Shown here one piece after another: positions 1-64,000 of a stretch of DNA of 64,000 nt. Source of the stretch: Ignavibacteriales bacterium (GTDB lineage Bacteria; Bacteroidota; Ignavibacteria; UBA10030; SZUA-254); assembly GCA_016214905.1 (NCBI GenBank), contig JACRMQ010000007.1, positions 460,408 to 524,407 on the forward strand, written 5' to 3'. The position numbers and the translations under genes are program-made. The notes beneath the pieces were generated by a model that saw only the letters and a list, made by a program, of their open reading frames with translations, had not been told where the DNA came from and did no database searches. Position 1 is the stretch's first letter; every line of letters begins with the position of its first letter.

Positions 1-1
1 T

Positions 2-607
2 AGATTAAATCGTTCCTGGATTTCCGAAGGAAAAAAGAATTTAACATTTTCAGTCATCATCCGAGCGCAGATTTCTCCGGAGAAAATCGGGGTGATTTCG
101 ATATATGCCGGACTATCGGTGATGGAAACATTAAAACAACTTGCAATTCTTCAACCCGATTGCAAGTGGCCCAACGATGTCTATCTTTGTGGCAAGAAAG
201 TTTGTGGAATATTATCGGAATCAGTTTTCGAAAATAATCGTTTAGCTGGTATTGTAATCGGGATAGGATTGAATATCAACCAAATTCATTTTCAGGATGA
301 AATAAAAGATAAAGCAACATCACTTTCAGTAGTACTCGGAGAAGATCAAAATCGGTTTGAGGTTTTAGGTCGACTCCTTGATCGCCTGGAAAATAATTAT
401 GAATTAATCAAATCCGGCAAATTAAAATATATTTTAGAAAAGTTTGAAAATCATTCGTCGATGTTTAGCAGGGAAGTAAAAATAAATCAGAATGGGCAAA
501 TATTGCATGGGATTGCAAGCAGGCTGGATGACGATGGTGGACTTATTGTTAAAACCACAAACAGCGAGATAAAAGTTATCGCAGGAGATGTATCTATATG
601 CTATTAG
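2..607 (+). CDS. birA: biotin--[acetyl-CoA-carboxylase] ligase, 5' end outside the window
   Basis: Attaches biotin to the biotin-carrier subunit of acetyl-CoA carboxylase. The frame is open from the first full codon of the window, so the gene starts upstream; an internal GTG at 92 is not the real start. The visible part opens inside the biotin/ATP-binding region (RSWIS...NLTFSVI, matching the family's RSW..P.GKNL.FS pattern), continues through KWPNDVYL and KVCGILSES, and ends in the small C-terminal domain. The N-terminal part of the catalytic domain, and any DNA-binding domain, lie off the window, so regulatory ability cannot be judged. The last 10 bases overlap coaX, indicating co-translation. 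Confidence 0.93.
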   Translation, partial: RLNRSWISEGKKNLTFSVIIRAQISPEKIGVISIYAGLSVMETLKQLAILQPDCKWPNDVYLCGKKVCGILSESVFENNRLAGIVIGIGLNINQIHFQDEIKDKATSLSVVLGEDQNRFEVLGRLLDRLENNYELIKSGKLKYILEKFENHSSMFSREVKINQNGQILHGIASRLDDDGGLIVKTTNSEIKVIAGDVSICY

Positions 608-1377
608 CGATTGATATCGGCAACACAAACGCGGTGTTCGGTATTTTTCAAAAAGGGAAATTAATACTGAGCCGACGCATTTCGAGCAGTGTTTCAAGAA
701 CCGAAGATGAATTATATATCTTGTTGAAGCAATTTTGTGAGCAAATAAAAACATCTCCCGAGACGTTGCAAGGCGCGGTTATAAGTTCTGTGGTGCCGGA
801 ACTGACCGAGTTAGTAAATAAGATGTTGAAAAATTATCTCAAACTTGAGCCGTTGATAATATCCGGAATGATTGATGCGGGAATTAATATTCCGTATAGT
901 GATCCATCGAAATTAGGTGCCGACAGAATTTGTGCTGTTGTGGCAGCGCAGAAAAAATTTGGCGGTCCGGCAATTGTAGTAGATTTTGGTACAGCTACGA
1001 CATACGACGTCATAACAAGCAAAGGAGAATATTTAGGTGGAGTTATTGCACCCGGTGTAGAAACAATGGCCGCAAATCTTTTTAAAAGAACGTCTAAATT
1101 ACCGAGGATTGATTTGCGATTTCCGGATGAAATTATTGCCAAGGATACCGCTACCGCAATTCGGTCGGGTGTTATGTACGGAGCAGTAGATTCGTTCGAA
1201 GGAATGGTGAGGAGGTTGCGGAGAGCGGCAGGGAAATATGCCACCGTCGTTGCAACAGGAGGTTATGCGACAATCATCGCTGAAGTAACGAATGAAATTA
1301 AATATATGGAGCCGAACCTTGTACTTGAAGGAGCCAGAATGATTTTTGAAAGGATAGCTAAAAAACCGAAGAAATAA
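598..1377 (+). CDS. coaX: type III pantothenate kinase
   Basis: Phosphorylates pantothenate with ATP, the first step of coenzyme A synthesis. The 259-residue length is normal for the family. The N-terminal phosphate-binding motif DIGNTN (about residues 6-11), the GADR motif at 107-110 and the DFGTATT motif starting near residue 129 are all present, followed by GGVIAPG. This is an ASKHA-fold kinase unrelated to E. coli CoaA. The ATG overlaps the end of birA by 10 bases; a birA-coaX pair is frequent in bacteria. The 186-base gap downstream ends the operon. Confidence 0.96.
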   Translation: MLLAIDIGNTNAVFGIFQKGKLILSRRISSSVSRTEDELYILLKQFCEQIKTSPETLQGAVISSVVPELTELVNKMLKNYLKLEPLIISGMIDAGINIPYSDPSKLGADRICAVVAAQKKFGGPAIVVDFGTATTYDVITSKGEYLGGVIAPGVETMAANLFKRTSKLPRIDLRFPDEIIAKDTATAIRSGVMYGAVDSFEGMVRRLRRAAGKYATVVATGGYATIIAEVTNEIKYMEPNLVLEGARMIFERIAKKPKK

Positions 1378-1529
1378 TACAAATGAATCTATATGTAAGC
1401 TGATTCGCATACTCTTACTACTCCCGGGATTTTTTTTACCCGAATTCCTATTTACATCGCCAAATCAGAGATTGAACGCGGCTTAAACTTCAAAAACCTT
1501 TCATCTTTTTAAAAATTCTCCCTTATTTC

Positions 1530-1558
1530 TTGATTCTCACGGCATGTTTTAGTATTAT
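1530..1558 (+). promoter_or_regulatory. candidate sigma70-type promoter before the prenyl synthase
   Basis: TTGATT at 1530-1535 and TATTAT at 1553-1558 are separated by exactly 17 bases. The -10 box lies only 5 bases before the ATG at 1564, which has no Shine-Dalgarno sequence. If the promoter is real the mRNA would be nearly leaderless; otherwise the match is chance in AT-rich DNA. Confidence 0.35.
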
Positions 1559-1563
1559 AAACC

Positions 1564-2562
1564 ATGAATTATAACTTGAACCATACGCAATCTCTTAAAA
1601 TATTCAACCGGTATAAATGTGATATCGAAAAACGGCTCAAGATATTTGATCAAAATAAATCTCCGTCATCGGTATACGATCCGATCAATTATGTTCTATC
1701 AATTGGTGGGAAGCGTGTTCGGGCGATCTTAACCTTGCTTGCGTGCGAAGCCGTCGGTGGCCGGGTAGCTTCGGCATTCAATGCTGCCGCGGCTATAGAA
1801 ATTCTTCATAATTTCACACTCGTGCACGATGATATAATGGATCATGCTGAATTGAGACGCGGGAAACCGACAGTCCATAAAAAATGGGACGAGAATTTTG
1901 CCATTCTCGCCGGCGACGAGATGATTGCGCAGGCATATCGTATTCTTTTGAAAACAAATTCACCAAGGATAAAATTAATTCTCAATGTTTACACAGATGC
2001 GCTCGTTAAGGTGTGCGAAGGGCAGGGTTTTGATAAGGAATTTGAAACGAAAAAAAACGTGTCGATTGAAGATTATTTTATGATGATCTCAAAAAAAACC
2101 GGGAGAGTGATCGCGGCGTCATCCGAAATAGGAGCGCTTGTTGGCGGCGGATCTTATGCCCAGGTAACCGCTTTGAGAAAATATGGTGAATATCTCGGTA
2201 AAGCTTTTCAAGTGATGGATGATCTGCTCGATATTGTTGGAAGTACTGAAGAGTTCGGGAAAAAAATTGGTGGAGATATTCGGGAAGGGAAAAAAACATT
2301 TCTGCTTTTGAAGGCAATTGAGAAATCGAAAGGCAGAGAAAAAATAATATTAAAATCAATCGTACCGGGAAATGATAAAAGTGAATTTGAGATTAAGAAA
2401 ATAAAAAATATTTATATTAATAGTGGCGCAATCGAAGCGGCAAAATCCGAAGTAAAAAATAATACTCTCAGCGCTAAACTTATGCTCTCATCATTACCCG
2501 AGAGCAAAGCTAAATCGATGCTGTTATGGTTATCGTCTCAACTGATCGATAGAACTTCGTAG
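1564..2562 (+). CDS. polyprenyl diphosphate synthase, probably short chain (GGPP-like)
   Basis: Trans-prenyltransferase that adds isopentenyl diphosphate units to an allylic primer, making precursors for quinone tails or other isoprenoids. The 332-residue protein has the first aspartate-rich motif DDIMD at 89-93 followed by RRGKPTVH, and the second, DDLLD, at about 218-222 in QVMDDLLD. The residue five places before the first motif is Phe84. In known family members an aromatic residue there shortens the product (C15-C20), whereas E. coli IspB has Ala. A geranylgeranyl-type product is therefore inferred, not shown. HPr starts one base after its stop codon, so it is probably cotranscribed with ptsH and ptsI. 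Confidence 0.9.
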   Translation: MNYNLNHTQSLKIFNRYKCDIEKRLKIFDQNKSPSSVYDPINYVLSIGGKRVRAILTLLACEAVGGRVASAFNAAAAIEILHNFTLVHDDIMDHAELRRGKPTVHKKWDENFAILAGDEMIAQAYRILLKTNSPRIKLILNVYTDALVKVCEGQGFDKEFETKKNVSIEDYFMMISKKTGRVIAASSEIGALVGGGSYAQVTALRKYGEYLGKAFQVMDDLLDIVGSTEEFGKKIGGDIREGKKTFLLLKAIEKSKGREKIILKSIVPGNDKSEFEIKKIKNIYINSGAIEAAKSEVKNNTLSAKLMLSSLPESKAKSMLLWLSSQLIDRTS

Positions 2563-2563
2563 T

Positions 2564-2827
2564 ATGGTAGAACTGGAAGTGACTATTAAAAACCGCGCCG
2601 GTATGCACACAAGGCCAGCCGCCGTACTGGTGAAAACAGCCGCAAAATTTAAATCAGATTTTTACATTTACAAAGACGGAATGGAAATCAACGGAAAAAG
2701 CATTATTGGTGTAATGACACTTGCAGCCGAACAGGGCTCGAAACTTATTCTCCGGTTTGACGGTGTCGATGAACAGGATGCTTCGAAAGAAGTTTTGGAT
2801 CTTTTCAACCGCGGCTTTGATGAGTGA
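2564..2827 (+). CDS. ptsH: HPr phosphocarrier protein
   Basis: Small phosphocarrier of the phosphoenolpyruvate:sugar phosphotransferase system, accepting phosphate from Enzyme I. The 87 residues match the normal length. The active-site histidine is His15 in RAGMHTRPAA. Ser46 sits in NGKSIIGV, the context phosphorylated by HPr kinase in bacteria that have it. It begins one base after the prenyl synthase stop and 3 bases before ptsI. No Enzyme II or HPr kinase gene is visible here, so sugar transport versus pure regulation cannot be decided from the window. Confidence 0.95.
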   Translation: MVELEVTIKNRAGMHTRPAAVLVKTAAKFKSDFYIYKDGMEINGKSIIGVMTLAAEQGSKLILRFDGVDEQDASKEVLDLFNRGFDE

Positions 2828-2830
2828 ACC

Positions 2831-4594
2831 ATGCCTGAGACACAAAATATAAAAAACGAAATTGTTCTTCGTGGTATTCCAGCTTCACACGGAATTTCAA
2901 TCGGCCCGGCTTACCTCTTTCTTAAAGATATTCCGATAGTGGAAGAAAGAATCATCAAACCCGAAGAAATCGAATTAGAGCAACGTCGGTTCAGCATATC
3001 TCTGGAAAAATCTTCCAAAGAATTGAATAAGATACTTTTATTCGCACAGGAAAAAATTGGTGAAGCTAAAGCAAAAGTATTAGATGCGCAGATTATGGTC
3101 CTCGATGATCCGGTACTGATAGGCACGATCAAAAAAAGAATCGCCTCGGAAAATCGGAACGCTGAATTTATAGTTAACGACGAAATTGGCAGATATGCGA
3201 CTCTTATGCTAAAAGCACAAGACGAATATATGCACGAACGCGCTCATGACATGGAAGATTTGAAGAACCGTATCATAAGGAATCTTCTGCAAGAGCGTTT
3301 GATATCGAAACTTGAAGGATCGATCATAGTTGTTGCGCATACGCTTACACCTGCTGATACAATGATACTAAGCCGTAATCATGTTCTCGGTTACGCAACC
3401 GATCGCGGCGGGATTACATCTCATGCAGCACTCTTTTCCCGTTCTTTGAAAATTCCCGCGATAGTTGGTTTGGGAGATGTCAGCAGGTCTGTGATGAATG
3501 GTGATACATTAATATTAGACGGTTACAGCGGCACACTCATAATCAATCCCACCGACGAGCAGATAAAGCATTATGAAAAAAAACGGGAGAGAATGAATAA
3601 GTTTGAACAACAGTTAACAGGATTAAAAGATCTGCCGGCGGAAACTATCGATGGTCATCGGGTAGAATTGTCTGCAAATATTGAATTATTGGATGAACTC
3701 GATTATGTTGTTGTTCAGGGATCTCAGGGTATTGGATTGTATAGAACCGAAAGTTTACTTCTCAACAGCGATGATTTTCCGTCGGAAGAAGAACAATATC
3801 TTGAATACAAGCAAATTGCCGATCGGGTTTATCCGCATCGTGTAATTCTCCGAACATTTGATATCGGAGGTGACAAGATTGCTCCCGCCACAGCCGACGA
3901 ATCAAATCCGTTTCTTGGTTGGCGGGGAATTCGAATCAGTTTAGACAGACCCGATATATTTCTGAATCAGCTTAGGGCTATGTTGCGCGCCAGCGTTAGG
4001 AAAAATTTATCCATCATGTTTCCCATGGTTGCAACACTTGAAGAAGTAAGGATTGCAAAGCGTTATGTCCGCAAAGCTAAGGCAGAGTTGCGCAGTCATG
4101 GTATCAAGTTTAACGATAAAACTCCTATCGGTGTGATGATTGAGGTACCATCTGCGGCGCTTATGATTTCTCAAATAGCTGCCGAGATTGATTTTATAAG
4201 CATCGGAACAAACGATTTAACTCAATACATGCTGGCAGTTGATCGCGGAAATACTCTCGTGTCGAAATTATACCGTCAATTTGATCCAAGCGTTGTTAAT
4301 ACAATCAAGCATGTGATTAACGGTGCCCATAAACGAGGCATTTGGGCGGGAATTTGCGGTGAAATGGGCGGAAATCCATTGGCTGTTCCACTATTGATTG
4401 GTCTGGGAATCGATGAGTTAAGCGTTGTGCCGGCTGTTCTGCCTGAAATAAAAAAAATTATTCGTTCTTTAGATTATTCACTGATGAAAGAACTTGCCGG
4501 ACAAGCGTTGGAAGCAAGTACAAGCGATGAAGTGGAAAGAATGATGTCAAAATTTTTCAAAAAACATTTACCGGATATTCCTTTAGATCATTAA
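2831..4594 (+). CDS. ptsI: phosphoenolpyruvate-protein phosphotransferase (Enzyme I)
   Basis: Takes phosphate from phosphoenolpyruvate and passes it to HPr. At 587 residues it is full length. In order: the HPr-binding N-terminal region, the phosphohistidine loop GGITSHAAL with the active His near residue 198, then the PEP-binding barrel with RTFDIGGDK, the catalytic arginine region LGWRGIR, GTNDLTQY and the C-terminal CGEMGGNPLAVPLL. All key residues expected for an active enzyme are visible. It lies 3 bases after ptsH. The 64 bases that follow separate it from the isomerase gene. Confidence 0.96.
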   Translation: MPETQNIKNEIVLRGIPASHGISIGPAYLFLKDIPIVEERIIKPEEIELEQRRFSISLEKSSKELNKILLFAQEKIGEAKAKVLDAQIMVLDDPVLIGTIKKRIASENRNAEFIVNDEIGRYATLMLKAQDEYMHERAHDMEDLKNRIIRNLLQERLISKLEGSIIVVAHTLTPADTMILSRNHVLGYATDRGGITSHAALFSRSLKIPAIVGLGDVSRSVMNGDTLILDGYSGTLIINPTDEQIKHYEKKRERMNKFEQQLTGLKDLPAETIDGHRVELSANIELLDELDYVVVQGSQGIGLYRTESLLLNSDDFPSEEEQYLEYKQIADRVYPHRVILRTFDIGGDKIAPATADESNPFLGWRGIRISLDRPDIFLNQLRAMLRASVRKNLSIMFPMVATLEEVRIAKRYVRKAKAELRSHGIKFNDKTPIGVMIEVPSAALMISQIAAEIDFISIGTNDLTQYMLAVDRGNTLVSKLYRQFDPSVVNTIKHVINGAHKRGIWAGICGEMGGNPLAVPLLIGLGIDELSVVPAVLPEIKKIIRSLDYSLMKELAGQALEASTSDEVERMMSKFFKKHLPDIPLDH

Positions 4595-4658
4595 TGATTT
4601 TTAAAATTGTAATCGATTAACAAATGTTTTATTTCACAAACCAAAAATAATAAAAAAT

Positions 4659-5711
4659 ATGAACGAATTAACTATTCAACGTTACGATAAATCCGACATG
4701 AACCAACTGCTTATCGATTTTCCGAAGCAGGTTGAAGACGCGGTTAAGATTGGCAATAAATTTAAACCGGCATTTAATAAATCACAGATTGATTCAGTAG
4801 TTATAACCGGCTTAGGTGGCTCGGCTATCGGTGGCGATTTACTCCGTTCAAATCTCTCGGCAGAATCAAAAATTCCGATTCATGTCAATCGTCATTATTT
4901 TATGCCGGAGTTTGTGAACGAGAAAACACTCGTTGTGGTGTCCAGCTATTCAGGCAATACGGAGGAAACAATCGCGGCACACGCCGACGCAAAAAAACGC
5001 CGGGCAAAAATACTTTGCATCAGTTCGGGCGGTCAAACATCAGCGTCGGCAGAAAAATTTAAACAACCGCTCATAATGATTCCGAAAGGATTACCACCGC
5101 GCGCCGCCCTTGGTTATTCTTTCTTCCCGACCTTGATAGCTCTTTCGAAAATGAAATTAATACGATCAAAGAATCAGGAGATAGCCGAAACGCTTTCACT
5201 GCTTCGGAAGAAATCAAAAATATTTTCATCACTCGACAGCAAAAATACGGCACTCCAACTCGCGAAGCAATTGTATATGAAACTTCCGATTATCTATTCC
5301 GCGGCAGATCGGTTCGACGTCGTGAATCTCAGATGGCGCGGACAGATAGCCGAAAACGCGAAACAGTTGGCTTTTGGACATGTTTTACCGGAAATGAATC
5401 ATAACGAGTTAGTCGGCTGGAAAGTTTTACGCCGCCTGATGGAAGAAGAAGTTGCCGTTGTTTTCCTTCGCGATAAAGACGACCATCCGCGCGTGAAATT
5501 ACGAATGGAAATTACTAAAGGCGTGATTGAGCAGTACGCGTCAAAAATTATCGAGGTTCAAAGCGAAGGTAAATCGGTTTTAGCGAGATTGTTTTCATTA
5601 ATTTATCTGGGTGATTGGACAAGTTATTATTTAGCCATCCTTAACGGAATCGATCCCACTCCGGTAAAAGTGATCGATTATTTAAAAAATGAGTTGGGAA
5701 AAATAAAATAG
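4659..5711 (+). CDS. bifunctional phosphoglucose/phosphomannose isomerase
   Basis: Interconverts glucose-6-phosphate or mannose-6-phosphate with fructose-6-phosphate. It belongs to the two-SIS-domain PGI/PMI family known from archaea and some bacteria, not to classical Pgi. The 350-residue length fits. The first SIS domain shows ITGLGGSAIGGDLL near residues 49-62 and the sugar-phosphate loop SSYSGNTEET near 95-104; the second half carries GQIAENAK and the PEMNHNELVGW segment with a conserved His. It follows ptsI in the same direction but no promoter was recognised in the 64-base gap. Its link to mannose metabolism is from family knowledge. Confidence 0.9.
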   Translation: MNELTIQRYDKSDMNQLLIDFPKQVEDAVKIGNKFKPAFNKSQIDSVVITGLGGSAIGGDLLRSNLSAESKIPIHVNRHYFMPEFVNEKTLVVVSSYSGNTEETIAAHADAKKRRAKILCISSGGQTSASAEKFKQPLIMIPKGLPPRAALGYSFFPTLIALSKMKLIRSKNQEIAETLSLLRKKSKIFSSLDSKNTALQLAKQLYMKLPIIYSAADRFDVVNLRWRGQIAENAKQLAFGHVLPEMNHNELVGWKVLRRLMEEEVAVVFLRDKDDHPRVKLRMEITKGVIEQYASKIIEVQSEGKSVLARLFSLIYLGDWTSYYLAILNGIDPTPVKVIDYLKNELGKIK

Positions 5712-5799
5712 TATGATGAAATATTTGATATCGATTTTATAATATGATCATATTATCATCCTGCATGAAACATGTAACCTGAATCATTTAATATTAAGA

Positions 5800-8643
5800 G
5801 TGTCTCGTTTTAATAAATATGCTCTGATCACAGTTCTGTTTTTTACTTCCGCCCACCCGCAATTTTCATACTTCGGCAGAAATAAAGTACAGTATACTGC
5901 GTTCGATTGGCATTTACTGAAAACCGATCACTTCGATATTTATTATTATCCAGAGATGAAAGATTTAGCCGAGCGTGGAGCATTTCTTGCCGAAGAAAGT
6001 TACAAAATTCTGCAAGAAAAATTTGTTTATAATGTTCCCTCACGCATTCCTCTCATATTTTACAGCACTCATTTACACTTTCAGCAGACAAATACGACAC
6101 AGGGGTTAATTCCAGAAGGAGTCGGAGGATTTTTTGAGTTTCTTAAAGGAAGAGTCGTGATTCCTTATACCGGCTCGATGTGGGATTTTAAACATGTAAT
6201 TCGGCACGAGCTTGTACATGTTTTTATGCACGGAAAGATCAGCCGCATATTTTCAAATCACAGAATCGCTCAAGACCGGTTGCCGCCGCTTTGGTTTGTA
6301 GAGGGATTGGCTGAATACTGGTCGATTGATTGGGACACTCAGGCAGAAATGGTTCTTCGAGACGCAACAATTTCAGGATATGTTACTCCGTTAAGTTCAA
6401 TTGAGCAGATTTACGGTTCATACTTGATGTATAAAGAAGGTCAAAGCATACTCCGCTTTATCGGTAAACATTACGGAGAAAATAAGATTCTGTTGTTATT
6501 GGAAAACTTTTGGCAGTCGAACAGTTTTCAAGATGTTTTCAAGTCGACAATCGGAGTTAACTTCGAAGAGTTCGATGAAGAATGGATATACGCGCTGAAA
6601 AAAGAATACTACCCTCTGTTGAAAAATTTCGATTCACCGAGCGGTGCAAGCGAAATTTTGGTGCAAAAAGGATTTAATACCAAACCGGTGTATTGGGAGA
6701 AAAACGAGAACCGGCAAATTTATTTTGTTGGAAATCATTCAGGTTATGCGAGCATTTACAAAATAAATATCGATAGCGCACTGGTAAATCATGAAACCAT
6801 GCCGGAACTTGTTGTGGAAGGAGAACGCTCCGAGGAATTCGAGGCATTCCATCCGTTCCAAAACAGACTGGCGATTTCTAAAAAAGGAATACTGGCTTTC
6901 GTTACAAAAAAAGGTGAGAAAGACGCTTTACATCTTTTTGATATTGTTGAAGGAAAAAGCATTAAAACATTTGTTTTTAAAGATCTCGTCGTTTTAGGAT
7001 CAGCATCTTGGTCACCCGATGGAGATAAGATTGTATTCAGCGCAATCGACATGTCCGGTTCGGATGATTTGTACATTTGGAATATCGAAACAGAATATTT
7101 GGAACGGCTAACTAATGATTTTTATGACGATCGTGATCCTGAATGGTCGCCCGATGGTTCGACCGTACTATTTGCATCAGATAGATCTGAGAACGGAGAA
7201 TCGGGAAAATACAATCTCTTCAAGTATCAATTAAACACTAACGATATTTATTATTTAACGCAGGAGAATTTTAATTTTTCATCCCCTCGATACTCATCCG
7301 ACGATAAATTTATATTGTTCACAGCAGATATAGATGGTGCTCGGAACATATGGATGATGCGCAACGACGAACAAATAGATGGTCAGAAAATGCATAAAGT
7401 TTCATCCTTCACCACGGGTGCTTTCGATCCTGCCTGGGCTGACAGTAATTTGATATTTGTGGCGTTTGAAGATTTCAACTTTCGCATCAGAATGGTTGAG
7501 AATATTTCTAACTTATATGATTCATCAAAAGAAATATCAACCGCCGAATTTAAAATTGAAAAACCATGGAGACCCCAAACAATTGGTGGCATGGCAGAAT
7601 CAAAACCGCTTAAATATGCAGAAGATTATACGCTGGATGTTGCTCAAAGTCAAATTGCCACCGATCCTGTTTTCGGAACGTGGGGCGGAGCATATTTATC
7701 AATGAGCGATTTATTGGGCAACGAACAATATAATTTTCTGGTTTACAATACAGCTCAAACTATGGATGAGCTGATGTCGAGTTTCAACATCGCCATCTCA
7801 CGTGTATCGCTTCACCGACGAACTAATCATGCATTCGGTATATACCGTTTCAGCGGGAGGAGATATGATCTCACAGATCCCGATCTGTATTTCTACGAAA
7901 AAGTTTTCGGTGGTTACTATGCCCTCAGTTATCCATTCTCAAAATTCAAACGGTTGTCTTTATCGACAAGCATCAGCCATTCAGAGAAAGATGCATATTT
8001 TGGAACAGTCTATGAAAGATATACTGAGGGCATCGATTATTCACGGCGGGCATTATTTCTTTCAAATTCAATTTCATTCACTCACGATAATTCGCTTTGG
8101 GGTCCAAGTGGTCCGCTGGACGGTAGCCGTTACAGTGCAACGCTTGCGTACACTTCCGATATTCAATATTCACACGCGAATTATTTCTCTGTGATATTGG
8201 ATTATCGGCATTATTTTAGAATCGGTAATATGTCGGCTTATGCCATGCGATACTGGTTGTTCTATAATGATGGTCAGGAGGCGCGGCGATTTTTTATGGG
8301 CGGCAGTTGGGATTTACGCGGATATCCCAGATGGTCGTTGCGGGGGAAAAAAATATGGGTAACAAGTCATGAACTTCGTTTTCCATTTCTTGATGAAGTG
8401 CGGTTGCGGTTTCCGTTCACAAATATTTCTTTTTTCGGAATTCGCGGAGCTCTCTTTTGCGATGCCGGCAACGCATGGGATAATTTTTACGGTACAACGT
8501 TGGGAAGTATTGGCGGAGGCGTAAGGATTAACCTTGGTAATTTGATTGTGCTTAGATATGATATAGGTAAACGGATTGAAAATAATTTTAAAAACTTTCA
8601 ATCGAGATTATTCTATCAATTTTTCTTCGGGTGGGATTTCTGA
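5800..8643 (+). CDS. outer-membrane fusion: gluzincin-type protease, TolB-like propeller and D15 beta-barrel
   Basis: A 947-residue envelope protein with three parts. After a signal peptide (GTG start; hydrophobic ALITVLFFTSA) comes a peptidase-MA-like domain with the zinc motif HELVH at 136-140 and a downstream glutamate in FVEGLAEYW (Glu168). Next is a TolB/WD40-like propeller, with ASWSPDGDKIVFSA near 402, EWSPDGSTVLFAS near 447 and further degenerate blades. The last 250 residues look like a D15/BamA-family barrel (GSWDLRGYPRW, LFCDAGNAW) ending in the aromatic outer-membrane signature FFGWDF. It presumably sits in the outer membrane with protease and propeller in the periplasm. It heads a three-gene operon. 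Substrate unknown. Confidence 0.85.
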   Translation: MSRFNKYALITVLFFTSAHPQFSYFGRNKVQYTAFDWHLLKTDHFDIYYYPEMKDLAERGAFLAEESYKILQEKFVYNVPSRIPLIFYSTHLHFQQTNTTQGLIPEGVGGFFEFLKGRVVIPYTGSMWDFKHVIRHELVHVFMHGKISRIFSNHRIAQDRLPPLWFVEGLAEYWSIDWDTQAEMVLRDATISGYVTPLSSIEQIYGSYLMYKEGQSILRFIGKHYGENKILLLLENFWQSNSFQDVFKSTIGVNFEEFDEEWIYALKKEYYPLLKNFDSPSGASEILVQKGFNTKPVYWEKNENRQIYFVGNHSGYASIYKINIDSALVNHETMPELVVEGERSEEFEAFHPFQNRLAISKKGILAFVTKKGEKDALHLFDIVEGKSIKTFVFKDLVVLGSASWSPDGDKIVFSAIDMSGSDDLYIWNIETEYLERLTNDFYDDRDPEWSPDGSTVLFASDRSENGESGKYNLFKYQLNTNDIYYLTQENFNFSSPRYSSDDKFILFTADIDGARNIWMMRNDEQIDGQKMHKVSSFTTGAFDPAWADSNLIFVAFEDFNFRIRMVENISNLYDSSKEISTAEFKIEKPWRPQTIGGMAESKPLKYAEDYTLDVAQSQIATDPVFGTWGGAYLSMSDLLGNEQYNFLVYNTAQTMDELMSSFNIAISRVSLHRRTNHAFGIYRFSGRRYDLTDPDLYFYEKVFGGYYALSYPFSKFKRLSLSTSISHSEKDAYFGTVYERYTEGIDYSRRALFLSNSISFTHDNSLWGPSGPLDGSRYSATLAYTSDIQYSHANYFSVILDYRHYFRIGNMSAYAMRYWLFYNDGQEARRFFMGGSWDLRGYPRWSLRGKKIWVTSHELRFPFLDEVRLRFPFTNISFFGIRGALFCDAGNAWDNFYGTTLGSIGGGVRINLGNLIVLRYDIGKRIENNFKNFQSRLFYQFFFGWDF

Positions 8644-9794
8644 TGAAATATTCTATCACATTTATATCCATTTTTCTCTCCGTTTTATTGGGATGCAATA
8701 AATTGATTTTGCGTCAACCGGTAATTTCTGATGTCAAAGATTGGAAGGTATTTGCCGGGTCAAAAAACAGATTAAATTTTACGGATGAAGAATTGAAGCC
8801 GCCGTTAGTTAAAGCATGGGAATATGATGCTTCCGCGGGCTTCGGCCAGTTCGGTGTAACAATTAATGGGAATATTATCTGTGTGGGAAATCTACGGGGT
8901 GAAGTTCATCTTGTAGATAAAATCAACGGTAAAGGATTGGGGATGAAAGATTTCGGAACAGCGATTTATTCTCCACCGATTCTCGATGACAACATTTTAT
9001 TCATAGCGCTCTCGGATGATAAGGAAAATTTATTTGCTTACGATCTTACCCGTGGATCAATTATATGGAAAAAATCTGTTGGCAGAATCGAATCGGCTAT
9101 TTTGCTTTTGAATAATAAAATAATTGTAAATACAATTGATAACGGTTTACTTTCTATAGATAAAAATGATGCTACTGTTATTTGGAAATTCCCACAAACA
9201 AATAGTCGCATCCGAACAAAGAGTCATTCTTCACCAGCCGCCTCAGGCGAAACAATTGTTTACGGAAATGATGACGGATTAATAGTCGCTCTCAATTCGC
9301 AAAACGGATCTGTTTGTTGGCAAAAACAGGTTGGTGGTAGTTTAATTGCTGCTCCTTCAATTCGCGATTATTCTGTTTTCATTGGAACTTTAGAAGGTCG
9401 GGTAGTCTCATTAGAATTAGCAACAGGCGATATTCTATGGTCGACTGAGGTTGGTGGTAAAATATATTCTTCATTCGCCTTAACCAATGCATCGATATTT
9501 GTTGTTACATCGAAGAATGAGATGTTGTGCCTAAATAAAAATAGTGGTGATATTATTTGGCGGACTTTGCTGGATGGAGTTCTCGGTTCTTCTCCGCTTT
9601 TAGCGGGGAATATTTTGTATGTTGGTTCATTCGATAAAAATCTTTACGCCATTGAATCAACTTCTGGGAAAGTTATTTGGAAATTTAAAGCTGATGGACG
9701 TGTTGTTTCTTCACCCGTGTTAAACAATGGTTTACTGTATATATTAATCGATGATAATTCATTAATCGCTCTTCGAAGAGGAGATGATAAATGA
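8643..9794 (+). CDS. PQQ-like beta-propeller lipoprotein (BamB-like)
   Basis: Start placed at the ATG overlapping the previous stop by one base; a GTG 12 bases earlier is less likely because the ATG gives a cleaner lipoprotein signal (LSVLLGC, Cys18 as the lipidation site). The mature protein consists of repeated blades with W-K and LY/LFA(Y/I) motifs such as LYAIESTSGKVIWKF and VSLELATGDILWS, the PQQ-propeller pattern also found in BamB. The coupling to an upstream D15-barrel protein suggests a role in outer-membrane protein handling, but this is inferred from position. No enzyme active site is visible. Confidence 0.83.
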   Translation: MKYSITFISIFLSVLLGCNKLILRQPVISDVKDWKVFAGSKNRLNFTDEELKPPLVKAWEYDASAGFGQFGVTINGNIICVGNLRGEVHLVDKINGKGLGMKDFGTAIYSPPILDDNILFIALSDDKENLFAYDLTRGSIIWKKSVGRIESAILLLNNKIIVNTIDNGLLSIDKNDATVIWKFPQTNSRIRTKSHSSPAASGETIVYGNDDGLIVALNSQNGSVCWQKQVGGSLIAAPSIRDYSVFIGTLEGRVVSLELATGDILWSTEVGGKIYSSFALTNASIFVVTSKNEMLCLNKNSGDIIWRTLLDGVLGSSPLLAGNILYVGSFDKNLYAIESTSGKVIWKFKADGRVVSSPVLNNGLLYILIDDNSLIALRRGDDK

Positions 9795-10573
9795 AAAATC
9801 TTTTCTTAATTTTATCCTCCACATTCATTATGATTGGCATGTCGTTCGGGCAAGCCGATAGTTTGAATGAACCTCGGCGGGTTCATTCTACTCTTTCGGT
9901 TAATTTAGATTACTCTCAGCTCAAAATATATGTCGATTCAACTTTCATAGGAGTTACTCCGATAGATTCTGCAATCGTTGCAAGCGGTACTCATAAAATA
10001 ACAGCCGCTACATTTCATTCTTCTCAGTGGAATAATGTGGTTTACGAAGAAACAATTGATATCCCTTTAAATAGCCATGTTAATAAGTATATCTTCATAT
10101 CGAAACCAATAAAAATATTCACCGAACCGTTCAATGCCGCGGTTTACAAAAATGATTTGTTGGTTGGAAGAACACCGATGACAATTGGTGAGTGGGAGAA
10201 AGACATGAAAATAAAATTAACTTTGAATGGATATCGCGACAGCACAATTTCCATCGTAACCAACGAGTTTTTGCCGAAAATATTTTTACAACAATTAACT
10301 CCTCCAGATGGCAAAAGTAATCCGATTTTTTTAGATTCAGACGGAACCGATAAATTATTACCGGTTTATATCGCCGGCGGCACGGCAATAGTCAGCGGAG
10401 TTACCGCTGCATACTATAAAATTCAAGCCGATAAGTTCTATAAAGAATACCGGTCATCTAAAAATAACCAATTGCTTGATCGCGTAAAACGATTTGATAC
10501 CGTTTCTGGTATTTCCCTTGCAGTTTCGCAGGTTTCTATCGCAATTTTATCATATTTATTATTCAGTCAGTGA
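9791..10573 (+). CDS. PEGA-domain envelope protein
   Basis: A 260-residue protein with an N-terminal signal peptide (LFLILSSTFIMIGMSFGQA) and two PEGA-type modules: YVDSTFIGVTPIDSAIVASG near residue 50 and FNAAVYKNDLLVGRTPM near 115. PEGA domains are small surface beta-sandwiches of unclear role. Near the C terminus there are hydrophobic stretches (VYIAGGTAIVSGVTAAYY and a final LAVSQVSIAILSYLLF) that may anchor it. It overlaps the propeller lipoprotein by 4 bases (ATGA), completing the operon with the protease/barrel fusion. Function not known. Confidence 0.75.
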   Translation: MKNLFLILSSTFIMIGMSFGQADSLNEPRRVHSTLSVNLDYSQLKIYVDSTFIGVTPIDSAIVASGTHKITAATFHSSQWNNVVYEETIDIPLNSHVNKYIFISKPIKIFTEPFNAAVYKNDLLVGRTPMTIGEWEKDMKIKLTLNGYRDSTISIVTNEFLPKIFLQQLTPPDGKSNPIFLDSDGTDKLLPVYIAGGTAIVSGVTAAYYKIQADKFYKEYRSSKNNQLLDRVKRFDTVSGISLAVSQVSIAILSYLLFSQ

Positions 10574-10592
10574 GAGAAAATTCATAAATAAC

Positions 10593-10621
10593 TTGACTTT
10601 CAACGCCATCCACAGTATATT
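10593..10621 (+). promoter_or_regulatory. sigma70-type promoter for the Crp/Fnr regulator
   Basis: TTGACT at 10593-10598 and TATATT at 10616-10621 are separated by 17 bases, an almost consensus housekeeping promoter. Transcription would start near 10628, about 49 bases before the ATG at 10677. The same two hexamers and spacing recur at 15302-15330. Confidence 0.7.
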
Positions 10622-10676
10622 ATTTCAAACTCGTTTAACAGATTAAATAAATCTTCAGCAACGACGAAAGAAAAGA

Positions 10677-11414
10677 ATGGAAACACATATAAGTATGCCT
10701 GGTGTCCCTCAGCCCCCCCTATCCTCCGAACTTGGCGAAGCCATGGAATTTATTCGGAATGTTCCTGTATTTGCGGATATTGAAGCCGCAGAATTAGCGA
10801 AAATAGTTCGCGTAGGTGTCAGGAAAAAATATAAAAAAGGAAGTATAATCCTCCTTGAAGAAGAAACAGGCGCCGCGCTTTTTGTAATAGTTTCAGGTAA
10901 AGTGAAAATTGTTCGAACCGACGATGAAGGAAGAGAAGTCATACTTTCGATTCTGGGAGAGAACGATTTCTTCGGAGAAATGTCGATACTTGATGGATTG
11001 TCACGCTCGGCGAGCGTTGTTGCAATTACGAAAACAGAACTGTTCATGATTCACCGCAGAGATTTTCTAAGGTTGATGCAGGATGTTCCGTCGGTTGCGA
11101 TTTCATTATTAAAAGAAATGACGCTTCGATTACGTAAGGCGGATTCACAGATTAAGAGTTTATCGCTGAAAGACGCAACTGGTCGTGTCGCAAATGTAAT
11201 TCTTCAGCTTGCAGACGATATCGGAACAATCCGTAAAGGCCGTGTGGAAATCGACGAACTACCTTTACAGCAAGATTTGGCAAACATGGCGGGAACATCG
11301 CGCGAAACAATATCACGAGTCGTTCATAGTTTTATTAAGAAAGGTCTTGTTGAAATGCGCGGCAATAAACTCATTATAAGCGATTACGAAAAATTTAAAA
11401 GCTTATTCATGTGA
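10677..11414 (+). CDS. Crp/Fnr-family transcriptional regulator
   Basis: A 245-residue one-component regulator. Residues about 25-140 form the cyclic-nucleotide-binding-type beta-roll, with IFVIVSGKVKIV-like and FFGEMSILDGLSRSASV segments; the latter is the phosphate-binding cassette and its Arg-Ser-Ala core is compatible with cAMP binding. A long dimer helix follows, then a winged helix near 185-240 with LANMAGTSRETISRVV as the recognition helix. No N-terminal cysteine cluster is present, so it is not an FNR-type iron-sulfur sensor. It has its own promoter. Target genes cannot be told from the window. Confidence 0.92.
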   Translation: METHISMPGVPQPPLSSELGEAMEFIRNVPVFADIEAAELAKIVRVGVRKKYKKGSIILLEEETGAALFVIVSGKVKIVRTDDEGREVILSILGENDFFGEMSILDGLSRSASVVAITKTELFMIHRRDFLRLMQDVPSVAISLLKEMTLRLRKADSQIKSLSLKDATGRVANVILQLADDIGTIRKGRVEIDELPLQQDLANMAGTSRETISRVVHSFIKKGLVEMRGNKLIISDYEKFKSLFM

Positions 11415-11461
11415 GAATCGAACAATTACTTTGTATAGATAATTAGATCCGGGAGGATTAC

Positions 11462-12289
11462 TTGGACGTAAAGGCAGACTTACATCTACACACACGATAT
11501 TCTGACGGTGCATATTCTACCGAAGAGTTGATTGATAGAGCGGCTCGGGCGGGATTAAAAATAATCAGCATAACCGATCACGATAGCGTTGCTGCCATAG
11601 ATGAGGCTATTGATCTTGGAAAGAAAAAGGGGATAGAAGTTATTCCCGGTATTGAATTGAGCGCGACATTCGACGGCACCGAAGTTCATGTTCTTGGATA
11701 TTTTATTGATCATCATAGTAAAGTCCTTGGTGAATCGCTCGAAATCTTTCAACGGGAGCGTATCAACCGAGCCAGGCGCATTGTCGGCAAACTCAATCAA
11801 TTGAATGTTCCATTGACAATTGATTCCGTGATGGATCAAGTTGAAGGTGAATCCGTTGGTAGACCACATATTGCCACCGCACTCTTTAATGGCGGACATA
11901 CGGGAACATATTATGAAGCGTTCAATAAGTATATAGGGAACGGTAAACCGGCTTATGAACAAAAATGGAATTTTACGCCTGAAGAAACTATAAATTTAAT
12001 TTCGAAGTGCGGTGGATTATCGTTCTTAGCCCATCCGGGCCGTTCCGTCAAAGAAGATTTAATTATACGTCTCATCAAAGCGGGACTTGACGGAATTGAA
12101 GTTATACATCCCGCGCATTCTCCCGACTTGATTTATTATTACCGGGGAATAGTTAATGAATATTGTCTTCTAAATAGCGGAGGATCTGATTTCCACGGCG
12201 GAGATCGGAATGATGAAGACTCGCTCGGCCAATATGTTATTCCATCCTCGGTCGTTGAGATGATGCGCCGTAGATTATTTTCAAATTGA
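11462..12289 (+). CDS. PHP-domain phosphoesterase (YciV/RNase AM-like)
   Basis: Metal-dependent hydrolase of the PHP superfamily, 275 residues. The metal ligands are visible in order: HLHTRYSDG (His8, His10, Asp15), ITDHDS, the PGIELS glutamate, HVLGYF, FLAHPGR and the C-terminal GGSDFHGG. Bacterial single-domain members act on nucleoside 3',5'-bisphosphates or short RNAs; that activity is by family analogy. The start is a TTG at 11462 supported by a good ribosome-binding site (GGGAGG) a few bases upstream and by the tight fit of the first metal motif to the N terminus. It follows the regulator by 47 bases. Confidence 0.85.
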   Translation: MDVKADLHLHTRYSDGAYSTEELIDRAARAGLKIISITDHDSVAAIDEAIDLGKKKGIEVIPGIELSATFDGTEVHVLGYFIDHHSKVLGESLEIFQRERINRARRIVGKLNQLNVPLTIDSVMDQVEGESVGRPHIATALFNGGHTGTYYEAFNKYIGNGKPAYEQKWNFTPEETINLISKCGGLSFLAHPGRSVKEDLIIRLIKAGLDGIEVIHPAHSPDLIYYYRGIVNEYCLLNSGGSDFHGGDRNDEDSLGQYVIPSSVVEMMRRRLFSN

Positions 12290-12333
12290 ATTCATTTTTA
12301 ATCAATCCTCATTCAACTTAAAGTAGTATTATT

Positions 12334-12813
12334 ATGCCAAACATCATTGAAGGAACTCTTTCTGCAGCTCAATTTAAATTCGGAATCGTCGTAAGCAGAT
12401 TTAACGACTTTATCACAAATCGATTGCTCGATTCGGCAATCGATTGTATCGTAAGGCACGGTGGGCAGGAGAAATCGGTCGATGTTATCTTGTGCCCCGG
12501 TGCGTTTGAAATTCCGCAGGTTGCGCAAAAAGTAGCTCAAAGCGGAAAATACGATGCGATTATTTGCCTCGGATGTGTTATTCAAGGAGACACTCCCCAC
12601 TTCGAATACATTGCCAATACTGTAAGTGTTGGAATTAATCGTGTAGCGCTTGAAGAGCAATTACCTATTGTATTCGGCGTGCTTACAACCGATTCTCTCG
12701 AACAGGCAATTGAGCGCGCAGGAACAAAAGCTGGAAACAAAGGATGGGATGCCGCGATTGCCGCCATCGAACTGGCTGATCTGCAGAAGAAATTTTCGAA
12801 TAAGAAAAAATAA
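12334..12813 (+). CDS. ribH: 6,7-dimethyl-8-ribityllumazine synthase
   Basis: Condenses the pyrimidine 5-amino-6-ribitylaminouracil with 3,4-dihydroxy-2-butanone 4-phosphate in the penultimate step of riboflavin synthesis; forms an icosahedral or pentameric shell. The 159-residue length is standard. The motifs [17 protein letters not shown] and the [13 protein letters not shown] segment with the catalytic histidine are all present. No other rib gene and no FMN riboswitch was seen nearby, so this gene stands apart from any riboflavin operon. The following propeller gene starts 17 bases later. Confidence 0.95.
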
Positions 12814-12829
12814 TTATCTTATTCCGATA

Positions 12830-15112
12830 ATGCGCTCAATTTATTTGCTACTCTGTTTTCTGAGCATCGGCTTTTTTTCATCTTCTTTATTCAGCGGGGT
12901 GGGTGATTGGAAATCTTACACATCAAAACGTGAAGTACGTGCCATCGCTTCCAGGCATTCCGATATTATCTGGGCTGCAACAAGCGGTGGCATGTTCTCG
13001 TTTAGATTTTCCGATAGCTCGTACATCGAATTTACTCCTACCGAAGGATTGCGAACATTAGATCTGACTGCCATAACACTGGATAAGGATGATAACATTT
13101 GGATAGGTGGGGCGGACGGATATATACAACGGTACACACCATCAACAGGCGAGTGGATTAATATAACAGATATTTTTTTAGATAAAGATCACGGGCCCAG
13201 CAAGCGTATTAATAAATTTCTCATCAAAGGTGACACACTTTTTATACTATCCGATATCGGTGTAAGCTTTTACTCCCTCTCAAATCTTGAATTCGGTGAC
13301 ACTTTTTTAAGGTTCGGATCGTCTCCGAATGTTATTAGCGGTGGAGTTACCGGTCTGGAGATTTACAACGACACCATATGGATTGCAACACGAACCGGAA
13401 TAGCATCCACTTATTCGTCTAATCCGAATCCTTCGGCGCCCGACGGATGGCGAATTTACAATCAAAGTAACGGTTTAGCTTCAACCGTAATTAACGATCT
13501 TACGCAAGCCGCTGGTAACCTTATTGCGGCAACTGCGAATGGAATCAGTCGGTGGACCGGTTCTTCTTGGAACACTGTTCCGGGAACGGAGAATAAAAAT
13601 ATTCTTGATATTACAGTCGATAAATTGGCTGACGAAAACGACGTGCAATATTTCTTCATAACCCCGCAAGAATTATGGAGAGTGCTCAACAATAATGCGG
13701 TTCTCCGGGATACTCAATTTTATGTTACACTTTCAAGTATCGAATCTTCAGTAATAATCGGCACTGATAAAAGTGGTGTGCTCATTCGAAATTCTTCTCC
13801 ATCACCCGAAAGAATGTGGATGAATATTTTACCGCCGGGTCCGTTTACAAATAACTTTGTCAGTATAGTTATCGACGAATCAGGTACGCTCTGGTCAGCA
13901 ACAGGGAAAACCTACGGCGAGGGATTTATGAGTTATGACGGTTTAAAATGGAGGTCGTATAATGCCGCTACCGACTCAAATCTTTGTTCCAACGATTATT
14001 ATAAAGTGAGTTTAGGAAAAGACAATTCGAAATGGATGAGTAATTGGGGTTGCGGTGTAACTGTAATTGACGGTAATGGAAGCGTGCAAAAAACTTTTAA
14101 CACTACAAACGGACTCCCACCTACGTTAGATAATAATTTGCAATATATAGTCGTAGGCGGTGTTGCTGTTGATCAACGAGGAACAACTTGGATTACAAAC
14201 AGAACAGCTCCCGATAGTACCGCGGTTGTTTTATTGAAAGCCGATTCGACGCTGGATTATCATGTTAAACGGAGTATGCGAAGTCCGTTAACAATTTTCA
14301 TCGATATTGTGATTGATCAAAATGATACCAAATGGTTTGCGAACACCAGCCGATTCGATCATGAAATAGCTCAAGGATTGTTCTATTACAACGATAAAAG
14401 TGTAGCTCCCGGGATTTCCTCGGGGTGGGGTAGAATGACATCCGATGACGGTTTGACAAGTTACCAGGTATGGTCTCTTGCTGTTGATAATAACGGTGAA
14501 TTATGGATCGGCTCGGATCAGGGGATTACAATTGTCTTCAATCCCGCAGATCCCATTCGAACTGTTGCAACCTATCATCCATTGCGTGAGCAAATTATTC
14601 AGGCAATTTTAGTCGATGCATGCAACAATAAATGGGTGGCAACAAAACAAGGAGTTTTTGTTTTATCACCCGATGGAACATCGATACTCGAAAGATACAC
14701 AACAGAGAACACTGATCGGAAACTATTGGATAACGATATTACATCAATTGCGTGGAATAAATCTACCGGTACTATGTACCTTGGTACCGAGAAAGGTCTT
14801 TCAACGCTGTCAACACCGTATTTAGCACCAAAAGCTGCGTTTGATGAATTAGTTTTTAAACCGAATCCGTTTATTGTTCCTTCAACAACTCCTCTTACGG
14901 TAGACGGGTTGATCTATGCATCTTCCATTAAAATATTAACGATCAGCGGTGATCTGGTTAAGAATGTTTCATGTCCATGCGGACGTGTTGGCTTTTGGGA
15001 TGGGACTAATGAATCGGGTGAACCGGTTGCAACAGGTGTTTATCTTGTAATTTCATACGGTGAGGATGGAACAAAGACAGCGATTGGTAAGTTGGCGGTT
15101 TTGCACAGATAA
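12830..15112 (+). CDS. secreted two-component-regulator-type propeller protein with C-terminal sorting/FlgD-like domain
   Basis: A 760-residue protein starting at the ATG at 12830, where a clear signal peptide begins (SIYLLLCFLSIGFFSSSLF); the open frame extends upstream into ribH but that part is not credible. The body contains many blades of the Reg_prop kind (DNIWIGGADGYI, GELWIGSDQGI, NKWVATKQGVFV, TMYLGTEKGLS). The last 80 residues (FKPNPFIVPSTT...GEPVATGVYLV) match FlgD-like/T9SS-type C-terminal domains, suggesting export and surface display. It lacks any kinase part. Function unknown; similar in design to the protein at 28062. Confidence 0.82.
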   Translation: MRSIYLLLCFLSIGFFSSSLFSGVGDWKSYTSKREVRAIASRHSDIIWAATSGGMFSFRFSDSSYIEFTPTEGLRTLDLTAITLDKDDNIWIGGADGYIQRYTPSTGEWINITDIFLDKDHGPSKRINKFLIKGDTLFILSDIGVSFYSLSNLEFGDTFLRFGSSPNVISGGVTGLEIYNDTIWIATRTGIASTYSSNPNPSAPDGWRIYNQSNGLASTVINDLTQAAGNLIAATANGISRWTGSSWNTVPGTENKNILDITVDKLADENDVQYFFITPQELWRVLNNNAVLRDTQFYVTLSSIESSVIIGTDKSGVLIRNSSPSPERMWMNILPPGPFTNNFVSIVIDESGTLWSATGKTYGEGFMSYDGLKWRSYNAATDSNLCSNDYYKVSLGKDNSKWMSNWGCGVTVIDGNGSVQKTFNTTNGLPPTLDNNLQYIVVGGVAVDQRGTTWITNRTAPDSTAVVLLKADSTLDYHVKRSMRSPLTIFIDIVIDQNDTKWFANTSRFDHEIAQGLFYYNDKSVAPGISSGWGRMTSDDGLTSYQVWSLAVDNNGELWIGSDQGITIVFNPADPIRTVATYHPLREQIIQAILVDACNNKWVATKQGVFVLSPDGTSILERYTTENTDRKLLDNDITSIAWNKSTGTMYLGTEKGLSTLSTPYLAPKAAFDELVFKPNPFIVPSTTPLTVDGLIYASSIKILTISGDLVKNVSCPCGRVGFWDGTNESGEPVATGVYLVISYGEDGTKTAIGKLAVLHR

Positions 15113-15350
15113 AATTATCGTTTACTCATCTAAAACTAACCTCTTTAATTCCTGCCTGAACGGTTGAGAAAATAATCAGGACATATATATTTAGTACTGA
15201 GTGTAAAATTTAAGAAGTTACTGGAGAGTTGATTTTCTCTAATATAAATTGGGAGTGGCGTAAAAATTGTATTTTGGACTTTTTTACGTTGAAATATAAC
15301 CTTGACTATCGATTGATTATTTTCTATATTTAAATTGCTTTTTAAGAAAA
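15113..15350. other. intergenic region with promoter and a weak hairpin
   Basis: This 238-base AT-rich gap holds the promoter at 15302-15330 and, before it, an inverted repeat (CGTAAAAA ... TTTTTACG, about 15257-15287) that might act as a weak terminator for the propeller gene. Nothing else was recognised. Confidence 0.4.
15302..15330 (+). promoter_or_regulatory. sigma70-type promoter for the yceD-rpmF-plsX-fab operon
   Basis: TTGACT at 15302-15307 and TATATT at 15325-15330 with a 17-base spacer, identical in both hexamers to the promoter before the Crp/Fnr gene. The predicted transcription start is near 15337, only about 14 bases before the ATG at 15351. Confidence 0.7.
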
Positions 15351-15917
15351 ATGGCGCGATTTGACGAATTTTTCAGAGACGAGGTTGATATGCATGGAAA
15401 AAGTAGAAAGAATGAAGCAGTTTCAATTCGAATCTCCGGTCTCTCGAACAACGTTCATGATTTTCAATTCACCGTAGAGCCAAACGAATTAAATCTAACG
15501 GAACAATTTAGGGAAAACGTCTCGATTAGTGCGGTGCTTGATAAATCGCCCCATCAGATATATTTAAAAGCAGATATAAAAACAGTCGGATATTTTCAAT
15601 GTGACCGCTGTCTGGAAGAATTTCGCGAACCTGTTGATGTTGGATGTAAAATATGTTACGTCTACAACGAAAAAGATGGCGGAGCATTTCCTCCGGATGA
15701 GTTGCAAATCATAAGTCCCGACACTGTTTCGTTAGATCTGACTGAAGATATTCGACAATTAATAACGCTCTCTATCCCGCTCAAGTTACTATGCTCGGAA
15801 GATTGTAAGGGATTATGCCCGCGATGCGGTGCAAACCAGAATCGTGTATCTTGCAGGTGCCAAAATGAAGAAGTAGATCCGCGGTGGCAAGGTCTGAAGA
15901 ATCTATTACATAAGTGA
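15351..15917 (+). CDS. DUF177/YceD family protein
   Basis: A 188-residue member of the YceD family, which is conserved next to rpmF and plsX in most bacteria and has been tied to 23S rRNA processing in some. The C-terminal half has the family pattern CDRCLEEF and the cysteine cluster LLCSEDCKGLCPRCG, followed by a CRC motif, suggesting metal binding. The start at 15351 has no Shine-Dalgarno and a very short leader; an in-frame ATG at 15390, preceded by GAGG at 5 bases and directly before the conserved VSIRISGL core, is a serious alternative that would remove 13 residues. Confidence 0.88.
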   Translation: MARFDEFFRDEVDMHGKSRKNEAVSIRISGLSNNVHDFQFTVEPNELNLTEQFRENVSISAVLDKSPHQIYLKADIKTVGYFQCDRCLEEFREPVDVGCKICYVYNEKDGGAFPPDELQIISPDTVSLDLTEDIRQLITLSIPLKLLCSEDCKGLCPRCGANQNRVSCRCQNEEVDPRWQGLKNLLHK

Positions 15918-15938
15918 ACATAAAAAGGAAATAATAAA

Positions 15939-16121
15939 ATGCCAAATCCAAAAAGACGACATTCGAAAACTCGCGGTGCGAAACGCCGGACGCATTATAA
16001 GGCAACAAAACCATCGTACGGCGAATGCTCGAACTGTCACGAACAAAAACTGCTCCACCGTGCTTGTCCAAATTGCGGACAATATAACGGACGTTCTATT
16101 GTTGTACCGAAAGAATCTTAA
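15939..16121 (+). CDS. rpmF: 50S ribosomal protein L32
   Basis: Small ribosomal protein of the large subunit, 60 residues. It begins [13 protein letters not shown] and has the zinc-binding CSNC and CPNC pairs (C+ form), so it is the zinc-requiring version. It has a good ribosome-binding site (AAGGA) and follows yceD by 21 bases, the usual bacterial order. Confidence 0.97.
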
Positions 16122-16189
16122 ATCGTTTAAACGATTTTCACTTTTCTCAAATAACGCAGCATTATCAACTGTAGCCGCGAGATAGTTCA

Positions 16190-17203
16190 TTGAACGCTGA
16201 AAATTCTCACATACGGATTGCGCTCGACGCAATGGGTGGTGATTTTGCACCTCGAAATGTTTTACTCGGCGCCGTTGAAGCTCTTGAAATGGCATCTAAC
16301 CGATTCGAGGTTACCCTCGTAGGACCGGAAGAAAAACTTCGCGACGAATTAAAACAGATATCAACCGGACAAGCTAGGTTCACATTCGCCGAAGCAACAC
16401 AGGTCATTGATATGCACGACGCTGCAACTGCAGGTGTCAAACAAAAACGCGATTCATCTATTAGTATAGGTATGACACTTCATAAAGACGGAAAGGTTGA
16501 TGCTTTTGTTAGTGCAGGCCATTCCGGCGCTGTTATGTCTACTGCAACACTTATACTCGGAAGAATTGAAGGTATCAGCCGACCAACAATTGGAACATTT
16601 TTTCCAACGGTTAAAGGGGTTTGTCTTTTGCTAGATGCGGGGGCAAACGTTGATTGTAAACCGCACCATCTTTATGAATTCGCTCTTATGGGAAGCATCT
16701 ATACTAAAGAGATGTTTGGAATAGAAAAACCCAAGATCGCATTGCTGAATATTGGTGAAGAGGAAACAAAGGGGAACGAAGCTGTAAAGGAAGCGAATAA
16801 ACTTTTAAAACAGTCTCAATTAAATTTTATCGGAAATGTTGAGGGACGCGACATTCTTTCGGGCGAAGCTGACGTTATTGTTTGCGACGGATTTGTTGGG
16901 AATGTAATTTTAAAGTTCGGAGAAAGCATCCCGACTTTTTTCAAACATCAAATTAAAAAAGTAATTCAGGAAAATATTTTATTCAAACTTTCAGGGTTAG
17001 TTCTACGCAGCACATTGCGTAAAGCATTCAAGAGTATGGATTATGAAGAATTTGGCGGCGTACCGGTGCTTGGTGTAAACGGCGTGACTATCATCGGTCA
17101 TGGCAAATCGACGCCGAAAGCGATAAGGAATATGATTTTCCGAGCCGAAGAAATAGCGCGAAAAAGAATCAATAACCGGATTCAGGAAGCAATTAAACAA
17201 TGA
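16190..17203 (+). CDS. plsX: phosphate acyltransferase PlsX
   Basis: Converts acyl-ACP to acyl-phosphate for the PlsY step of phospholipid synthesis. The 337-residue protein carries the N-terminal IRIALDAMGGDFAP signature, SAGHSGAVM, LLDAGAN and VCDGFVGN. The start is a TTG placed ten residues before the signature; no ATG or GTG lies nearby and the ribosome-binding site is weak, so a few residues are uncertain. It overlaps fabH by 4 bases. Confidence 0.95.
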   Translation: MNAENSHIRIALDAMGGDFAPRNVLLGAVEALEMASNRFEVTLVGPEEKLRDELKQISTGQARFTFAEATQVIDMHDAATAGVKQKRDSSISIGMTLHKDGKVDAFVSAGHSGAVMSTATLILGRIEGISRPTIGTFFPTVKGVCLLLDAGANVDCKPHHLYEFALMGSIYTKEMFGIEKPKIALLNIGEEETKGNEAVKEANKLLKQSQLNFIGNVEGRDILSGEADVIVCDGFVGNVILKFGESIPTFFKHQIKKVIQENILFKLSGLVLRSTLRKAFKSMDYEEFGGVPVLGVNGVTIIGHGKSTPKAIRNMIFRAEEIARKRINNRIQEAIKQ

Positions 17204-18222
17204 GTTCAGAGCAAACGAAAAAAATACGAACGGCAATCACCGCTGTTGGACATTACGTTCCTGAGAAAATATTGTCGAATAAAGATTTCGAAAAAATGGT
17301 AGATACAACCGACGAATGGATATTTACTCGTACAGGAATTCGTGAACGTCGGATTTTGGAAAACGGTGCAACCTCCGATATGGCAGCCAAAGCGGTTGAA
17401 CAGGTTTTGAGTCGGCGCGGAATTTCGGCGGAGGAAATTGAGCTCATTATCACAGCAACGGTAACACCTGATATGTTTTTTCCACCAACATCATGTCTGA
17501 TTCAAGATAAAGTCGGAGCGAAGAATGCGTGGGGATTCGATGTCTCGGCGGCATGTTCAGGTTTTCTTTATGCGCTTTCTGTTGGTTCTCAATTTATTGA
17601 AACTGGTGCTCACAAAAAGGTAATTGTAGTCGGCTCGGATAAAATGAGTTCAATAACCGATTACACCGATCGGAACACATGTGTTCTTTTTGGCGATGCG
17701 GCAGCGGCAGTTCTGCTTGAACCAAGCGAGGATCCATCATTGGGTATAATCGATAATAAAATGTATTGCGATGGATCGGGCGCGAAATATTTACATATGA
17801 AAGGTGGTGGCAGTTTAAATCCGCCATCTCACGAGACTGTAGACAAAAAATGGCATTATATATATCAGGATGGAAAAGCGGTATTCAAAGTTGCCGTGAT
17901 GGGAATGGCAGATGTTTCTGCCGAAATTATGGAGCGTAACAAACTTAAAAGCGAAGATGTTGATTATTTAGTACCGCATCAGGCGAATCTCAGGATAATC
18001 GATGCAACCCGTGAACGCATGGGACTCGATCCATCAAAAGTCATGATCAATATAGACAAATACGGTAATACAACTGCGGCAACAATTCCGCTTTGTTTAT
18101 CCGAGTGGTGGCAAGCCGGAAAATTAAAACGTGGCAGCACAATTGTGCTCGCTAGCTTCGGAGCCGGATATACCTGGGGTGCAACCCTTTTAAAGTGGAC
18201 AATCGATCCTCCAAAAAATTAA
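17200..18222 (+). CDS. fabH: 3-oxoacyl-ACP synthase III
   Basis: Starts fatty-acid synthesis by condensing an acyl-CoA with malonyl-ACP. The 340-residue protein has the full catalytic triad: Cys119 in VSAACSGF, His260 in VPHQANLRI and Asn290 in YGNTTAA, plus the C-terminal GAGYTWGA loop. The ATG overlaps the plsX stop (ATGA). fabD begins one base after its stop codon. Confidence 0.97.
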   Translation: MSSEQTKKIRTAITAVGHYVPEKILSNKDFEKMVDTTDEWIFTRTGIRERRILENGATSDMAAKAVEQVLSRRGISAEEIELIITATVTPDMFFPPTSCLIQDKVGAKNAWGFDVSAACSGFLYALSVGSQFIETGAHKKVIVVGSDKMSSITDYTDRNTCVLFGDAAAAVLLEPSEDPSLGIIDNKMYCDGSGAKYLHMKGGGSLNPPSHETVDKKWHYIYQDGKAVFKVAVMGMADVSAEIMERNKLKSEDVDYLVPHQANLRIIDATRERMGLDPSKVMINIDKYGNTTAATIPLCLSEWWQAGKLKRGSTIVLASFGAGYTWGATLLKWTIDPPKN

Positions 18223-18223
18223 T

Positions 18224-19135
18224 ATGTTGAAAATTGCATATATATTTCCCGGTCAAGGTTCTCAATATGTGGGAATGGGAAAAGATTTGTTTGAGAAGAA
18301 TGAAAGTGCGAAAGCAATTTTCAAAACAGCCGATAAAATTTTAGGTATCGGTCTTAGCGATATTTGTTTTGAAGGTCCCGAAGAAGTCTTGCGCCAAACA
18401 ATGAATACTCAACCGGCCATATTTCTTCATAGTATGGTTTTATTTCATTTGATCGGGAATCAAAATATTTCGATGGTTGCCGGTCATTCCCTTGGTGAAT
18501 ATAGCGCTTTAGTGGCGGCAGGTTCACTGAGTTTCGAAGATGGATTAAGACTTGTTCGGCTGCGCGGTGAACTTATGCAGAAAGCAGGGATAGAAAATAA
18601 GGGAACTATGGCTGCGATTGTGGGGTTAGAACCAGATACAGTTGCCAATATCTGTACACATGCATCCGTTGCAGGCATAGTACAATGCGCCAATTTTAAT
18701 TCTCCGGGACAAATAGTAATAAGCGGTTCAATAGGTGGTGTGCAAAAAGCCGTGGAATTATCGAAAGAAAATGGTGCAAAGATGGCAAAAGAATTGGTTG
18801 TCAGCGGAGCATTCCATTCTCCGCTCATGCAAAGCGCGCGCGAAGGATTGATGGCTGCATTACAAGAAACGAATATTGAGGATGCACAAATTCCGGTTTA
18901 CACTAACGTTACCGCGCAACCGGTCCGATCATCGGTAGAAATTCGTAAGATGTTGGGTGAACAGCTCACAAGTGCGGTTCGCTGGCAAGAATCAATTTCT
19001 AATATGATCAAAGATGGCGCTGAAAAATTTATCGAGATTGGTCCCGGAAAAGTATTACAAGGATTGGTAAAACGGATTGCCCCGAATATTGATGTTAAGG
19101 GTGTTGATAAGTTAGACGATATTGGAAAAGAATGA
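18224..19135 (+). CDS. fabD: malonyl-CoA:ACP transacylase
   Basis: Transfers malonyl groups from CoA to ACP. The 303-residue protein begins with IFPGQGSQYVGMG, has the nucleophile Ser89 in GHSLGEYSAL and the partner His198 in GAFHSPLM, and a conserved Gln in the first motif. The gene lies between fabH and fabG with almost no spacing. Confidence 0.97.
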   Translation: MLKIAYIFPGQGSQYVGMGKDLFEKNESAKAIFKTADKILGIGLSDICFEGPEEVLRQTMNTQPAIFLHSMVLFHLIGNQNISMVAGHSLGEYSALVAAGSLSFEDGLRLVRLRGELMQKAGIENKGTMAAIVGLEPDTVANICTHASVAGIVQCANFNSPGQIVISGSIGGVQKAVELSKENGAKMAKELVVSGAFHSPLMQSAREGLMAALQETNIEDAQIPVYTNVTAQPVRSSVEIRKMLGEQLTSAVRWQESISNMIKDGAEKFIEIGPGKVLQGLVKRIAPNIDVKGVDKLDDIGKE

Positions 19136-19146
19136 AAGAATAGAAA

Positions 19147-19896
19147 ATGACATTTACATTAGAAAATAGAGTTGCAATCGTTACAGGCGGTGCGCAGGGA
19201 ATCGGAAAATCGATCGCGTTAGAATTAGCAAAAGCCGGTGCCGATGTTGTTATCGCGGATATGAATGCCGAAGGTATTGAATTGACAAAAAAAGAAATTG
19301 AAAACGTCGGTCGTAAATCGTTAGGCGTTGTCTGTAATGTTGCTAACGCTGAAGATGTTACAAAGCTCATCAATCTCAGCATCGAAACGTTCAAGAAAAT
19401 AGATATTCTGGTGAACAACGCTGGCATTACTCGTGATACATTAATGATGCGGATGGATGAGAAAGACTGGGACCTAGTGCTGGATGTGAACCTGAAAGGC
19501 CCGTTTTTATTAACCAAAGCAGCCAGTCAGATCATGATACGCCAAAGGTACGGACGAATCATAAATATGGCGTCCGTGGTCGGATTGATGGGAAATGCCG
19601 GTCAGGTTAACTATTCTGCCTCTAAAGGCGGATTAGTTGCGCTTACCAAATCAGTTGCAAAAGAATTAGCTTCTCGCAATATTACATGTAATGCTATCGC
19701 ACCCGGATTTATTGAAACCCAGATGACACTAAAACTGGATGAAAAAGTCAGGGAAAATTATATGAGTGTAATACCGCTGCGGCGGTTCGGTAAACCTGAA
19801 GATATAGCCGCTCTGGTTCTTTTTTTGGCTTCGGAAAATTCTGGTTATATTACAGGGCAGGTTATCGGAATTGACGGCGGAATGTTTATGCGTTAA
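19147..19896 (+). CDS. fabG: 3-oxoacyl-ACP reductase
   Basis: NADPH-dependent short-chain dehydrogenase that reduces 3-oxoacyl-ACP. The 249 residues include the cofactor loop TGGAQGIGKS, NNAG, and the catalytic set Ser143, Tyr156 and Lys160 (NYSASKGG). It follows fabD by 11 bases. Confidence 0.96.
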   Translation: MTFTLENRVAIVTGGAQGIGKSIALELAKAGADVVIADMNAEGIELTKKEIENVGRKSLGVVCNVANAEDVTKLINLSIETFKKIDILVNNAGITRDTLMMRMDEKDWDLVLDVNLKGPFLLTKAASQIMIRQRYGRIINMASVVGLMGNAGQVNYSASKGGLVALTKSVAKELASRNITCNAIAPGFIETQMTLKLDEKVRENYMSVIPLRRFGKPEDIAALVLFLASENSGYITGQVIGIDGGMFMR

Positions 19897-19954
19897 ATAA
19901 GTATCTTATAAGTAATAATATCAACAATCATTAACAATAAAAGGAGTAATTCAC

Positions 19955-20191
19955 ATGGCAGATGTAGAAGCAAAAGTGAAAGAGATTATCATGAACAAGT
20001 TAGGCGTAGAAGCAACACAAGTAACGCCTGCTGCATCGTTCACGAACGATCTTGGAGCAGACTCTCTCGACACTGTCGAATTAGTGATGGAATTCGAAAA
20101 GGCATTCAATCTTCAAATACCGGACGAAGATGCTGAAAAAATTTCAACTGTCGGAGACGCAATAAATTACATTTCAGCGAAAGCGAAGTAA
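19955..20191 (+). CDS. acpP: acyl carrier protein
   Basis: Carries growing acyl chains on 4'-phosphopantetheine. At 78 residues it is standard, with the attachment Ser37 in [11 protein letters not shown]. It has the strongest ribosome-binding site of the cluster (AAAGGAG, 8 bases before the ATG), in keeping with the high level at which ACP is made. It sits in the usual place between fabG and fabF. Confidence 0.97.
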
Positions 20192-20263
20192 TTGATTATC
20201 GCAATATAAGATTGCTGATTCGGAATATCATTTCCGAATAATAAATCATTATACGGAGCGTAT

Positions 20264-21526
20264 ATGAATGGAAATAACAATAAGCAACGCAGAGTAGTTG
20301 TTACCGGGATGGGTGCCGTAACCCCGATAGGTTTAACCGTGGCAGAATTTTGGAAAAACGCTATGGAAGCCAAAAGTGGAGTCGGTATGATTACATATTT
20401 TGATTCTGCCCAGTACGATACGAAGATAGCCGCCGAGTTGAAAGGTTTCGATCCGTTAAACTACCTCGAACGTAAGGAAGTTAACCGGATGGATCCGTTC
20501 GCCCGTTACGGTATGGCTTGTGCCGGGATGGCGATAAAGGATTCGGGGCTTGATCTCGAAAAAACCGATCGTGATAGAATTGGTGTAGTGTTCGGTTCCG
20601 GGATTGGCGGTATGTTGACTTGGCATCAGCAGATGGAAGTTTATTATCATGGAGGTGGACCACAAAGAATAAGTCCTTTCTTTGTTCCTATGATGATTGC
20701 CGATATCGCCGCCGGTCATATATCGATGCGGTACAAACTCCGTGGTCCCAACTACGCAACAACTTCAGCTTGCGCAACAGCATCGCACGCCATCGCGGAT
20801 GCATTCATGCTTATTCAGCGGGGGAATGCGGATGTTATGGTAACCGGTGGCTCCGAAGCAGCAATCACACCGATGGGGATCGGCGGTTTCAATGCAATGA
20901 AAGCATTGTCAACCCGAAACGATGCCCCTGAAAAAGCGAGTCGCCCATTCGATGCTCAACGGAATGGTTTTATCATGGGCGAGGGAGCAGGCATTCTGAT
21001 TCTTGAAGAATTGGAACACGCTCTCAAACGGAACGCAAGGATTTATGCCGAAGTTGGTGGCGTAGGGCTTACAGCCGATGCGCATCATATTACAGCTCCG
21101 GCACCGGGTGGCGAAGGCGCTGTCCGTTCTATGCGCTTATCACTTCAGGATGCAGGTGTTCAACCCGAAGATGTCGAGTACATTAACGCGCATGGAACAT
21201 CAACGGAGTTTAACGACAAATCTGAAACGCAGGCGATAAAAACCGTGTTCGGAGATCATGCGTACAAATTGTTTGTCAGTTCAACAAAATCGATGACGGG
21301 TCATCTTCTCGGAGCGGCAGGCGCCATCGAAGCAATCGTTACGATAATGGCGATGGTGAACGATACTATTCCGCCGACAATCAATTACGAATATCCCGAT
21401 CCGGAATGCGATTTAAATTACGTTCCGAATAAATTTATAAAAAAAGAAATCAATGTAGCCATAAGTAATACTTTCGGATTCGGCGGGCATAATGCTACAT
21501 TGTTGTTTAAAAAATACCGCCAATAG
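20264..21526 (+). CDS. fabF: 3-oxoacyl-ACP synthase II
   Basis: Elongating condensing enzyme of fatty-acid synthesis. The 420-residue protein has Cys170 in TSACATASH, His310 in NAHGTSTEFND and His347 in TGHLLGAAGA, the Cys-His-His triad of this class, and the C-terminal SNTFGFGGHNA. It lies 72 bases after acpP; rnc follows within 14 bases. Confidence 0.97.
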   Translation: MNGNNNKQRRVVVTGMGAVTPIGLTVAEFWKNAMEAKSGVGMITYFDSAQYDTKIAAELKGFDPLNYLERKEVNRMDPFARYGMACAGMAIKDSGLDLEKTDRDRIGVVFGSGIGGMLTWHQQMEVYYHGGGPQRISPFFVPMMIADIAAGHISMRYKLRGPNYATTSACATASHAIADAFMLIQRGNADVMVTGGSEAAITPMGIGGFNAMKALSTRNDAPEKASRPFDAQRNGFIMGEGAGILILEELEHALKRNARIYAEVGGVGLTADAHHITAPAPGGEGAVRSMRLSLQDAGVQPEDVEYINAHGTSTEFNDKSETQAIKTVFGDHAYKLFVSSTKSMTGHLLGAAGAIEAIVTIMAMVNDTIPPTINYEYPDPECDLNYVPNKFIKKEINVAISNTFGFGGHNATLLFKKYRQ

Positions 21527-21539
21527 ATTATTCTTTAAA

Positions 21540-22340
21540 ATGGAAGTCTTGCGCCGATTTCTTTCTGGTTTATTCAAAAGCAGAGGCGCCGCTAAATCGA
21601 CCTCGGAGATAATAAATTATTCTGAATTGGAAAAAATTCTCGGATATTCAATTCGTAATAAAGATTATTTCACCGAAGCATTGTCCCATCGTTCCTACTT
21701 ACAAGTCAACGGAAAAGAAGATTTACCGACAAACGAGCGATTAGAGTTTTTGGGTGACTCTGTTTTGAATCTCGTTGTCGGAGAGTATCTTTTCAATAAA
21801 CATCCTGAAGCCGAAGAGGGAGATCTCACAAAAATCAGATCACGGCTCGTTAACCGTAACGCATTAAGCATTCTCGCAAGAGAAATAGATTTGCCGAAAT
21901 TCCTGCTTCTCAGTCCCAGCGCGCTCCAGGTCTCGGTTAGAGGTATGGAAACTATACTTTCAGATGCTTTCGAAGCTATAATCGCCGCAATTTATCTCGA
22001 TGGCGGTTTTCATAACGCGGAAAAATTTATTCATCGCTGCTTAACGACTTCATTTGAAAAAAAATTGATAAAGCTTGAAGATGAAAATTTTAAAAGTCAA
22101 TTACTCGAGCAGGCTCAAAGTGTGGCACTTGGAAATCCACGGTACGTTACAGTCACCGAATCCGGACCCGATCACGATCGGCTATTTACCGTGGAAGTGT
22201 TCATAGGAAAAAATTCTTACGGTGTGGGATCTGGAAAAAATAAAAAAGCAGCCGAACAGGATGCCGCGGCTAACGCGCTTAAAAATCTTTTACTTAACGA
22301 AAGGCGGACTGATGATGAATCTCCAAAATTCGATAATTGA
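21540..22340 (+). CDS. rnc: ribonuclease III
   Basis: Cuts double-stranded RNA, maturing rRNA. Start placed at the ATG at 21540, after the fabF stop; the frame is open into fabF but that part is not conserved. The 266-residue protein has the RNase III signature NERLEFLGDSVLNLVV, a second catalytic region around SDAFEAIIAAIYLDGG, and a C-terminal double-stranded-RNA-binding domain with GSGKNKKAAEQDAAANAL. An N-terminal extension of about 30 residues precedes the catalytic domain. fabF-rnc adjacency is common. Confidence 0.95.
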   Translation: MEVLRRFLSGLFKSRGAAKSTSEIINYSELEKILGYSIRNKDYFTEALSHRSYLQVNGKEDLPTNERLEFLGDSVLNLVVGEYLFNKHPEAEEGDLTKIRSRLVNRNALSILAREIDLPKFLLLSPSALQVSVRGMETILSDAFEAIIAAIYLDGGFHNAEKFIHRCLTTSFEKKLIKLEDENFKSQLLEQAQSVALGNPRYVTVTESGPDHDRLFTVEVFIGKNSYGVGSGKNKKAAEQDAAANALKNLLLNERRTDDESPKFDN

Positions 22341-22725
22341 AAATATTCTACGGAACGCAAAAACTATCGCATTAGTCGGCGCATCCGATAAACCAACGCG
22401 CGACAGTTATCATATAATGAAATTCCTGATGGAAGCCGGGTATAATGTTATACCTGTTAATCCCGCATACACCGAAGTTTTAGGAAAAAAATGTTTCCCT
22501 GATCTTCGTCAATTGGAAGAACCAGTTGATATAGTCGATATCTTCCGCCGTTCAGATGAAGTTCTATCGATTGTTCAGGATGCGATGTTAATCGGAGCAC
22601 CAACTGTATGGATGCAGATGGGAGTTTTTAATGAAGAAGCTGCGTCTATTGCTGAACGGGCAGGGATAAATGTAATCATGAACAAATGCATAAAAGTTGA
22701 ATACCAAGTTCTTATGCAGAAATAA
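22312..22725 (+). CDS. CoA-binding (YccU-type) Rossmann protein
   Basis: A 137-residue single-domain protein of the CoA-binding domain family related to the N-terminal part of succinyl-CoA synthetase alpha. It shows IALVGASDKPTRDSY, GYNVIPVNPAYTEVLGKKCF and VWMQMGVFNEEAA. Start placed at tandem ATGs (22312 or 22315) preceded by AAGGCGG; it overlaps the end of rnc by 29 bases. Cellular role unknown in the whole family. Confidence 0.87.
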   Translation: MMNLQNSIIENILRNAKTIALVGASDKPTRDSYHIMKFLMEAGYNVIPVNPAYTEVLGKKCFPDLRQLEEPVDIVDIFRRSDEVLSIVQDAMLIGAPTVWMQMGVFNEEAASIAERAGINVIMNKCIKVEYQVLMQK

Positions 22726-22735
22726 ACCTTCCGCC

Positions 22736-24070
22736 GTGAAAATTATTTTTTGTTTTCTTTTCGTTCTTCCGTATTTATTTCTTCCCTTGAACGCGAAACC
22801 ATCGGTTTCGGTTCAAGATTCATCATCGGGATTGATAGATTCGGTTTTTGTCGTGGATTCCATTATGATCGTCGGGAATACCTCAACGAAAGATTTTGTC
22901 ATCAAGCGTGAAATGTCGTTACAGCCAGGTTCTGTAATCGTAAAGGAGTTGCTTCAATACGATCAAAGCCGGATATACAGTCTCGGTTTATTCAATCAGG
23001 TATCTATTTATGTTCAACCGACAACTGATAACAAAGCCAATCTGATTATCGAAGTAAGCGAGCGCTGGTTTGTTTTTCCATTTCCGGTAATCGGCATAAA
23101 AGACAGAGATTGGAAAAAACTATATTACGGTGCCGGACTTTTGCATTCGAACTTTCGGGGAAGGAACGAAAAATTATATGCGATGTTTGTTCTCGGATAC
23201 GATCCTTCCGGAGAAATATGGTATCGCAATCCTTTTTTAAGCGGCGATGGTTCATATTCGCTCGACGCGAAAATCGCTTACAGTAAAATCAAAAACAAAA
23301 GTGTCTCGGCGCAACTTGCCGGAAATAATTTTACCGAGCAGCATATCTATACAACACTCGGATTGGGTAAACGCTTCGGAGTTCACCACATGCTTTGGTT
23401 AACCGGGGGATTTGAATATGTCGGTGTTTCTGAATTTAAACAGGGAAGAACGATCTCTGAAAAAGGGATAGATCGGTTTCCGTTTCTAGGCGCAAGTTAT
23501 ACATACGATACACGCGATCTCATTGAATACCCGTCGAGCGGTACGTTCACGCGTTTTGCAGTTACAAAATTCGGACTGCCTTCCTCGGATTTAGATCTGG
23601 TGAGATACGCAACCGATCTTCGGCAATTTATACCGCTTCGATCTAATTTCAGCATCAGCGGCCGGTTGTTCACCAATTTTGTTGCGGGTAGCAGCACACC
23701 AAGTTATAACCGTGTTTACTTCGGATATACCGAACGTATCAGAGGACATTTTAAGGAAGTTACCGAAGGAGAAAATCTTTTTGGACTTTCCACCGAACTG
23801 CATTATCAATTGTTCGAGCCGGTATTTATTCAGATGAAATTTCTCCCGTCTGAATTCAGTATACTTAAATTCGGAATGGTTGCCGCTGCGTTCGGCGATG
23901 CGGGAACGGTTTGGTTTCGCGGTAAACGATTTGCGCTGAATAATTTTAAACGCGGCTATGGTATTGGTTTGCATTTCTTGCTTCCGTACAGTATGATCTT
24001 GCGAGCCGATTATGCATGGAATGAATCGCGCCGGGGTGAATTCATTTTCGATCTCGGTTCCTCATTTTGA
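22736..24070 (+). CDS. D15/BamA-family outer-membrane protein with one POTRA-like domain
   Basis: A GTG at 22736 gives a classic signal peptide (KIIFCFLFVLPYLFLPLNA); a TTG further upstream overlapping the previous gene is less likely. Residues about 35-110 form one POTRA-like unit (DSIMIVGNTSTKDFVIKRE ... LFNQVSIYV). The remaining 330 residues look like a 16-strand D15 barrel with FPFLGASYTYDTRD, FFGYTERIRGH-like YFGYTERIRGH, and FGDAGTVWF, ending in Phe. True BamA has several POTRA domains and is about twice this size, so this is a relative (TpsB/TamA-like or an FCB-specific assembly factor). Confidence 0.85.
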   Translation: MKIIFCFLFVLPYLFLPLNAKPSVSVQDSSSGLIDSVFVVDSIMIVGNTSTKDFVIKREMSLQPGSVIVKELLQYDQSRIYSLGLFNQVSIYVQPTTDNKANLIIEVSERWFVFPFPVIGIKDRDWKKLYYGAGLLHSNFRGRNEKLYAMFVLGYDPSGEIWYRNPFLSGDGSYSLDAKIAYSKIKNKSVSAQLAGNNFTEQHIYTTLGLGKRFGVHHMLWLTGGFEYVGVSEFKQGRTISEKGIDRFPFLGASYTYDTRDLIEYPSSGTFTRFAVTKFGLPSSDLDLVRYATDLRQFIPLRSNFSISGRLFTNFVAGSSTPSYNRVYFGYTERIRGHFKEVTEGENLFGLSTELHYQLFEPVFIQMKFLPSEFSILKFGMVAAAFGDAGTVWFRGKRFALNNFKRGYGIGLHFLLPYSMILRADYAWNESRRGEFIFDLGSSF

Positions 24071-24155
24071 TACAAGATCAATAGTGAGTATATTCTTTCA
24101 ATAATTAATCTCCATTTTCATTTTTAATTTATACTTTTTAATTTTGACTTGAATT

Positions 24156-24860
24156 ATGGATTATTTCTATTCCCCTCCCCAAAACATCTCTGCCAGAGAA
24201 GTTATTATTGATGGCGATGAATATGCTCACCTTACACACGTAATGCGTAAGACTGCCAATGATACAATCAGAGTTGTTGATGGACTTGGAACTGCATACG
24301 ATGTTCGGCTTACCGATATAAAAAAGAAGACAGCCCACGGAGTGATATTACAAAAATATCAACAGCATAACGAACAAGCTATTGACGTAACCATTGCGGT
24401 AGGGATTCTCAAAAATCCTTCAAAATTCGATTTTTTAGTGGAAAAAGCGACAGAGTTAGGAGTGAGACAAATTATTCCCTTAATAACTGAACGTACTATT
24501 CCTTCGCACGCAAAAATAGATCGCTGGCAAAAACTCGCTCTTGCCGCTATGAAACAATGCGGGCGTTCTTTCTTGCCAATTGTAAAAGAGCTCACCAATC
24601 TGGATAATCTTCTCAATCAAAAAGATAGTGATGCTGTAAAATTAATCGCTCACGAAAATCCGCTTGTAAAAATAAAATCGAATGATGTTAAATTGACAAA
24701 TGCAAAATCTGCAATCGTATTGATTGGACCGGAAGGGGGATTTAGCGATGATGAAGTATTACTCGCTGAGAAAGCAGGTTACTCCGTTTTATATTTAGGT
24801 GAGCGCAGATTGCGGACAGAAACAGCGGCGATTGTTGCGACGGCAAAATTGATTGGTTAA
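24156..24860 (+). CDS. rsmE: 16S rRNA (uracil-1498-N3)-methyltransferase
   Basis: SPOUT-fold methyltransferase that modifies U1498 of 16S rRNA using S-adenosylmethionine. The 234-residue protein has the N-terminal RNA-binding part (EYAHLTHVMRK), then VEKATELGVRQIIPL, MKQCGRSFLP, and the knot motifs LIGPEGGFSDDE and LYLGERRLRTETAA. It is a single gene after an 85-base gap; the region after it begins the accessory stretch. Confidence 0.95.
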   Translation: MDYFYSPPQNISAREVIIDGDEYAHLTHVMRKTANDTIRVVDGLGTAYDVRLTDIKKKTAHGVILQKYQQHNEQAIDVTIAVGILKNPSKFDFLVEKATELGVRQIIPLITERTIPSHAKIDRWQKLALAAMKQCGRSFLPIVKELTNLDNLLNQKDSDAVKLIAHENPLVKIKSNDVKLTNAKSAIVLIGPEGGFSDDEVLLAEKAGYSVLYLGERRLRTETAAIVATAKLIG

Positions 24861-24898
24861 GTTTTCGTATCCTGAGCTAAATGAGGAGTAAGAAATTG

Positions 24899-24927
24899 TT
24901 GACATTCTCGAAATGATTATTTACATT
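24899..24927 (+). promoter_or_regulatory. sigma70-type promoter for the redoxin/cysteine-rich peptide genes
   Basis: TTGACA (24899-24904) and TACATT (24922-24927) with a 17-base spacer. The -35 box is the full consensus. Transcription would start near 24934, giving a leader of about 100 bases before the redoxin gene. Confidence 0.65.
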
Positions 24928-25033
24928 GCCATATCATCCTGGGTGAAACCAGTAAAATTTTAATATTTGGCGGTATTTAAAGTTTTTCAGGTTAAAGGGT
25001 TCTTATTTAAAAACAATTTTTTGGCTGGGTCTT

Positions 25034-25525
25034 ATGAGGGATAAGAAAAAATTATTTTATTTCGGAAGTATCATTATTATTATTATGCTGAGCGCGGAAG
25101 TAACGCTTTTAACAATTCAAAACAATCAATTAAAAAACACGCTTCGTTCTCTCACTCAGCCAAATATTGACCCGCTCCGTGCAGGTGACACAGTCAAATC
25201 TTTTGGGGTGCAAACACTCGGCGGCGAATTTAAAGAATATAAATACGAAGATTATTCTTCAAAACATCTTTTCTTTATACTTTCAACATCTTGCCCATAT
25301 TGTCTAAGAAATCTGCCTAATTGGAATAAGATAACTGAGCAGAGACCCGATAATGTAAATATATTCGGCATATCGACTGACGATATTCAAAAAACTAATA
25401 ATTATTTGGAAACTAAAGATGTAAAATTTTATCTCTGCTCGGTTACAGATACAACTTTTAAGAAAAATTATAAAATAGGAGGTGTGCCTGCTACGATTCT
25501 TGTCAATGAAAAAGGTGTTGTTTAG
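25034..25525 (+). CDS. membrane-anchored thioredoxin-like (redoxin/TlpA-type) protein, stopped early by TAG
   Basis: A 163-residue protein with an N-terminal membrane anchor or uncleaved signal (residues about 7-27) and a periplasmic thioredoxin fold. The active site is CPYC (Cys87 and Cys90) in STSCPYCLRN, and the cis-proline is in GGVPATILVN near 152-155. It likely reduces or isomerises disulfides outside the cytoplasm. The frame ends at a TAG at 25523-25525 just before the last helix expected of the fold, and the same frame continues sensibly for 27 codons (see next entry). The ten-cysteine peptide gene downstream is a possible substrate. Enzyme activity is uncertain because of the truncation. 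Confidence 0.8.
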   Translation: MRDKKKLFYFGSIIIIIMLSAEVTLLTIQNNQLKNTLRSLTQPNIDPLRAGDTVKSFGVQTLGGEFKEYKYEDYSSKHLFFILSTSCPYCLRNLPNWNKITEQRPDNVNIFGISTDDIQKTNNYLETKDVKFYLCSVTDTTFKKNYKIGGVPATILVNEKGVV

Positions 25526-25609
25526 AATGTATGGGTTGGCGCATTCACAGACAGCACAACGAACGAAATTATTAATTTGATAAACGCCGATAAGGCGAAA
25601 CTTAATTGA
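25526..25609 (+). other. in-frame continuation of the redoxin after the TAG codon
   Basis: Immediately after TAG the same frame reads NVWVGAFTDSTTNEIINLIN and further to a TGA at 25607-25609. This is what the end of a TlpA-like protein looks like: strand beta-5 (xxWVGAF) and the C-terminal helix. The stop is therefore a nonsense mutation, a sequencing error or a read-through site. Confidence 0.6.
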
Positions 25610-25640
25610 CTGATTCAACAATTAATATCTGGAGTCTTTT

Positions 25641-25901
25641 ATGAAAAAACTTCTTATTGTTCATATTATAGCAGTTGCTATAATAATATTGGCAGCAGTC
25701 CAATTATTAAATGGCACTGCTTACGCTACTACATATCCTAATTGTTTGGGGTATTGTCAGTGTGGAACAGGGACTAGTATATGTAATGGTGATCCAACAT
25801 GTTTAAGTTCAATACAAGACAAGTTCCCTTGTATGTATGGTGGTATTCAGATGAAGTGTTTAGAGTTTTGTTGTGATCATCAACCATGTTGGTCAAGGTA
25901 A
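25641..25901 (+). CDS. secreted ten-cysteine mini-protein
   Basis: An 86-residue precursor. Residues 1-29 are a textbook signal peptide (KKLL start, long hydrophobic core, AYA cleavage site), leaving a mature chain of about 57 residues with ten cysteines at 35, 39, 41, 48, 54, 64, 73, 77, 78 and 83, enough for five disulfides. A ribosome-binding GGAG lies 7 bases before the ATG. No family was recognised; the size and cysteine density resemble toxin-, defensin- or structural-peptide folds, but no function can be assigned. It follows the redoxin by 31 bases (after the apparent true end of that gene), which suggests co-transcription with its folding helper. Confidence 0.7.
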   Translation: MKKLLIVHIIAVAIIILAAVQLLNGTAYATTYPNCLGYCQCGTGTSICNGDPTCLSSIQDKFPCMYGGIQMKCLEFCCDHQPCWSR

Positions 25902-25925
25902 TCCAAATAAGGTAAGAATGTTGCG

Positions 25926-25955
25926 TTACAGGGATATTTTTTAATATCCCTGTAA
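25926..25955. terminator. perfect 13-base-pair hairpin with TTTT loop
   Basis: The arms TTACAGGGATATT and AATATCCCTGTAA are exact inverse complements around a 4-base loop. It lies between the cysteine-rich peptide and the next gene (ATG 17 bases later). It lacks a clean T-tract on either side, so it may be a weak terminator, an attenuating or RNA-stabilising hairpin, or an operator. Confidence 0.55.
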
Positions 25956-25971
25956 TATCTAATTTATAAAA

Positions 25972-28044
25972 ATGCAATACATCATGCTGATAAATTATCG
26001 ATATATAATTTTTTCAATTCTTTCTGTTTTAACTTCACAATTATTACTTATTGCGCAATACACACATTACACCCCTGTTCAACAAGGTTTCGGTATGAAG
26101 CTTTGGATGAGCGATCAAGGTAACCTTGGATGGAATGCTGGAATGGCTGCAAGCGATCAATCTGTTAGTACATTTGTTGGTTTAGAATACCCGCCAGGTT
26201 CACCATTTAATCATCTTGTTACTGGTGGAATTTGGATTGGCGCTATAGTGGATACAGGAAAATATGGAGTACACCAATATGCTAAATTGGTAACAACTAC
26301 AAATAATCCCGATATCTATTACCCAGGTCCTGTAAATCCGAATGAAACATTTCCAATTGACACAATAAAACCGTGGTGGAATACATCAACATTATTAAAT
26401 GGCGAACCGAACAAACGGGGAGACGACGACGATAACGACGGTAAAATAGATGAAGATCCGTTAGACGGAATTGATAACGACGTTGACGGTAAAATAGACG
26501 AAGATTATGGTGCAGTGTCGGAAAGCGATTATTATTGTGCATACACAGATACATCTCCCATGCTAAAAAATCGGTATCACCGTCCGCTTGGTATAAAAGT
26601 GATCCAATCTTCTTATGCGTGGATTCAAAAAGTGCATGAACCGATTATTATCTTTGAGTACAAAATAATAAACCTTGGGAAATTTCCACTAAAAGATGTT
26701 TATATAGGTTTTGATTTTGTCCCGGATATAACTATTTGGAATGATGACAATAAGAATAAGAACTGTATTGGTTATTGGCACGAACTTATGACAGCATATG
26801 CTCATAACCCAATTGAAAGAGTTGCATCTCCATTTGGCGTAACGGTACTTGAACTTCCCAAACAGTTGGATAGTTTAAATTTATATTTCAGGTGGTTGAC
26901 CAACGAAGAATATCGTCCTTCTGGTGCATCTTTTGACTGTCTTAGATATGATTTACTTAGAGGTTCATATCCCGCCGGTCTTCCAAATTATCGTCCCGAT
27001 ATGCTGATCTCACAGGCAACTAACACACCGGAAGTTGTTGTATCATGCGGTCCAATTAACGATTGGGATAAAGGAGATACGCTTAATTTATCTTTTGCAA
27101 TAGTCGGAGGGAAATCGCTCCGATACAATCCAGATAACTTATACGATAATGCTAAAGTTGCACAAACATTATATGCCCGTAATTTCTATCCGTTTTATGT
27201 TCCATCGTCCCCAAAAATATCAATAGAAACAGGTTACAGATCCACTATTCTTAACTGGGGTTATAAAGGTGTCGGTGTAAATCCTGAAGAATCGTGGGAT
27301 AATGCGAACGCGTTAGTTAATATTTTCCCTGAAGATCACTGGCGCAGATCCAATCCACCGGAAGGACATACAAAAGGTGGAAGAGTGTTTGAAGGATACC
27401 GCCTTTATAGAAGCGACGATCCCGCCGGGACAAAAAACAGTTTTGTAATACTCAGGCAATGGGATAAAATAGATTCGGTTGGTCCCCAATACGGATATGA
27501 CACAGGCATAGAAACAACCTTTGTAGATGAAAATTTAACAACCGGAAAAGCTTATTGGTACAGTGTTACATCGTACGGTATACCCGATCAACATGTAATG
27601 AGATACATGGATAGAGATGGGATGTTAAAAGTAGACACGTTATCGACTCCGAGTTTAGAATCATCTGTTTTAGCATCGAGAAAAAGAGTGAAGATGCCGT
27701 TCTCTGTGTCGCACGAATTAAATAAAGTTCTTGTTGTTCCCAATCCGTACCGCGTCGATCAGGATTATTCATACGAGATGGGTGGATATGAAGGAAGAGC
27801 AAAGACTTGGAGTGAAAACAAAAGGTTGATTAAGTTTATTCATCTGCCGTCTAAATGTCTTATCCGCATATTTTCATTAAGCGGAGATATGATAGCTACA
27901 CTGCGGCACGAGAGTGAATCGCAGGGTGAACTTGACTGGGATTTGTTGAGCGAGAGCAACCGCACAATTGCAAGTGGTGTTTATGTTTTTACTGTTGAAT
28001 CGGATTACGGAACTCAAACAGGTAAGTTTGTTATTGTAAGATAA
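25972..28044 (+). CDS. large secreted protein with calcium-type DxDxDG repeats and C-terminal sorting-like domain
   Basis: A 690-residue protein with an N-terminal signal peptide (YRYIIFSILSVLTSQLLLIAQ; ATG at 25972 or 25984). Near residues 145-180 there are two thrombospondin-type-3-like acidic repeats (DDDDNDGKIDEDP and DNDVDGKIDED) likely to bind calcium. A fibronectin-like segment with EGYRLYRSDDPAG precedes the C-terminal domain (VVPNPYRVD ... IRIFSLSGDMIATL ... ASGVYVFTV), a type seen on T9SS-exported proteins of this group. No enzyme motif was found. It probably sits on the cell surface; role unknown. Confidence 0.8.
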   Translation: MQYIMLINYRYIIFSILSVLTSQLLLIAQYTHYTPVQQGFGMKLWMSDQGNLGWNAGMAASDQSVSTFVGLEYPPGSPFNHLVTGGIWIGAIVDTGKYGVHQYAKLVTTTNNPDIYYPGPVNPNETFPIDTIKPWWNTSTLLNGEPNKRGDDDDNDGKIDEDPLDGIDNDVDGKIDEDYGAVSESDYYCAYTDTSPMLKNRYHRPLGIKVIQSSYAWIQKVHEPIIIFEYKIINLGKFPLKDVYIGFDFVPDITIWNDDNKNKNCIGYWHELMTAYAHNPIERVASPFGVTVLELPKQLDSLNLYFRWLTNEEYRPSGASFDCLRYDLLRGSYPAGLPNYRPDMLISQATNTPEVVVSCGPINDWDKGDTLNLSFAIVGGKSLRYNPDNLYDNAKVAQTLYARNFYPFYVPSSPKISIETGYRSTILNWGYKGVGVNPEESWDNANALVNIFPEDHWRRSNPPEGHTKGGRVFEGYRLYRSDDPAGTKNSFVILRQWDKIDSVGPQYGYDTGIETTFVDENLTTGKAYWYSVTSYGIPDQHVMRYMDRDGMLKVDTLSTPSLESSVLASRKRVKMPFSVSHELNKVLVVPNPYRVDQDYSYEMGGYEGRAKTWSENKRLIKFIHLPSKCLIRIFSLSGDMIATLRHESESQGELDWDLLSESNRTIASGVYVFTVESDYGTQTGKFVIVR

Positions 28045-28061
28045 TTGATTTTTATAAAGGT

Positions 28062-29120
28062 ATGTTCTCATTTAAAAATATTTTGTTGATTTTGATTATT
28101 GTTACAATAGCAATTTTTTCACTCGATTGTAACAAAGCCCCAATCCCAACCGCTCCGCAGCGTGATATTCCATGGAAGATATTCAATAAATCGAACAGTC
28201 TACTTGTCGATAATAAAATTAATTCGATTTACATTGATGCCTCGGGCGGAAAATGGTTTAGCACTAATAACGGTGCTAACAGATTACTAAGTGAAACATG
28301 GGAAAATGTTACATCTCAGCTTGAATATAATACAGCTAGAGGTCGTAGTAGGGCGGTAAATGCAATTGCTGTTGGAAAAGACGGAAGCATTTGGTATGGC
28401 TTGGCGGGTGGTGGTATACGACGGCGTATGGTTGGCCAAAGTAATATCTGGAAAGAGTACAGAACCCCCGATCTGACCTCTGATATAATTTATTCGATAA
28501 AGACAGACGACGCTGGAGATATTTGGGTTGGGACTGCAAGCGGTGTGAGTCGTTGTAAACCCGCGCCTAACATACAAAGCGAAGATAGATGGTATCAGTA
28601 TAACTCCGAAAACAGTCTGATTCCGGACGAGCCGATCCAGTCAATTGGAATTAGTCCACATGATGGAACGGTTTGGTTCGGTACATATTCACTCGGTGTG
28701 ATTAGATACGATGTTGATATCGATTGGAATTATTTCGCACCGAATGATTTACCGTTGCCGATTTTATCTACAGTATTTACTTACGGAAAATATGTTTGGT
28801 TTGGCACATACGGTGATTGGGCGTATCAATTTAATTCACAAACAACTGAATGGAAACAGTTTGCCGATTCCGCAAAAGGAGGCGGGTTACCCAATTTTAT
28901 AGTGAATGCGGTGGCACACGATCAAAACAACAACATCTGGTTCGGAACGAATAACGGTTTGGCAAAATACACCGGTTCAAAGTGGCAAAGGTGGAATACA
29001 ATAAATTCTGAACTTCCGAGCGACATAATAACATCGTTGGCAGTTGATAAAAAAGGAAATCTTTGGATCGGAACGACAAACGGTGTTGCAGAGTTCAATG
29101 AAGCTGGAATATTAAAATAA
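28062..29120 (+). CDS. Reg_prop-type propeller lipoprotein
   Basis: A 352-residue protein whose N terminus is a hydrophobic export signal ending in SLDC (Cys23), an imperfect lipobox with Asp before the cysteine. The rest is about seven blades of the two-component-regulator propeller type, with repeats such as GSIWYGLAGGGI, GDIWVGTASGVS, NNIWFGTNNGLA and GNLWIGTTNGVA. There is no membrane-spanning sensor or kinase, so this is a stand-alone extracytoplasmic propeller. It follows the 690-residue surface protein by 17 bases and is probably expressed with it. Confidence 0.8.
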   Translation: MFSFKNILLILIIVTIAIFSLDCNKAPIPTAPQRDIPWKIFNKSNSLLVDNKINSIYIDASGGKWFSTNNGANRLLSETWENVTSQLEYNTARGRSRAVNAIAVGKDGSIWYGLAGGGIRRRMVGQSNIWKEYRTPDLTSDIIYSIKTDDAGDIWVGTASGVSRCKPAPNIQSEDRWYQYNSENSLIPDEPIQSIGISPHDGTVWFGTYSLGVIRYDVDIDWNYFAPNDLPLPILSTVFTYGKYVWFGTYGDWAYQFNSQTTEWKQFADSAKGGGLPNFIVNAVAHDQNNNIWFGTNNGLAKYTGSKWQRWNTINSELPSDIITSLAVDKKGNLWIGTTNGVAEFNEAGILK

Positions 29121-29121
29121 A

Positions 29122-29145
29122 AAAGGCGAGCATTAACCCGCCTTT
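29122..29145 (-). terminator. intrinsic terminator of the hut/folate genes (possibly bidirectional)
   Basis: A 7-base-pair stem (AAAGGCG / CGCCTTT) with a 10-base loop lies between the converging ends of the propeller gene and fchA. Read on the minus strand it is followed by TTTTTATTTT, a good T-tract, so it mainly terminates the minus-strand operon. Confidence 0.75.
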
Positions 29146-29167
29146 GAATATAATTACTTTCCGAGAT

Positions 29168-29806
29168 TTATGATTGTTTTTTAATAACTTTTCCGTTAAC
29201 TATCGCAAGTATCTCATCGGTTTTCATTTTGCACGTTCTTTGTAAAGTTGCAACTTCATCCGTGTGCCACCCAACGAATTCCTGATCGTTAATGCCGTTG
29301 AGATTGATGTAAACATTCAGCGCCGCACTTTCCGCGCCGGCATGTAGCATCAAAGCCGCTACTCCGGCATCGCTTGCCGAATTTACATTTCCTTTATCTG
29401 CAACAACTTTTGCTAGAGCCAAAGCATCTACCACTAATTTCATAACCCGTAACGGAACCAACGTTGCTTCCTTTGTCGCTTCCTGTATGGCGGCAGATCG
29501 CAATGCTTTTTGATCGTCGGACTCTTTCGGAAGACCGAATGCTTCCATTACTTTATTGAATGCATCTGTGTCCTGATCGATGATAACGGTAAATGCTTTT
29601 CTTAATTCTTCTGTTTTTGATCGTAGCGAGATCATCTCGGCTTCAACATCTTGATATTTTTTCTTGCCGATTGTGAGGTTTGCAACCATAGATGTAAGCG
29701 CAGCGCCAAGTGCGCCGCCAAGTGCGGCAACACTGCCTCCGCCCGGTGCCGGTGAATTGGATGCAAGTTCGTCTAAAAATTTCACAACTGTTTTTTCGGT
29801 CAGCAT
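29168..29806 (-). CDS. fchA: formimidoyltetrahydrofolate cyclodeaminase
   Basis: Converts 5-formimidoyl-tetrahydrofolate to methenyl-tetrahydrofolate and ammonia, the last step of the folate-dependent histidine breakdown route. The 212-residue protein has the family N terminus FLDELASNSPAPGGGSVAALGGALGA and the helical body with NVNSASDAGVAALML. In animals this domain is fused to the formimidoyltransferase; here it is a separate gene directly downstream of it, 43 bases away. Confidence 0.92.
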   Translation of the reverse strand: MLTEKTVVKFLDELASNSPAPGGGSVAALGGALGAALTSMVANLTIGKKKYQDVEAEMISLRSKTEELRKAFTVIIDQDTDAFNKVMEAFGLPKESDDQKALRSAAIQEATKEATLVPLRVMKLVVDALALAKVVADKGNVNSASDAGVAALMLHAGAESAALNVYINLNGINDQEFVGWHTDEVATLQRTCKMKTDEILAIVNGKVIKKQS

Positions 29807-29849
29807 TATTGTTCTCCTGTTAATTATCCTGTAAAATTTATGGATGATA

Positions 29850-30854
29850 TTATATCATATATTCTATAATTTTTTTCTTCGGATCGAAACGTTCAAGTTG
29901 ACTTAATCCGAGCGCTTCAATAGCGCGCGCGATATATTCTTCTTCTTTGATATTTGAAAAATGATTTGGAGTGTAAAATTTTCCTGCTATTAAAAGAGCC
30001 TCTTTGGGAATCAGTCCAACAACTTCACTCCCGGTTACATTCATTCCCAATTTCTGAGCTTCTTTTCGAACCTCTTCGAATGCCACATGAGGCGGGGTGA
30101 TGTTGAAATTGTTCAGATTGATTGATACCTGAGCTATATCGAAACGCTCAAGCATTACACCCATTGCCTTGACTGCTTTTAATGATCCCGGGATCTTAAC
30201 GCTTTCTCCATTTTCTTTCTTCAGTGTTCTGCCGCTTTCTCTGATTCGTAATGCAATCTCATGAGCTATATCTTTACTGTTTGTTGTGAGATTAACATTG
30301 TAAGCGATCAGGAAAACGCGCGCACCGGTTACCGTTGCACCGGATTTTGGATTGAAGACTGCAGCACCGTAATCGGGTTTCCATTGCGGATCTGATATCT
30401 TCGATGAAAATCCCTCGTATTCTCCCTTCCTTATAGTGGCAAGATTTCTTCGCTCAACAGTCTGTGCCGCTTCTTCATACAGATAAATCGGGATATGCAA
30501 TTCTTCGGCAACACGTTTTCCGAATTCGTGCGAAAGTTTTACGCAATCATTCATCGTTACTCCGCTTATCGGTATGAAGGGGACTACATCGGTTGCGCCC
30601 ATCCTTGGATGTTCACCTTTGTGTTTCGTCATGTCAATCAGTTCCGATGCTGTTTTCGTTGCGCGAAATGCCGCTTCCTTTACGGCGTCCGGTTCACCGA
30701 CAAATGTAACCACAGTACGATTGTAATCTTTATCGGGTTCTACACTGAGCAGTTTAACGTTGTGAACCGAGCTAATACTGTCTGAAATGGTATCAATAAT
30801 TTTTGAATCACGTCCTTCACTGAAATTTGGTACGCACTCTACAAGTTTATTCAT
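29850..30854 (-). CDS. ftcD: glutamate formimidoyltransferase
   Basis: Moves the formimidoyl group from N-formimidoyl-glutamate to tetrahydrofolate. The start is taken at the ATG giving MNKLVECVPNFSEGRD, the usual N terminus, with a GACGGAAA ribosome-binding region; a TTG eight codons upstream is unlikely. The family motifs EPDKDYNRTVVTFVG, KHKGEHPRMGATDVVPFIP and the arginine-rich RRNLATIRKGEYEG are present. The 334-residue length corresponds to the transferase half only of the animal bifunctional protein. It lies between hutI and fchA. Confidence 0.93.
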   Translation of the reverse strand: MNKLVECVPNFSEGRDSKIIDTISDSISSVHNVKLLSVEPDKDYNRTVVTFVGEPDAVKEAAFRATKTASELIDMTKHKGEHPRMGATDVVPFIPISGVTMNDCVKLSHEFGKRVAEELHIPIYLYEEAAQTVERRNLATIRKGEYEGFSSKISDPQWKPDYGAAVFNPKSGATVTGARVFLIAYNVNLTTNSKDIAHEIALRIRESGRTLKKENGESVKIPGSLKAVKAMGVMLERFDIAQVSINLNNFNITPPHVAFEEVRKEAQKLGMNVTGSEVVGLIPKEALLIAGKFYTPNHFSNIKEEEYIARAIEALGLSQLERFDPKKKIIEYMI

Positions 30855-30952
30855 AGATTTTCCGTCGAAATATTCCAAAGATTGAAAATGTTTTTAATGC
30901 TGATAAATAATAAGATCGATGATATTTATTTGCCGAATTATTAAATAAAATT

Positions 30953-32197
30953 TTAAAACTCTAAAACTACTCCGTTCTTGATTACTCTCCAAAGATGATT
31001 CTCACCGAAGTGATACGGAATAAATTTATAATTCGGTATGTCGAGAACGATAATATCGGCTTTCTTGCCGATCTCAATACTGCCTATTGAATGTGATAAA
31101 TTGAGAGCTGCCGCGGCATTCAGCGTTGAAGAAACAATCGCTTCCTCGGGTGACATTTTCATCTGTGTGCATGCGAGAGTCATCATAATCGGCATGCTGT
31201 ACGACATGCAAGACCCAGGATTGAAATCTGTAGCCAGCGCTACAACCACGCCTTGATCGATCATATCGCGGGCCGGGGCGTACCGGTGATTAAGAAACAA
31301 CGAAACACCCGGAAGTAAAACGGCTGTCACTCCGGTTGTTGCGAGCGCACGGATACCGATATCGCTTATATGTTCTAGGTGATCGGCGGAAACAGCGCCT
31401 AATTCAGCCGCAAGCTCTGCGCCACCGCCTGCGGTTAATTCATCCGCGTGAAGTTTTGGGAGTAAACCGAATTTCATTCCTTCCGATAAGATTGATCGGC
31501 AATCATCGGATTCAAAATATCCTTTCTCACAAAATGCGTCGCAGAATGATGCCAGTTTCTTTTTCCCGATGTAGGGAATCATTTTATCGATTATTAAACG
31601 AATATACTCTTGCTTTTTACCGGAATATTCAGGGGGAATAGCATGCGCCCCTAAAAAGGTGGAGACGATTGTTATCATCTCCTCATCGTTTAATTCTGTA
31701 ATTGTCTCAAGCATTTTTATTTCATTGTCAACATCAAGTCCGTATCCGCTTTTTATTTCTACCGTGGTAGTACCATGCTGCAATACCGCATTAAGATATT
31801 TTCGCGCTATTTTTTTTAAATCTTTTTTTGTGGATTGCCGAACATTGTTGACCGTACTTAAAATGCCGCCGCCTTTTGAAGCGATTTCCTGATAACTGAC
31901 ACCTGAGCTTCTCATTGCAAATTCGTTTTCTCTGCTTCCCGCGAATACCAGATGAGTGTGCGGATCGATAAAACCCGGAAGGACAATTCGATTCATACAA
32001 TCGAGAACATCCGCGTCTCTCAAACTGTTCATCGAGAGTTCTTCCATCCTTCCGCACCAGCGGATTGAATCGTTCTCAATCAGTACAGCGCCATTCTCGA
32101 TTATTCCAAGATCTTGCATTGCCTTACCGGTTTTTACGCTGCCGCCATGCGCTGAAACGGTTATAAGTTGCCTGATATTTATAAGTGCTAAAGTCAT
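30953..32197 (-). CDS. hutI: imidazolonepropionase
   Basis: Opens the ring of 4-imidazolone-5-propionate to give N-formimidoyl-glutamate, third step of histidine breakdown. The 414-residue amidohydrolase has its metal ligands in FIDPHTHLVFAG (His80 and His82), the SGYGL segment, LGAHAIP, the HADE motif and ALATDFNPGSC. It is the first gene of a minus-strand group with ftcD and fchA. The gap to the divergent hydrolase gene is about 100 bases and should hold promoters for both, but none is clear enough to mark. Confidence 0.95.
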   Translation of the reverse strand: MTLALINIRQLITVSAHGGSVKTGKAMQDLGIIENGAVLIENDSIRWCGRMEELSMNSLRDADVLDCMNRIVLPGFIDPHTHLVFAGSRENEFAMRSSGVSYQEIASKGGGILSTVNNVRQSTKKDLKKIARKYLNAVLQHGTTTVEIKSGYGLDVDNEIKMLETITELNDEEMITIVSTFLGAHAIPPEYSGKKQEYIRLIIDKMIPYIGKKKLASFCDAFCEKGYFESDDCRSILSEGMKFGLLPKLHADELTAGGGAELAAELGAVSADHLEHISDIGIRALATTGVTAVLLPGVSLFLNHRYAPARDMIDQGVVVALATDFNPGSCMSYSMPIMMTLACTQMKMSPEEAIVSSTLNAAAALNLSHSIGSIEIGKKADIIVLDIPNYKFIPYHFGENHLWRVIKNGVVLEF

Positions 32198-32296
32198 GAA
32201 TATTCAACGATTATAACGATAATCCTCTGTTTTTCCGAAGAAAGATACAGAAAAACCGTTCCTTTTCCAATTTTAAATTTCTCATTATATTCCATT

Positions 32297-33193
32297 ATGA
32301 TCAGTAGCATGTTAAGAATCGTATCGCTCCTTTTCACGGGAATTTCGGTTGGATATTCTTTCTCCGGCGAAATACAATTCGATGAATTAAAAACCAATTT
32401 GAAAAATGTTCGCACGTTTGTGGTTGAGTCTTCTATGACTTCAGTAACATCCGAGGTCATATTTTATGTTGATAAGAATGATAGTGTGCGCGGGAAAATT
32501 CGTTGTCCGCAAGGTAAATCTGGCACTAAATATCCATTAGCTTTTATGCTGGTGGGAATAGAGACCGGCCGGGATGCTGTCGACTTGATAGAAGGATGTG
32601 ATAGCGTGATATTATTCAGTATCGATTTTCCAATAAAAAGCTCGCTCGATTTTTCCGGATGGAATGGGATCACAACATTGATAAGGCTGCGGGAAGCGGG
32701 ATTAAAAAATTTATCGGAAATTGTCATGGCGCTCGATTGGCTTTTCACGCTGCCGATTATTGATACCTCGAATGTAACTTTAATTGCCGTCAGCTTCGGC
32801 GTATTTACTGCTGTCCCCATTGCCGCAACCGACAAGCGGATTAGTCGCCTCGTTGTAGTTCAGGCGGGTGGTGATCTATATACTGTTTTTAAATGGAATG
32901 CGGAACGCTTAGGTGTGGCTATACCAGATTGGCTTGCCGGATGGATTGCCGCATTCATACTCGAACCCTTTGAACCGAACACCTACATTGATAAATTTTC
33001 TCCCAGATTATTTATTATGATTACCAGTGATACAGATTTTATTTTTCCAAAATCATCATCTCAATCGTTATATACCCGTGCTAAGGAACCAAAAGAATGG
33101 ATTATTCATCACAGCGATCATGTGGCGCCGAATGAAAAAGAATTGATTTTAGAATTAACAAATCTTATAAGTAAGCGTTTATACGGAAGATGA
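32297..33193 (+). CDS. secreted alpha/beta-hydrolase-fold protein
   Basis: A 298-residue protein with an N-terminal signal-like stretch (RIVSLLFTGISVGYSFSG; start ATG 32297 or 32309). The hydrolase core shows YPLAFMLVG (oxyanion strand), the nucleophile elbow AVSFGVF with Ser166, a TSDTDFIFP acid loop and HHSDHVAP carrying the likely catalytic His. The elbow has Ala instead of the first Gly of GxSxG. This looks like a dienelactone-hydrolase/prolyl-oligopeptidase-type enzyme. It stands alone on the plus strand between minus-strand hut genes. Substrate unknown. Confidence 0.75.
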   Translation: MISSMLRIVSLLFTGISVGYSFSGEIQFDELKTNLKNVRTFVVESSMTSVTSEVIFYVDKNDSVRGKIRCPQGKSGTKYPLAFMLVGIETGRDAVDLIEGCDSVILFSIDFPIKSSLDFSGWNGITTLIRLREAGLKNLSEIVMALDWLFTLPIIDTSNVTLIAVSFGVFTAVPIAATDKRISRLVVVQAGGDLYTVFKWNAERLGVAIPDWLAGWIAAFILEPFEPNTYIDKFSPRLFIMITSDTDFIFPKSSSQSLYTRAKEPKEWIIHHSDHVAPNEKELILELTNLISKRLYGR

Positions 33194-33218
33194 GATGCAA
33201 TAATTAAAATGATCTTTT

Positions 33219-33740
33219 TTAAAGTTTACCCGATATCGTATTAAAATTGTTACGGCTAATTCTGAATGTATACCATTCTTTTAGATGAGTTGCACCGATC
33301 TTTTCATAAAAATTGATAGCCGGCTTATTCCAGTCAAGTACTACCCATTCCATTCTGCCGCAACCGCGCCTTTTCGCTTCGTTCAAACAAATTTTGAACA
33401 TTTTTCGCCCGATTCCCAGGGAACGGTATTCCGGAAGGATGAAAATATCTTCAAGATATAAAGTTGGCAGGGCGAGAAACGATGAATATGTTTCGAAGAT
33501 GATAGAGTAACCAACGGCTTTTTTGTTTACGAATGCAAGATATCCCGTGAACCTTTTTTTTTCGCCGAAACCATCTTTTATCAATCTTTTTCGTGCGGCG
33601 GGTGATGGACGTTTGAGTTTTTCGTAATCAGCGAGTGCATTGATGAGCGATAGAAAAGAATTTTCGTCGCCCTTTCTAATCCGCCGTATTTTTAGATTAT
33701 TTTTTATGTGAATTCGCTTCGGCTTGTTGTAATTGTTCAA
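33219..33740 (-). CDS. GNAT-family N-acetyltransferase
   Basis: A 173-residue acetyltransferase of the spermidine/diamine-acetyltransferase-like branch of GNAT. The acetyl-CoA loop is visible in YLEDIFILPEYRSLGIGRKMFKI, followed by CGRMEWVVLDWNKPAINFYEKIGA, which are typical of that branch. The start is a TTG at 33740 preceded by GGGGA six bases earlier; no ATG or GTG fits. This start lies 44 bases inside the upstream zinc-ribbon protein gene, so translation is probably coupled. The acceptor is unknown. Confidence 0.85.
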   Translation of the reverse strand: MNNYNKPKRIHIKNNLKIRRIRKGDENSFLSLINALADYEKLKRPSPAARKRLIKDGFGEKKRFTGYLAFVNKKAVGYSIIFETYSSFLALPTLYLEDIFILPEYRSLGIGRKMFKICLNEAKRRGCGRMEWVVLDWNKPAINFYEKIGATHLKEWYTFRISRNNFNTISGKL

Positions 33741-35001
33741 CTACTTTCCCCAATCCTTTTGTCACCAGCGTATCGAGCAATGTTCCTGTTAGTCTTACCG
33801 TTGGCTCGTCTAAATGCCGCATACTTTCTTCAGACCGGTTTAATTCCGGTGTAACAGTCGCGCCTAGTTTTTGAACAACCGGTTCCGCTGTGATATCGCG
33901 CGATGAATTATTTCCGCCTGTTAATGCAAATTTGGCACCCAACTCTTTTACAGGTTTAAAATATTCATCCGGAACTTCTCGCGCACTTTTTTGAATTAAT
34001 TGTCCGACCTCCGACATCCGTTTATCAAGCGATCTCCCACGCAATCGTGATGAACCGGCGATTATGTACATCGCATTCGAAACATTATGACTTAGCGCCT
34101 GAGATGATGCCTGCATAGCTCTGCTTAAACTGCCGCCGCATTCTTCGATATGCTGACCCAGCGAAGTTAATCCGTACTTCACGGAATCTCCAAGCGATTC
34201 AATTCCTTTACGGACTTGCATACCAAACTCGATTGTTGATTGTGCCTGAAGTTTCGCTGCTTCTATTCGATAAAATTCGTTTGAATAGGATTGCAGCAAT
34301 TGCGTGGTTCGTTCAATATCGAATTGAATCCGTTCAACCATTGCGCTGTTCTTGTTCTCAAAATAATAATCTCGCCCTTTGTAAAAATGCCAGATCGCAA
34401 CCTGCATCATACTTTGAAGCAAATTGGGATTATCGCTAATCGTTGCCATAGCTTTTTGGCCAACATGGACATTTATTGCAGCTTCCCATTCTTTTGCAGA
34501 TAAACGGATGAACCATTGTCGTGCGGCTATTAAATCACTAAGATCTTCAATTGTGTGAATTTCTTTTTCAACCCCGCGCTGGGCGTAACCCATTGCAGTC
34601 ATATACGCCACCGCTAGAGCCGATTTGTGTATGCCCAGTTCGGAAAAAAGTCGGAATGCGATTATCATTTGATCCAAAACTTTATCCGATAAATTCCCTT
34701 TGGAATAATGTTCGTTTACCTTGGAGTAGATTTCCTGCGCGCGCTGGAGGTACAGTTCGGCGATTTCACGATAACGCTGTTTAAGTATTACCGATCTTTT
34801 TGCGTGTTTATCAAGATAACTTTTTCCTTCTTTTCGGAGAGAGTTAATTGTTTCACGAATTTCTTTGAGAGATACACATTCAGAAATATTAGTGCTCTCG
34901 CACATAAAACATTTTTTTCGGGCGTTTTCATAATCGATCCAACGATGCCCGCAATCGGTGCACCGTTCCATTCCCAATTTCATCGAAAACGTGTCGTTCA
35001 T
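33697..35001 (-). CDS. unrecognised zinc-ribbon-headed helical protein
   Basis: A 434-residue protein I do not recognise. Residues 14-34 form a four-cysteine zinc ribbon (CTDC ... CFMC). The remainder appears all-helical and soluble: a basic segment (KHAKRSVILKQRYREIAELY), TPR-like helices (FSELGIHKSALAVAYMTAMGYAQ) and a region near 250-300 with phage-tape- or methyl-accepting-like amphipathic helices. No membrane segment or enzyme motif. Its start overlaps the stop of the preceding gene by 4 bases, so the two proteins are probably made together and may interact. Confidence 0.7.
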   Translation of the reverse strand: MNDTFSMKLGMERCTDCGHRWIDYENARKKCFMCESTNISECVSLKEIRETINSLRKEGKSYLDKHAKRSVILKQRYREIAELYLQRAQEIYSKVNEHYSKGNLSDKVLDQMIIAFRLFSELGIHKSALAVAYMTAMGYAQRGVEKEIHTIEDLSDLIAARQWFIRLSAKEWEAAINVHVGQKAMATISDNPNLLQSMMQVAIWHFYKGRDYYFENKNSAMVERIQFDIERTTQLLQSYSNEFYRIEAAKLQAQSTIEFGMQVRKGIESLGDSVKYGLTSLGQHIEECGGSLSRAMQASSQALSHNVSNAMYIIAGSSRLRGRSLDKRMSEVGQLIQKSAREVPDEYFKPVKELGAKFALTGGNNSSRDITAEPVVQKLGATVTPELNRSEESMRHLDEPTVRLTGTLLDTLVTKGLGKVVEQLQQAEANSHKK

Positions 35002-36182
35002 TGCTTTCGTTCCTGAAGCTGGCGAATGAGTCTGGAGTATTCATCCTCAGTCAATTCGCCGAAAGCATATTTAGTTTCTATAGTTTCGCGGTCGAAATGC
35101 TGGCGGGCTTTTGTTGCAACCTGTTTATAAGTTTCCGCAGCTCTTATCCTAGCGAATCCGCGCAATGTTTCCATTTCTTCCTGATACATTGTTGCGAAGC
35201 GGGAGGTGTCGCCCGATGTGTCGAAAATTTTTTCCCCGCGTGATATTCGGCGTAAATTTACAAGTTCACCGAATTCTTTCACGCTTATGTTTTGAAGTAA
35301 TTCCAGCGCAATTTCAAACTCTTTCGCTTTTGTATAAAAGTGATAGGCGGCTTTGAATTCACTTTCTTTTAAAAACCAGTCTGCAAGTTCTTTGGAATCA
35401 TTCGACGGAAGATATGCGCGTTCGTAGACGAAAAAAGCCGTCGAATAATCCTTTATGTTCCTTTTAATAGCTCCAACGCTCTGTAAATCGTTCTCCACCC
35501 AGAAATACCATTCCTCGAGATCGTACCGGTTTTCTGTACGTGCTATTTCAAGGAAATCAGATGTGCGATCCCAGGCGCGTAAAAAACAATAAGTCAACAA
35601 GGCAATATCAAGATTGCGCGGATTATTATTGATTGCTGTCCTGAGTATTTCGATTAGAGCTTCTTTTTCGTTCCCCGGGAGCGAGAAAAATAATTTGATC
35701 GGAATACGCGGAAATCGCCGGAGTGTTTTTGTGTGATCATAAAATTGAAGTTTCAATTGTGGATTTGATGCCGGTGGTTCCAATTCAAGCTGTTCAATGG
35801 CGGCATAGAAACGTTCGGTATGCAATATTTTTTTTATAGAATCGTACCAGGGAGTTTCAGCGTCCTTGAAGGCACTGTCGAGAAACAAGCGCCAAGAGCT
35901 CAACAAACTTTCGGTGAAAGAATTTTCCTGAAGAGGAATAGTGGTTTTAAAAACTTCGATCAAATTATGATCGCGGTTAACAGCATCCTCGGCATTATTT
36001 GAATCTCTGACGATTTGATTCAAAAAATAATGTCGTAGCCACTGGCGTGTTAGAGTGTCGTTAACAGGGTGCTTGATTTCCGTTTTATCTTTCGTTACTT
36101 CGATCAGATGAACCGGATACGATCCCTGCGCGCCAAAATTTAGACGCTCTTTTGATGTTTGAAATAAATGAAATTTTGCCAC
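34998..36182 (-). CDS. unrecognised helical repeat protein with SHOCT-like C-terminus
   Basis: A 394-residue cytosolic protein of unknown function. It starts at a GTG with AAAGGA eight bases upstream. The middle (about 180-310) looks like TPR/helical repeats (ALLTYCFLRAWDRTSDFLEIA, WFLKESEFKAAYHFYTKAKEF). The last 25 residues, TKYAFGELTEDEYSRLIRQL, follow the SHOCT pattern (K.A.GEITEEEY), a short oligomerisation motif usually found at protein ends. It overlaps the zinc-ribbon protein gene by 4 bases and the pair lies inside the histidine-utilisation region without obvious connection to it. Confidence 0.7.
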   Translation of the reverse strand: MAKFHLFQTSKERLNFGAQGSYPVHLIEVTKDKTEIKHPVNDTLTRQWLRHYFLNQIVRDSNNAEDAVNRDHNLIEVFKTTIPLQENSFTESLLSSWRLFLDSAFKDAETPWYDSIKKILHTERFYAAIEQLELEPPASNPQLKLQFYDHTKTLRRFPRIPIKLFFSLPGNEKEALIEILRTAINNNPRNLDIALLTYCFLRAWDRTSDFLEIARTENRYDLEEWYFWVENDLQSVGAIKRNIKDYSTAFFVYERAYLPSNDSKELADWFLKESEFKAAYHFYTKAKEFEIALELLQNISVKEFGELVNLRRISRGEKIFDTSGDTSRFATMYQEEMETLRGFARIRAAETYKQVATKARQHFDRETIETKYAFGELTEDEYSRLIRQLQERKQ

Positions 36183-36341
36183 TATTATTGTCCTTTGTGC
36201 AACGGGAAGTGATCTCCAAGTTTACTTGAAAACAATGGTTGCATCTTCTTAAAATAGTATAATTTAGGATGCAAGAATATACAAAAAATTTCTACTGAAC
36301 TCCAAATCATTTCTTCAAAATTTTGATAAAATGGAAATATT

Positions 36342-37481
36342 TTATTCGGAATTCCTTAAAATATAAGAATTTAGCCGTTTCGGGAATTTTGGCAAATTCG
36401 TGCCTTTTTCAGTTAATTCTATATATTTCCTGAAAAAATAAAATGGATTTTTGCTGATCGCTTCAATCAATGATTCTCTTCCCATTTGCCTGTCAATCTC
36501 ACGTGCCATAACCATTCCTGTAATCGAGCCGTAGCTATTCCAGTAACCACTTAAGTTCGCTTTCCTTAGAATCTCGAAAACGGTTTTGTTCGTTACCGTA
36601 TCGGTTAATAACGCAGATGAATATTTATTAAAATCTGTGAACGCATTTCTGGTTTTATCATTCCAATCGTGCGGTAAATAACCTCCGCCTTGTTGTTCCA
36701 GAGAAAGGTAATAGGCGATTCCTTCGTTTTGAGTAAGATCGAGCAAAGCATCTATAGGCGATTGTGGTTTTGTGTAATATTCTTTCCATGAAGAAGAACT
36801 TTCTTTGTAGTTTCCGAATGCGGCATGAAATACTTCGTGTGCAACAACCCCCAGAAGAGAAATAAACCGATCTTCAACATCCGATCCGTATCTGACAGCA
36901 CTTGAAAGATTAACTACGATTGTCAGTTCTCCATCATCGTTCCCTGTGAATTCCGGAGAATCACCATGCCAAATAATTCTTCTCACATAGGCATCAGCAT
37001 TTTCATGCCCCAAAGCTACAATGAATATCGGTATATCAATTGATACTTCCGCATCGTTCGGAAAGATTTGTTCAACGGTTGCGGTTACGCGTTTACTGAA
37101 ATTTCTTTTTTTCAATTCTTCGAGAAGTTGTTTGATCTCTGAAACTTTGCTGCGTGCTTCCTCGAGATGGTAGATATCCGCATGAATGATTTGATGATAC
37201 TTTAACGAATCGAGATGGTTCAATAAGTTTCCGGTCACATTTCGGTCATCTGAAATCAAACCGGTAGTTGATGCGGCAATCCGATTTCCGCGGAGTCGGG
37301 CTATTTGCTGCGTGCTTACAGGTTGGTCTTCAAGCAAAGCGATATATTGTTCTGCCGCAGAATAATCGAGTGATAAACTTACATTGAATTTTGGATTCGT
37401 CTGTGAATTCATCAGGGCGGGGAATATTGATCCCCAGATGAACATTAACCTTAAATAATATTCAGTCTTTGAGATTAACAC
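36342..37481 (-). CDS. putative secreted zinc metalloprotease (DUF5700-like)
   Basis: A 379-residue protein with an N-terminal hydrophobic stretch (LRLMFIWGSIFPALMNS) that is probably a signal peptide. The zinc motif HEVFH is at 215-219 in VVAHEVFHAAFGNY and a third ligand is likely Glu253 or so in LTQNEGIAYYL, the gluzincin arrangement. The start is a GTG at 37481; an ATG at 37445 preceded by TAAGG is possible. It lies 39 bases downstream of hutU and may be cotranscribed, although a periplasmic protease has no evident part in histidine breakdown. Confidence 0.75.
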   Translation of the reverse strand: MLISKTEYYLRLMFIWGSIFPALMNSQTNPKFNVSLSLDYSAAEQYIALLEDQPVSTQQIARLRGNRIAASTTGLISDDRNVTGNLLNHLDSLKYHQIIHADIYHLEEARSKVSEIKQLLEELKKRNFSKRVTATVEQIFPNDAEVSIDIPIFIVALGHENADAYVRRIIWHGDSPEFTGNDDGELTIVVNLSSAVRYGSDVEDRFISLLGVVAHEVFHAAFGNYKESSSSWKEYYTKPQSPIDALLDLTQNEGIAYYLSLEQQGGGYLPHDWNDKTRNAFTDFNKYSSALLTDTVTNKTVFEILRKANLSGYWNSYGSITGMVMAREIDRQMGRESLIEAISKNPFYFFRKYIELTEKGTNLPKFPKRLNSYILRNSE

Positions 37482-37520
37482 GAAGATGGTTTTTGTTTTT
37501 CTTTATTAAAGAATCGATAT

Positions 37521-39182
37521 CTATTTCATCATTGGAACTTTTACGCTGAACTTCTTTGCGTTTGAAATTGCTCTGTCATAACCGGCATCTGTATGTCGGA
37601 TGATCCCCATGCCCGGATCGTATGTGAGAACTCTCTCGAGCCGTTTTTCCGCTTCTTTCGTTCCGTCTGCGACCACAACCATGCCGGCATGTATCGACAT
37701 TCCAATGCCAACACCACCGCCGTGATGAACGCTCACCCAGCTTGCGCCACCAACGGCATTTAGCAACGCGTTCAAAATGGGCCAATCGGCTATGGCATCG
37801 CTGCCGTCTCGCATTTTTTCGGTTTCACGATTAGGTGATGCAACGGAACCGCAATCGAGATGATCTCTCCCGATAACGATTGGTGCTTTTATTTCTCCGT
37901 TAGCAACTAAATCGTTAAATATTCTTCCCATTTTCGCTCTTTCGCCATAACCAAGCCAGCAAATTCGTGCCGGAAGACCCTGGAACTTTATATCTTTCTG
38001 TGCCTTATCAATCCAGCGGATGAGCGCTTTATTTTCGGGAAAAGCTTCTTTAATCGCAAGGTCAGTTCTGAAAATATCTTCCGGATTGCCCGAGAGTGCA
38101 GCCCAGCGGAATGGTCCTTTACCGTCGCAAAAGAGTGGACGGATATATTCCGGCACGAATCCGGGAATATCGAAAGCATTCTTCAAACCGTTGGCATAAG
38201 CTTCCCCTCGAATGTTGTTACCATAATCAAAAGCGATTGCGCCTTGATTTTTTAATTCTATCATGGATTTAACATGTTCAACAATTGAAGCCCGTGACAT
38301 TGTAATATATTTATCGGGATTTGATTTGCGAAGAGCTAATGCCTCGTCATATGATATCCCATGTGGGACGTAACCATTGAGCGTATCGTGAGCTGAAGTT
38401 TGATCGGTTAAAATATCGGGGATTATTCCCCGACGAACAAGTTCGGGAAGAACATCAGCCGCGTTTCCGAGTAATGCCACCGACACCGCTTGTTTTTTAG
38501 CACGTGCATCTTGAATCCAAGCGAGTGCTTCATCAAGATTTTCCGTCATTTTATCGACGTATTTTGTGCTCAACCGTTTTTCAATTCTTGAACGATCAAC
38601 TTCAATTGCAAGGCAGACTGCTCCATTCATGGTAGCAGCAAGCGGTTGCGCGCCGCCCATTCCACCAAGTCCGGCGGTGAGCAAAAATTTTCCCGCCAGT
38701 GATCCGTTAAAATATTTTTCCGCACATGCGGCAAATGTTTCGTAAGTTCCTTGTAGGATCCCTTGTGAGCCGATGTAAATCCAACTGCCGGCTGTCATCT
38801 GTCCATACATCGTAAGACCGAGACCTTCGAGTCTTCTAAACTCATCCCACGTTGCCCAGTGAGGAACCAACATAGAGTTGGATATCAATACACGCGGTGC
38901 ATCGGTGTGTGTTTTAAAAACACCGACCGGTTTACCGGATTGAATTAAAAGTGTTTCGTCATTCTCCAATGATTTTAAACTGCGGATTATTGCTTCGTAA
39001 CATTCCCAATCGCGTGCGGCTTTCCCTGTCCCGCCATAAACAATAAGTTCTTCAGGTTTTTCAGCGACTTCAGCATCAAGATTGTTCATCAGCATGCGCA
39101 TTGCCGCTTCCTGTATCCAACCCTTGCATGTTAATTGTGTTCCCTGCGGGGCTTTAATTGATTTTTTATCAATTGATTTCAT
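37521..39182 (-). CDS. hutU: urocanate hydratase
   Basis: Hydrates urocanate to imidazolonepropionate using tightly bound NAD, second step of histidine breakdown. The 553-residue protein has the usual length and motifs, including [40 protein letters not shown], the NAD-loop [13 protein letters not shown], and [15 protein letters not shown] near the C terminus. Histidine ammonia-lyase (hutH), which would supply urocanate, is not in the window. hutU is separated from hutI by about 5.3 kb. Confidence 0.96.
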
Positions 39183-39206
39183 TTTCTCAATACTCCGATA
39201 TATTTA

Positions 39207-39235
39207 TTATTATCTTTTATTGAATGATAAAACAA
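39207..39235 (-). promoter_or_regulatory. candidate promoter for hutU
   Basis: On the minus strand TTGTTT and TAATAA are 17 bases apart, 25 bases upstream of the hutU ATG, with a GGAG ribosome-binding site in between. The -35 box is weak and the region AT-rich, so chance is possible. No repeat suggesting a HutC operator was seen. Confidence 0.35.
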
Positions 39236-39243
39236 ACAGTTAT

Positions 39244-41889
39244 TTAATCTGCCGTCATCGTGACATCTCTAATACTTGGCATCAATAGAACACTATTCAA
39301 AAAAATTTTGTTTAGGTTTTCCCATAAAAGACGGAAGTTCGGATCATCTGCAAATAAAATAATATTTCCCGAACCGAGCTGCTCATGCACAAGAAACGGA
39401 GTTTCTGCAATCATCTTTTCGTTTTCTTTTGACATATATCCGCTCAAACGAGGCGATTTTGTGTAAATTCCAACATTGTAACCATTTGAGCTTAATTCAT
39501 ACATCGTGTTCCCCGTTTTAAGAACGGTTATGATAGAGTCATAACCAAAACCGAGAGGATGAGAATTATCCAGCTTTACCCGCAGGATTGTGCCGGGAAT
39601 ATACTCAAGTCGCTGCTTACGCTCTCGTTCTTCAACTGTCATACGCTTTTCAAGTTCCTCATCAGATAATTTGTCGTCTTTCTTCTCATCTTTTTTATCC
39701 TCCTTCTTTTCATCTTTTTTGTCTTCACCCTTTTTCTTTTCTTTAAATCTAATACCGGCAATTTTGCCGACTGATGCTGAAGCAAATGCAGCACCTCCAT
39801 CGATACCTATGAATGTTCCGCCACCCGCAATCCAAGTTTTAATTTTTTGAATTGCAACTGAATCAAGCTGGCTTTTATATCCGTTACCATTCCCCCAATC
39901 GTCAGGAAAGATTATTGTTGTGTAATCGTGAAGATCAATATTTCTGAGACGGTCAAGTTTTATCGGAATAAATTCTATGCCGTAGACATTATCAAACATC
40001 GACCATATAGCTCCATAAGATTCGGATGATGCGGGTGTGTTTGTTGCTACTATTATTTTAGGTTTTTTTAGTTTGACAGCTCTGTCAGAGCCGAGATTGA
40101 TTCCTTTTTCTGTGAATCCGCTCTTTGCCGAATAGATGGTTAGATTAAATTTTTCCGAAAGATCTTTCATGCACGCATGAATATCTTTTTGATTTCCCGA
40201 AATGGGAATGATTATAGAGCCACGTTCAAATTCTTCGCCATTACTCGTGAATTCTTTTAACGCGGTATGCACCTTGTAATCATGCTGTAATAACCAAACA
40301 ACGGCTTTGATCGCATTATCTGAATTCCATTTGATGATATAAGCGTAACTGGAATTTTCAACAGAAACTTTTCCCGGTTCAGGGAATACAGTTTGTATTT
40401 TTTCGGATGGTACTTGAAAATTTTTGTTTGTCCAGTATGTTTCCACCCCGAAGGCAACAGGCAATGCCCACGATGAGATATCGTAAAAAAATGTATCGCT
40501 TATTGCAGGTTCTTGCTCCATCAATGATTTTATAAGTCGCTTTGCCGGCTGTTCAAGCGAAATGATATAACTGCCGACCGGAAACTTTACGATTGTATCT
40601 TTATCCCGGAAAAAGGTATAAAGCCCTTCCGATCTGCATTCTTTAACTGTTCGTGAGATTTCAATTCCTTGTTGAAGAAGGAGCGATATCATTCGTTCTG
40701 TTTTTGATCGGTTTTTTGTCGGATCTATTATGTAAGTTTTAATAGGGCTGTTTGAACCTTCCTCGATCGCATCTTTAAAAAATTTATAATAGTCTCGTAG
40801 TAATTTCTCCCGATTTTCGGCGGTTGCTTTCAAAGTCGCTAATGAAGTTGCAAAATGGTGATCGAGCCGATCTTTAAGTGTGAGTATTGTTTCGTCGTAC
40901 CGTTTCACTCTGACTCCAACTTGTCCGGCTTGTTCATACGTCATCCCGATTGCACCATTGAGTGAGGGCCATGAATCGCCGAAGCCCGGATAAAAAAGAT
41001 CGAACACTTCACCACTCCAATAACTCCATCCCTTTGCATCGAACGCTTCAGCGTTCGCTTTGCCGAAAATTTCGCCCCACTCAATAGTGCTCTTCGGTAA
41101 ATTTTTATTGATCGGCTTGAACGAAGGGAAAAAGAAATAAGAACTGTTATAACCCATCTCGTGATAATCGGCATGGACTTGTGGTTTCCAATCACGATAG
41201 ATTTTAATCCGTGCCTGAGTTTCTTTTTGTGTAAGCCATGCCCAATCGCGGTTAAGATCGAAAAAATAATGATTCGAACGGCTTCCGGGCCAATCTTCGC
41301 TGTGCTCTGTAGCGGCACGGTCTTCAACCGGGTTCTTTCCGGCGCGGGTAACTTGAAAATTCACATACCGCTCGTGACCATCGGGATTCAACAACGGATC
41401 GATGAACACTATTACCTTTTCCAGTATCGAGGTCATTTCAGTATCGGTGCGCGAGGCAAGCTCATACATTACCTGAAGTGCGGCTTCAGAACTCGAAGCT
41501 TCATTACCGTGAACTCCGTACGATAGCCAAGTAATGGCTGGTGAAGATTTGAAAATTGACTCGGCTTCCCGCTCATTGGTCGTGCGCGGATCGGATAGTT
41601 TTTTCTGATTAATTTTAATCTGTTCGAGTTGTTCTAAATTTTTTGGTGAGCTGAATGCGAGTAAGTAAAGCGTTCTATTCTCATAACTCTCACCATAAGG
41701 AAAAATTTTTATTCTATCCGGAACAGATTCTTTCAGAGTGTTGATATATTTTTCAATTTGTGAATGAGATGTAAATTTGCTGCCGAGTTGATGCCCAATT
41801 ATCTTTTCCGGTGAAGGAACAGATGGATTATAACTCGGTTGAGCAATAAGATTGTTGAGTGAGATAAGAATGATAATAAAGTATTTCAT
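39244..41889 (-). CDS. secreted M14-family zinc carboxypeptidase with C-terminal GATase-like domain
   Basis: An 881-residue protein. The ATG at 41889 gives a clean signal peptide (KYFIIILISLNNLIAQ) and is preceded by AAAGG. The carboxypeptidase domain has the zinc pair His127/Glu130 in GVHGNEASS, the PLLNPDGHERY substrate loop, third ligand His in QVHADYHEMG and probable catalytic Glu in MTYEQAGQ. The second half looks like a class-I-glutamine-amidotransferase-type domain (YTTIIFPDDWG, IAGGGTFIGIDGG) common in FCB-group M14 proteins. It is interrupted by a charged Lys/Asp/Glu-rich insert (about 39600-39750). Cuts peptides outside the cytoplasm; exact substrate unknown. Confidence 0.85.
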   Translation of the reverse strand: MKYFIIILISLNNLIAQPSYNPSVPSPEKIIGHQLGSKFTSHSQIEKYINTLKESVPDRIKIFPYGESYENRTLYLLAFSSPKNLEQLEQIKINQKKLSDPRTTNEREAESIFKSSPAITWLSYGVHGNEASSSEAALQVMYELASRTDTEMTSILEKVIVFIDPLLNPDGHERYVNFQVTRAGKNPVEDRAATEHSEDWPGSRSNHYFFDLNRDWAWLTQKETQARIKIYRDWKPQVHADYHEMGYNSSYFFFPSFKPINKNLPKSTIEWGEIFGKANAEAFDAKGWSYWSGEVFDLFYPGFGDSWPSLNGAIGMTYEQAGQVGVRVKRYDETILTLKDRLDHHFATSLATLKATAENREKLLRDYYKFFKDAIEEGSNSPIKTYIIDPTKNRSKTERMISLLLQQGIEISRTVKECRSEGLYTFFRDKDTIVKFPVGSYIISLEQPAKRLIKSLMEQEPAISDTFFYDISSWALPVAFGVETYWTNKNFQVPSEKIQTVFPEPGKVSVENSSYAYIIKWNSDNAIKAVVWLLQHDYKVHTALKEFTSNGEEFERGSIIIPISGNQKDIHACMKDLSEKFNLTIYSAKSGFTEKGINLGSDRAVKLKKPKIIVATNTPASSESYGAIWSMFDNVYGIEFIPIKLDRLRNIDLHDYTTIIFPDDWGNGNGYKSQLDSVAIQKIKTWIAGGGTFIGIDGGAAFASASVGKIAGIRFKEKKKGEDKKDEKKEDKKDEKKDDKLSDEELEKRMTVEERERKQRLEYIPGTILRVKLDNSHPLGFGYDSIITVLKTGNTMYELSSNGYNVGIYTKSPRLSGYMSKENEKMIAETPFLVHEQLGSGNIILFADDPNFRLLWENLNKIFLNSVLLMPSIRDVTMTAD

Positions 41890-41899
41890 GTCGGAACCT

Positions 41900-42397
41900 T
41901 TATTTAGATTTGTAGGCGATGGCTGAGATTTCAACGCGTGCGTTCTTTGGAAGTGCTTCTACTTGCACCGTAACCCGTGCTGGGTAATTTCCTTCCTGAA
42001 AATATCCGCCGTAGATGTTGTTCATTTTTGCGTAATCGTGAATGTCCGTGAGATATACATTTGTTGATATTACGTCAGAAGAATCGCATCCTGTCTTTCT
42101 TAATATTAACATAAGATTATCAAGCACTCTTTTTGTCTCTGTCTCGATATCCTTATTTTCCAATAATCCGGTTTCCTGATTCAGAGCGATTTGCCCCGAG
42201 ACGAAAACGAAATTTCCTACTTTTTGTGCCGGACTGTATGGTCCAATTACGTTGGCATCGGTAATTGCTGTTCGTTCCATTGCCGAAGCAATCTCGTCCT
42301 TGACGATATTCCGAACTCGCTGTTCATCAGTTTGGCACCCAAGTAAGGTTATTACCAAACAGATAACAATTAACAATATAAAATTTGGCTTATTCAT
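41900..42397 (-). CDS. RidA-family protein exported as a lipoprotein
   Basis: RidA proteins hydrolyse reactive enamines/imines made by PLP enzymes and are normally cytosolic with about 130 residues. This 165-residue version carries an added N terminus with a lipoprotein signal (VICLVITLLGC, Cys21) and a short linker helix before the RidA domain. The domain keeps GPYSPAQKVGNFVFVSGQIALN, the conserved Arg141 in NYPARVTVQVEALP and the final VEISAIAYK. It starts 10 bases upstream of the carboxypeptidase, so the two are likely an envelope pair. Whether it still deaminates imines outside the cell is unknown. Confidence 0.85.
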   Translation of the reverse strand: MNKPNFILLIVICLVITLLGCQTDEQRVRNIVKDEIASAMERTAITDANVIGPYSPAQKVGNFVFVSGQIALNQETGLLENKDIETETKRVLDNLMLILRKTGCDSSDVISTNVYLTDIHDYAKMNNIYGGYFQEGNYPARVTVQVEALPKNARVEISAIAYKSK

Positions 42398-42466
42398 AAT
42401 ATTTCCTTTTCAACTATATTTTCTCAAAAATCCCAAGCTCTACGCTCCATGCTCTTTGCTCATAAC

Positions 42467-42949
42467 TTAAAGCTTATATCCAATTTTTCTGAGGAAATCT
42501 TTTCGGTTCTTAATATCGGCATCAGTTTCAATTCCTGTAGACTTTACCCCATCGATAACACCCATAATTCCTCTGCCTTGTTCGGTCTCAGCGATGATAA
42601 CCTCAACCTGATTTGAGGTTGAACAAAAGATATTACAAACTTCTGACAGGTTTTTAATAACGTTGAGAATGTTGATTGGAAATCCATTCTCCATAAATAT
42701 GATGAATGAGTGTCCGCATCCGATTTCCAGCGCATTCATTCGGGCGATTTCCATAAGCTTCTGATCGTTGCCGATATAACGGACAAGAGCAGGTCCCGAA
42801 GCTTCACAAAAAGCAACACCGAATTTCATGTTTGGATTTGTGGAAACTATGGCTTCGTAAATATCTTCCACGGTTTTAATAAAGTGCGCCTGACCTAGTA
42901 TGAAATTCATATCGGCAGGTTTTTCGATCGAAACAATTTTAAATTCCAT
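42467..42949 (-). CDS. adenosine-specific kinase (DUF355/COG1839)
   Basis: A 160-residue protein of the small adenosine-specific kinase family first described in archaea. It shows DMNFILGQAHFIKTVEDIYEA, MKFGVAFCEASGPALVR, IGCGHSFIIFM and GRGIMGVIDG, all family hallmarks. It has a good ribosome-binding site (AGGAG) and is separated by 142 bases from priA, so it probably has its own promoter. The family is patchy in bacteria; its true role is not settled. Confidence 0.87.
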   Translation of the reverse strand: MEFKIVSIEKPADMNFILGQAHFIKTVEDIYEAIVSTNPNMKFGVAFCEASGPALVRYIGNDQKLMEIARMNALEIGCGHSFIIFMENGFPINILNVIKNLSEVCNIFCSTSNQVEVIIAETEQGRGIMGVIDGVKSTGIETDADIKNRKDFLRKIGYKL

Positions 42950-43091
42950 ATTTAACTCCTATGGGACTGACATTTTCCATGATAATTACAATTAATGACC
43001 ATCAGGGATGATGAAGATCCATATCAATTTCTAAATTTTTTATTGGAAAATCAAATAAAACTTCCCCGAACAAAAATGGAGTTTGTATTTA

Positions 43092-45668
43092 TTACATCAT
43101 TCCTACCGGATCAACATCAACGGTCATTTTCACTGCTTTATTTTTTCGTAGTGATTCCCGAAGATGTTGTACTGTTTTGGAAATAGCATGATGAACGAAT
43201 CTGCCCGCAGGGTCTGTATTACGTAAACTTTTTATTACAACATGCCAACGGTATTCACCCTGAAGTTTTGCCAATGCGGCGGCGGCCGGACCCATGGTGA
43301 TGAAATGTTGGTTATTCTTTTTTATGATAGATGCGAATGAGTTTGCATATTCGATAACTTCCGATTCTTTTTTTCCTCTGAACTCGATCAATATTATACG
43401 TGAGTATGGAGGATATTGAAGCTGACTTCTGTATGTGATTTCGTCGGAATAAAAACCTTTAAAATCGTGGATGGCGACAAATTGTAAACTTGGATGTTTT
43501 GGTTGAAGTGTTTGAATTATAACCTCGCCGGCAAGATTGCTTCTGCCAGCTCTGCCTGCAACTTGTGTCAGCAGTTGAAAAGTACGTTCCGATGACCGAA
43601 AATCTGGTAATAGCATCTGAGTGTCTGCAGATATAACGCCGACCAAAGTGACGCGCGAAAAATCTAAACCCTTTGCAACCATCTGGGTGCCGAGTAAAAT
43701 ATCCGCTTTGCCTTCACCGAATTGTTTTAAAAGTTTATCGTGCGAACCGCGTGAGGATGTAGTGTCCAAATCCATCCGGATAATCGAAGCTTTTGGAAAT
43801 ATTTTTTTAAGTTCTACTTCAACCCTTTGTGTGCCGAAGCCGCGATATTGAATATCGATTGAATCGCATTTTGGACAAAAAATCGGTGATTGTTTTACGA
43901 AGCCGCAATAATGGCATCGCAAATGTTTTTTTGATTCGTGATAGGTTAATGTGATGTTACAGTTATTGCACATTTCTACATATCCGCATTCCGGACATTC
44001 AATAAATGGGGCAAAACCGCGGCGGTTTTGCAGAAGTATAATCCCTTCTTTTTTATTAAGCCGATCTTGAATTTTATTCTTAAGTGAATCGCTGAGCGAT
44101 GAGAATTCGTACTTCGGTCTTAATAATTTTACCGCGGCTGGATCTTCTTTAAACTTTTGTTTACGTGTTAATCGGTATTTGTCTAATTTCTCCGAACGCT
44201 CTTTTCCAATATCGATGATTTTAATGCCGGGGAGTTGCGCGTTGTCTACACGCTCGGGTAATTCGATCAATTTATATTTGCCATTGAGGGCATTCGTGTA
44301 CGATTCCAGGGAAGGTGTTGCCGAACCAAGTATAACCACGGAACCGGAAAATGATGCACGCATGATGGCGACATCCCGTGCATGATAGCGCGGTGTTTGA
44401 TCGAATTGCTTGTAAGATGCTTCATGTTCTTCGTCAACCACAATTAAACCGAGATTATGAAGAGGAGCAAAGATTGCCGAGCGTGGTCCAATCACAACGG
44501 AGTTTTTTCCTCCCCATGCCATTCTCCACGCATCGAAACGTTCACCGCCCGACATTCTGCTGTGCATTACAACTACATTTTCACCGAGATTGTATTTGAA
44601 TCGGCGGACAATTTGAGGAGTAAGAGATATCTCCGGAACCAGAACTATCGCAGATTTGCCGGCCTTTATCACATGCTTAATTGTTTCAATGTACACCTGA
44701 GTTTTTCCGCTTCCGGTAATACCATGAAGCAGGAACGTAGAATATTTTCCTCGATCAACAGCTTCGTTAAACGAATTCAGTGCGTTTTGCTGATATGAAT
44801 TCAGAATTATATCTGTCGCCCCGAGAGCCGACCGATACATTTCGAATTGCGGAGTGCGAAATACTTCACGCCGGCCGAGTTTTATAATATTCTTCTTCCG
44901 TAATGATGTAACCGAGGATATCGATGCACCAGTGTTTTTTAATAGCTCATTTAAAGATATACAATCGGTTTTTTCATCAAGATGTAAAAGAGATTGTATG
45001 ATTGTGATTTGCTTCTGACGCTGCTTGGATGATTGAGAATAAAATTCTTTCAACCACGCTTCCCACACATTAAATGATTCCGGTTGAATTTCAATCACCG
45101 TTTCCGATTTTGGTTTCACCATTTCGCGCAGTTCCGCTTCTTCCACCGTTATTAAACCACGTTCAGAAAGTTTCTTTAAGACAACGGATAAATTCTTTAT
45201 TCTCAATTTTCTCTTTAGCTGTGATAATGAGATTCCTCCTTCCGCAGGTATTACTGAAAATATTGTATGGAATTCTCGCGGTATCTCTTTCCCGAAAAGA
45301 TCGGTATCAATTGTCTTCTCCGACTGTGAAATAATTATTTGGGGAGATTTTAGTGTGCTAAAAACATAAGCCGATTTTAAAACCTCACCCAATGGGGAAA
45401 AATAATAATCCGACATCCATCTTGTAGTCTGGAATAAATCTTCAGGCAGTATAGGTTTAACATCAATGATTTCCCTGATAGATTTTAAATTCTTTATTTC
45501 AGTTGTTTCTTTTATGTTCGTGATTAAACCGACGACAGACCGTTTCCCTAATGAGATAGCAACACGGACACCGCGTTGCGCAGCCGACTGTAATTCGGGT
45601 GGAACACGATAAGTGAAAAGCTTATCAACGGCAACAGGAATGGCTATATCGGCGAAAAGTTCTTTCAA
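43092..45668 (-). CDS. priA: primosomal protein N' (replication restart helicase)
   Basis: Superfamily-2 DNA helicase that recognises stalled forks and reloads the replicative helicase. The 858-residue protein has an N-terminal DNA-binding domain (FTYRVPPELQSAAQRGVRV), Walker A in LLHGITGSGKTQVY, Walker B-type DEEHEASYKQ, GSATPSLES, and the zinc-binding cluster of eight cysteines between the helicase lobes (CPECGYVEMCNNC ... CHYCG ... CPKC). The start is a TTG without a clear ribosome-binding site; no upstream ATG is in frame. It is divergent from the DUF971 gene. Confidence 0.95.
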   Translation of the reverse strand: MKELFADIAIPVAVDKLFTYRVPPELQSAAQRGVRVAISLGKRSVVGLITNIKETTEIKNLKSIREIIDVKPILPEDLFQTTRWMSDYYFSPLGEVLKSAYVFSTLKSPQIIISQSEKTIDTDLFGKEIPREFHTIFSVIPAEGGISLSQLKRKLRIKNLSVVLKKLSERGLITVEEAELREMVKPKSETVIEIQPESFNVWEAWLKEFYSQSSKQRQKQITIIQSLLHLDEKTDCISLNELLKNTGASISSVTSLRKKNIIKLGRREVFRTPQFEMYRSALGATDIILNSYQQNALNSFNEAVDRGKYSTFLLHGITGSGKTQVYIETIKHVIKAGKSAIVLVPEISLTPQIVRRFKYNLGENVVVMHSRMSGGERFDAWRMAWGGKNSVVIGPRSAIFAPLHNLGLIVVDEEHEASYKQFDQTPRYHARDVAIMRASFSGSVVILGSATPSLESYTNALNGKYKLIELPERVDNAQLPGIKIIDIGKERSEKLDKYRLTRKQKFKEDPAAVKLLRPKYEFSSLSDSLKNKIQDRLNKKEGIILLQNRRGFAPFIECPECGYVEMCNNCNITLTYHESKKHLRCHYCGFVKQSPIFCPKCDSIDIQYRGFGTQRVEVELKKIFPKASIIRMDLDTTSSRGSHDKLLKQFGEGKADILLGTQMVAKGLDFSRVTLVGVISADTQMLLPDFRSSERTFQLLTQVAGRAGRSNLAGEVIIQTLQPKHPSLQFVAIHDFKGFYSDEITYRSQLQYPPYSRIILIEFRGKKESEVIEYANSFASIIKKNNQHFITMGPAAAALAKLQGEYRWHVVIKSLRNTDPAGRFVHHAISKTVQHLRESLRKNKAVKMTVDVDPVGMM

Positions 45669-45830
45669 ATTGCTATGAATGGTTTAAAGTTTCTGTTTCG
45701 AAAATTTCGTGAAAAAAGAGAGTAGATGCAAATCTCAATCACAAACCGGTAACGCTTGTTTGCTAATGTCTGATCATTTTTGTATTCTCTTATTGATTTT
45801 GGTACATGTTTATTTGAAATCGTCAATATT

Positions 45831-46211
45831 ATGCAAGTTCGAAGTATAAAAAAAATCAACCCATTGGAAATAGAAATCGAATGGGATGATACTCACCAAA
45901 GCAAATTCACATTAAAACAGCTTCGTGACATTTGTCCATGTGCCGGGTGTCAGGGTGAAGATATCCTCTTACATCATATTCCGCCTGTTAAAAAAAATGA
46001 ATTACCTGAACAATATCATTTAAGTGGAATTAAGCAGGTGGGTTCATATGCAGTTCAAATGACTTGGGGCGATGGGCATAATGCCGGAATTTACACGTGG
46101 GAGTATCTCGCCGATAATTGTCCGTGTGAACTTTGCTCAGATAAGCGCTTTGGATTAAATTTCAACAATAAAATATCTTCGGAAGGGATAGAAAATGAAA
46201 AAAGCATTTAA
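45831..46211 (+). CDS. DUF971-domain protein
   Basis: A 126-residue protein starting at the ATG at 45831; the frame is open 51 bases upstream, but the conserved core (SIKKINPLEIEIEWDDTH) starts right after this ATG. The domain (also found at the N terminus of gamma-butyrobetaine hydroxylase) has two cysteine pairs, CPCAGC and CPCELC, likely to bind a metal. Often found near Mrp/iron-sulfur genes in other bacteria; here it overlaps a membrane protein gene by 17 bases. Function unknown. Confidence 0.83.
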   Translation: MQVRSIKKINPLEIEIEWDDTHQSKFTLKQLRDICPCAGCQGEDILLHHIPPVKKNELPEQYHLSGIKQVGSYAVQMTWGDGHNAGIYTWEYLADNCPCELCSDKRFGLNFNNKISSEGIENEKSI

Positions 46212-46740
46212 TTTAATCTGGAGTAAAATAAAAGCTATTGTCGATAAATACCCTGTAATAGTTGCGGCAATAATCATATATCTTTATTATCTTCTTACGT
46301 CACTTAATCTATTCAGTAAACCGGTTGGTTCTCATTCTTTTATTGATTACGTGATGGAATTCGATTCGCTCTTCTTCCTATGGCTCGCCGCTGCTGCCTT
46401 ACTTCAAGTTCAAAAGATCAGGAAAGCATATAAGACTGAAGAAGGTCATAGACGAAACATTGAACGAGCACTCGATCGTCAGCAAATCTATAGTACACTT
46501 GTGAACGATATAACTATGCTTTTGCAAGACAGTGTTAACAACCCACTTGCGATAATTTCGGTTACGACACAAGAAATTCGCAGACGCTTCGAAACCGATC
46601 CTGAAATAGTTCGCTATCTTGATCGTATTGATGGAGCCATGAAACGAATTCATAACACAATCCGAGATATTCAATCTTTTGAAGCTCAAAAATTGATCGA
46701 ATCGACGAATGAAGTTCTGAAAGAACAAAAATCATCATAA
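46195..46740 (+). CDS. membrane protein with histidine-kinase-like dimerisation helices but no phosphoacceptor histidine
   Basis: A 181-residue protein with two membrane segments (about 20-36 and 58-72) followed by a cytoplasmic helical hairpin. Residues 101-165 resemble a HisKA dimerisation domain: LLQDSVNNPLAIISV aligns with the H-box pattern xxHDxxNPLxxI, with Gln111 where the histidine should be, and the second helix (VRYLDRIDGAMKRIHNTIRDI) fits the usual second DHp helix. No ATP-binding domain follows. It cannot be a working kinase by itself; it may be a scaffold or pseudo-kinase partner. PilB/GspE ATPase gene is downstream. Confidence 0.7.
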   Translation: MKKAFNLIWSKIKAIVDKYPVIVAAIIIYLYYLLTSLNLFSKPVGSHSFIDYVMEFDSLFFLWLAAAALLQVQKIRKAYKTEEGHRRNIERALDRQQIYSTLVNDITMLLQDSVNNPLAIISVTTQEIRRRFETDPEIVRYLDRIDGAMKRIHNTIRDIQSFEAQKLIESTNEVLKEQKSS

Positions 46741-46966
46741 CGGTTTAATCTATACATCTTCTGATTGTACCTGAATCTTAAGGGAACCTTCTTTATTTTC
46801 TCGCCTTAAAAACCTCTTTTATTTACTCTTTTTAAAGAATTTCTATCTTAAAGTATCTTCCTGATGACCTACATCACGGTTGGTGTTGAAAGTCACCCAT
46901 GAAGATGGAATATTGTATTAGGTTAGTATTGTAAATGTCTATGCTTTTTAAGAAATGAGGGTTCAT
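46741..46966. other. intergenic region before the PilB/GspE gene
   Basis: This 226-base AT-rich gap contains a short inverted repeat TGATG-ACCTA-CATCA at about 46861-46875 and a possible -35 box TTGAAA at about 46884, without a convincing -10. No gene was found. It probably holds the promoter of the ATPase gene. Confidence 0.35.
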
Positions 46967-48976
46967 ATGTCTGCGATAAATGGAAGTAATAATATTGTGA
47001 AGAAAAATCTCTTCAATACGTTTGGGAGTATAGTTGGCAAGCGCGCGCTAGTTGTTGAAGACACTATCCTGAGTGCAAAGCAATCTGAAAATACCGAAAT
47101 TATAGATCTGAACGATCAAGAAATTTCAGAGAAGTCATTTCTCGATGGCAAGGGGATGCAAAGCACCGTTGCCGAAGGTCAACCTACCGATGAAAACCAT
47201 CTAAAACGTATTCAACCTCCGCGTTTGATTCAAATGTTGATAGAGAAGGGGAATGTCCCTCAGGAAAAAATAAACAAAGCGATTGAAATTCAGCGAAGTA
47301 CAAACGATAAACGGAGATTAACTGATATTTTAGTGGATGACCTCGGCGAAGATCGCGATACGATTTTTCAAACCATTGCCCGATATTATTCGTTTGAAAC
47401 AGTGGACCCGACGCCGAGTTTCGGTAACAAAGAGAAACTGCAATTTATTCGTCAGGTTCTTGATTCTTTACCGCCTTATTACTATGAAATGGCTGTTCGC
47501 CGCAAAGTCCTGCCATACGAAATGTTTACAAATGGATATGATAAGATAGTAATGATCACACCCGACACAACCCATCCCGAGGTTCATTCGATAGCACGCG
47601 CGCTTCAATTTCCAAAGTACGAGATAAAACATGTCACATTGGCAAACTGGAATGAGTTGTGGAGACAATTGGCTTTCGATCAGGGAGCGAAACAGCTAGG
47701 ACTTGATGTTGAAGAAGAATTTGCCGAGCTAACAAAAGATGAAACTGAGCGTGAAATTGAACGTTCGCTCGAAGATGAAATCGGGCGAGGAAAACTCAAT
47801 GATATCATAGAAAGTCTGCTAGTTGACGGTGTACGCACCGGCGCGAGCGATATCCATGTGATTCCCAAAAGTAAAAATCGAACAGAATTTCATTTTCGCA
47901 TAGACGGTAAATTATCTCTCTGGAGCGCCTTAACCGATTTACCCGCTGAAGCTGTAATTACGGTTATAAAAGACCGTGCAAAAAATCTGGATCGTTTCGA
48001 AAAATTTCTCTCTCAAGACGGTTTTGCACAGAGAATGATTGATAATAAAATGTTTCGATTCAGATTCTCTACCATGCCGATTTATGCGAGTGATCTGCGT
48101 GCAAAATTGGAATCAATAGTAATTCGTATCCTTCGCGGTGCCGATGAATCTCTCGGATTAGAATCGCTTGGAATGGATACACGAACGATTGATAGTTTCC
48201 GGAAATCAATACGAAGACCACAGGGTATGGTTATTTTTACCGGACCAACAGGAAGCGGTAAAACGACATCGCAGCATGCCGCACTCAAAGACATCATGGA
48301 TCCTGGTGTTAACATCATTACAATAGAAGATCCCGTTGAATACATTATAGAAGGTGTCCGTCAGGTAAAGTTAAATCATAAGCTTGATTTCGAAGGTGCT
48401 CTGCGAGGATTGTTACGTCACGATCCCGATATTGTGATGGTAGGTGAGATGCGCGATAAAACATCGGCCGAAATTGCCGTAAAGCTTGCAAATACAGGTC
48501 ATCTAATTTTTTCCACTCTTCACACTAACGATTCCATAAGCGCGATAACACGATTATATAACATGGGGATCGAGCCATTCCTGCTGGCATATACTATCAA
48601 TATTATCGTTGCTCAACGGCTCATTCGGAAACTGTGTGACCGATGCAAAATGGTCGACGAAGATATTGATATTGAATTTCTTATGTCTTCCGGTTTAACA
48701 GAACAGGAAATTGAGTCGACAAAATTCTATAAACCGGTTGGATGTGCGCACTGCATCAAAGGATATCGAGGTAGAATCGGTATTTTTGAGGCATTGCAAA
48801 TGAGCAAAGAGATGCGAAAAATTATCTTAAAATCGAGAGACTATATCGATGAAGATGCACTTCGCAGTCTGGCTATGCAAAACGGAATGCACACTCTTCG
48901 CCAATCGGCTATTGATTTACTGAAAGCAGGAGTGACATCTGTTGAAACAGCAGAAGGTATGTTGCTGGAAGATTAA
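46967..48976 (+). CDS. PilB/GspE-family secretion or type IV pilus assembly ATPase
   Basis: A 669-residue ATPase that drives pilin polymerisation or type II secretion. The start is the ATG at 46967 with GAGGG 6-7 bases upstream; an earlier ATG at 46955 is weaker. After a non-conserved acidic N terminus comes an MshEN-type domain (PRLIQMLIEKGNVPQEKINKAI ...), then the catalytic core with Walker A GPTGSGKTT near residue 426, the Asp-box EDPVEYIIEG, Walker B DIVMVGEMRD, the His-box GHLIFSTLHTND and the zinc cysteines CDRC ... CAHC. It is alone here: pilin and inner-membrane partner genes are absent from the window. Confidence 0.92.
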   Translation: MSAINGSNNIVKKNLFNTFGSIVGKRALVVEDTILSAKQSENTEIIDLNDQEISEKSFLDGKGMQSTVAEGQPTDENHLKRIQPPRLIQMLIEKGNVPQEKINKAIEIQRSTNDKRRLTDILVDDLGEDRDTIFQTIARYYSFETVDPTPSFGNKEKLQFIRQVLDSLPPYYYEMAVRRKVLPYEMFTNGYDKIVMITPDTTHPEVHSIARALQFPKYEIKHVTLANWNELWRQLAFDQGAKQLGLDVEEEFAELTKDETEREIERSLEDEIGRGKLNDIIESLLVDGVRTGASDIHVIPKSKNRTEFHFRIDGKLSLWSALTDLPAEAVITVIKDRAKNLDRFEKFLSQDGFAQRMIDNKMFRFRFSTMPIYASDLRAKLESIVIRILRGADESLGLESLGMDTRTIDSFRKSIRRPQGMVIFTGPTGSGKTTSQHAALKDIMDPGVNIITIEDPVEYIIEGVRQVKLNHKLDFEGALRGLLRHDPDIVMVGEMRDKTSAEIAVKLANTGHLIFSTLHTNDSISAITRLYNMGIEPFLLAYTINIIVAQRLIRKLCDRCKMVDEDIDIEFLMSSGLTEQEIESTKFYKPVGCAHCIKGYRGRIGIFEALQMSKEMRKIILKSRDYIDEDALRSLAMQNGMHTLRQSAIDLLKAGVTSVETAEGMLLED

Positions 48977-48984
48977 AATTATTC

Positions 48985-49034
48985 CACTGGCGCTGGCCGC
49001 TCCGTAGACAAGCGACCCTCCCAGCTGCCAAATA
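48985..49034 (+). ncRNA. possible structured RNA upstream of the terminator
   Basis: Between the ATPase stop and the terminator is a GC-rich stretch quite unlike the AT-rich spacers around it. It folds back: TGGCGCTGG at 48987 pairs with CCAGC-T-GCCA at 49021-49030 (one bulge), and an inner CGCT pairs with AGCG. With the terminator it would give a compact RNA of about 90 bases. No known RNA family was recognised. Confidence 0.35.
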
Positions 49035-49071
49035 GAAGCCCGTGGTATCCGCCTCGGGCTTCACTTTTTTT
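49035..49071 (+). terminator. strong intrinsic terminator after the PilB/GspE gene
   Basis: An 8-base-pair GC-rich stem (GAAGCCCG / CGGGCTTC) with a 12-base loop, followed two bases later by seven Ts. It is the best terminator in the window. Confidence 0.9.
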
Positions 49072-49284
49072 GTCACATCATGTCAGGTATATAAAATCCT
49101 ATCCCACCAAAGTAAATTGAATTTAAACCATGTTTACATATATGAACCAGCATCAATAAGAATAAAATAATTCTGATTCAATGATTCAAACTTACACCTT
49201 CTTGCACTTTTCGTAACGATCTTATAAATTGGAAATCGAATGTAGACGGAGTATATTGAATTATCGAATAATGATGAGAAAATT
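49072..49284. other. intergenic region before marC-like gene
   Basis: AT-rich spacer; together with the terminator region the gap without a gene is 308 bases. A TTGCAC at 49202 and TATAAA at 49223 could form a promoter but are only 15 bases apart. Nothing else was recognised. Confidence 0.35.
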
Positions 49285-49866
49285 ATGGAACAGTTTTTAC
49301 TTTCATTCATCCCGCTTTTTGTTGCAATAGATGTTTTTGGGGTTCTTCCCTTTTTTGTCAGTTTGGTTGAAGGAATAGATAATAAAAGAAAAAAAGTGAT
49401 AATTATTGAGGCAACAATCGCAGCATTCGCGTTGTCAATACTATTTCTGCTCACAGGGAAATTCATTTTCTCATTCCTCGGAATTACAGAAAATGATTTC
49501 AGGGTGGGCGGAGGTGTTATACTGCTGGTACTTGCGATTCAAGATTTAGTGTTTTCGAAACAGGAGGGGAGAAATCCTGAATCTTCTGTCGGGGTTGTTC
49601 CGATCGGTATTCCGCTGATAATGGGACCGGCAGCGCTAACAACAATAATTATTCTTGTCGACTCTTACGGTTATATCTGGACTATCTTATCTTTAGTTGT
49701 GAATATGCTGATAGTATTTTTTGTCTTTATACAAGCGCAGTTTATTCATAAGGCGATAGGAAAAGCCGGATCTAAAGCAGTTGGTAAAGTTGCCGCACTC
49801 TTTCTCGCCGGAATTGCAGTGATGATGATACGCAGCGGTATAACCTCAATGTTAAATAAATTATAG
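49285..49866 (+). CDS. MarC-family integral membrane protein
   Basis: A 193-residue inner-membrane protein with six predicted membrane helices. The family signature is visible in FIPLFVAIDVFGVLPFF and in PIGIPLIMGPAALTTII. MarC was once linked to antibiotic resistance, but the family's role remains unknown. It heads a run of plus-strand genes, with truA following after 10 bases. Confidence 0.9.
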   Translation: MEQFLLSFIPLFVAIDVFGVLPFFVSLVEGIDNKRKKVIIIEATIAAFALSILFLLTGKFIFSFLGITENDFRVGGGVILLVLAIQDLVFSKQEGRNPESSVGVVPIGIPLIMGPAALTTIIILVDSYGYIWTILSLVVNMLIVFFVFIQAQFIHKAIGKAGSKAVGKVAALFLAGIAVMMIRSGITSMLNKL

Positions 49867-49876
49867 ACAATTTTTT

Positions 49877-50677
49877 ATGGCTCGTTTTAAATTATTTATT
49901 GAATTCGAAGGAACCCGTTACAGCGGTTGGCAGGTTCAAAAAAATGCCAGAACTGTGCAAGGTGAATTACTTGATGCAGCCCGCAAATTATTCAACACAT
50001 CGGATTCTGAACTGTACGGCGCCGGAAGAACAGATGCCGGCGTACACGCTCTGCAACAGATTGCACACCTTGATGTACAAACAATGCTTGCGCCGGAAAT
50101 TATCCGTATGAAATTAAATGATTATCTGCCCGCCGATATTCATGTTATCGAGGTCGAAAAAACTCATAAAAACTTTCATGCACGCCACGATGCAATCGCG
50201 AGAAGTTATCTTTATCAAATTAGCCGAAGACGATCTGCGTTCGGGAAAAGGTATGTGTGGTGGATAAAAGACAAGTTGAATTTTAAACGCATGACCGAAG
50301 CATCTAAACTTTTTGTAGGAATGCAAAACTTTCAATCGTTCACGGCGGATGATCCGGATGAAAAATCAACTAAGGTACTTATAGAAGAAATTCAAATAAA
50401 GGAAGTCGGCGATCTCATTCTTATCAGAATCATCGGATCCCATTTTCTATGGAAACAGGTCAGGCAAATCGTCGGGGTTCTCGCTGAAGTAGGGAGAGGG
50501 AAAATTGATCTTAGCGACATTTCTCGGTTTTTATCCACACAATCAGATGAACCGGCTAAGTATACCGCACCACCATCCGGTTTATTCTTAGAAAAAATAT
50601 ATTATCAAGGTGAAAATCATCTCAAAACCCTTGAACCAGTGATCAATATAGATTCCGGTCATTTCCGTAAATCATGA
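49877..50677 (+). CDS. truA: tRNA pseudouridine(38-40) synthase
   Basis: Converts uridines 38-40 of the tRNA anticodon arm to pseudouridine. The 266-residue protein has the start FKLFIEFEGTRYSGWQVQ, the catalytic Asp53 in GAGRTDAGVHA, HARHDAIARSYLYQI and the C-terminal FLWKQVRQIVGVL. It overlaps the next gene by 4 bases. Confidence 0.96.
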   Translation: MARFKLFIEFEGTRYSGWQVQKNARTVQGELLDAARKLFNTSDSELYGAGRTDAGVHALQQIAHLDVQTMLAPEIIRMKLNDYLPADIHVIEVEKTHKNFHARHDAIARSYLYQISRRRSAFGKRYVWWIKDKLNFKRMTEASKLFVGMQNFQSFTADDPDEKSTKVLIEEIQIKEVGDLILIRIIGSHFLWKQVRQIVGVLAEVGRGKIDLSDISRFLSTQSDEPAKYTAPPSGLFLEKIYYQGENHLKTLEPVINIDSGHFRKS

Positions 50678-51912
50678 ACTATTACGGAATTATTGTTCTA
50701 ATTGCTCTGGTTGGAGAGTATGTTATAGATTTAACAGCCGATCTACTGAATCTGAAAACGCTCCGGGGAGAACTTGATGATGAGTTTAGATCTGTATACG
50801 ATAATCAAACATATTCGAAATCGCTCTCGTACACACGTGATAAAACGAATTTCGGAATAATACAATCATCTTTTAATCTGGTGATAACGTTGTTGTTCTG
50901 GCTGTTAGGCGGCTTTCAATATCTTGATGTTATTATCAGAGATTTTCAACTCTCGATTATTATGACCGGAATATTGTATATCGGTGTTTTCATTCTACTT
51001 CGATCCATCCTCTCATTACCATTCGAGATATATTCCACTTTTATAATCGAATCACGGTACGGATTCAACAAGACAACCGTAAAAACATTTATAACGGATA
51101 TTATTAAGACTTTGTTTCTTGCACTTTTGCTTGGAGTGCCGTTGTTATTTGGTATGTTGTCATTATTCCAATATGCGGGGATGTATGCGTGGTTGTATTG
51201 CTGGATGGCTGTATCCGTTTTTATTCTTATCGTTCAATTTATCGCTCCGACATGGATCATGCCTCTGTTTAATAAATTCACTCCGCTTCCCGATGGTGAA
51301 TTACGGAGCTCGATAATGGAATACACAAAATCTCTTAACTATCCCTTAAAAGATATTTTTGTTATGGATGGTTCGAAGCGCTCCAGTAAGTCGAATGCGT
51401 TCTTCACCGGTTTCGGAAAAAATAAACGCATCGCTCTTTATGACACACTTATCGAAAAACACACCATTCCAGAACTTGTTGCAGTTCTTGCGCACGAAAT
51501 AGGACATTATAAATTAAAACATATCCTCAAAGGAATGATCATTAGCGTTATTCATTCTGGAGTGATGTTTTTCCTCCTGTCATTTTTTCTAAATGATAAT
51601 AAATTATTCGAAGCATTTTATATGCAGAATATTTCCGTGTATGGCGGATTATTGTTTTTCGGCTTATTGTTCACACCGATAGAATTGCTGCTCGGTATCT
51701 TTCTGCAATATGATTCGCGTCGAAATGAATTTTCCGCGGATAAATTCGCATCGGCGACGACAAATAATCCGGAAGCGATGATAAATGCTCTGAAAAAACT
51801 TTCGGCAGATAATCTTTCTCATCTCATGCCGCATCCGTTTTATGTGTTTCTACATTATTCACATCCTCCGGTATTGAAACGAATAGCCGCACTTCGCCGT
51901 ATAAGCAATTGA
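50674..51912 (+). CDS. M48-family membrane metalloprotease (Ste24/CAAX protease-like)
   Basis: A 412-residue multi-pass membrane protease. The zinc site is HEIGH (His274, Glu275, His278) in LAHEIGHYKLKH with the third ligand Glu352 or nearby in RRNEFSADKFA. The long N-terminal multi-helix part (YSKSLSYTRDKTNFG, FIIESRYGFNKTT) is typical of the CAAX-protease 1 branch rather than the shorter HtpX. Bacterial members are thought to degrade membrane proteins; prenylated substrates are not expected. It overlaps truA (ATGA) and precedes lemA. Confidence 0.92.
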   Translation: MNYYGIIVLIALVGEYVIDLTADLLNLKTLRGELDDEFRSVYDNQTYSKSLSYTRDKTNFGIIQSSFNLVITLLFWLLGGFQYLDVIIRDFQLSIIMTGILYIGVFILLRSILSLPFEIYSTFIIESRYGFNKTTVKTFITDIIKTLFLALLLGVPLLFGMLSLFQYAGMYAWLYCWMAVSVFILIVQFIAPTWIMPLFNKFTPLPDGELRSSIMEYTKSLNYPLKDIFVMDGSKRSSKSNAFFTGFGKNKRIALYDTLIEKHTIPELVAVLAHEIGHYKLKHILKGMIISVIHSGVMFFLLSFFLNDNKLFEAFYMQNISVYGGLLFFGLLFTPIELLLGIFLQYDSRRNEFSADKFASATTNNPEAMINALKKLSADNLSHLMPHPFYVFLHYSHPPVLKRIAALRRISN

Positions 51913-51996
51913 AGTTGCACACCTCCTCTTTTTTAATTAGGTTTAGTAAGTTAATATGACAGAAAACGGTATTTTCAAACAATTTAAAGGAATATT

Positions 51997-52605
51997 ATGA
52001 AAAAAGGAACAATTATTCTGCTTTCGGTATTGGGCGGTATCGTCATCATCGGATTGATGCTTTTCGGCTGGATTACTGGAATGTACAATTCATTAGTGAA
52101 GTCGGATGAAGGAATCAATCAGGCATGGGCTCAGGTTCAAAACCAATACCAGCGGCGGGTTGATCTTATTCCAAATCTTGTTGAAGTTGTAAAAGGATAT
52201 GCTGCGCACGAAAAAGAAGTTTTCGAGAAGGTTGCCGAGGCACGAGCGAGTGTCGGAAAGATTCAGGTGACTCCGGAAATTTTGAATAATCCTCAGCTAT
52301 TCCAAAAATTTCAGGAAGCTCAAAATGCCATGGGAAGCTGGCTTTCACGTTTACTTGCCGTTGCGGAAAATTATCCTCAGCTGAAAGCGAACGAAAACTT
52401 TCTTCAATTGCAATCGCAACTTGAAGGGACTGAAAACCGGATTGCAGTGGAGCGAATGAAATTTAATCAGGTTGTGCAGGAATACAATGTTAAAGTCAGA
52501 ACATTCCCAACATCGATGCTTGCGGGTATGTTCGGATTTTCTCAAAAACAGTATTTCCAATCGGAACCGGGTGCCGATAAAGCCCCCAAAGTCTCGTTTA
52601 AATAA
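51997..52605 (+). CDS. lemA: LemA family protein
   Basis: A 202-residue protein with one N-terminal membrane helix (IILLSVLGGIVIIGLMLFGWI) and a helical extracytoplasmic body, with the family core YNSLVKSDEGINQAWAQVQ and QRRVDLIPNLVEVVKGY. It has a good ribosome-binding site (AAAGGAA). LemA genes are regularly found with TPM-domain genes, as here, but the family's role is unknown; a membrane-stress or protease-linked function is suggested by the neighbouring M48 protease. Confidence 0.92.
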   Translation: MKKGTIILLSVLGGIVIIGLMLFGWITGMYNSLVKSDEGINQAWAQVQNQYQRRVDLIPNLVEVVKGYAAHEKEVFEKVAEARASVGKIQVTPEILNNPQLFQKFQEAQNAMGSWLSRLLAVAENYPQLKANENFLQLQSQLEGTENRIAVERMKFNQVVQEYNVKVRTFPTSMLAGMFGFSQKQYFQSEPGADKAPKVSFK

Positions 52606-52678
52606 ATTTTTTTCCGGAGAAAGATTTACCAAAATCTATCATTCTCAGGATTTCTAAAATAAGAAAGTCGAATTATAA

Positions 52679-53461
52679 ATGGACAAATGTCCTGCAGTAA
52701 AAATATCATTGGTGTTATTTTTAATTATCTTTTTGATCGGAATATCTTCGGCACAACAAGAAATACCGATAGTTCGTCAGCGTGTTAATGATGCATCGGG
52801 AACATTAACCCCCGATGAAATCAGGTCGCTCGAGAGAAATCTCGCCGAGTTTGAGCAAGCCACATCTAATCAGATAGTCGTTTTAATGATCTCTTCTCTT
52901 GAAGGAGAAGATTTAAAAGATTACGCTTTCCGGTTCGCTGAAACAAATAAAATCGGTAAGAAAGAGAGAAACAATGGAGTGTTTCTCCTGATCGTAAAGA
53001 AAGACAGGAAGATAGATATTGAAGTCGGTTACGGATTGGAAGGAGTCTTAACCGACGCGGTATCGAGCCAAATCATTCGAAAAATAATAGGTCCGAAATT
53101 TCGTGATGGAGATTTTTACGGGGGCCTCACAGACGGCATTGATGCAATCATATCGGTTACTAAAGGTGAGTTCAAGGGTGAAGCAAAAAAGAACAGCGTA
53201 AAGAAATTTTCTCCGATAATAATAATATTATTGATTTTATTTTTCGGGGTATTCCCTCGCATCTTCGGCGGCGGAAGAAGAAGCTCCATCGGATCAACAG
53301 GGTATCGATCTAATTTCCCCTGGTGGTGGGGCGGATTCGGTGGCGGTGGTTTTGGCAGTGGAGGAGGATTTAGCGGTGGAAGTTTCGGTGGTGGCGGCGG
53401 ATTCGGCGGTTTCAGCGGCGGCGGAAGTTTTGGCGGTGGTGGTGCCAGCGGAAGTTGGTGA
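52679..53461 (+). CDS. TPM-domain membrane protein with glycine-rich tail (YgcG-type)
   Basis: A 260-residue protein: signal peptide (ISLVLFLIIFLIGISSAQ), TPM phosphatase-like domain (about 30-150; RVNDASGTLTPDEIRSLE, IDIEVGYGLEGVLTDA), a membrane helix near 180-198 and a Gly/Ser-rich C-terminal tail. Such tails are usual for this family and may bind or insert at the membrane. It follows lemA by 73 bases and is followed by a second TPM gene. Confidence 0.9.
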   Translation: MDKCPAVKISLVLFLIIFLIGISSAQQEIPIVRQRVNDASGTLTPDEIRSLERNLAEFEQATSNQIVVLMISSLEGEDLKDYAFRFAETNKIGKKERNNGVFLLIVKKDRKIDIEVGYGLEGVLTDAVSSQIIRKIIGPKFRDGDFYGGLTDGIDAIISVTKGEFKGEAKKNSVKKFSPIIIILLILFFGVFPRIFGGGRRSSIGSTGYRSNFPWWWGGFGGGGFGSGGGFSGGSFGGGGGFGGFSGGGSFGGGGASGSW

Positions 53462-53536
53462 ATTATAAACAGGTTCAATTTTGAGTTTCATGTTAATCGT
53501 TTAAGTCATAATTTTTAAAATCTATTATTATTTTAA

Positions 53537-53992
53537 ATGGAATTATTCGGAAAGAAATATTTAAATAAATCTGAGTTGCAATCTCTCTCGGGGGTAGTTG
53601 CGGAAGCGGAAAAAAACACATCCGGTGAAATCCGTGTGGTGTTGAAGCAGCGGCGACAATGGCGGGAAAGAAAACTCACAATTCAGGAACTTGCGTTAAA
53701 GGAATTTTACTCGTTGGGAATTCAGAACACCCGTGATCGGACAGGCATTCTCATTTTGCTTCTTCTCTCAGAGCATAAATTTCAAATCATCGCCGACGAA
53801 GGAATTAATAAAATGGTTAAGGAAGGAACATGGCAAACAATTGCCGATTCAATGACCGATTATTTTAAGAAGGGCAATTATTTTGATGGGATTGCAACAG
53901 CTGTAAGAAAAGTCGGAGAGGAATTGGCAAAACATTTCCCGCGTAAATCGGACGATACAAATGAACTTTCCAATGAAATCATTGAGCGATAA
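53537..53992 (+). CDS. soluble TPM-domain protein
   Basis: A 151-residue protein consisting of a TPM domain only (LSGVVAEAEKNTSGEIRVVL, TRDRTGILILLLLSEHKFQIIADEGINK). It has no signal peptide or membrane helix, unlike its upstream relative. Two TPM genes after lemA, one with and one without membrane anchor, is a recurrent arrangement in the FCB group. Role unknown. Confidence 0.85.
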   Translation: MELFGKKYLNKSELQSLSGVVAEAEKNTSGEIRVVLKQRRQWRERKLTIQELALKEFYSLGIQNTRDRTGILILLLLSEHKFQIIADEGINKMVKEGTWQTIADSMTDYFKKGNYFDGIATAVRKVGEELAKHFPRKSDDTNELSNEIIER

Positions 53993-54026
53993 CATTTCTA
54001 CCAGCACACTGTTAAATATTAATTAA

Positions 54027-55469
54027 ATGATTGAACGGATTAAATTCCTACAAAGCATCTCACATCAGTTAGAACCTTCCGGCGAAGCACGCTCAAACCT
54101 TCTCGATAAAGTTGTTCGTTATGCAGATGAGTTCATCAATAATATCTACGATATTCCCGCGTATGTTGAAACAGAAGATAAAGGGAAAGGCATTCTCGAT
54201 TCACCGATTGCCGAAGTTGGATCGGATATAAATACACTTATCGAACTTATTCAAAATAATGTAGACAGACCCGGGTTGAATCCTGCCTCAGGCGGTCATC
54301 TTGGTTACATTCCGGGTGGTGGAATTTATTATTCCGCGCTGGGTGATTATCTTGCCGCTGTATTCAATCGCTATTCCGGAATATACTTTGCCGGACCCGG
54401 GGCGGTTCGTATGGAGCATATGCTGATAGATTGGATGTCGGAAATTGTCGGTTTGCCGAAAACCTCAGGTGGCAATCTTACATCGGGCGGAAGCGTCGCA
54501 AACCTGATAGGTATTGTAGCGGCACGGGATGCGCAGAATATAAAAGGAAAAGATTTTGCGCGATCTGTAATTTATCTCACCGTGCATGTTCATCATTCAG
54601 TTGATAAAGCGATTCGCATCGCGGGACTGAAAGAATGCATCATCAGATATATCCCAATGGATTCCACCTACAGGATGAACGCAACATTATTAGAGAGGCA
54701 AATTGTTTCAGATAAGAAATCGGGTCTTAATCCTTTTCTCATAATCGCATCGGCCGGCACAACCGATACCGGTTCTGTTGACCCTCTCCCGGTGATTTCA
54801 CAAATTTCAAAGCAAAATAATCTCTGGTTACACATTGACGGCGCGTACGGAGCGTTCTTTGTTCTTTGCGAAGATGGAAAAAAAATTCTTCGAGGGATGG
54901 AAGAGGCAGACTCACTCGTTATGGATCCGCACAAAGGTTTATTTTTGCCGTATGGTTCGGGCGCGGTGCTCGTGCGCGAGAAACAAAAATTGTTCGATTC
55001 TTTTTGGTATCAGGCAAACTATATGCAAGATGCGCTCAAAGCTCAAGATGATTTATCACCTGCCGATATTTCGCCTGAGTTGACGAAACATTTTCGCGGT
55101 TTGCGTTTATGGCTTCCGCTTCAACTGGTTGGAGTTGCACCGTTCCGGGCGGCGCTTGAAGAAAAATTACTTCTTGCCCGCTATTTTTATGATGAAATTA
55201 AAAAGATCGACGGTTTGGAAGTCGGACCTTCCCCGGATCTGTCGGTTGTAACGTACCGATATGTTCCGAAAAACGCTGATGCGAATAAGTTTAACGAAAT
55301 GCTTGTAAAAGAAGTGCAAAAAGACGGCAGAGTTTTTCTTTCTTCGACTATGCTCGATGGAAAATTTACATTGCGTCTGGCAGTCTTATCTTTTCGAACT
55401 CACCTCGATACGATAAACTTAACTCTTCAAATCCTCAAAGAGAAAATTCGATTCCTGCAAAACAGTTAA
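54027..55469 (+). CDS. PLP-dependent aromatic-L-amino-acid/glutamate decarboxylase-type enzyme
   Basis: A 480-residue group II decarboxylase homologue. The cofactor lysine is Lys303 in VMDPHKGLFLPYGSGA; the Asp that holds the PLP ring is in LWLHIDGAYGAFFVL, with His in VHVHHSVDKA stacking on it. HLGYIPGGGIYYSALGDYLAA and SGGSVANL are further family marks. It may decarboxylate tyrosine, DOPA, tryptophan or act on another amino acid; the sequence does not tell which. It is the last gene of this plus-strand run and ends one base from the converging lipoprotein gene. Confidence 0.88.
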   Translation: MIERIKFLQSISHQLEPSGEARSNLLDKVVRYADEFINNIYDIPAYVETEDKGKGILDSPIAEVGSDINTLIELIQNNVDRPGLNPASGGHLGYIPGGGIYYSALGDYLAAVFNRYSGIYFAGPGAVRMEHMLIDWMSEIVGLPKTSGGNLTSGGSVANLIGIVAARDAQNIKGKDFARSVIYLTVHVHHSVDKAIRIAGLKECIIRYIPMDSTYRMNATLLERQIVSDKKSGLNPFLIIASAGTTDTGSVDPLPVISQISKQNNLWLHIDGAYGAFFVLCEDGKKILRGMEEADSLVMDPHKGLFLPYGSGAVLVREKQKLFDSFWYQANYMQDALKAQDDLSPADISPELTKHFRGLRLWLPLQLVGVAPFRAALEEKLLLARYFYDEIKKIDGLEVGPSPDLSVVTYRYVPKNADANKFNEMLVKEVQKDGRVFLSSTMLDGKFTLRLAVLSFRTHLDTINLTLQILKEKIRFLQNS

Positions 55470-56120
55470 TCAGTAATTGAAATATTTGTCGGAGAGATAA
55501 ATATCAAACAAACCGTTTGTCATCTGAATTTGTCTTGATGTATCCGGAGGCATGCTGAAGAGTATGCCGGTGAAATTGCCGATTACATGTCTGGTTTGTG
55601 CGTCGTAAGAAGTGATTGTAAGATTTCCGGTTTTCGGGACAAACATCCGGAAAAAATTTACAGAATCTGTCAGGATAAAATAAACGTAAGCACCCGGTGA
55701 ATGGAGTGTTGTGTTAAGATAAGAGAAACCATAACTCCCTGGACGTATACCGACGGTGGTATCGCTTAATGCAATTAAAAGAATTCGTTCATTTAGAGTT
55801 GAATTGATAATTGAATGTTCATAACCGGTAATAAGTCCGTTTATTTTTTTTCCGAATAGTAAAGAGTCTTTGACAAATCCGCCGGCACCGCGGCTGGCAG
55901 TGTCGTTGGCAAATTCATTACTTGGTTTGTAACTTCCGCTCGCACGTAAACCACTGTCAATATCGGTGGACTCAAATGATAGAGCGCCGGTTCCATATAA
56001 ACCGGATTTATTATCAGAATCATCAGTCGGATTATTAACCCCGTTTTCCTTCTTACATGTTGAAAGAAGGAATGAGATTATTATCCAGAAGAAAATATTT
56101 TTAGTAGTGATTCTTGCCAT
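55470..56120 (-). CDS. hypothetical lipoprotein
   Basis: A 216-residue protein with a lipoprotein signal ending in SFLLSTC (Cys22) followed by a flexible Asp/Asn-rich linker. The mature part looks beta-rich (GTGALSFESTDIDSG, GNLTITSYDAQTRHVIGNFTGILF) and resembles small FCB-group lipoproteins with no known role. The gene follows the large secreted propeller gene by 12 bases on the same strand, so they probably form an operon and may work together at the surface. Confidence 0.75.
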   Translation of the reverse strand: MARITTKNIFFWIIISFLLSTCKKENGVNNPTDDSDNKSGLYGTGALSFESTDIDSGLRASGSYKPSNEFANDTASRGAGGFVKDSLLFGKKINGLITGYEHSIINSTLNERILLIALSDTTVGIRPGSYGFSYLNTTLHSPGAYVYFILTDSVNFFRMFVPKTGNLTITSYDAQTRHVIGNFTGILFSMPPDTSRQIQMTNGLFDIYLSDKYFNY

Positions 56121-56132
56121 GTTATAATCTTA

Positions 56133-59100
56133 CTATCTCAATAAAATCATTTTCTTAACATCTCTGAATGCTGAACCATTCAAGTTGCGTGCGGCAATCT
56201 CATAGTAGTAAACACCGCTTGGTAAAGATGACGCATTCCAAGTAACCGATTTTAAACCTGCAGCTTGAAACTCATTGACAAGTGTTGCTATTTTTTCACC
56301 AAGAATGTTGTATACTTCGACAGTTACATAATTATCCGATGGCAACTGATAATTGATAATTGTTGATGGATTAAATGGATTCGGTATATTTTGCATCAGC
56401 GAATATTCAATCGGTATTTGTTTACTGTCGGTTTCAATATTCAGATATAAATTATTCGATTCAATATCATCAATTGTAAAACTGCCGGATTTTGAATTTA
56501 AAGATGTAATTTTATTTTCACCTTGTTCATCAAAGAGTGAAAAATAATTTTGTTGATTATCTGATATATTCCATTCTAATTTAACTGGAGGAATAAATGC
56601 CTGAAGATTGATTTTTGCTTCAACATTTTTTTTATTATCGGAGAAATCAAAAACCTGAGATCCGTTTGTAAATCTAACATCAAATCCATCTACGGGTGGG
56701 AGCGGAGGTAATGTGAAATTATCTGGATCTATGCTGGATTTGTACGCGAAATAGAGAGTTTGAGAATTATTCACAGCATCTGAAATTGTAATCTTATTCA
56801 TTCCGGATAAAATATCATCTGAGAAGGATTGATTTTTAAGCAGAGCAGAATTATTCTGACGAAGAATTAAAGTCCCCGGTTCGGATGCCTTCACCCAGTA
56901 ACCCTTACCGGGCATAATCGAATCGGCAGAGAAGTAACTTGTTGAGTAACCAAAATAACGGGATGAAATAATATCGGCTGGAGTAGTGCTGATCGATTGG
57001 GTTGAGATAGGATTTGCCACAGATCCGATTATGTTCCAACCGCTTTGAATCTGAATTGTATCCCCTTCAATCGGTTCCCCTGCTAAATATGCTGTGAAGT
57101 CATGAGGAAATTTTATCCAATATCCCGGACCCGGTTTAAGAGTATCCGTCATGGAATATCCGGTTTCAAAAGCAAAAGCTGATGAAACGGCATTCGGGAA
57201 AATTGTTGATAATGATGGATCCACTAAACTTATCGGCAATGAGACGAGGTTCCACCCACCGAGCAGATTAAAATCGATTGTCGATTGGGTATAATTCCCA
57301 AATAAGCAATGATAATTTAATGCTTGAGAAGTTAATGAAAACGAATAACTGCCGGGTGAGCCGGGAAGTATGTTTATCCACGAGGGTGGTAAAGATTGTG
57401 TAACAATGTAAGTTCCTGATGGTAAATCTAAAAACTCAAAGTTGCCATTAATATCTGTTGTGGTTTGTCGAGTTTGGGAACCTGCCAGAGAAATAAGCCA
57501 TCCGGCTAATCCGGTCTCTGAAAAATCTTTTGTACCGTTTTGATTCTGATCGAAAAAAAGAGTGCCTGTGATAATTCCAAACTGTTCGGGTGCGGTGAAA
57601 CCTAATAATGTTCCGTAATCACCCGCAGAAATGAATTTACCGTTATTCGCTATCGAATATAACGGATAAAGAGTTCTGCTATATTCTGAATACCAATGTT
57701 CTCCGCCATTCGTGGTATGAAGAATTGTACCAAGGTCACCAACCGCGATCAATTCATTCGGACCATTATTAGCGATAGCAAATAGAATTACGTTTGTAGC
57801 CGAATTCTGCTGAGTCCATGTTGCGCCACCGTTGCTTGTGTGTAATATTTTTCCCGAATCTCCGACTGCCCAACCATTATTTTGATCCGTAAATGTGCAA
57901 CTGTAAAGTACTGTGTTTATGCCGCTTGCTTGAGGTGACCATGAAGTTCCACCGTTTGTTGTGTGGTAGATTATACCGAAATCACCAACAACCCAGCCGA
58001 TCAACGGTGTGACGAATGAAATTCCGTAAACCATATGCGGTATAGATGAATTTTGAATTGACCAATCGGCTCCACCGTTGGTGGTTCGTAGAATTATTCC
58101 GGTAAAATTATACTGATCTCCTCCAACAATCCAGCCGTCAGATTCATTTGCAAAATCGATTCCAAAAAGTGTGTGTGCAGTTGGGGTTGTTTGTTTTAAC
58201 CAAGTTACTCCGTCTGTTGTGCGGAGTATGTTTCCTTCTTCACCAACGGCACAACCGTGTGTTTCATCTATAATACTTACGCCGAAAGAAGATAAAGCGG
58301 GAGTAGGTGAAGAAATTTGCTGCCACGTTGAACCGTTATTGGTAGTTCTTAACAGCAATCCTTCCTGTCCTACTGCAGTTCCTGAATTATTCGAACTCAA
58401 ACTGATCCAATTGATGCTCAGTCGTTGCCCGGAATCGAGATTTATCCAGCTTATTCCATTATTAGTGGACTTCATGATTTTACCATATTCGCCAACTGCC
58501 CAAAGATAATTTCCGGTATGGCTTAAGCCATTTAAGTTTTCCCCGGACGCAATAGTTGATGATGACCACGATAAACCTCCGTTTACAGTGCGAAGAATTT
58601 TGCCGCCATCGCCCGCAATCCATCCGATAAAATTATTAAGCATGTGGACGCGATTGAAGTTAACCGATTCAGTTGTACTGATCGGATTCCAGGATGTTCC
58701 TCCATTATCGGTTCTGTAGAGTCTACCGTTTGAGCCGGCAATGAAGCCGAGATGTGCATCTGCAAAAGTTATATGAAGATATGTAGTCATGCTGGATCCA
58801 ACAACTTGTGATGTCCACGTTGCACCACCGTCTGTTGTACCGAATAATCTTCCTTTACTACCAACAGCCCAACCATTTGTTGAAGATAAAAATATTACAC
58901 TATTGATGCTTATTTGACCCAATATTTGTCGTTGGATCGACCAGTTTATTCCGCCGTCTGTGGTATGAAGTATTGTCTCCTGATCACCAACAGCCCAGCC
59001 ATTAAGTGCGTCGAGGAATGTAACGGAATTTAATCCCGTGCTTATTCCGCTTTGCTGCTCGGTCCAATTTTCACCGCCATCGGATGTAAATAGGATAATT

Positions 59101-59375
59101 CCGTTATCTCCTACAGCCCAACTGGTTGTTGCAGAAATCATACAAAAACATAAGATATCATCTGTACGTCCGTATTCCTGCCCAGTCCAGTTTATGCCAC
59201 CATTCGATGTATGAATTATTGTACCGAACTCTCCAACAGCCCAGCCATTGGAAGTATCCACGAATTGAACATTGAAAAGAGTATTTCCTTGGGGTTTCGG
59301 CGATTGCCATTCCCATTGCGGGTATGCGGGCTGACTGAGGAAAAGGGAAACAAAAATAAGGATATGCTTCATCAT
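56133..59375 (-). CDS. secreted Ycf48-like double-propeller protein with C-terminal T9SS-type sorting domain
   Basis: A 1080-residue protein with a signal peptide (ILIFVSLFLSQPAYPQ). From about residue 30 to 620 there are 13 complete and one degenerate copy of a 40-45-residue repeat with the pattern GWAVGxxGxIxxTxNGGxxW (Ycf48/BNR-like), numerically enough for two seven-bladed propellers. Next is an SdrD-B/CNA-B-like domain (GTLFFDQNQNGTKDFSETGLAGW), then beta-sandwich segments and a classic C-terminal domain (IPNPFNPSTIINYQLP ... LPSGVYYYEI). It should be exported by T9SS and attached to the surface. Ligand unknown. Confidence 0.88.
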   Translation of the reverse strand: MMKHILIFVSLFLSQPAYPQWEWQSPKPQGNTLFNVQFVDTSNGWAVGEFGTIIHTSNGGINWTGQEYGRTDDILCFCMISATTSWAVGDNGIILFTSDGGENWTEQQSGISTGLNSVTFLDALNGWAVGDQETILHTTDGGINWSIQRQILGQISINSVIFLSSTNGWAVGSKGRLFGTTDGGATWTSQVVGSSMTTYLHITFADAHLGFIAGSNGRLYRTDNGGTSWNPISTTESVNFNRVHMLNNFIGWIAGDGGKILRTVNGGLSWSSSTIASGENLNGLSHTGNYLWAVGEYGKIMKSTNNGISWINLDSGQRLSINWISLSSNNSGTAVGQEGLLLRTTNNGSTWQQISSPTPALSSFGVSIIDETHGCAVGEEGNILRTTDGVTWLKQTTPTAHTLFGIDFANESDGWIVGGDQYNFTGIILRTTNGGADWSIQNSSIPHMVYGISFVTPLIGWVVGDFGIIYHTTNGGTSWSPQASGINTVLYSCTFTDQNNGWAVGDSGKILHTSNGGATWTQQNSATNVILFAIANNGPNELIAVGDLGTILHTTNGGEHWYSEYSRTLYPLYSIANNGKFISAGDYGTLLGFTAPEQFGIITGTLFFDQNQNGTKDFSETGLAGWLISLAGSQTRQTTTDINGNFEFLDLPSGTYIVTQSLPPSWINILPGSPGSYSFSLTSQALNYHCLFGNYTQSTIDFNLLGGWNLVSLPISLVDPSLSTIFPNAVSSAFAFETGYSMTDTLKPGPGYWIKFPHDFTAYLAGEPIEGDTIQIQSGWNIIGSVANPISTQSISTTPADIISSRYFGYSTSYFSADSIMPGKGYWVKASEPGTLILRQNNSALLKNQSFSDDILSGMNKITISDAVNNSQTLYFAYKSSIDPDNFTLPPLPPVDGFDVRFTNGSQVFDFSDNKKNVEAKINLQAFIPPVKLEWNISDNQQNYFSLFDEQGENKITSLNSKSGSFTIDDIESNNLYLNIETDSKQIPIEYSLMQNIPNPFNPSTIINYQLPSDNYVTVEVYNILGEKIATLVNEFQAAGLKSVTWNASSLPSGVYYYEIAARNLNGSAFRDVKKMILLR

Positions 59376-59518
59376 AATTTGTCAGCTTAATTAGGTTTAA
59401 CGATGAGGCAATGGGGGAAATTACTGTTATATTCAATTTAATAAAATAAAAATAAGATTCAAGTGAAATATTTTTTATTTTTTTGTTTATTTGATTTTTA
59501 AAATGTATTTTTATATAC
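59376..59518. other. divergent promoter region
   Basis: A very AT-rich 143-base gap between two divergent large envelope genes. TTGATT at 59491 and TATACA at 59514 are 17 bases apart but the -10 box touches the start codon, so the match is doubtful. No hairpin or repeat was found. Confidence 0.3.
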
Positions 59519-62500
59519 ATGAAGATACGATATGTTTTCCTCGTTTTCCTCTTGCCCCTAATTATCCATTTAAACAACAGTTTTGCGTCGGAAGCGAAAA
59601 AGGTTCTAATCCTGTTTGAAGGACGCGATACACCGAATAACTATGCCCGCGGAGATGCACGCCAACTAGCGATGCTCTTGGGTCATTTTAAAGTTGAATA
59701 CAAGATCGAAGGTGTAGAAGCTTACAAAAGCGATGAGATGAATAATTACGACATCACATTCTTCATCGGATTCAGTAAGCAATACGATCCTCCCGAGAAA
59801 TTTTTGCGCGAAGCATATTCTCCCGATAAAATGCTGGTGTGGATGAATACAGGCATGGAATCATTCGCTGCGAGATTTGATCTTGTCAAGAAATACGGTT
59901 TTAAATTAGAGCGGTTAGATACGATTTCAAATTTTGATATTGTAACTGCCGGTGGAAGAGATTTTACAAAAGGCGAACCGAATATCAACATAATAAATGT
60001 TTTAAAACATGATGAAATTGATATTGTTGCAACGGCGTTTTCCACTGCGACGGGTCGTGAAGTTCCGTATATCATTCGGGTTGAAAACTTTATGTATATC
60101 GCCGATTCACCGTTTGCCTCGGCGACGGAAACGGATAGATATATATACTTCGCAGACATGTTGCACGATTTATTGGGACAGCCACATGCCGAAATTCACA
60201 GAGCCCTTCTGAGAATCGAGGATGTAACGGTGTTCGAAGATCCGGAACGACTTCGCGATGTCGCGGATGCTCTTTACTCGAATGATGTTCCGTTTTTGGT
60301 CGGGGTTGTACCTTTTTATGTCGATCCCGACCGCGGTTTACGGGTAAGTTTGTCAGATAAACCCGAGATGGTGGATGCTGTTCGCTACATGGTTTCGCGC
60401 GGTGCTACGATCGTTATGCACGGAATTACTCATCAATATCAGGGAACAACCGCTACCGATTATGAATTCTGGGATGCGAGCACGAATGGTAAGCTGAAAG
60501 AAGATTCGAAAGTCTACGTTGAAAAGAAAATGAAAATGGGATTGGAGGAATTTTGGAAAAATAATCTCTATCCACTCGTCTGGGAAACTCCTCATTATAC
60601 CGCATCGCAGGATGATTATCCGATATTTGCCAAATATTTCAGCACGGCAATGGAACAACGATGTGTTCTTAATGATGCCGATTACAGTCAATATTTTCCA
60701 TACATCATCGATAAAGACCTTTTCGGTCAGCGGATATTACCGGAAAACTTGGGTTATATACCTTTAAACCCAAACCGCGAAGTGGAAGAAGAAGCTGTGC
60801 AAAAATTATTGAGAGGCGCCAAGATGCAGCTCGCTGTGCGCGACGGGTTCGCCTCTGCTTTCATTCATTCGTTTATCGGCATAGATTATATAGAAGAATT
60901 TATAGACGGCGTAAAAAATCTCGGTTATACTTTTATAGATGTGAGAGAATTAAATCTTAATGTCCGGATGAACAATCATTTAGTTCTTACCGGATCGCAA
61001 TCTTATGAGATTCCATTGGACGATCAATTTTTTAGAAAAACAATTATTCAGCCGGATGGGGATATAGATAAACGTGAAGTCTCTGCAGAGCGGATTCAAG
61101 GAGTAATCAAAAATCATATCCAACTCTTACCCCGTGAAATATTCATCGCAGAACCGATGGAGTTCAATGAAATTGAATTAACGTGGGTCGATCGGTTAAG
61201 AGGTGATGCAAAAAATTTGTGGGATGGTATCTTTAAAGCCGAAGAAGATTATGAATATGCGCGCGTTGCACTTTTATGGGAACCGAATGCGAAGGGGGGC
61301 TCATTTAACAATCAGGCAAGTTATGCATCTGCTTTTCGATCTTTAAATATCGAAGTGGATACTCTGAGGTCTGATCGCCTGCCGCCATTAAAAGATTATA
61401 ACCTGTTGGTAGTACCATATAATATGGTAGAACGACTTCCGGATACAGATTATGATCGCATAATTCAATTCATTGAAGAAGGAGGGAACGTAGTTACCGA
61501 TGGTAAAAACGATCTTGCAGAAGAGTTAAGTGTAAAATTTGCCAGCTCGAATCTAAAAATTGAACGGATGCGAGATCGCCTTTACCCTGCCGACGCTCTG
61601 GTGTTGAAATTCCCTGAAATGATGACCAGATTCGATATTCTTCCTGACGATGATATCCTATGCACTGAAGAAAATACCGATGTACCGGTTGTGATAGGCA
61701 GGCAGTTCGGTAAAGGGAAATTCATTTTCCTTGGTGTCAGATTCGATCCCATGTCAACAGGTGGTTACAGTAGGTTCCCATATTTTATGGAATATGTTCG
61801 TTCGTATTTTCATCTGAAACCGATTTTACGGCGTGAAAATCTTGAGGTCTATTTCGATGCCGGATACCGTCACAATATCAGTGTTGAAGATTTGGTAAAG
61901 AGATGGGTAACCGATGGAATACGGATTGTGTATACTGTTGGCTGGCATCAATACGAAAAATGGACATACGATTATAAAAGACTGATCGAACTTTGTCATG
62001 CAAACGGTATTTTAATTTACGTCTGGTTAGAGCCGCCTCATGTTTCAGAGAAATTTTGGAAAGATCATCCTGAATGGCAGGAAGTGAATTTCCGCGGCGA
62101 ACTGGTTGTTGCCTCCTGGAGATTTCCTGTTGCATTAACAGACAGCACTTGCATGAAAGAAATTAAGGAGATGTATAAATCATTTCTTTTAGAATTTGAT
62201 TGGGATGGTGTAAACCTTGCTGAGCTTTATTTTGAGGCGGGAACCGACGGACCGGAAAATTCAAATCTGATGACGCCGATGCATTCGTCTGCCCGTACCG
62301 AATTCAAAATGCTTTATGGATTCGACCCGGCTCTCCTCTTCGATGATAAATCTGAATACTATTGGAAAACTAATGCCTACGCATGGAACCGCTATGAAGA
62401 ATACCGCGTAAACCGGCTGTCGAGTTTGCACGAAGAATTTCTTGAGCTGATTCAAGAAGTAAAAAATGAAAAACCGCATTTAGATGCGGTACTGACAGTT

Positions 62501-63463
62501 ATGGATAATGTTGGAAACCCGGAACTCAGGAAGAATCATGGTGTGGACGCGATAAGAATAAATGATCTGAAAAAGAAATTCAATTTCACGCTTCAAATCG
62601 AAGATCCGCAGAGCGAGTGGTCGAAAGATCCGAGAAGATATTCAACGATCTCTGAAAAATATAAAACAATCCTCGGCGAAAAAAATGCCGTAATGATAGA
62701 TATTAATATTCTTCAGTTCCGCGATGAGAAAAAACCGACTATTTTTCCGACTCTTGTTCAAACCGGAATAGAAAGTTATATGCTCGTGAATGTTGCCGCG
62801 GCTTCGGCTGATCGGTATTCATTGTATTCGGAGTCGAGCATTCGTCCGCAAGATTTGAGGATGATGAGTTATGCTTCATCGGCAAGAGCTAACTTATCAA
62901 GCACCCCGGACGGGTGGAAGTTAAGCGCTCCTTTCCCGGTTGTTTTAGAATTATCAAAAAAATATTCAGCACTTACAACTTCAACCGGTGAACGAATTAC
63001 ATCGGACAGGGGATTGTTTTTTTTGCCACCCGGCAATTACGATCTTACACCGGAAAAAAATACGGGAAAGTTATTGAACACATCGATGCCGACCTCAGGA
63101 AAACTACTTTCTATTTCCGGTGAAATTCTCGGTTTAATAAATTCGAATAGAAGCGTCTCGGTTAAATATCGAAGTACAGGTCGGTGTTACGCTTCATTCA
63201 CTCATAAGCCGTATAATATTTATATAGATGGTAAAGAAACCATCGTACCAATTCTTTCCGGGCATCGCCGCTTCACCGCAGTTTTTCCACCGGGAGAACA
63301 TCAGGTGCTTGCAGTTCTTGAAACTACGGTTTCTTACGGTGTGGATCTGACCAGTTTCTGGTCGTCTTGGTTAATCGTCGGTTTTGGAATGTTCTCCGGC
63401 ACATTGTTGATCGGATTTTATACGGTAGTTCGATTTATGCGCTCGCGGAAAGGAGAGCGATGA
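59519..63463 (+). CDS. membrane-anchored polysaccharide deacetylase-like (DUF2334) and glycoside-hydrolase-like multidomain protein
   Basis: A 1314-residue protein. In order: signal peptide (RYVFLVFLLPLIIHLNNSFA); an amidotransferase-like domain (KKVLILFEGRD, ITFFIGFSKQ); a DUF2334 deacetylase-type domain (about 225-480) with LLRIEDVT, MHGITHQYQG and WETPHYTASQ; a second amidotransferase-like domain (580-750; ALLWEPNAKGG, IEEGGNVVTDG); a TIM-barrel hydrolase-like domain (777-1010) with YVWLEPPHVSEKFW and the acidic strand DWDGVNLAELYFE; a beta-rich part; and a C-terminal membrane helix (about 1279-1305). It is translationally coupled to a glycosyltransferase, suggesting it modifies a secreted polysaccharide. 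Confidence 0.75.
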   Translation: MKIRYVFLVFLLPLIIHLNNSFASEAKKVLILFEGRDTPNNYARGDARQLAMLLGHFKVEYKIEGVEAYKSDEMNNYDITFFIGFSKQYDPPEKFLREAYSPDKMLVWMNTGMESFAARFDLVKKYGFKLERLDTISNFDIVTAGGRDFTKGEPNINIINVLKHDEIDIVATAFSTATGREVPYIIRVENFMYIADSPFASATETDRYIYFADMLHDLLGQPHAEIHRALLRIEDVTVFEDPERLRDVADALYSNDVPFLVGVVPFYVDPDRGLRVSLSDKPEMVDAVRYMVSRGATIVMHGITHQYQGTTATDYEFWDASTNGKLKEDSKVYVEKKMKMGLEEFWKNNLYPLVWETPHYTASQDDYPIFAKYFSTAMEQRCVLNDADYSQYFPYIIDKDLFGQRILPENLGYIPLNPNREVEEEAVQKLLRGAKMQLAVRDGFASAFIHSFIGIDYIEEFIDGVKNLGYTFIDVRELNLNVRMNNHLVLTGSQSYEIPLDDQFFRKTIIQPDGDIDKREVSAERIQGVIKNHIQLLPREIFIAEPMEFNEIELTWVDRLRGDAKNLWDGIFKAEEDYEYARVALLWEPNAKGGSFNNQASYASAFRSLNIEVDTLRSDRLPPLKDYNLLVVPYNMVERLPDTDYDRIIQFIEEGGNVVTDGKNDLAEELSVKFASSNLKIERMRDRLYPADALVLKFPEMMTRFDILPDDDILCTEENTDVPVVIGRQFGKGKFIFLGVRFDPMSTGGYSRFPYFMEYVRSYFHLKPILRRENLEVYFDAGYRHNISVEDLVKRWVTDGIRIVYTVGWHQYEKWTYDYKRLIELCHANGILIYVWLEPPHVSEKFWKDHPEWQEVNFRGELVVASWRFPVALTDSTCMKEIKEMYKSFLLEFDWDGVNLAELYFEAGTDGPENSNLMTPMHSSARTEFKMLYGFDPALLFDDKSEYYWKTNAYAWNRYEEYRVNRLSSLHEEFLELIQEVKNEKPHLDAVLTVMDNVGNPELRKNHGVDAIRINDLKKKFNFTLQIEDPQSEWSKDPRRYSTISEKYKTILGEKNAVMIDINILQFRDEKKPTIFPTLVQTGIESYMLVNVAAASADRYSLYSESSIRPQDLRMMSYASSARANLSSTPDGWKLSAPFPVVLELSKKYSALTTSTGERITSDRGLFFLPPGNYDLTPEKNTGKLLNTSMPTSGKLLSISGEILGLINSNRSVSVKYRSTGRCYASFTHKPYNIYIDGKETIVPILSGHRRFTAVFPPGEHQVLAVLETTVSYGVDLTSFWSSWLIVGFGMFSGTLLIGFYTVVRFMRSRKGER

Positions 63464-64000
63464 TGCCGAGCGAATCGTTTATCGAGCTTGACATCAGCAT
63501 TATCTTTGTACTATCGGTTATTCTAATTTGGTTTATGATTTTTTACCAGTTGATTTTGACGATGGCTGGTTTCTTTCATTACACTCATTCTAGAAAAGAA
63601 AAGAATAAAATCGATTCCTTAACATTCGACTTTCCAAAAGTAACAATCCTTATCCCGGCGCATAACGAAGAGAAGGTGATTGCCTATACGGTAGAAGCCA
63701 TGCTGAATCTCGATTATCCGAAAGATAAATTGGATATACTTATTATCAACGATGGTTCATCTGATCGCACAGCAGAAATTGTGGAGAACTACACCAGGCG
63801 AGATACCCGCCTGCGCATATATAATGTGCCCAAGGATGAGGGTGGTAAAGGAAAATCGCGCGCTCTAAATTTAGGTTTAAAGCAAACAGACTCTCAATTC
63901 ATAGCCGTCTACGATGCGGATAACACCCCCGATCCGTCAGCGATGAAATATTTAATGGCGCAATTAATTCAGGATGAAAGACTCGGCGCGGTGCTTGGTA
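63460..64000 (+). CDS. family 2 glycosyltransferase, membrane-bound, 3' end outside the window
   Basis: The first 180 residues of a processive-type glycosyltransferase. Tandem ATGs at 63460 and 63463 follow AGGAG; the second has the better spacing. An N-terminal membrane helix (IIFVLSVILIWFMIFYQLIL) leads to the GT-A domain: VTILIPAHNEEKVI, IINDGSSDRT and the DxD-type VYDADNTPD, after GGKGKSRALN. This is the pattern of PgaC/BcsA/hyaluronan-synthase relatives. The TED/QxxRW motifs needed to confirm processivity lie beyond the window. It overlaps the stop of the deacetylase/hydrolase gene, so both are probably one machine. Confidence 0.88.
   Translation, partial: MMPSESFIELDISIIFVLSVILIWFMIFYQLILTMAGFFHYTHSRKEKNKIDSLTFDFPKVTILIPAHNEEKVIAYTVEAMLNLDYPKDKLDILIINDGSSDRTAEIVENYTRRDTRLRIYNVPKDEGGKGKSRALNLGLKQTDSQFIAVYDADNTPDPSAMKYLMAQLIQDERLGAVLG

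Follow-up and report, generated by a model that had tools for sequence, protein, structure and literature searches.

The window analysed here, a stretch of 64,000 nucleotides from an Ignavibacteriales bacterium that we take to belong to the Bacteroidota in the wide sense (GTDB), carries on its plus strand a run of three genes. The first, which we call gene A (5800..8643), is a single open frame from a GTG at 5800 to a TGA at 8641-8643, and encodes a protein of 947 amino acids in which an apparent signal peptide, recognised by eye, is followed by a zinc peptidase domain (residues 22-280, 5863..6639), a TolB-like propeller (residues 281-574, 6640..7521) and an Omp85 barrel (residues 600-947, 7597..8640) with the motif LRGY at 839-842. 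The second gene (8643..9794) encodes a BamB-like propeller lipoprotein of 383 amino acids with its lipobox cysteine at position 18, and the third (9791..10573) a protein of 260 amino acids with two PEGA stretches. Because the stop codon of gene A shares one base with the start of the BamB-like gene (TGATG), and the stop of the BamB-like gene overlaps the PEGA start as ATGA, the three genes are probably co-translated.

The domain assignments of gene A rest on family matches and on fold. In a Pfam scan of the full-length protein, Peptidase_MA_2 (PF13485) matched at 34.9 bits against a cut-off of 32.4, over residues 134-265, rising to 37.8 bits when the peptidase domain was scanned alone, and PD40 (PF07676) matched the propeller at 57.4 bits (cut-off 20.9). 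PF01103, the Omp85 family, was absent from the matches of the full-length protein; it appeared at 40.3 bits (cut-off 24) when the barrel part was scanned by itself, at 39.2 bits for the gene A frame in a search of the whole genome, and in all seven sequences of an alignment of barrel parts. The full-length scan gave no POTRA match, and no TPR family matched gene A at E values up to 1. In the second gene PF13360 (PQQ_2/BamB) scored 154.9 bits against a cut-off of 27.6, and in the third PEGA (PF08308) scored 36.6 bits against 20.8. The preliminary description, which had one chain joining a zinc protease, a TolB-like propeller and a D15-type barrel, with a BamB-like gene next and a PEGA gene after it in the same run, is thus confirmed as an observation.

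Structure models were computed with AlphaFold2 from seven sequences, those of the window protein and of the six loci found in a scan of named genomes. The full-length model of gene A has a mean pLDDT of 50.9; the peptidase and propeller blocks lie mostly between 52 and 90, with a weak stretch at residues 91-120 (27-48), and residues 573-947 fall below 50 and form no barrel. A fold search with this model, which covered essentially the propeller, found TolB closest (1c5k, Z 25.5, rmsd 2.5, 242 residues aligned, 21% identity), the first entry without TolB in its title following at Z 20.7. When the barrel was modelled alone, the best of five models, of middling confidence (pLDDT 53.6, pTM 0.53; the other four had pLDDT of 28.8-29.5), showed 15 strands of at least nine residues and matched BamA best (8xnb, Z 21.1, rmsd 4.0, 312 aligned). 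Of the 50 entries listed for it, 49 have titles that name BAM/BamA, SAM or CdiB, and the title of the remaining one, 5ayw, names only a membrane complex. Since the barrel-alone model matches BAM, SAM and CdiB entries, the objection that a barrel might be absent is not borne out. The barrel fold that had been placed in the C-terminal 250 residues is therefore upheld, both by this fold match and by PF01103, but its extent is not: the domain takes up some 348 residues. For the peptidase, a sequence profile run against the PDB up to E 10 returned a single sequence, a collagenase, at E 0.059.

What sort of peptidase does gene A carry? When 35 orthologues (L009-L043) are aligned with the window protein (n = 36), H136, E137 and H140 of the HELVH motif (residues 136-140, 6205..6219), which would supply two zinc ligands and the catalytic glutamate, prove identical in every sequence, as do E168 in EGLAEY (6301..6303), the third zinc ligand, E172, Y211 in MYKEGQ (6430..6432) and G214. 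We presume that Y211, in its YxxG setting, may be a transition-state tyrosine as in M1-type peptidases. Two paralogues in the same genome, B and C, keep H136, E137, H140, E168, Y211 and G214, so that the zinc ligands, whose conservation had been left to be checked, prove invariant across the 36 orthologues and both paralogues; paralogue C has glutamine for E172 and lysine for R840. In the barrel, R840 of the RG motif is found in 36 of 36 sequences and G841 in 35. Counted over whole domains, invariant positions number 59 of 259 in the peptidase, 17 of 320 in the propeller and 77 of 347 in the barrel: the conserved parts of gene A are the peptidase and the barrel.

All 12 orthologues scanned match Peptidase_MA_2 at E values up to 1. 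Families M61 (11 of 12, weakly), M9 (10 of 12) and M1 (1 of 12) also match some of them, but the window protein itself falls below the cut-off for M61 (14.4 against 22 bits) and for M9 (17.1 against 26 bits), and M1 is absent from its matches at E up to 1. M48 (PF01435) is not among the nine families that match the orthologues at that threshold. The genome has three M48 genes at other loci; by eye we take their products to be a CAAX-type membrane protein, an HtpX-type protein and a lipoprotein of LoiP type, and for the last a scan confirmed M48. With these family matches, and with M48 genes elsewhere, the description of gene A as a BepA-like protease fails as a family assignment, and an M48 identity was rejected; it holds only if taken broadly, as a name for any zinc peptidase of the envelope.

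The BamB-like protein is a propeller lipoprotein that also matches the BamB model TIGR03300, at 229.1 bits; this score is below the equivalog cut-off of 285.2. Among 13 aligned BamB-like proteins the lipobox cysteine is invariant, and each of them matches TIGR03300 with an E value of 0.001 or better. Eleven of the 13 match PQQ alcohol dehydrogenases as well, so they may or may not descend from BamB itself; the authors of a survey of BAM lipoproteins in proteobacteria, published in 2012, warn that their BamB model catches dehydrogenases too (PMC3359395). The PEGA protein has hydrophobic stretches at its start, near residues 189-207 and near 235-259.

The genome contains PF01103 in nine places, eight of them above the cut-off. 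Among its Omp85 proteins are a patatin-Omp85 protein (L048) and a canonical BamA, with four POTRA stretches ahead of the Omp85 domain, at a locus separate from gene A, where the neighbours, judged by eye, are presumably UppS, OmpH/Skp and Lpx genes. Peptidase_MA_2 and PD40 occur together in three proteins, namely A, B (1064 amino acids, contig C3) and C (1030 amino acids, contig C9); the Omp85 match is above the cut-off in A and B and below it in C. The genome search gave two PQQ_2 matches, both inside the BamB-like gene of the operon, and none outside it. Unlike BamB, the BamB-like gene of the window goes with gene A and not with BamA.

How widely does the pairing extend? The scan of named genomes gave six gene A loci, the closest (89% identical) in a metagenome-assembled genome labelled as a Chlorobiaceae bacterium and the other five labelled Ignavibacteria, Ignavibacteriaceae or Chlorobi. 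The statement that such fusions occur in related genomes holds good, and beyond the class as well: in a search of 296 genomes, clear orthologues of gene A are present in at least 39 of the 73 genomes of the class (its own included) and in at least 31 genomes of other classes, gene A being scored as not found where it was not among the best two candidates scored per genome. Because the active site and the gene order recur in many genomes, we take the locus to be more than a chance arrangement.

A profile of 13 BamB-like sequences, built partly from genomes that were later searched with it, was run against the 73 class genomes and 54 chosen genomes of other classes, of which 31 have gene A and 23 were scored as lacking it. 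All 70 genomes that have gene A proved to hold a BamB-like gene; the genome search detected it in 68, and in two (G006, E 1.9e-9; G001, E 4e-4) it came to light only when the flank of gene A was searched locally. It adjoins gene A in 66 of the 70. For the class, 35 of 39 genomes have it immediately downstream of gene A and in the same orientation, while four (G039, G176, G255, G267) have it elsewhere; in two of these, G176 and G267, the separate gene adjoins a PEGA-like gene. Outside the class all 31 genomes have it next to gene A, clearly so in 28, in pieces in G096, and in G006 and G001 by the local search. Among the matches listed for the 57 genomes without gene A, a full-length match (at least 290 of 382 positions) occurs in one, G280, which has BamB-like and PEGA genes with no gene A beside them, and in the other 56 the matches, if any, are partial and fall in other propeller proteins. 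The contrast of 70 of 70 versus 1 of 57 is somewhat flattering, because the genome search misses divergent copies such as those of G001 and G006 and the local check covered only genomes with gene A; the counts were made by hand from match tables and ignore kinship. Four families of the class include genomes with gene A as well as genomes without it, and among the matches listed none of their seven genomes without gene A (G009, G035, G078, G120, G156, G259, G294) shows a full-length BamB-like match; family f19, which is likewise mixed, does not bear on the contrast.

The loci seen with their flanks give a similar picture. A BamB-like gene is downstream in 28 of the 35 loci with short flanks (L009-L043). 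Of the named loci, L013 holds all three genes, L014 holds gene A and the BamB-like gene, and L009-L012 show gene A only, with no BamB-like gene within the stretch examined, which is less than the whole genome. In 20 chosen larger neighbourhoods with gene A, the BamB-like gene is present in 16, the PEGA gene in 16 and all three genes in 15; the PEGA homology consists of single-sequence matches, which makes it the weakest of the partners.

The architecture of gene A fits the WD40-Omp85 subfamily defined by Heinz and Lithgow in 2014, in which a propeller closest to TolB precedes the Omp85 barrel and POTRA domains are lacking (PMC4104836); gene A has both the Omp85 barrel and a WD40/TolB-like propeller in place of POTRA, and differs in its N-terminal zinc peptidase and in the separate gene for a BamB-like partner. 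The word peptidase is not in the main text of that paper, whose supplementary tables may show one, and its "Metallo" group is PF00149, a different family (PMC4104836). PlpD, a patatin-Omp85 protein, likewise has an enzyme domain N-terminal to an Omp85 barrel, but the enzyme is patatin-like, and PlpD has POTRA and no propeller (PMC11116518). In the open-access literature searched, by titles and the beginnings of abstracts, nothing appeared on a peptidase-propeller-Omp85 fusion and no functional study was found, in keeping with the preliminary description; the term WD40-Omp85 or its variants occurred only in the 2014 paper. A 2024 article lists the WD40-like Omp85 proteins among subfamilies that are not well characterised, and as intriguing targets (PMC11116518), and a study of BAM in Bacteroidota from 2025 describes the presence of BamB in any member of the phylum as not clear (PMC12578637). 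The locus touches both of these questions, with a catalytic domain for at least some WD40-Omp85 proteins and a BamB-like protein that goes with gene A and not with BamA, and it makes of a subfamily with no assigned role an enzyme-partner pair that can be tested. As far as our searches go, three things are new: a catalytic domain whose site is conserved, the correction of the family and the tight pairing with a BamB-like gene.

We favour, with moderate confidence, the reading that gene A encodes an outer-membrane-anchored periplasmic zinc peptidase that has the BamB-like lipoprotein as its partner, and often the PEGA protein too. The C-terminal barrel would fix the chain in the outer membrane and hold the TolB-like propeller and an active peptidase on the periplasmic side; the BamB-like lipoprotein, and often the PEGA protein, would join this unit at the membrane, where the two propellers might serve as docking or gating surfaces and the unit might trim or remove envelope proteins. 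We place the peptidase in the periplasm because the N-terminal domains of the Omp85 proteins so far studied face that compartment, in the case of PlpD by experiment (PMC11116518). The peptidase activity, its periplasmic side and a complex with the BamB-like lipoprotein are what we infer from these data, and a link of the system to BAM is something that we can only infer.

Might the protein instead serve quality control in the manner of BepA, docking on BamA and degrading stalled outer-membrane proteins, with the BamB-like protein as a bridge to BamA? BepA is also an envelope zinc peptidase with HExxH and a glutamate, and it acts on BAM, but it is an M48 enzyme with TPR (PMC8423444), whereas gene A has a Peptidase_MA_2 domain fused to a propeller and a barrel. 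In E. coli, BamB and BamA bind each other (PMC13067283), and no PQQ_2 protein besides the BamB-like one was found in the genome. The BamB-like gene, however, accompanies gene A and not the BamA locus, and a separate M48 protein of LoiP-like look is encoded in the same genome; this role appears unlikely. Rather improbable, too, is a specialised insertase or translocase akin to BamA or TamA, with a barrel that serves a few clients, a propeller and BamB-like protein that replace POTRA, and a peptidase that processes the client. The Omp85 fold with its near-invariant RG motif would suit such a function, and Heinz and Lithgow likened WD40-Omp85 to a BamA-BamB fusion (PMC4104836). Against this, gene A lacks any POTRA match in the full-length scan, and the authors of the PlpD work read the Omp85 part as a scaffold for new function (PMC11116518).

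We think it very improbable that the protein is a non-catalytic scaffold, in which a structural zinc site accompanies a link between the outer membrane, the BamB-like lipoprotein and the PEGA protein. Propellers are common docking folds, and no substrate is known; yet Glu137 and Tyr211 vary no more than the zinc ligands do. Least probable by our estimate is a surface protease, whose peptidase would reach the cell surface by way of the barrel or alongside it, as was once proposed for PlpD. Such a route was suggested in 2014 for other enzyme-Omp85 fusions (PMC4104836), but PlpD was later shown to retain its domain in the periplasm (PMC11116518), a large propeller stands between peptidase and barrel in gene A, and the partner resembles BamB, which faces the periplasm.

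The reading of a membrane-anchored periplasmic peptidase can be taken a step further, though tentatively. It is possible, if doubtful, that many relatives, including the Ignavibacteria, have a second, dedicated outer-membrane complex for protein handling, with a built-in protease, whose periplasmic platform is formed by the propeller of a POTRA-less Omp85 protein together with a lipoprotein of the BamB family. If so, the BamB-like protein of these bacteria would be a member of this complex instead of a BAM component, and it and the Omp85 protein should be gained and lost together.

Gene A, which encodes a zinc peptidase, a TolB-like propeller and an Omp85 barrel in one chain, has two relatives elsewhere in its own genome. 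Paralogue B (L002:226-3417, contig C3) is 1064 aa long and shares 35% identity with the gene A product over residues 11-614. A search of the genome for PQQ_2 yields a single protein, the BamB-like lipoprotein, and its gene does not adjoin paralogue B. Many genomes of the phylum in which gene A was not found, meaning that it was not among the two best candidates scored per genome, have proteins comparable to paralogue B in length and in similarity to gene A. Paralogue C (L091:7051-10140, contig C9) matches Peptidase_MA_2 and PD40, with an Omp85 match under the cut-off. A few genes upstream, on the same strand, lie genes for a C25 peptidase whose tail is of the FlgD_ig type (L091:2-1735) and for a PorV protein (L091:1770-3026), and because of this position one gene A paralogue may be connected to type IX secretion.

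In two genomes of the same genus the BamB-like gene stands apart from gene A (L085:6454-7800; L086:6082-7227), and at both loci what we take to be a lipid A acyltransferase gene comes just after it.

What is the 'Omp85-metalloprotease' group? PF00149 is, we presume, a metallophosphoesterase family. Section 10 of Heinz and Lithgow 2014 (PMC4104836) gives PF00149 as the family defining that group, and the label 'metalloprotease' is taken up again in a portion of a 2024 paper on PlpD (PMC11116518).

The window holds a further short Omp85 protein, a 458-aa frame (PF01103 at window 23150-24067, 57.6 bits), whose N-terminal part, judged by eye, may be a single POTRA. An M48 peptidase match (window 51286-51903, 133.4 bits) lies within a 413-aa frame resembling a membrane protein, by eye presumably of the CAAX type.

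A long frame at window 12650-15112 overlaps the end of ribH; its tail, we assume, resembles a FlgD-like sorting domain, and the product is possibly PorZ-like. At loci L081 and L083 ribH is likewise followed by a frame, there of 752 aa.
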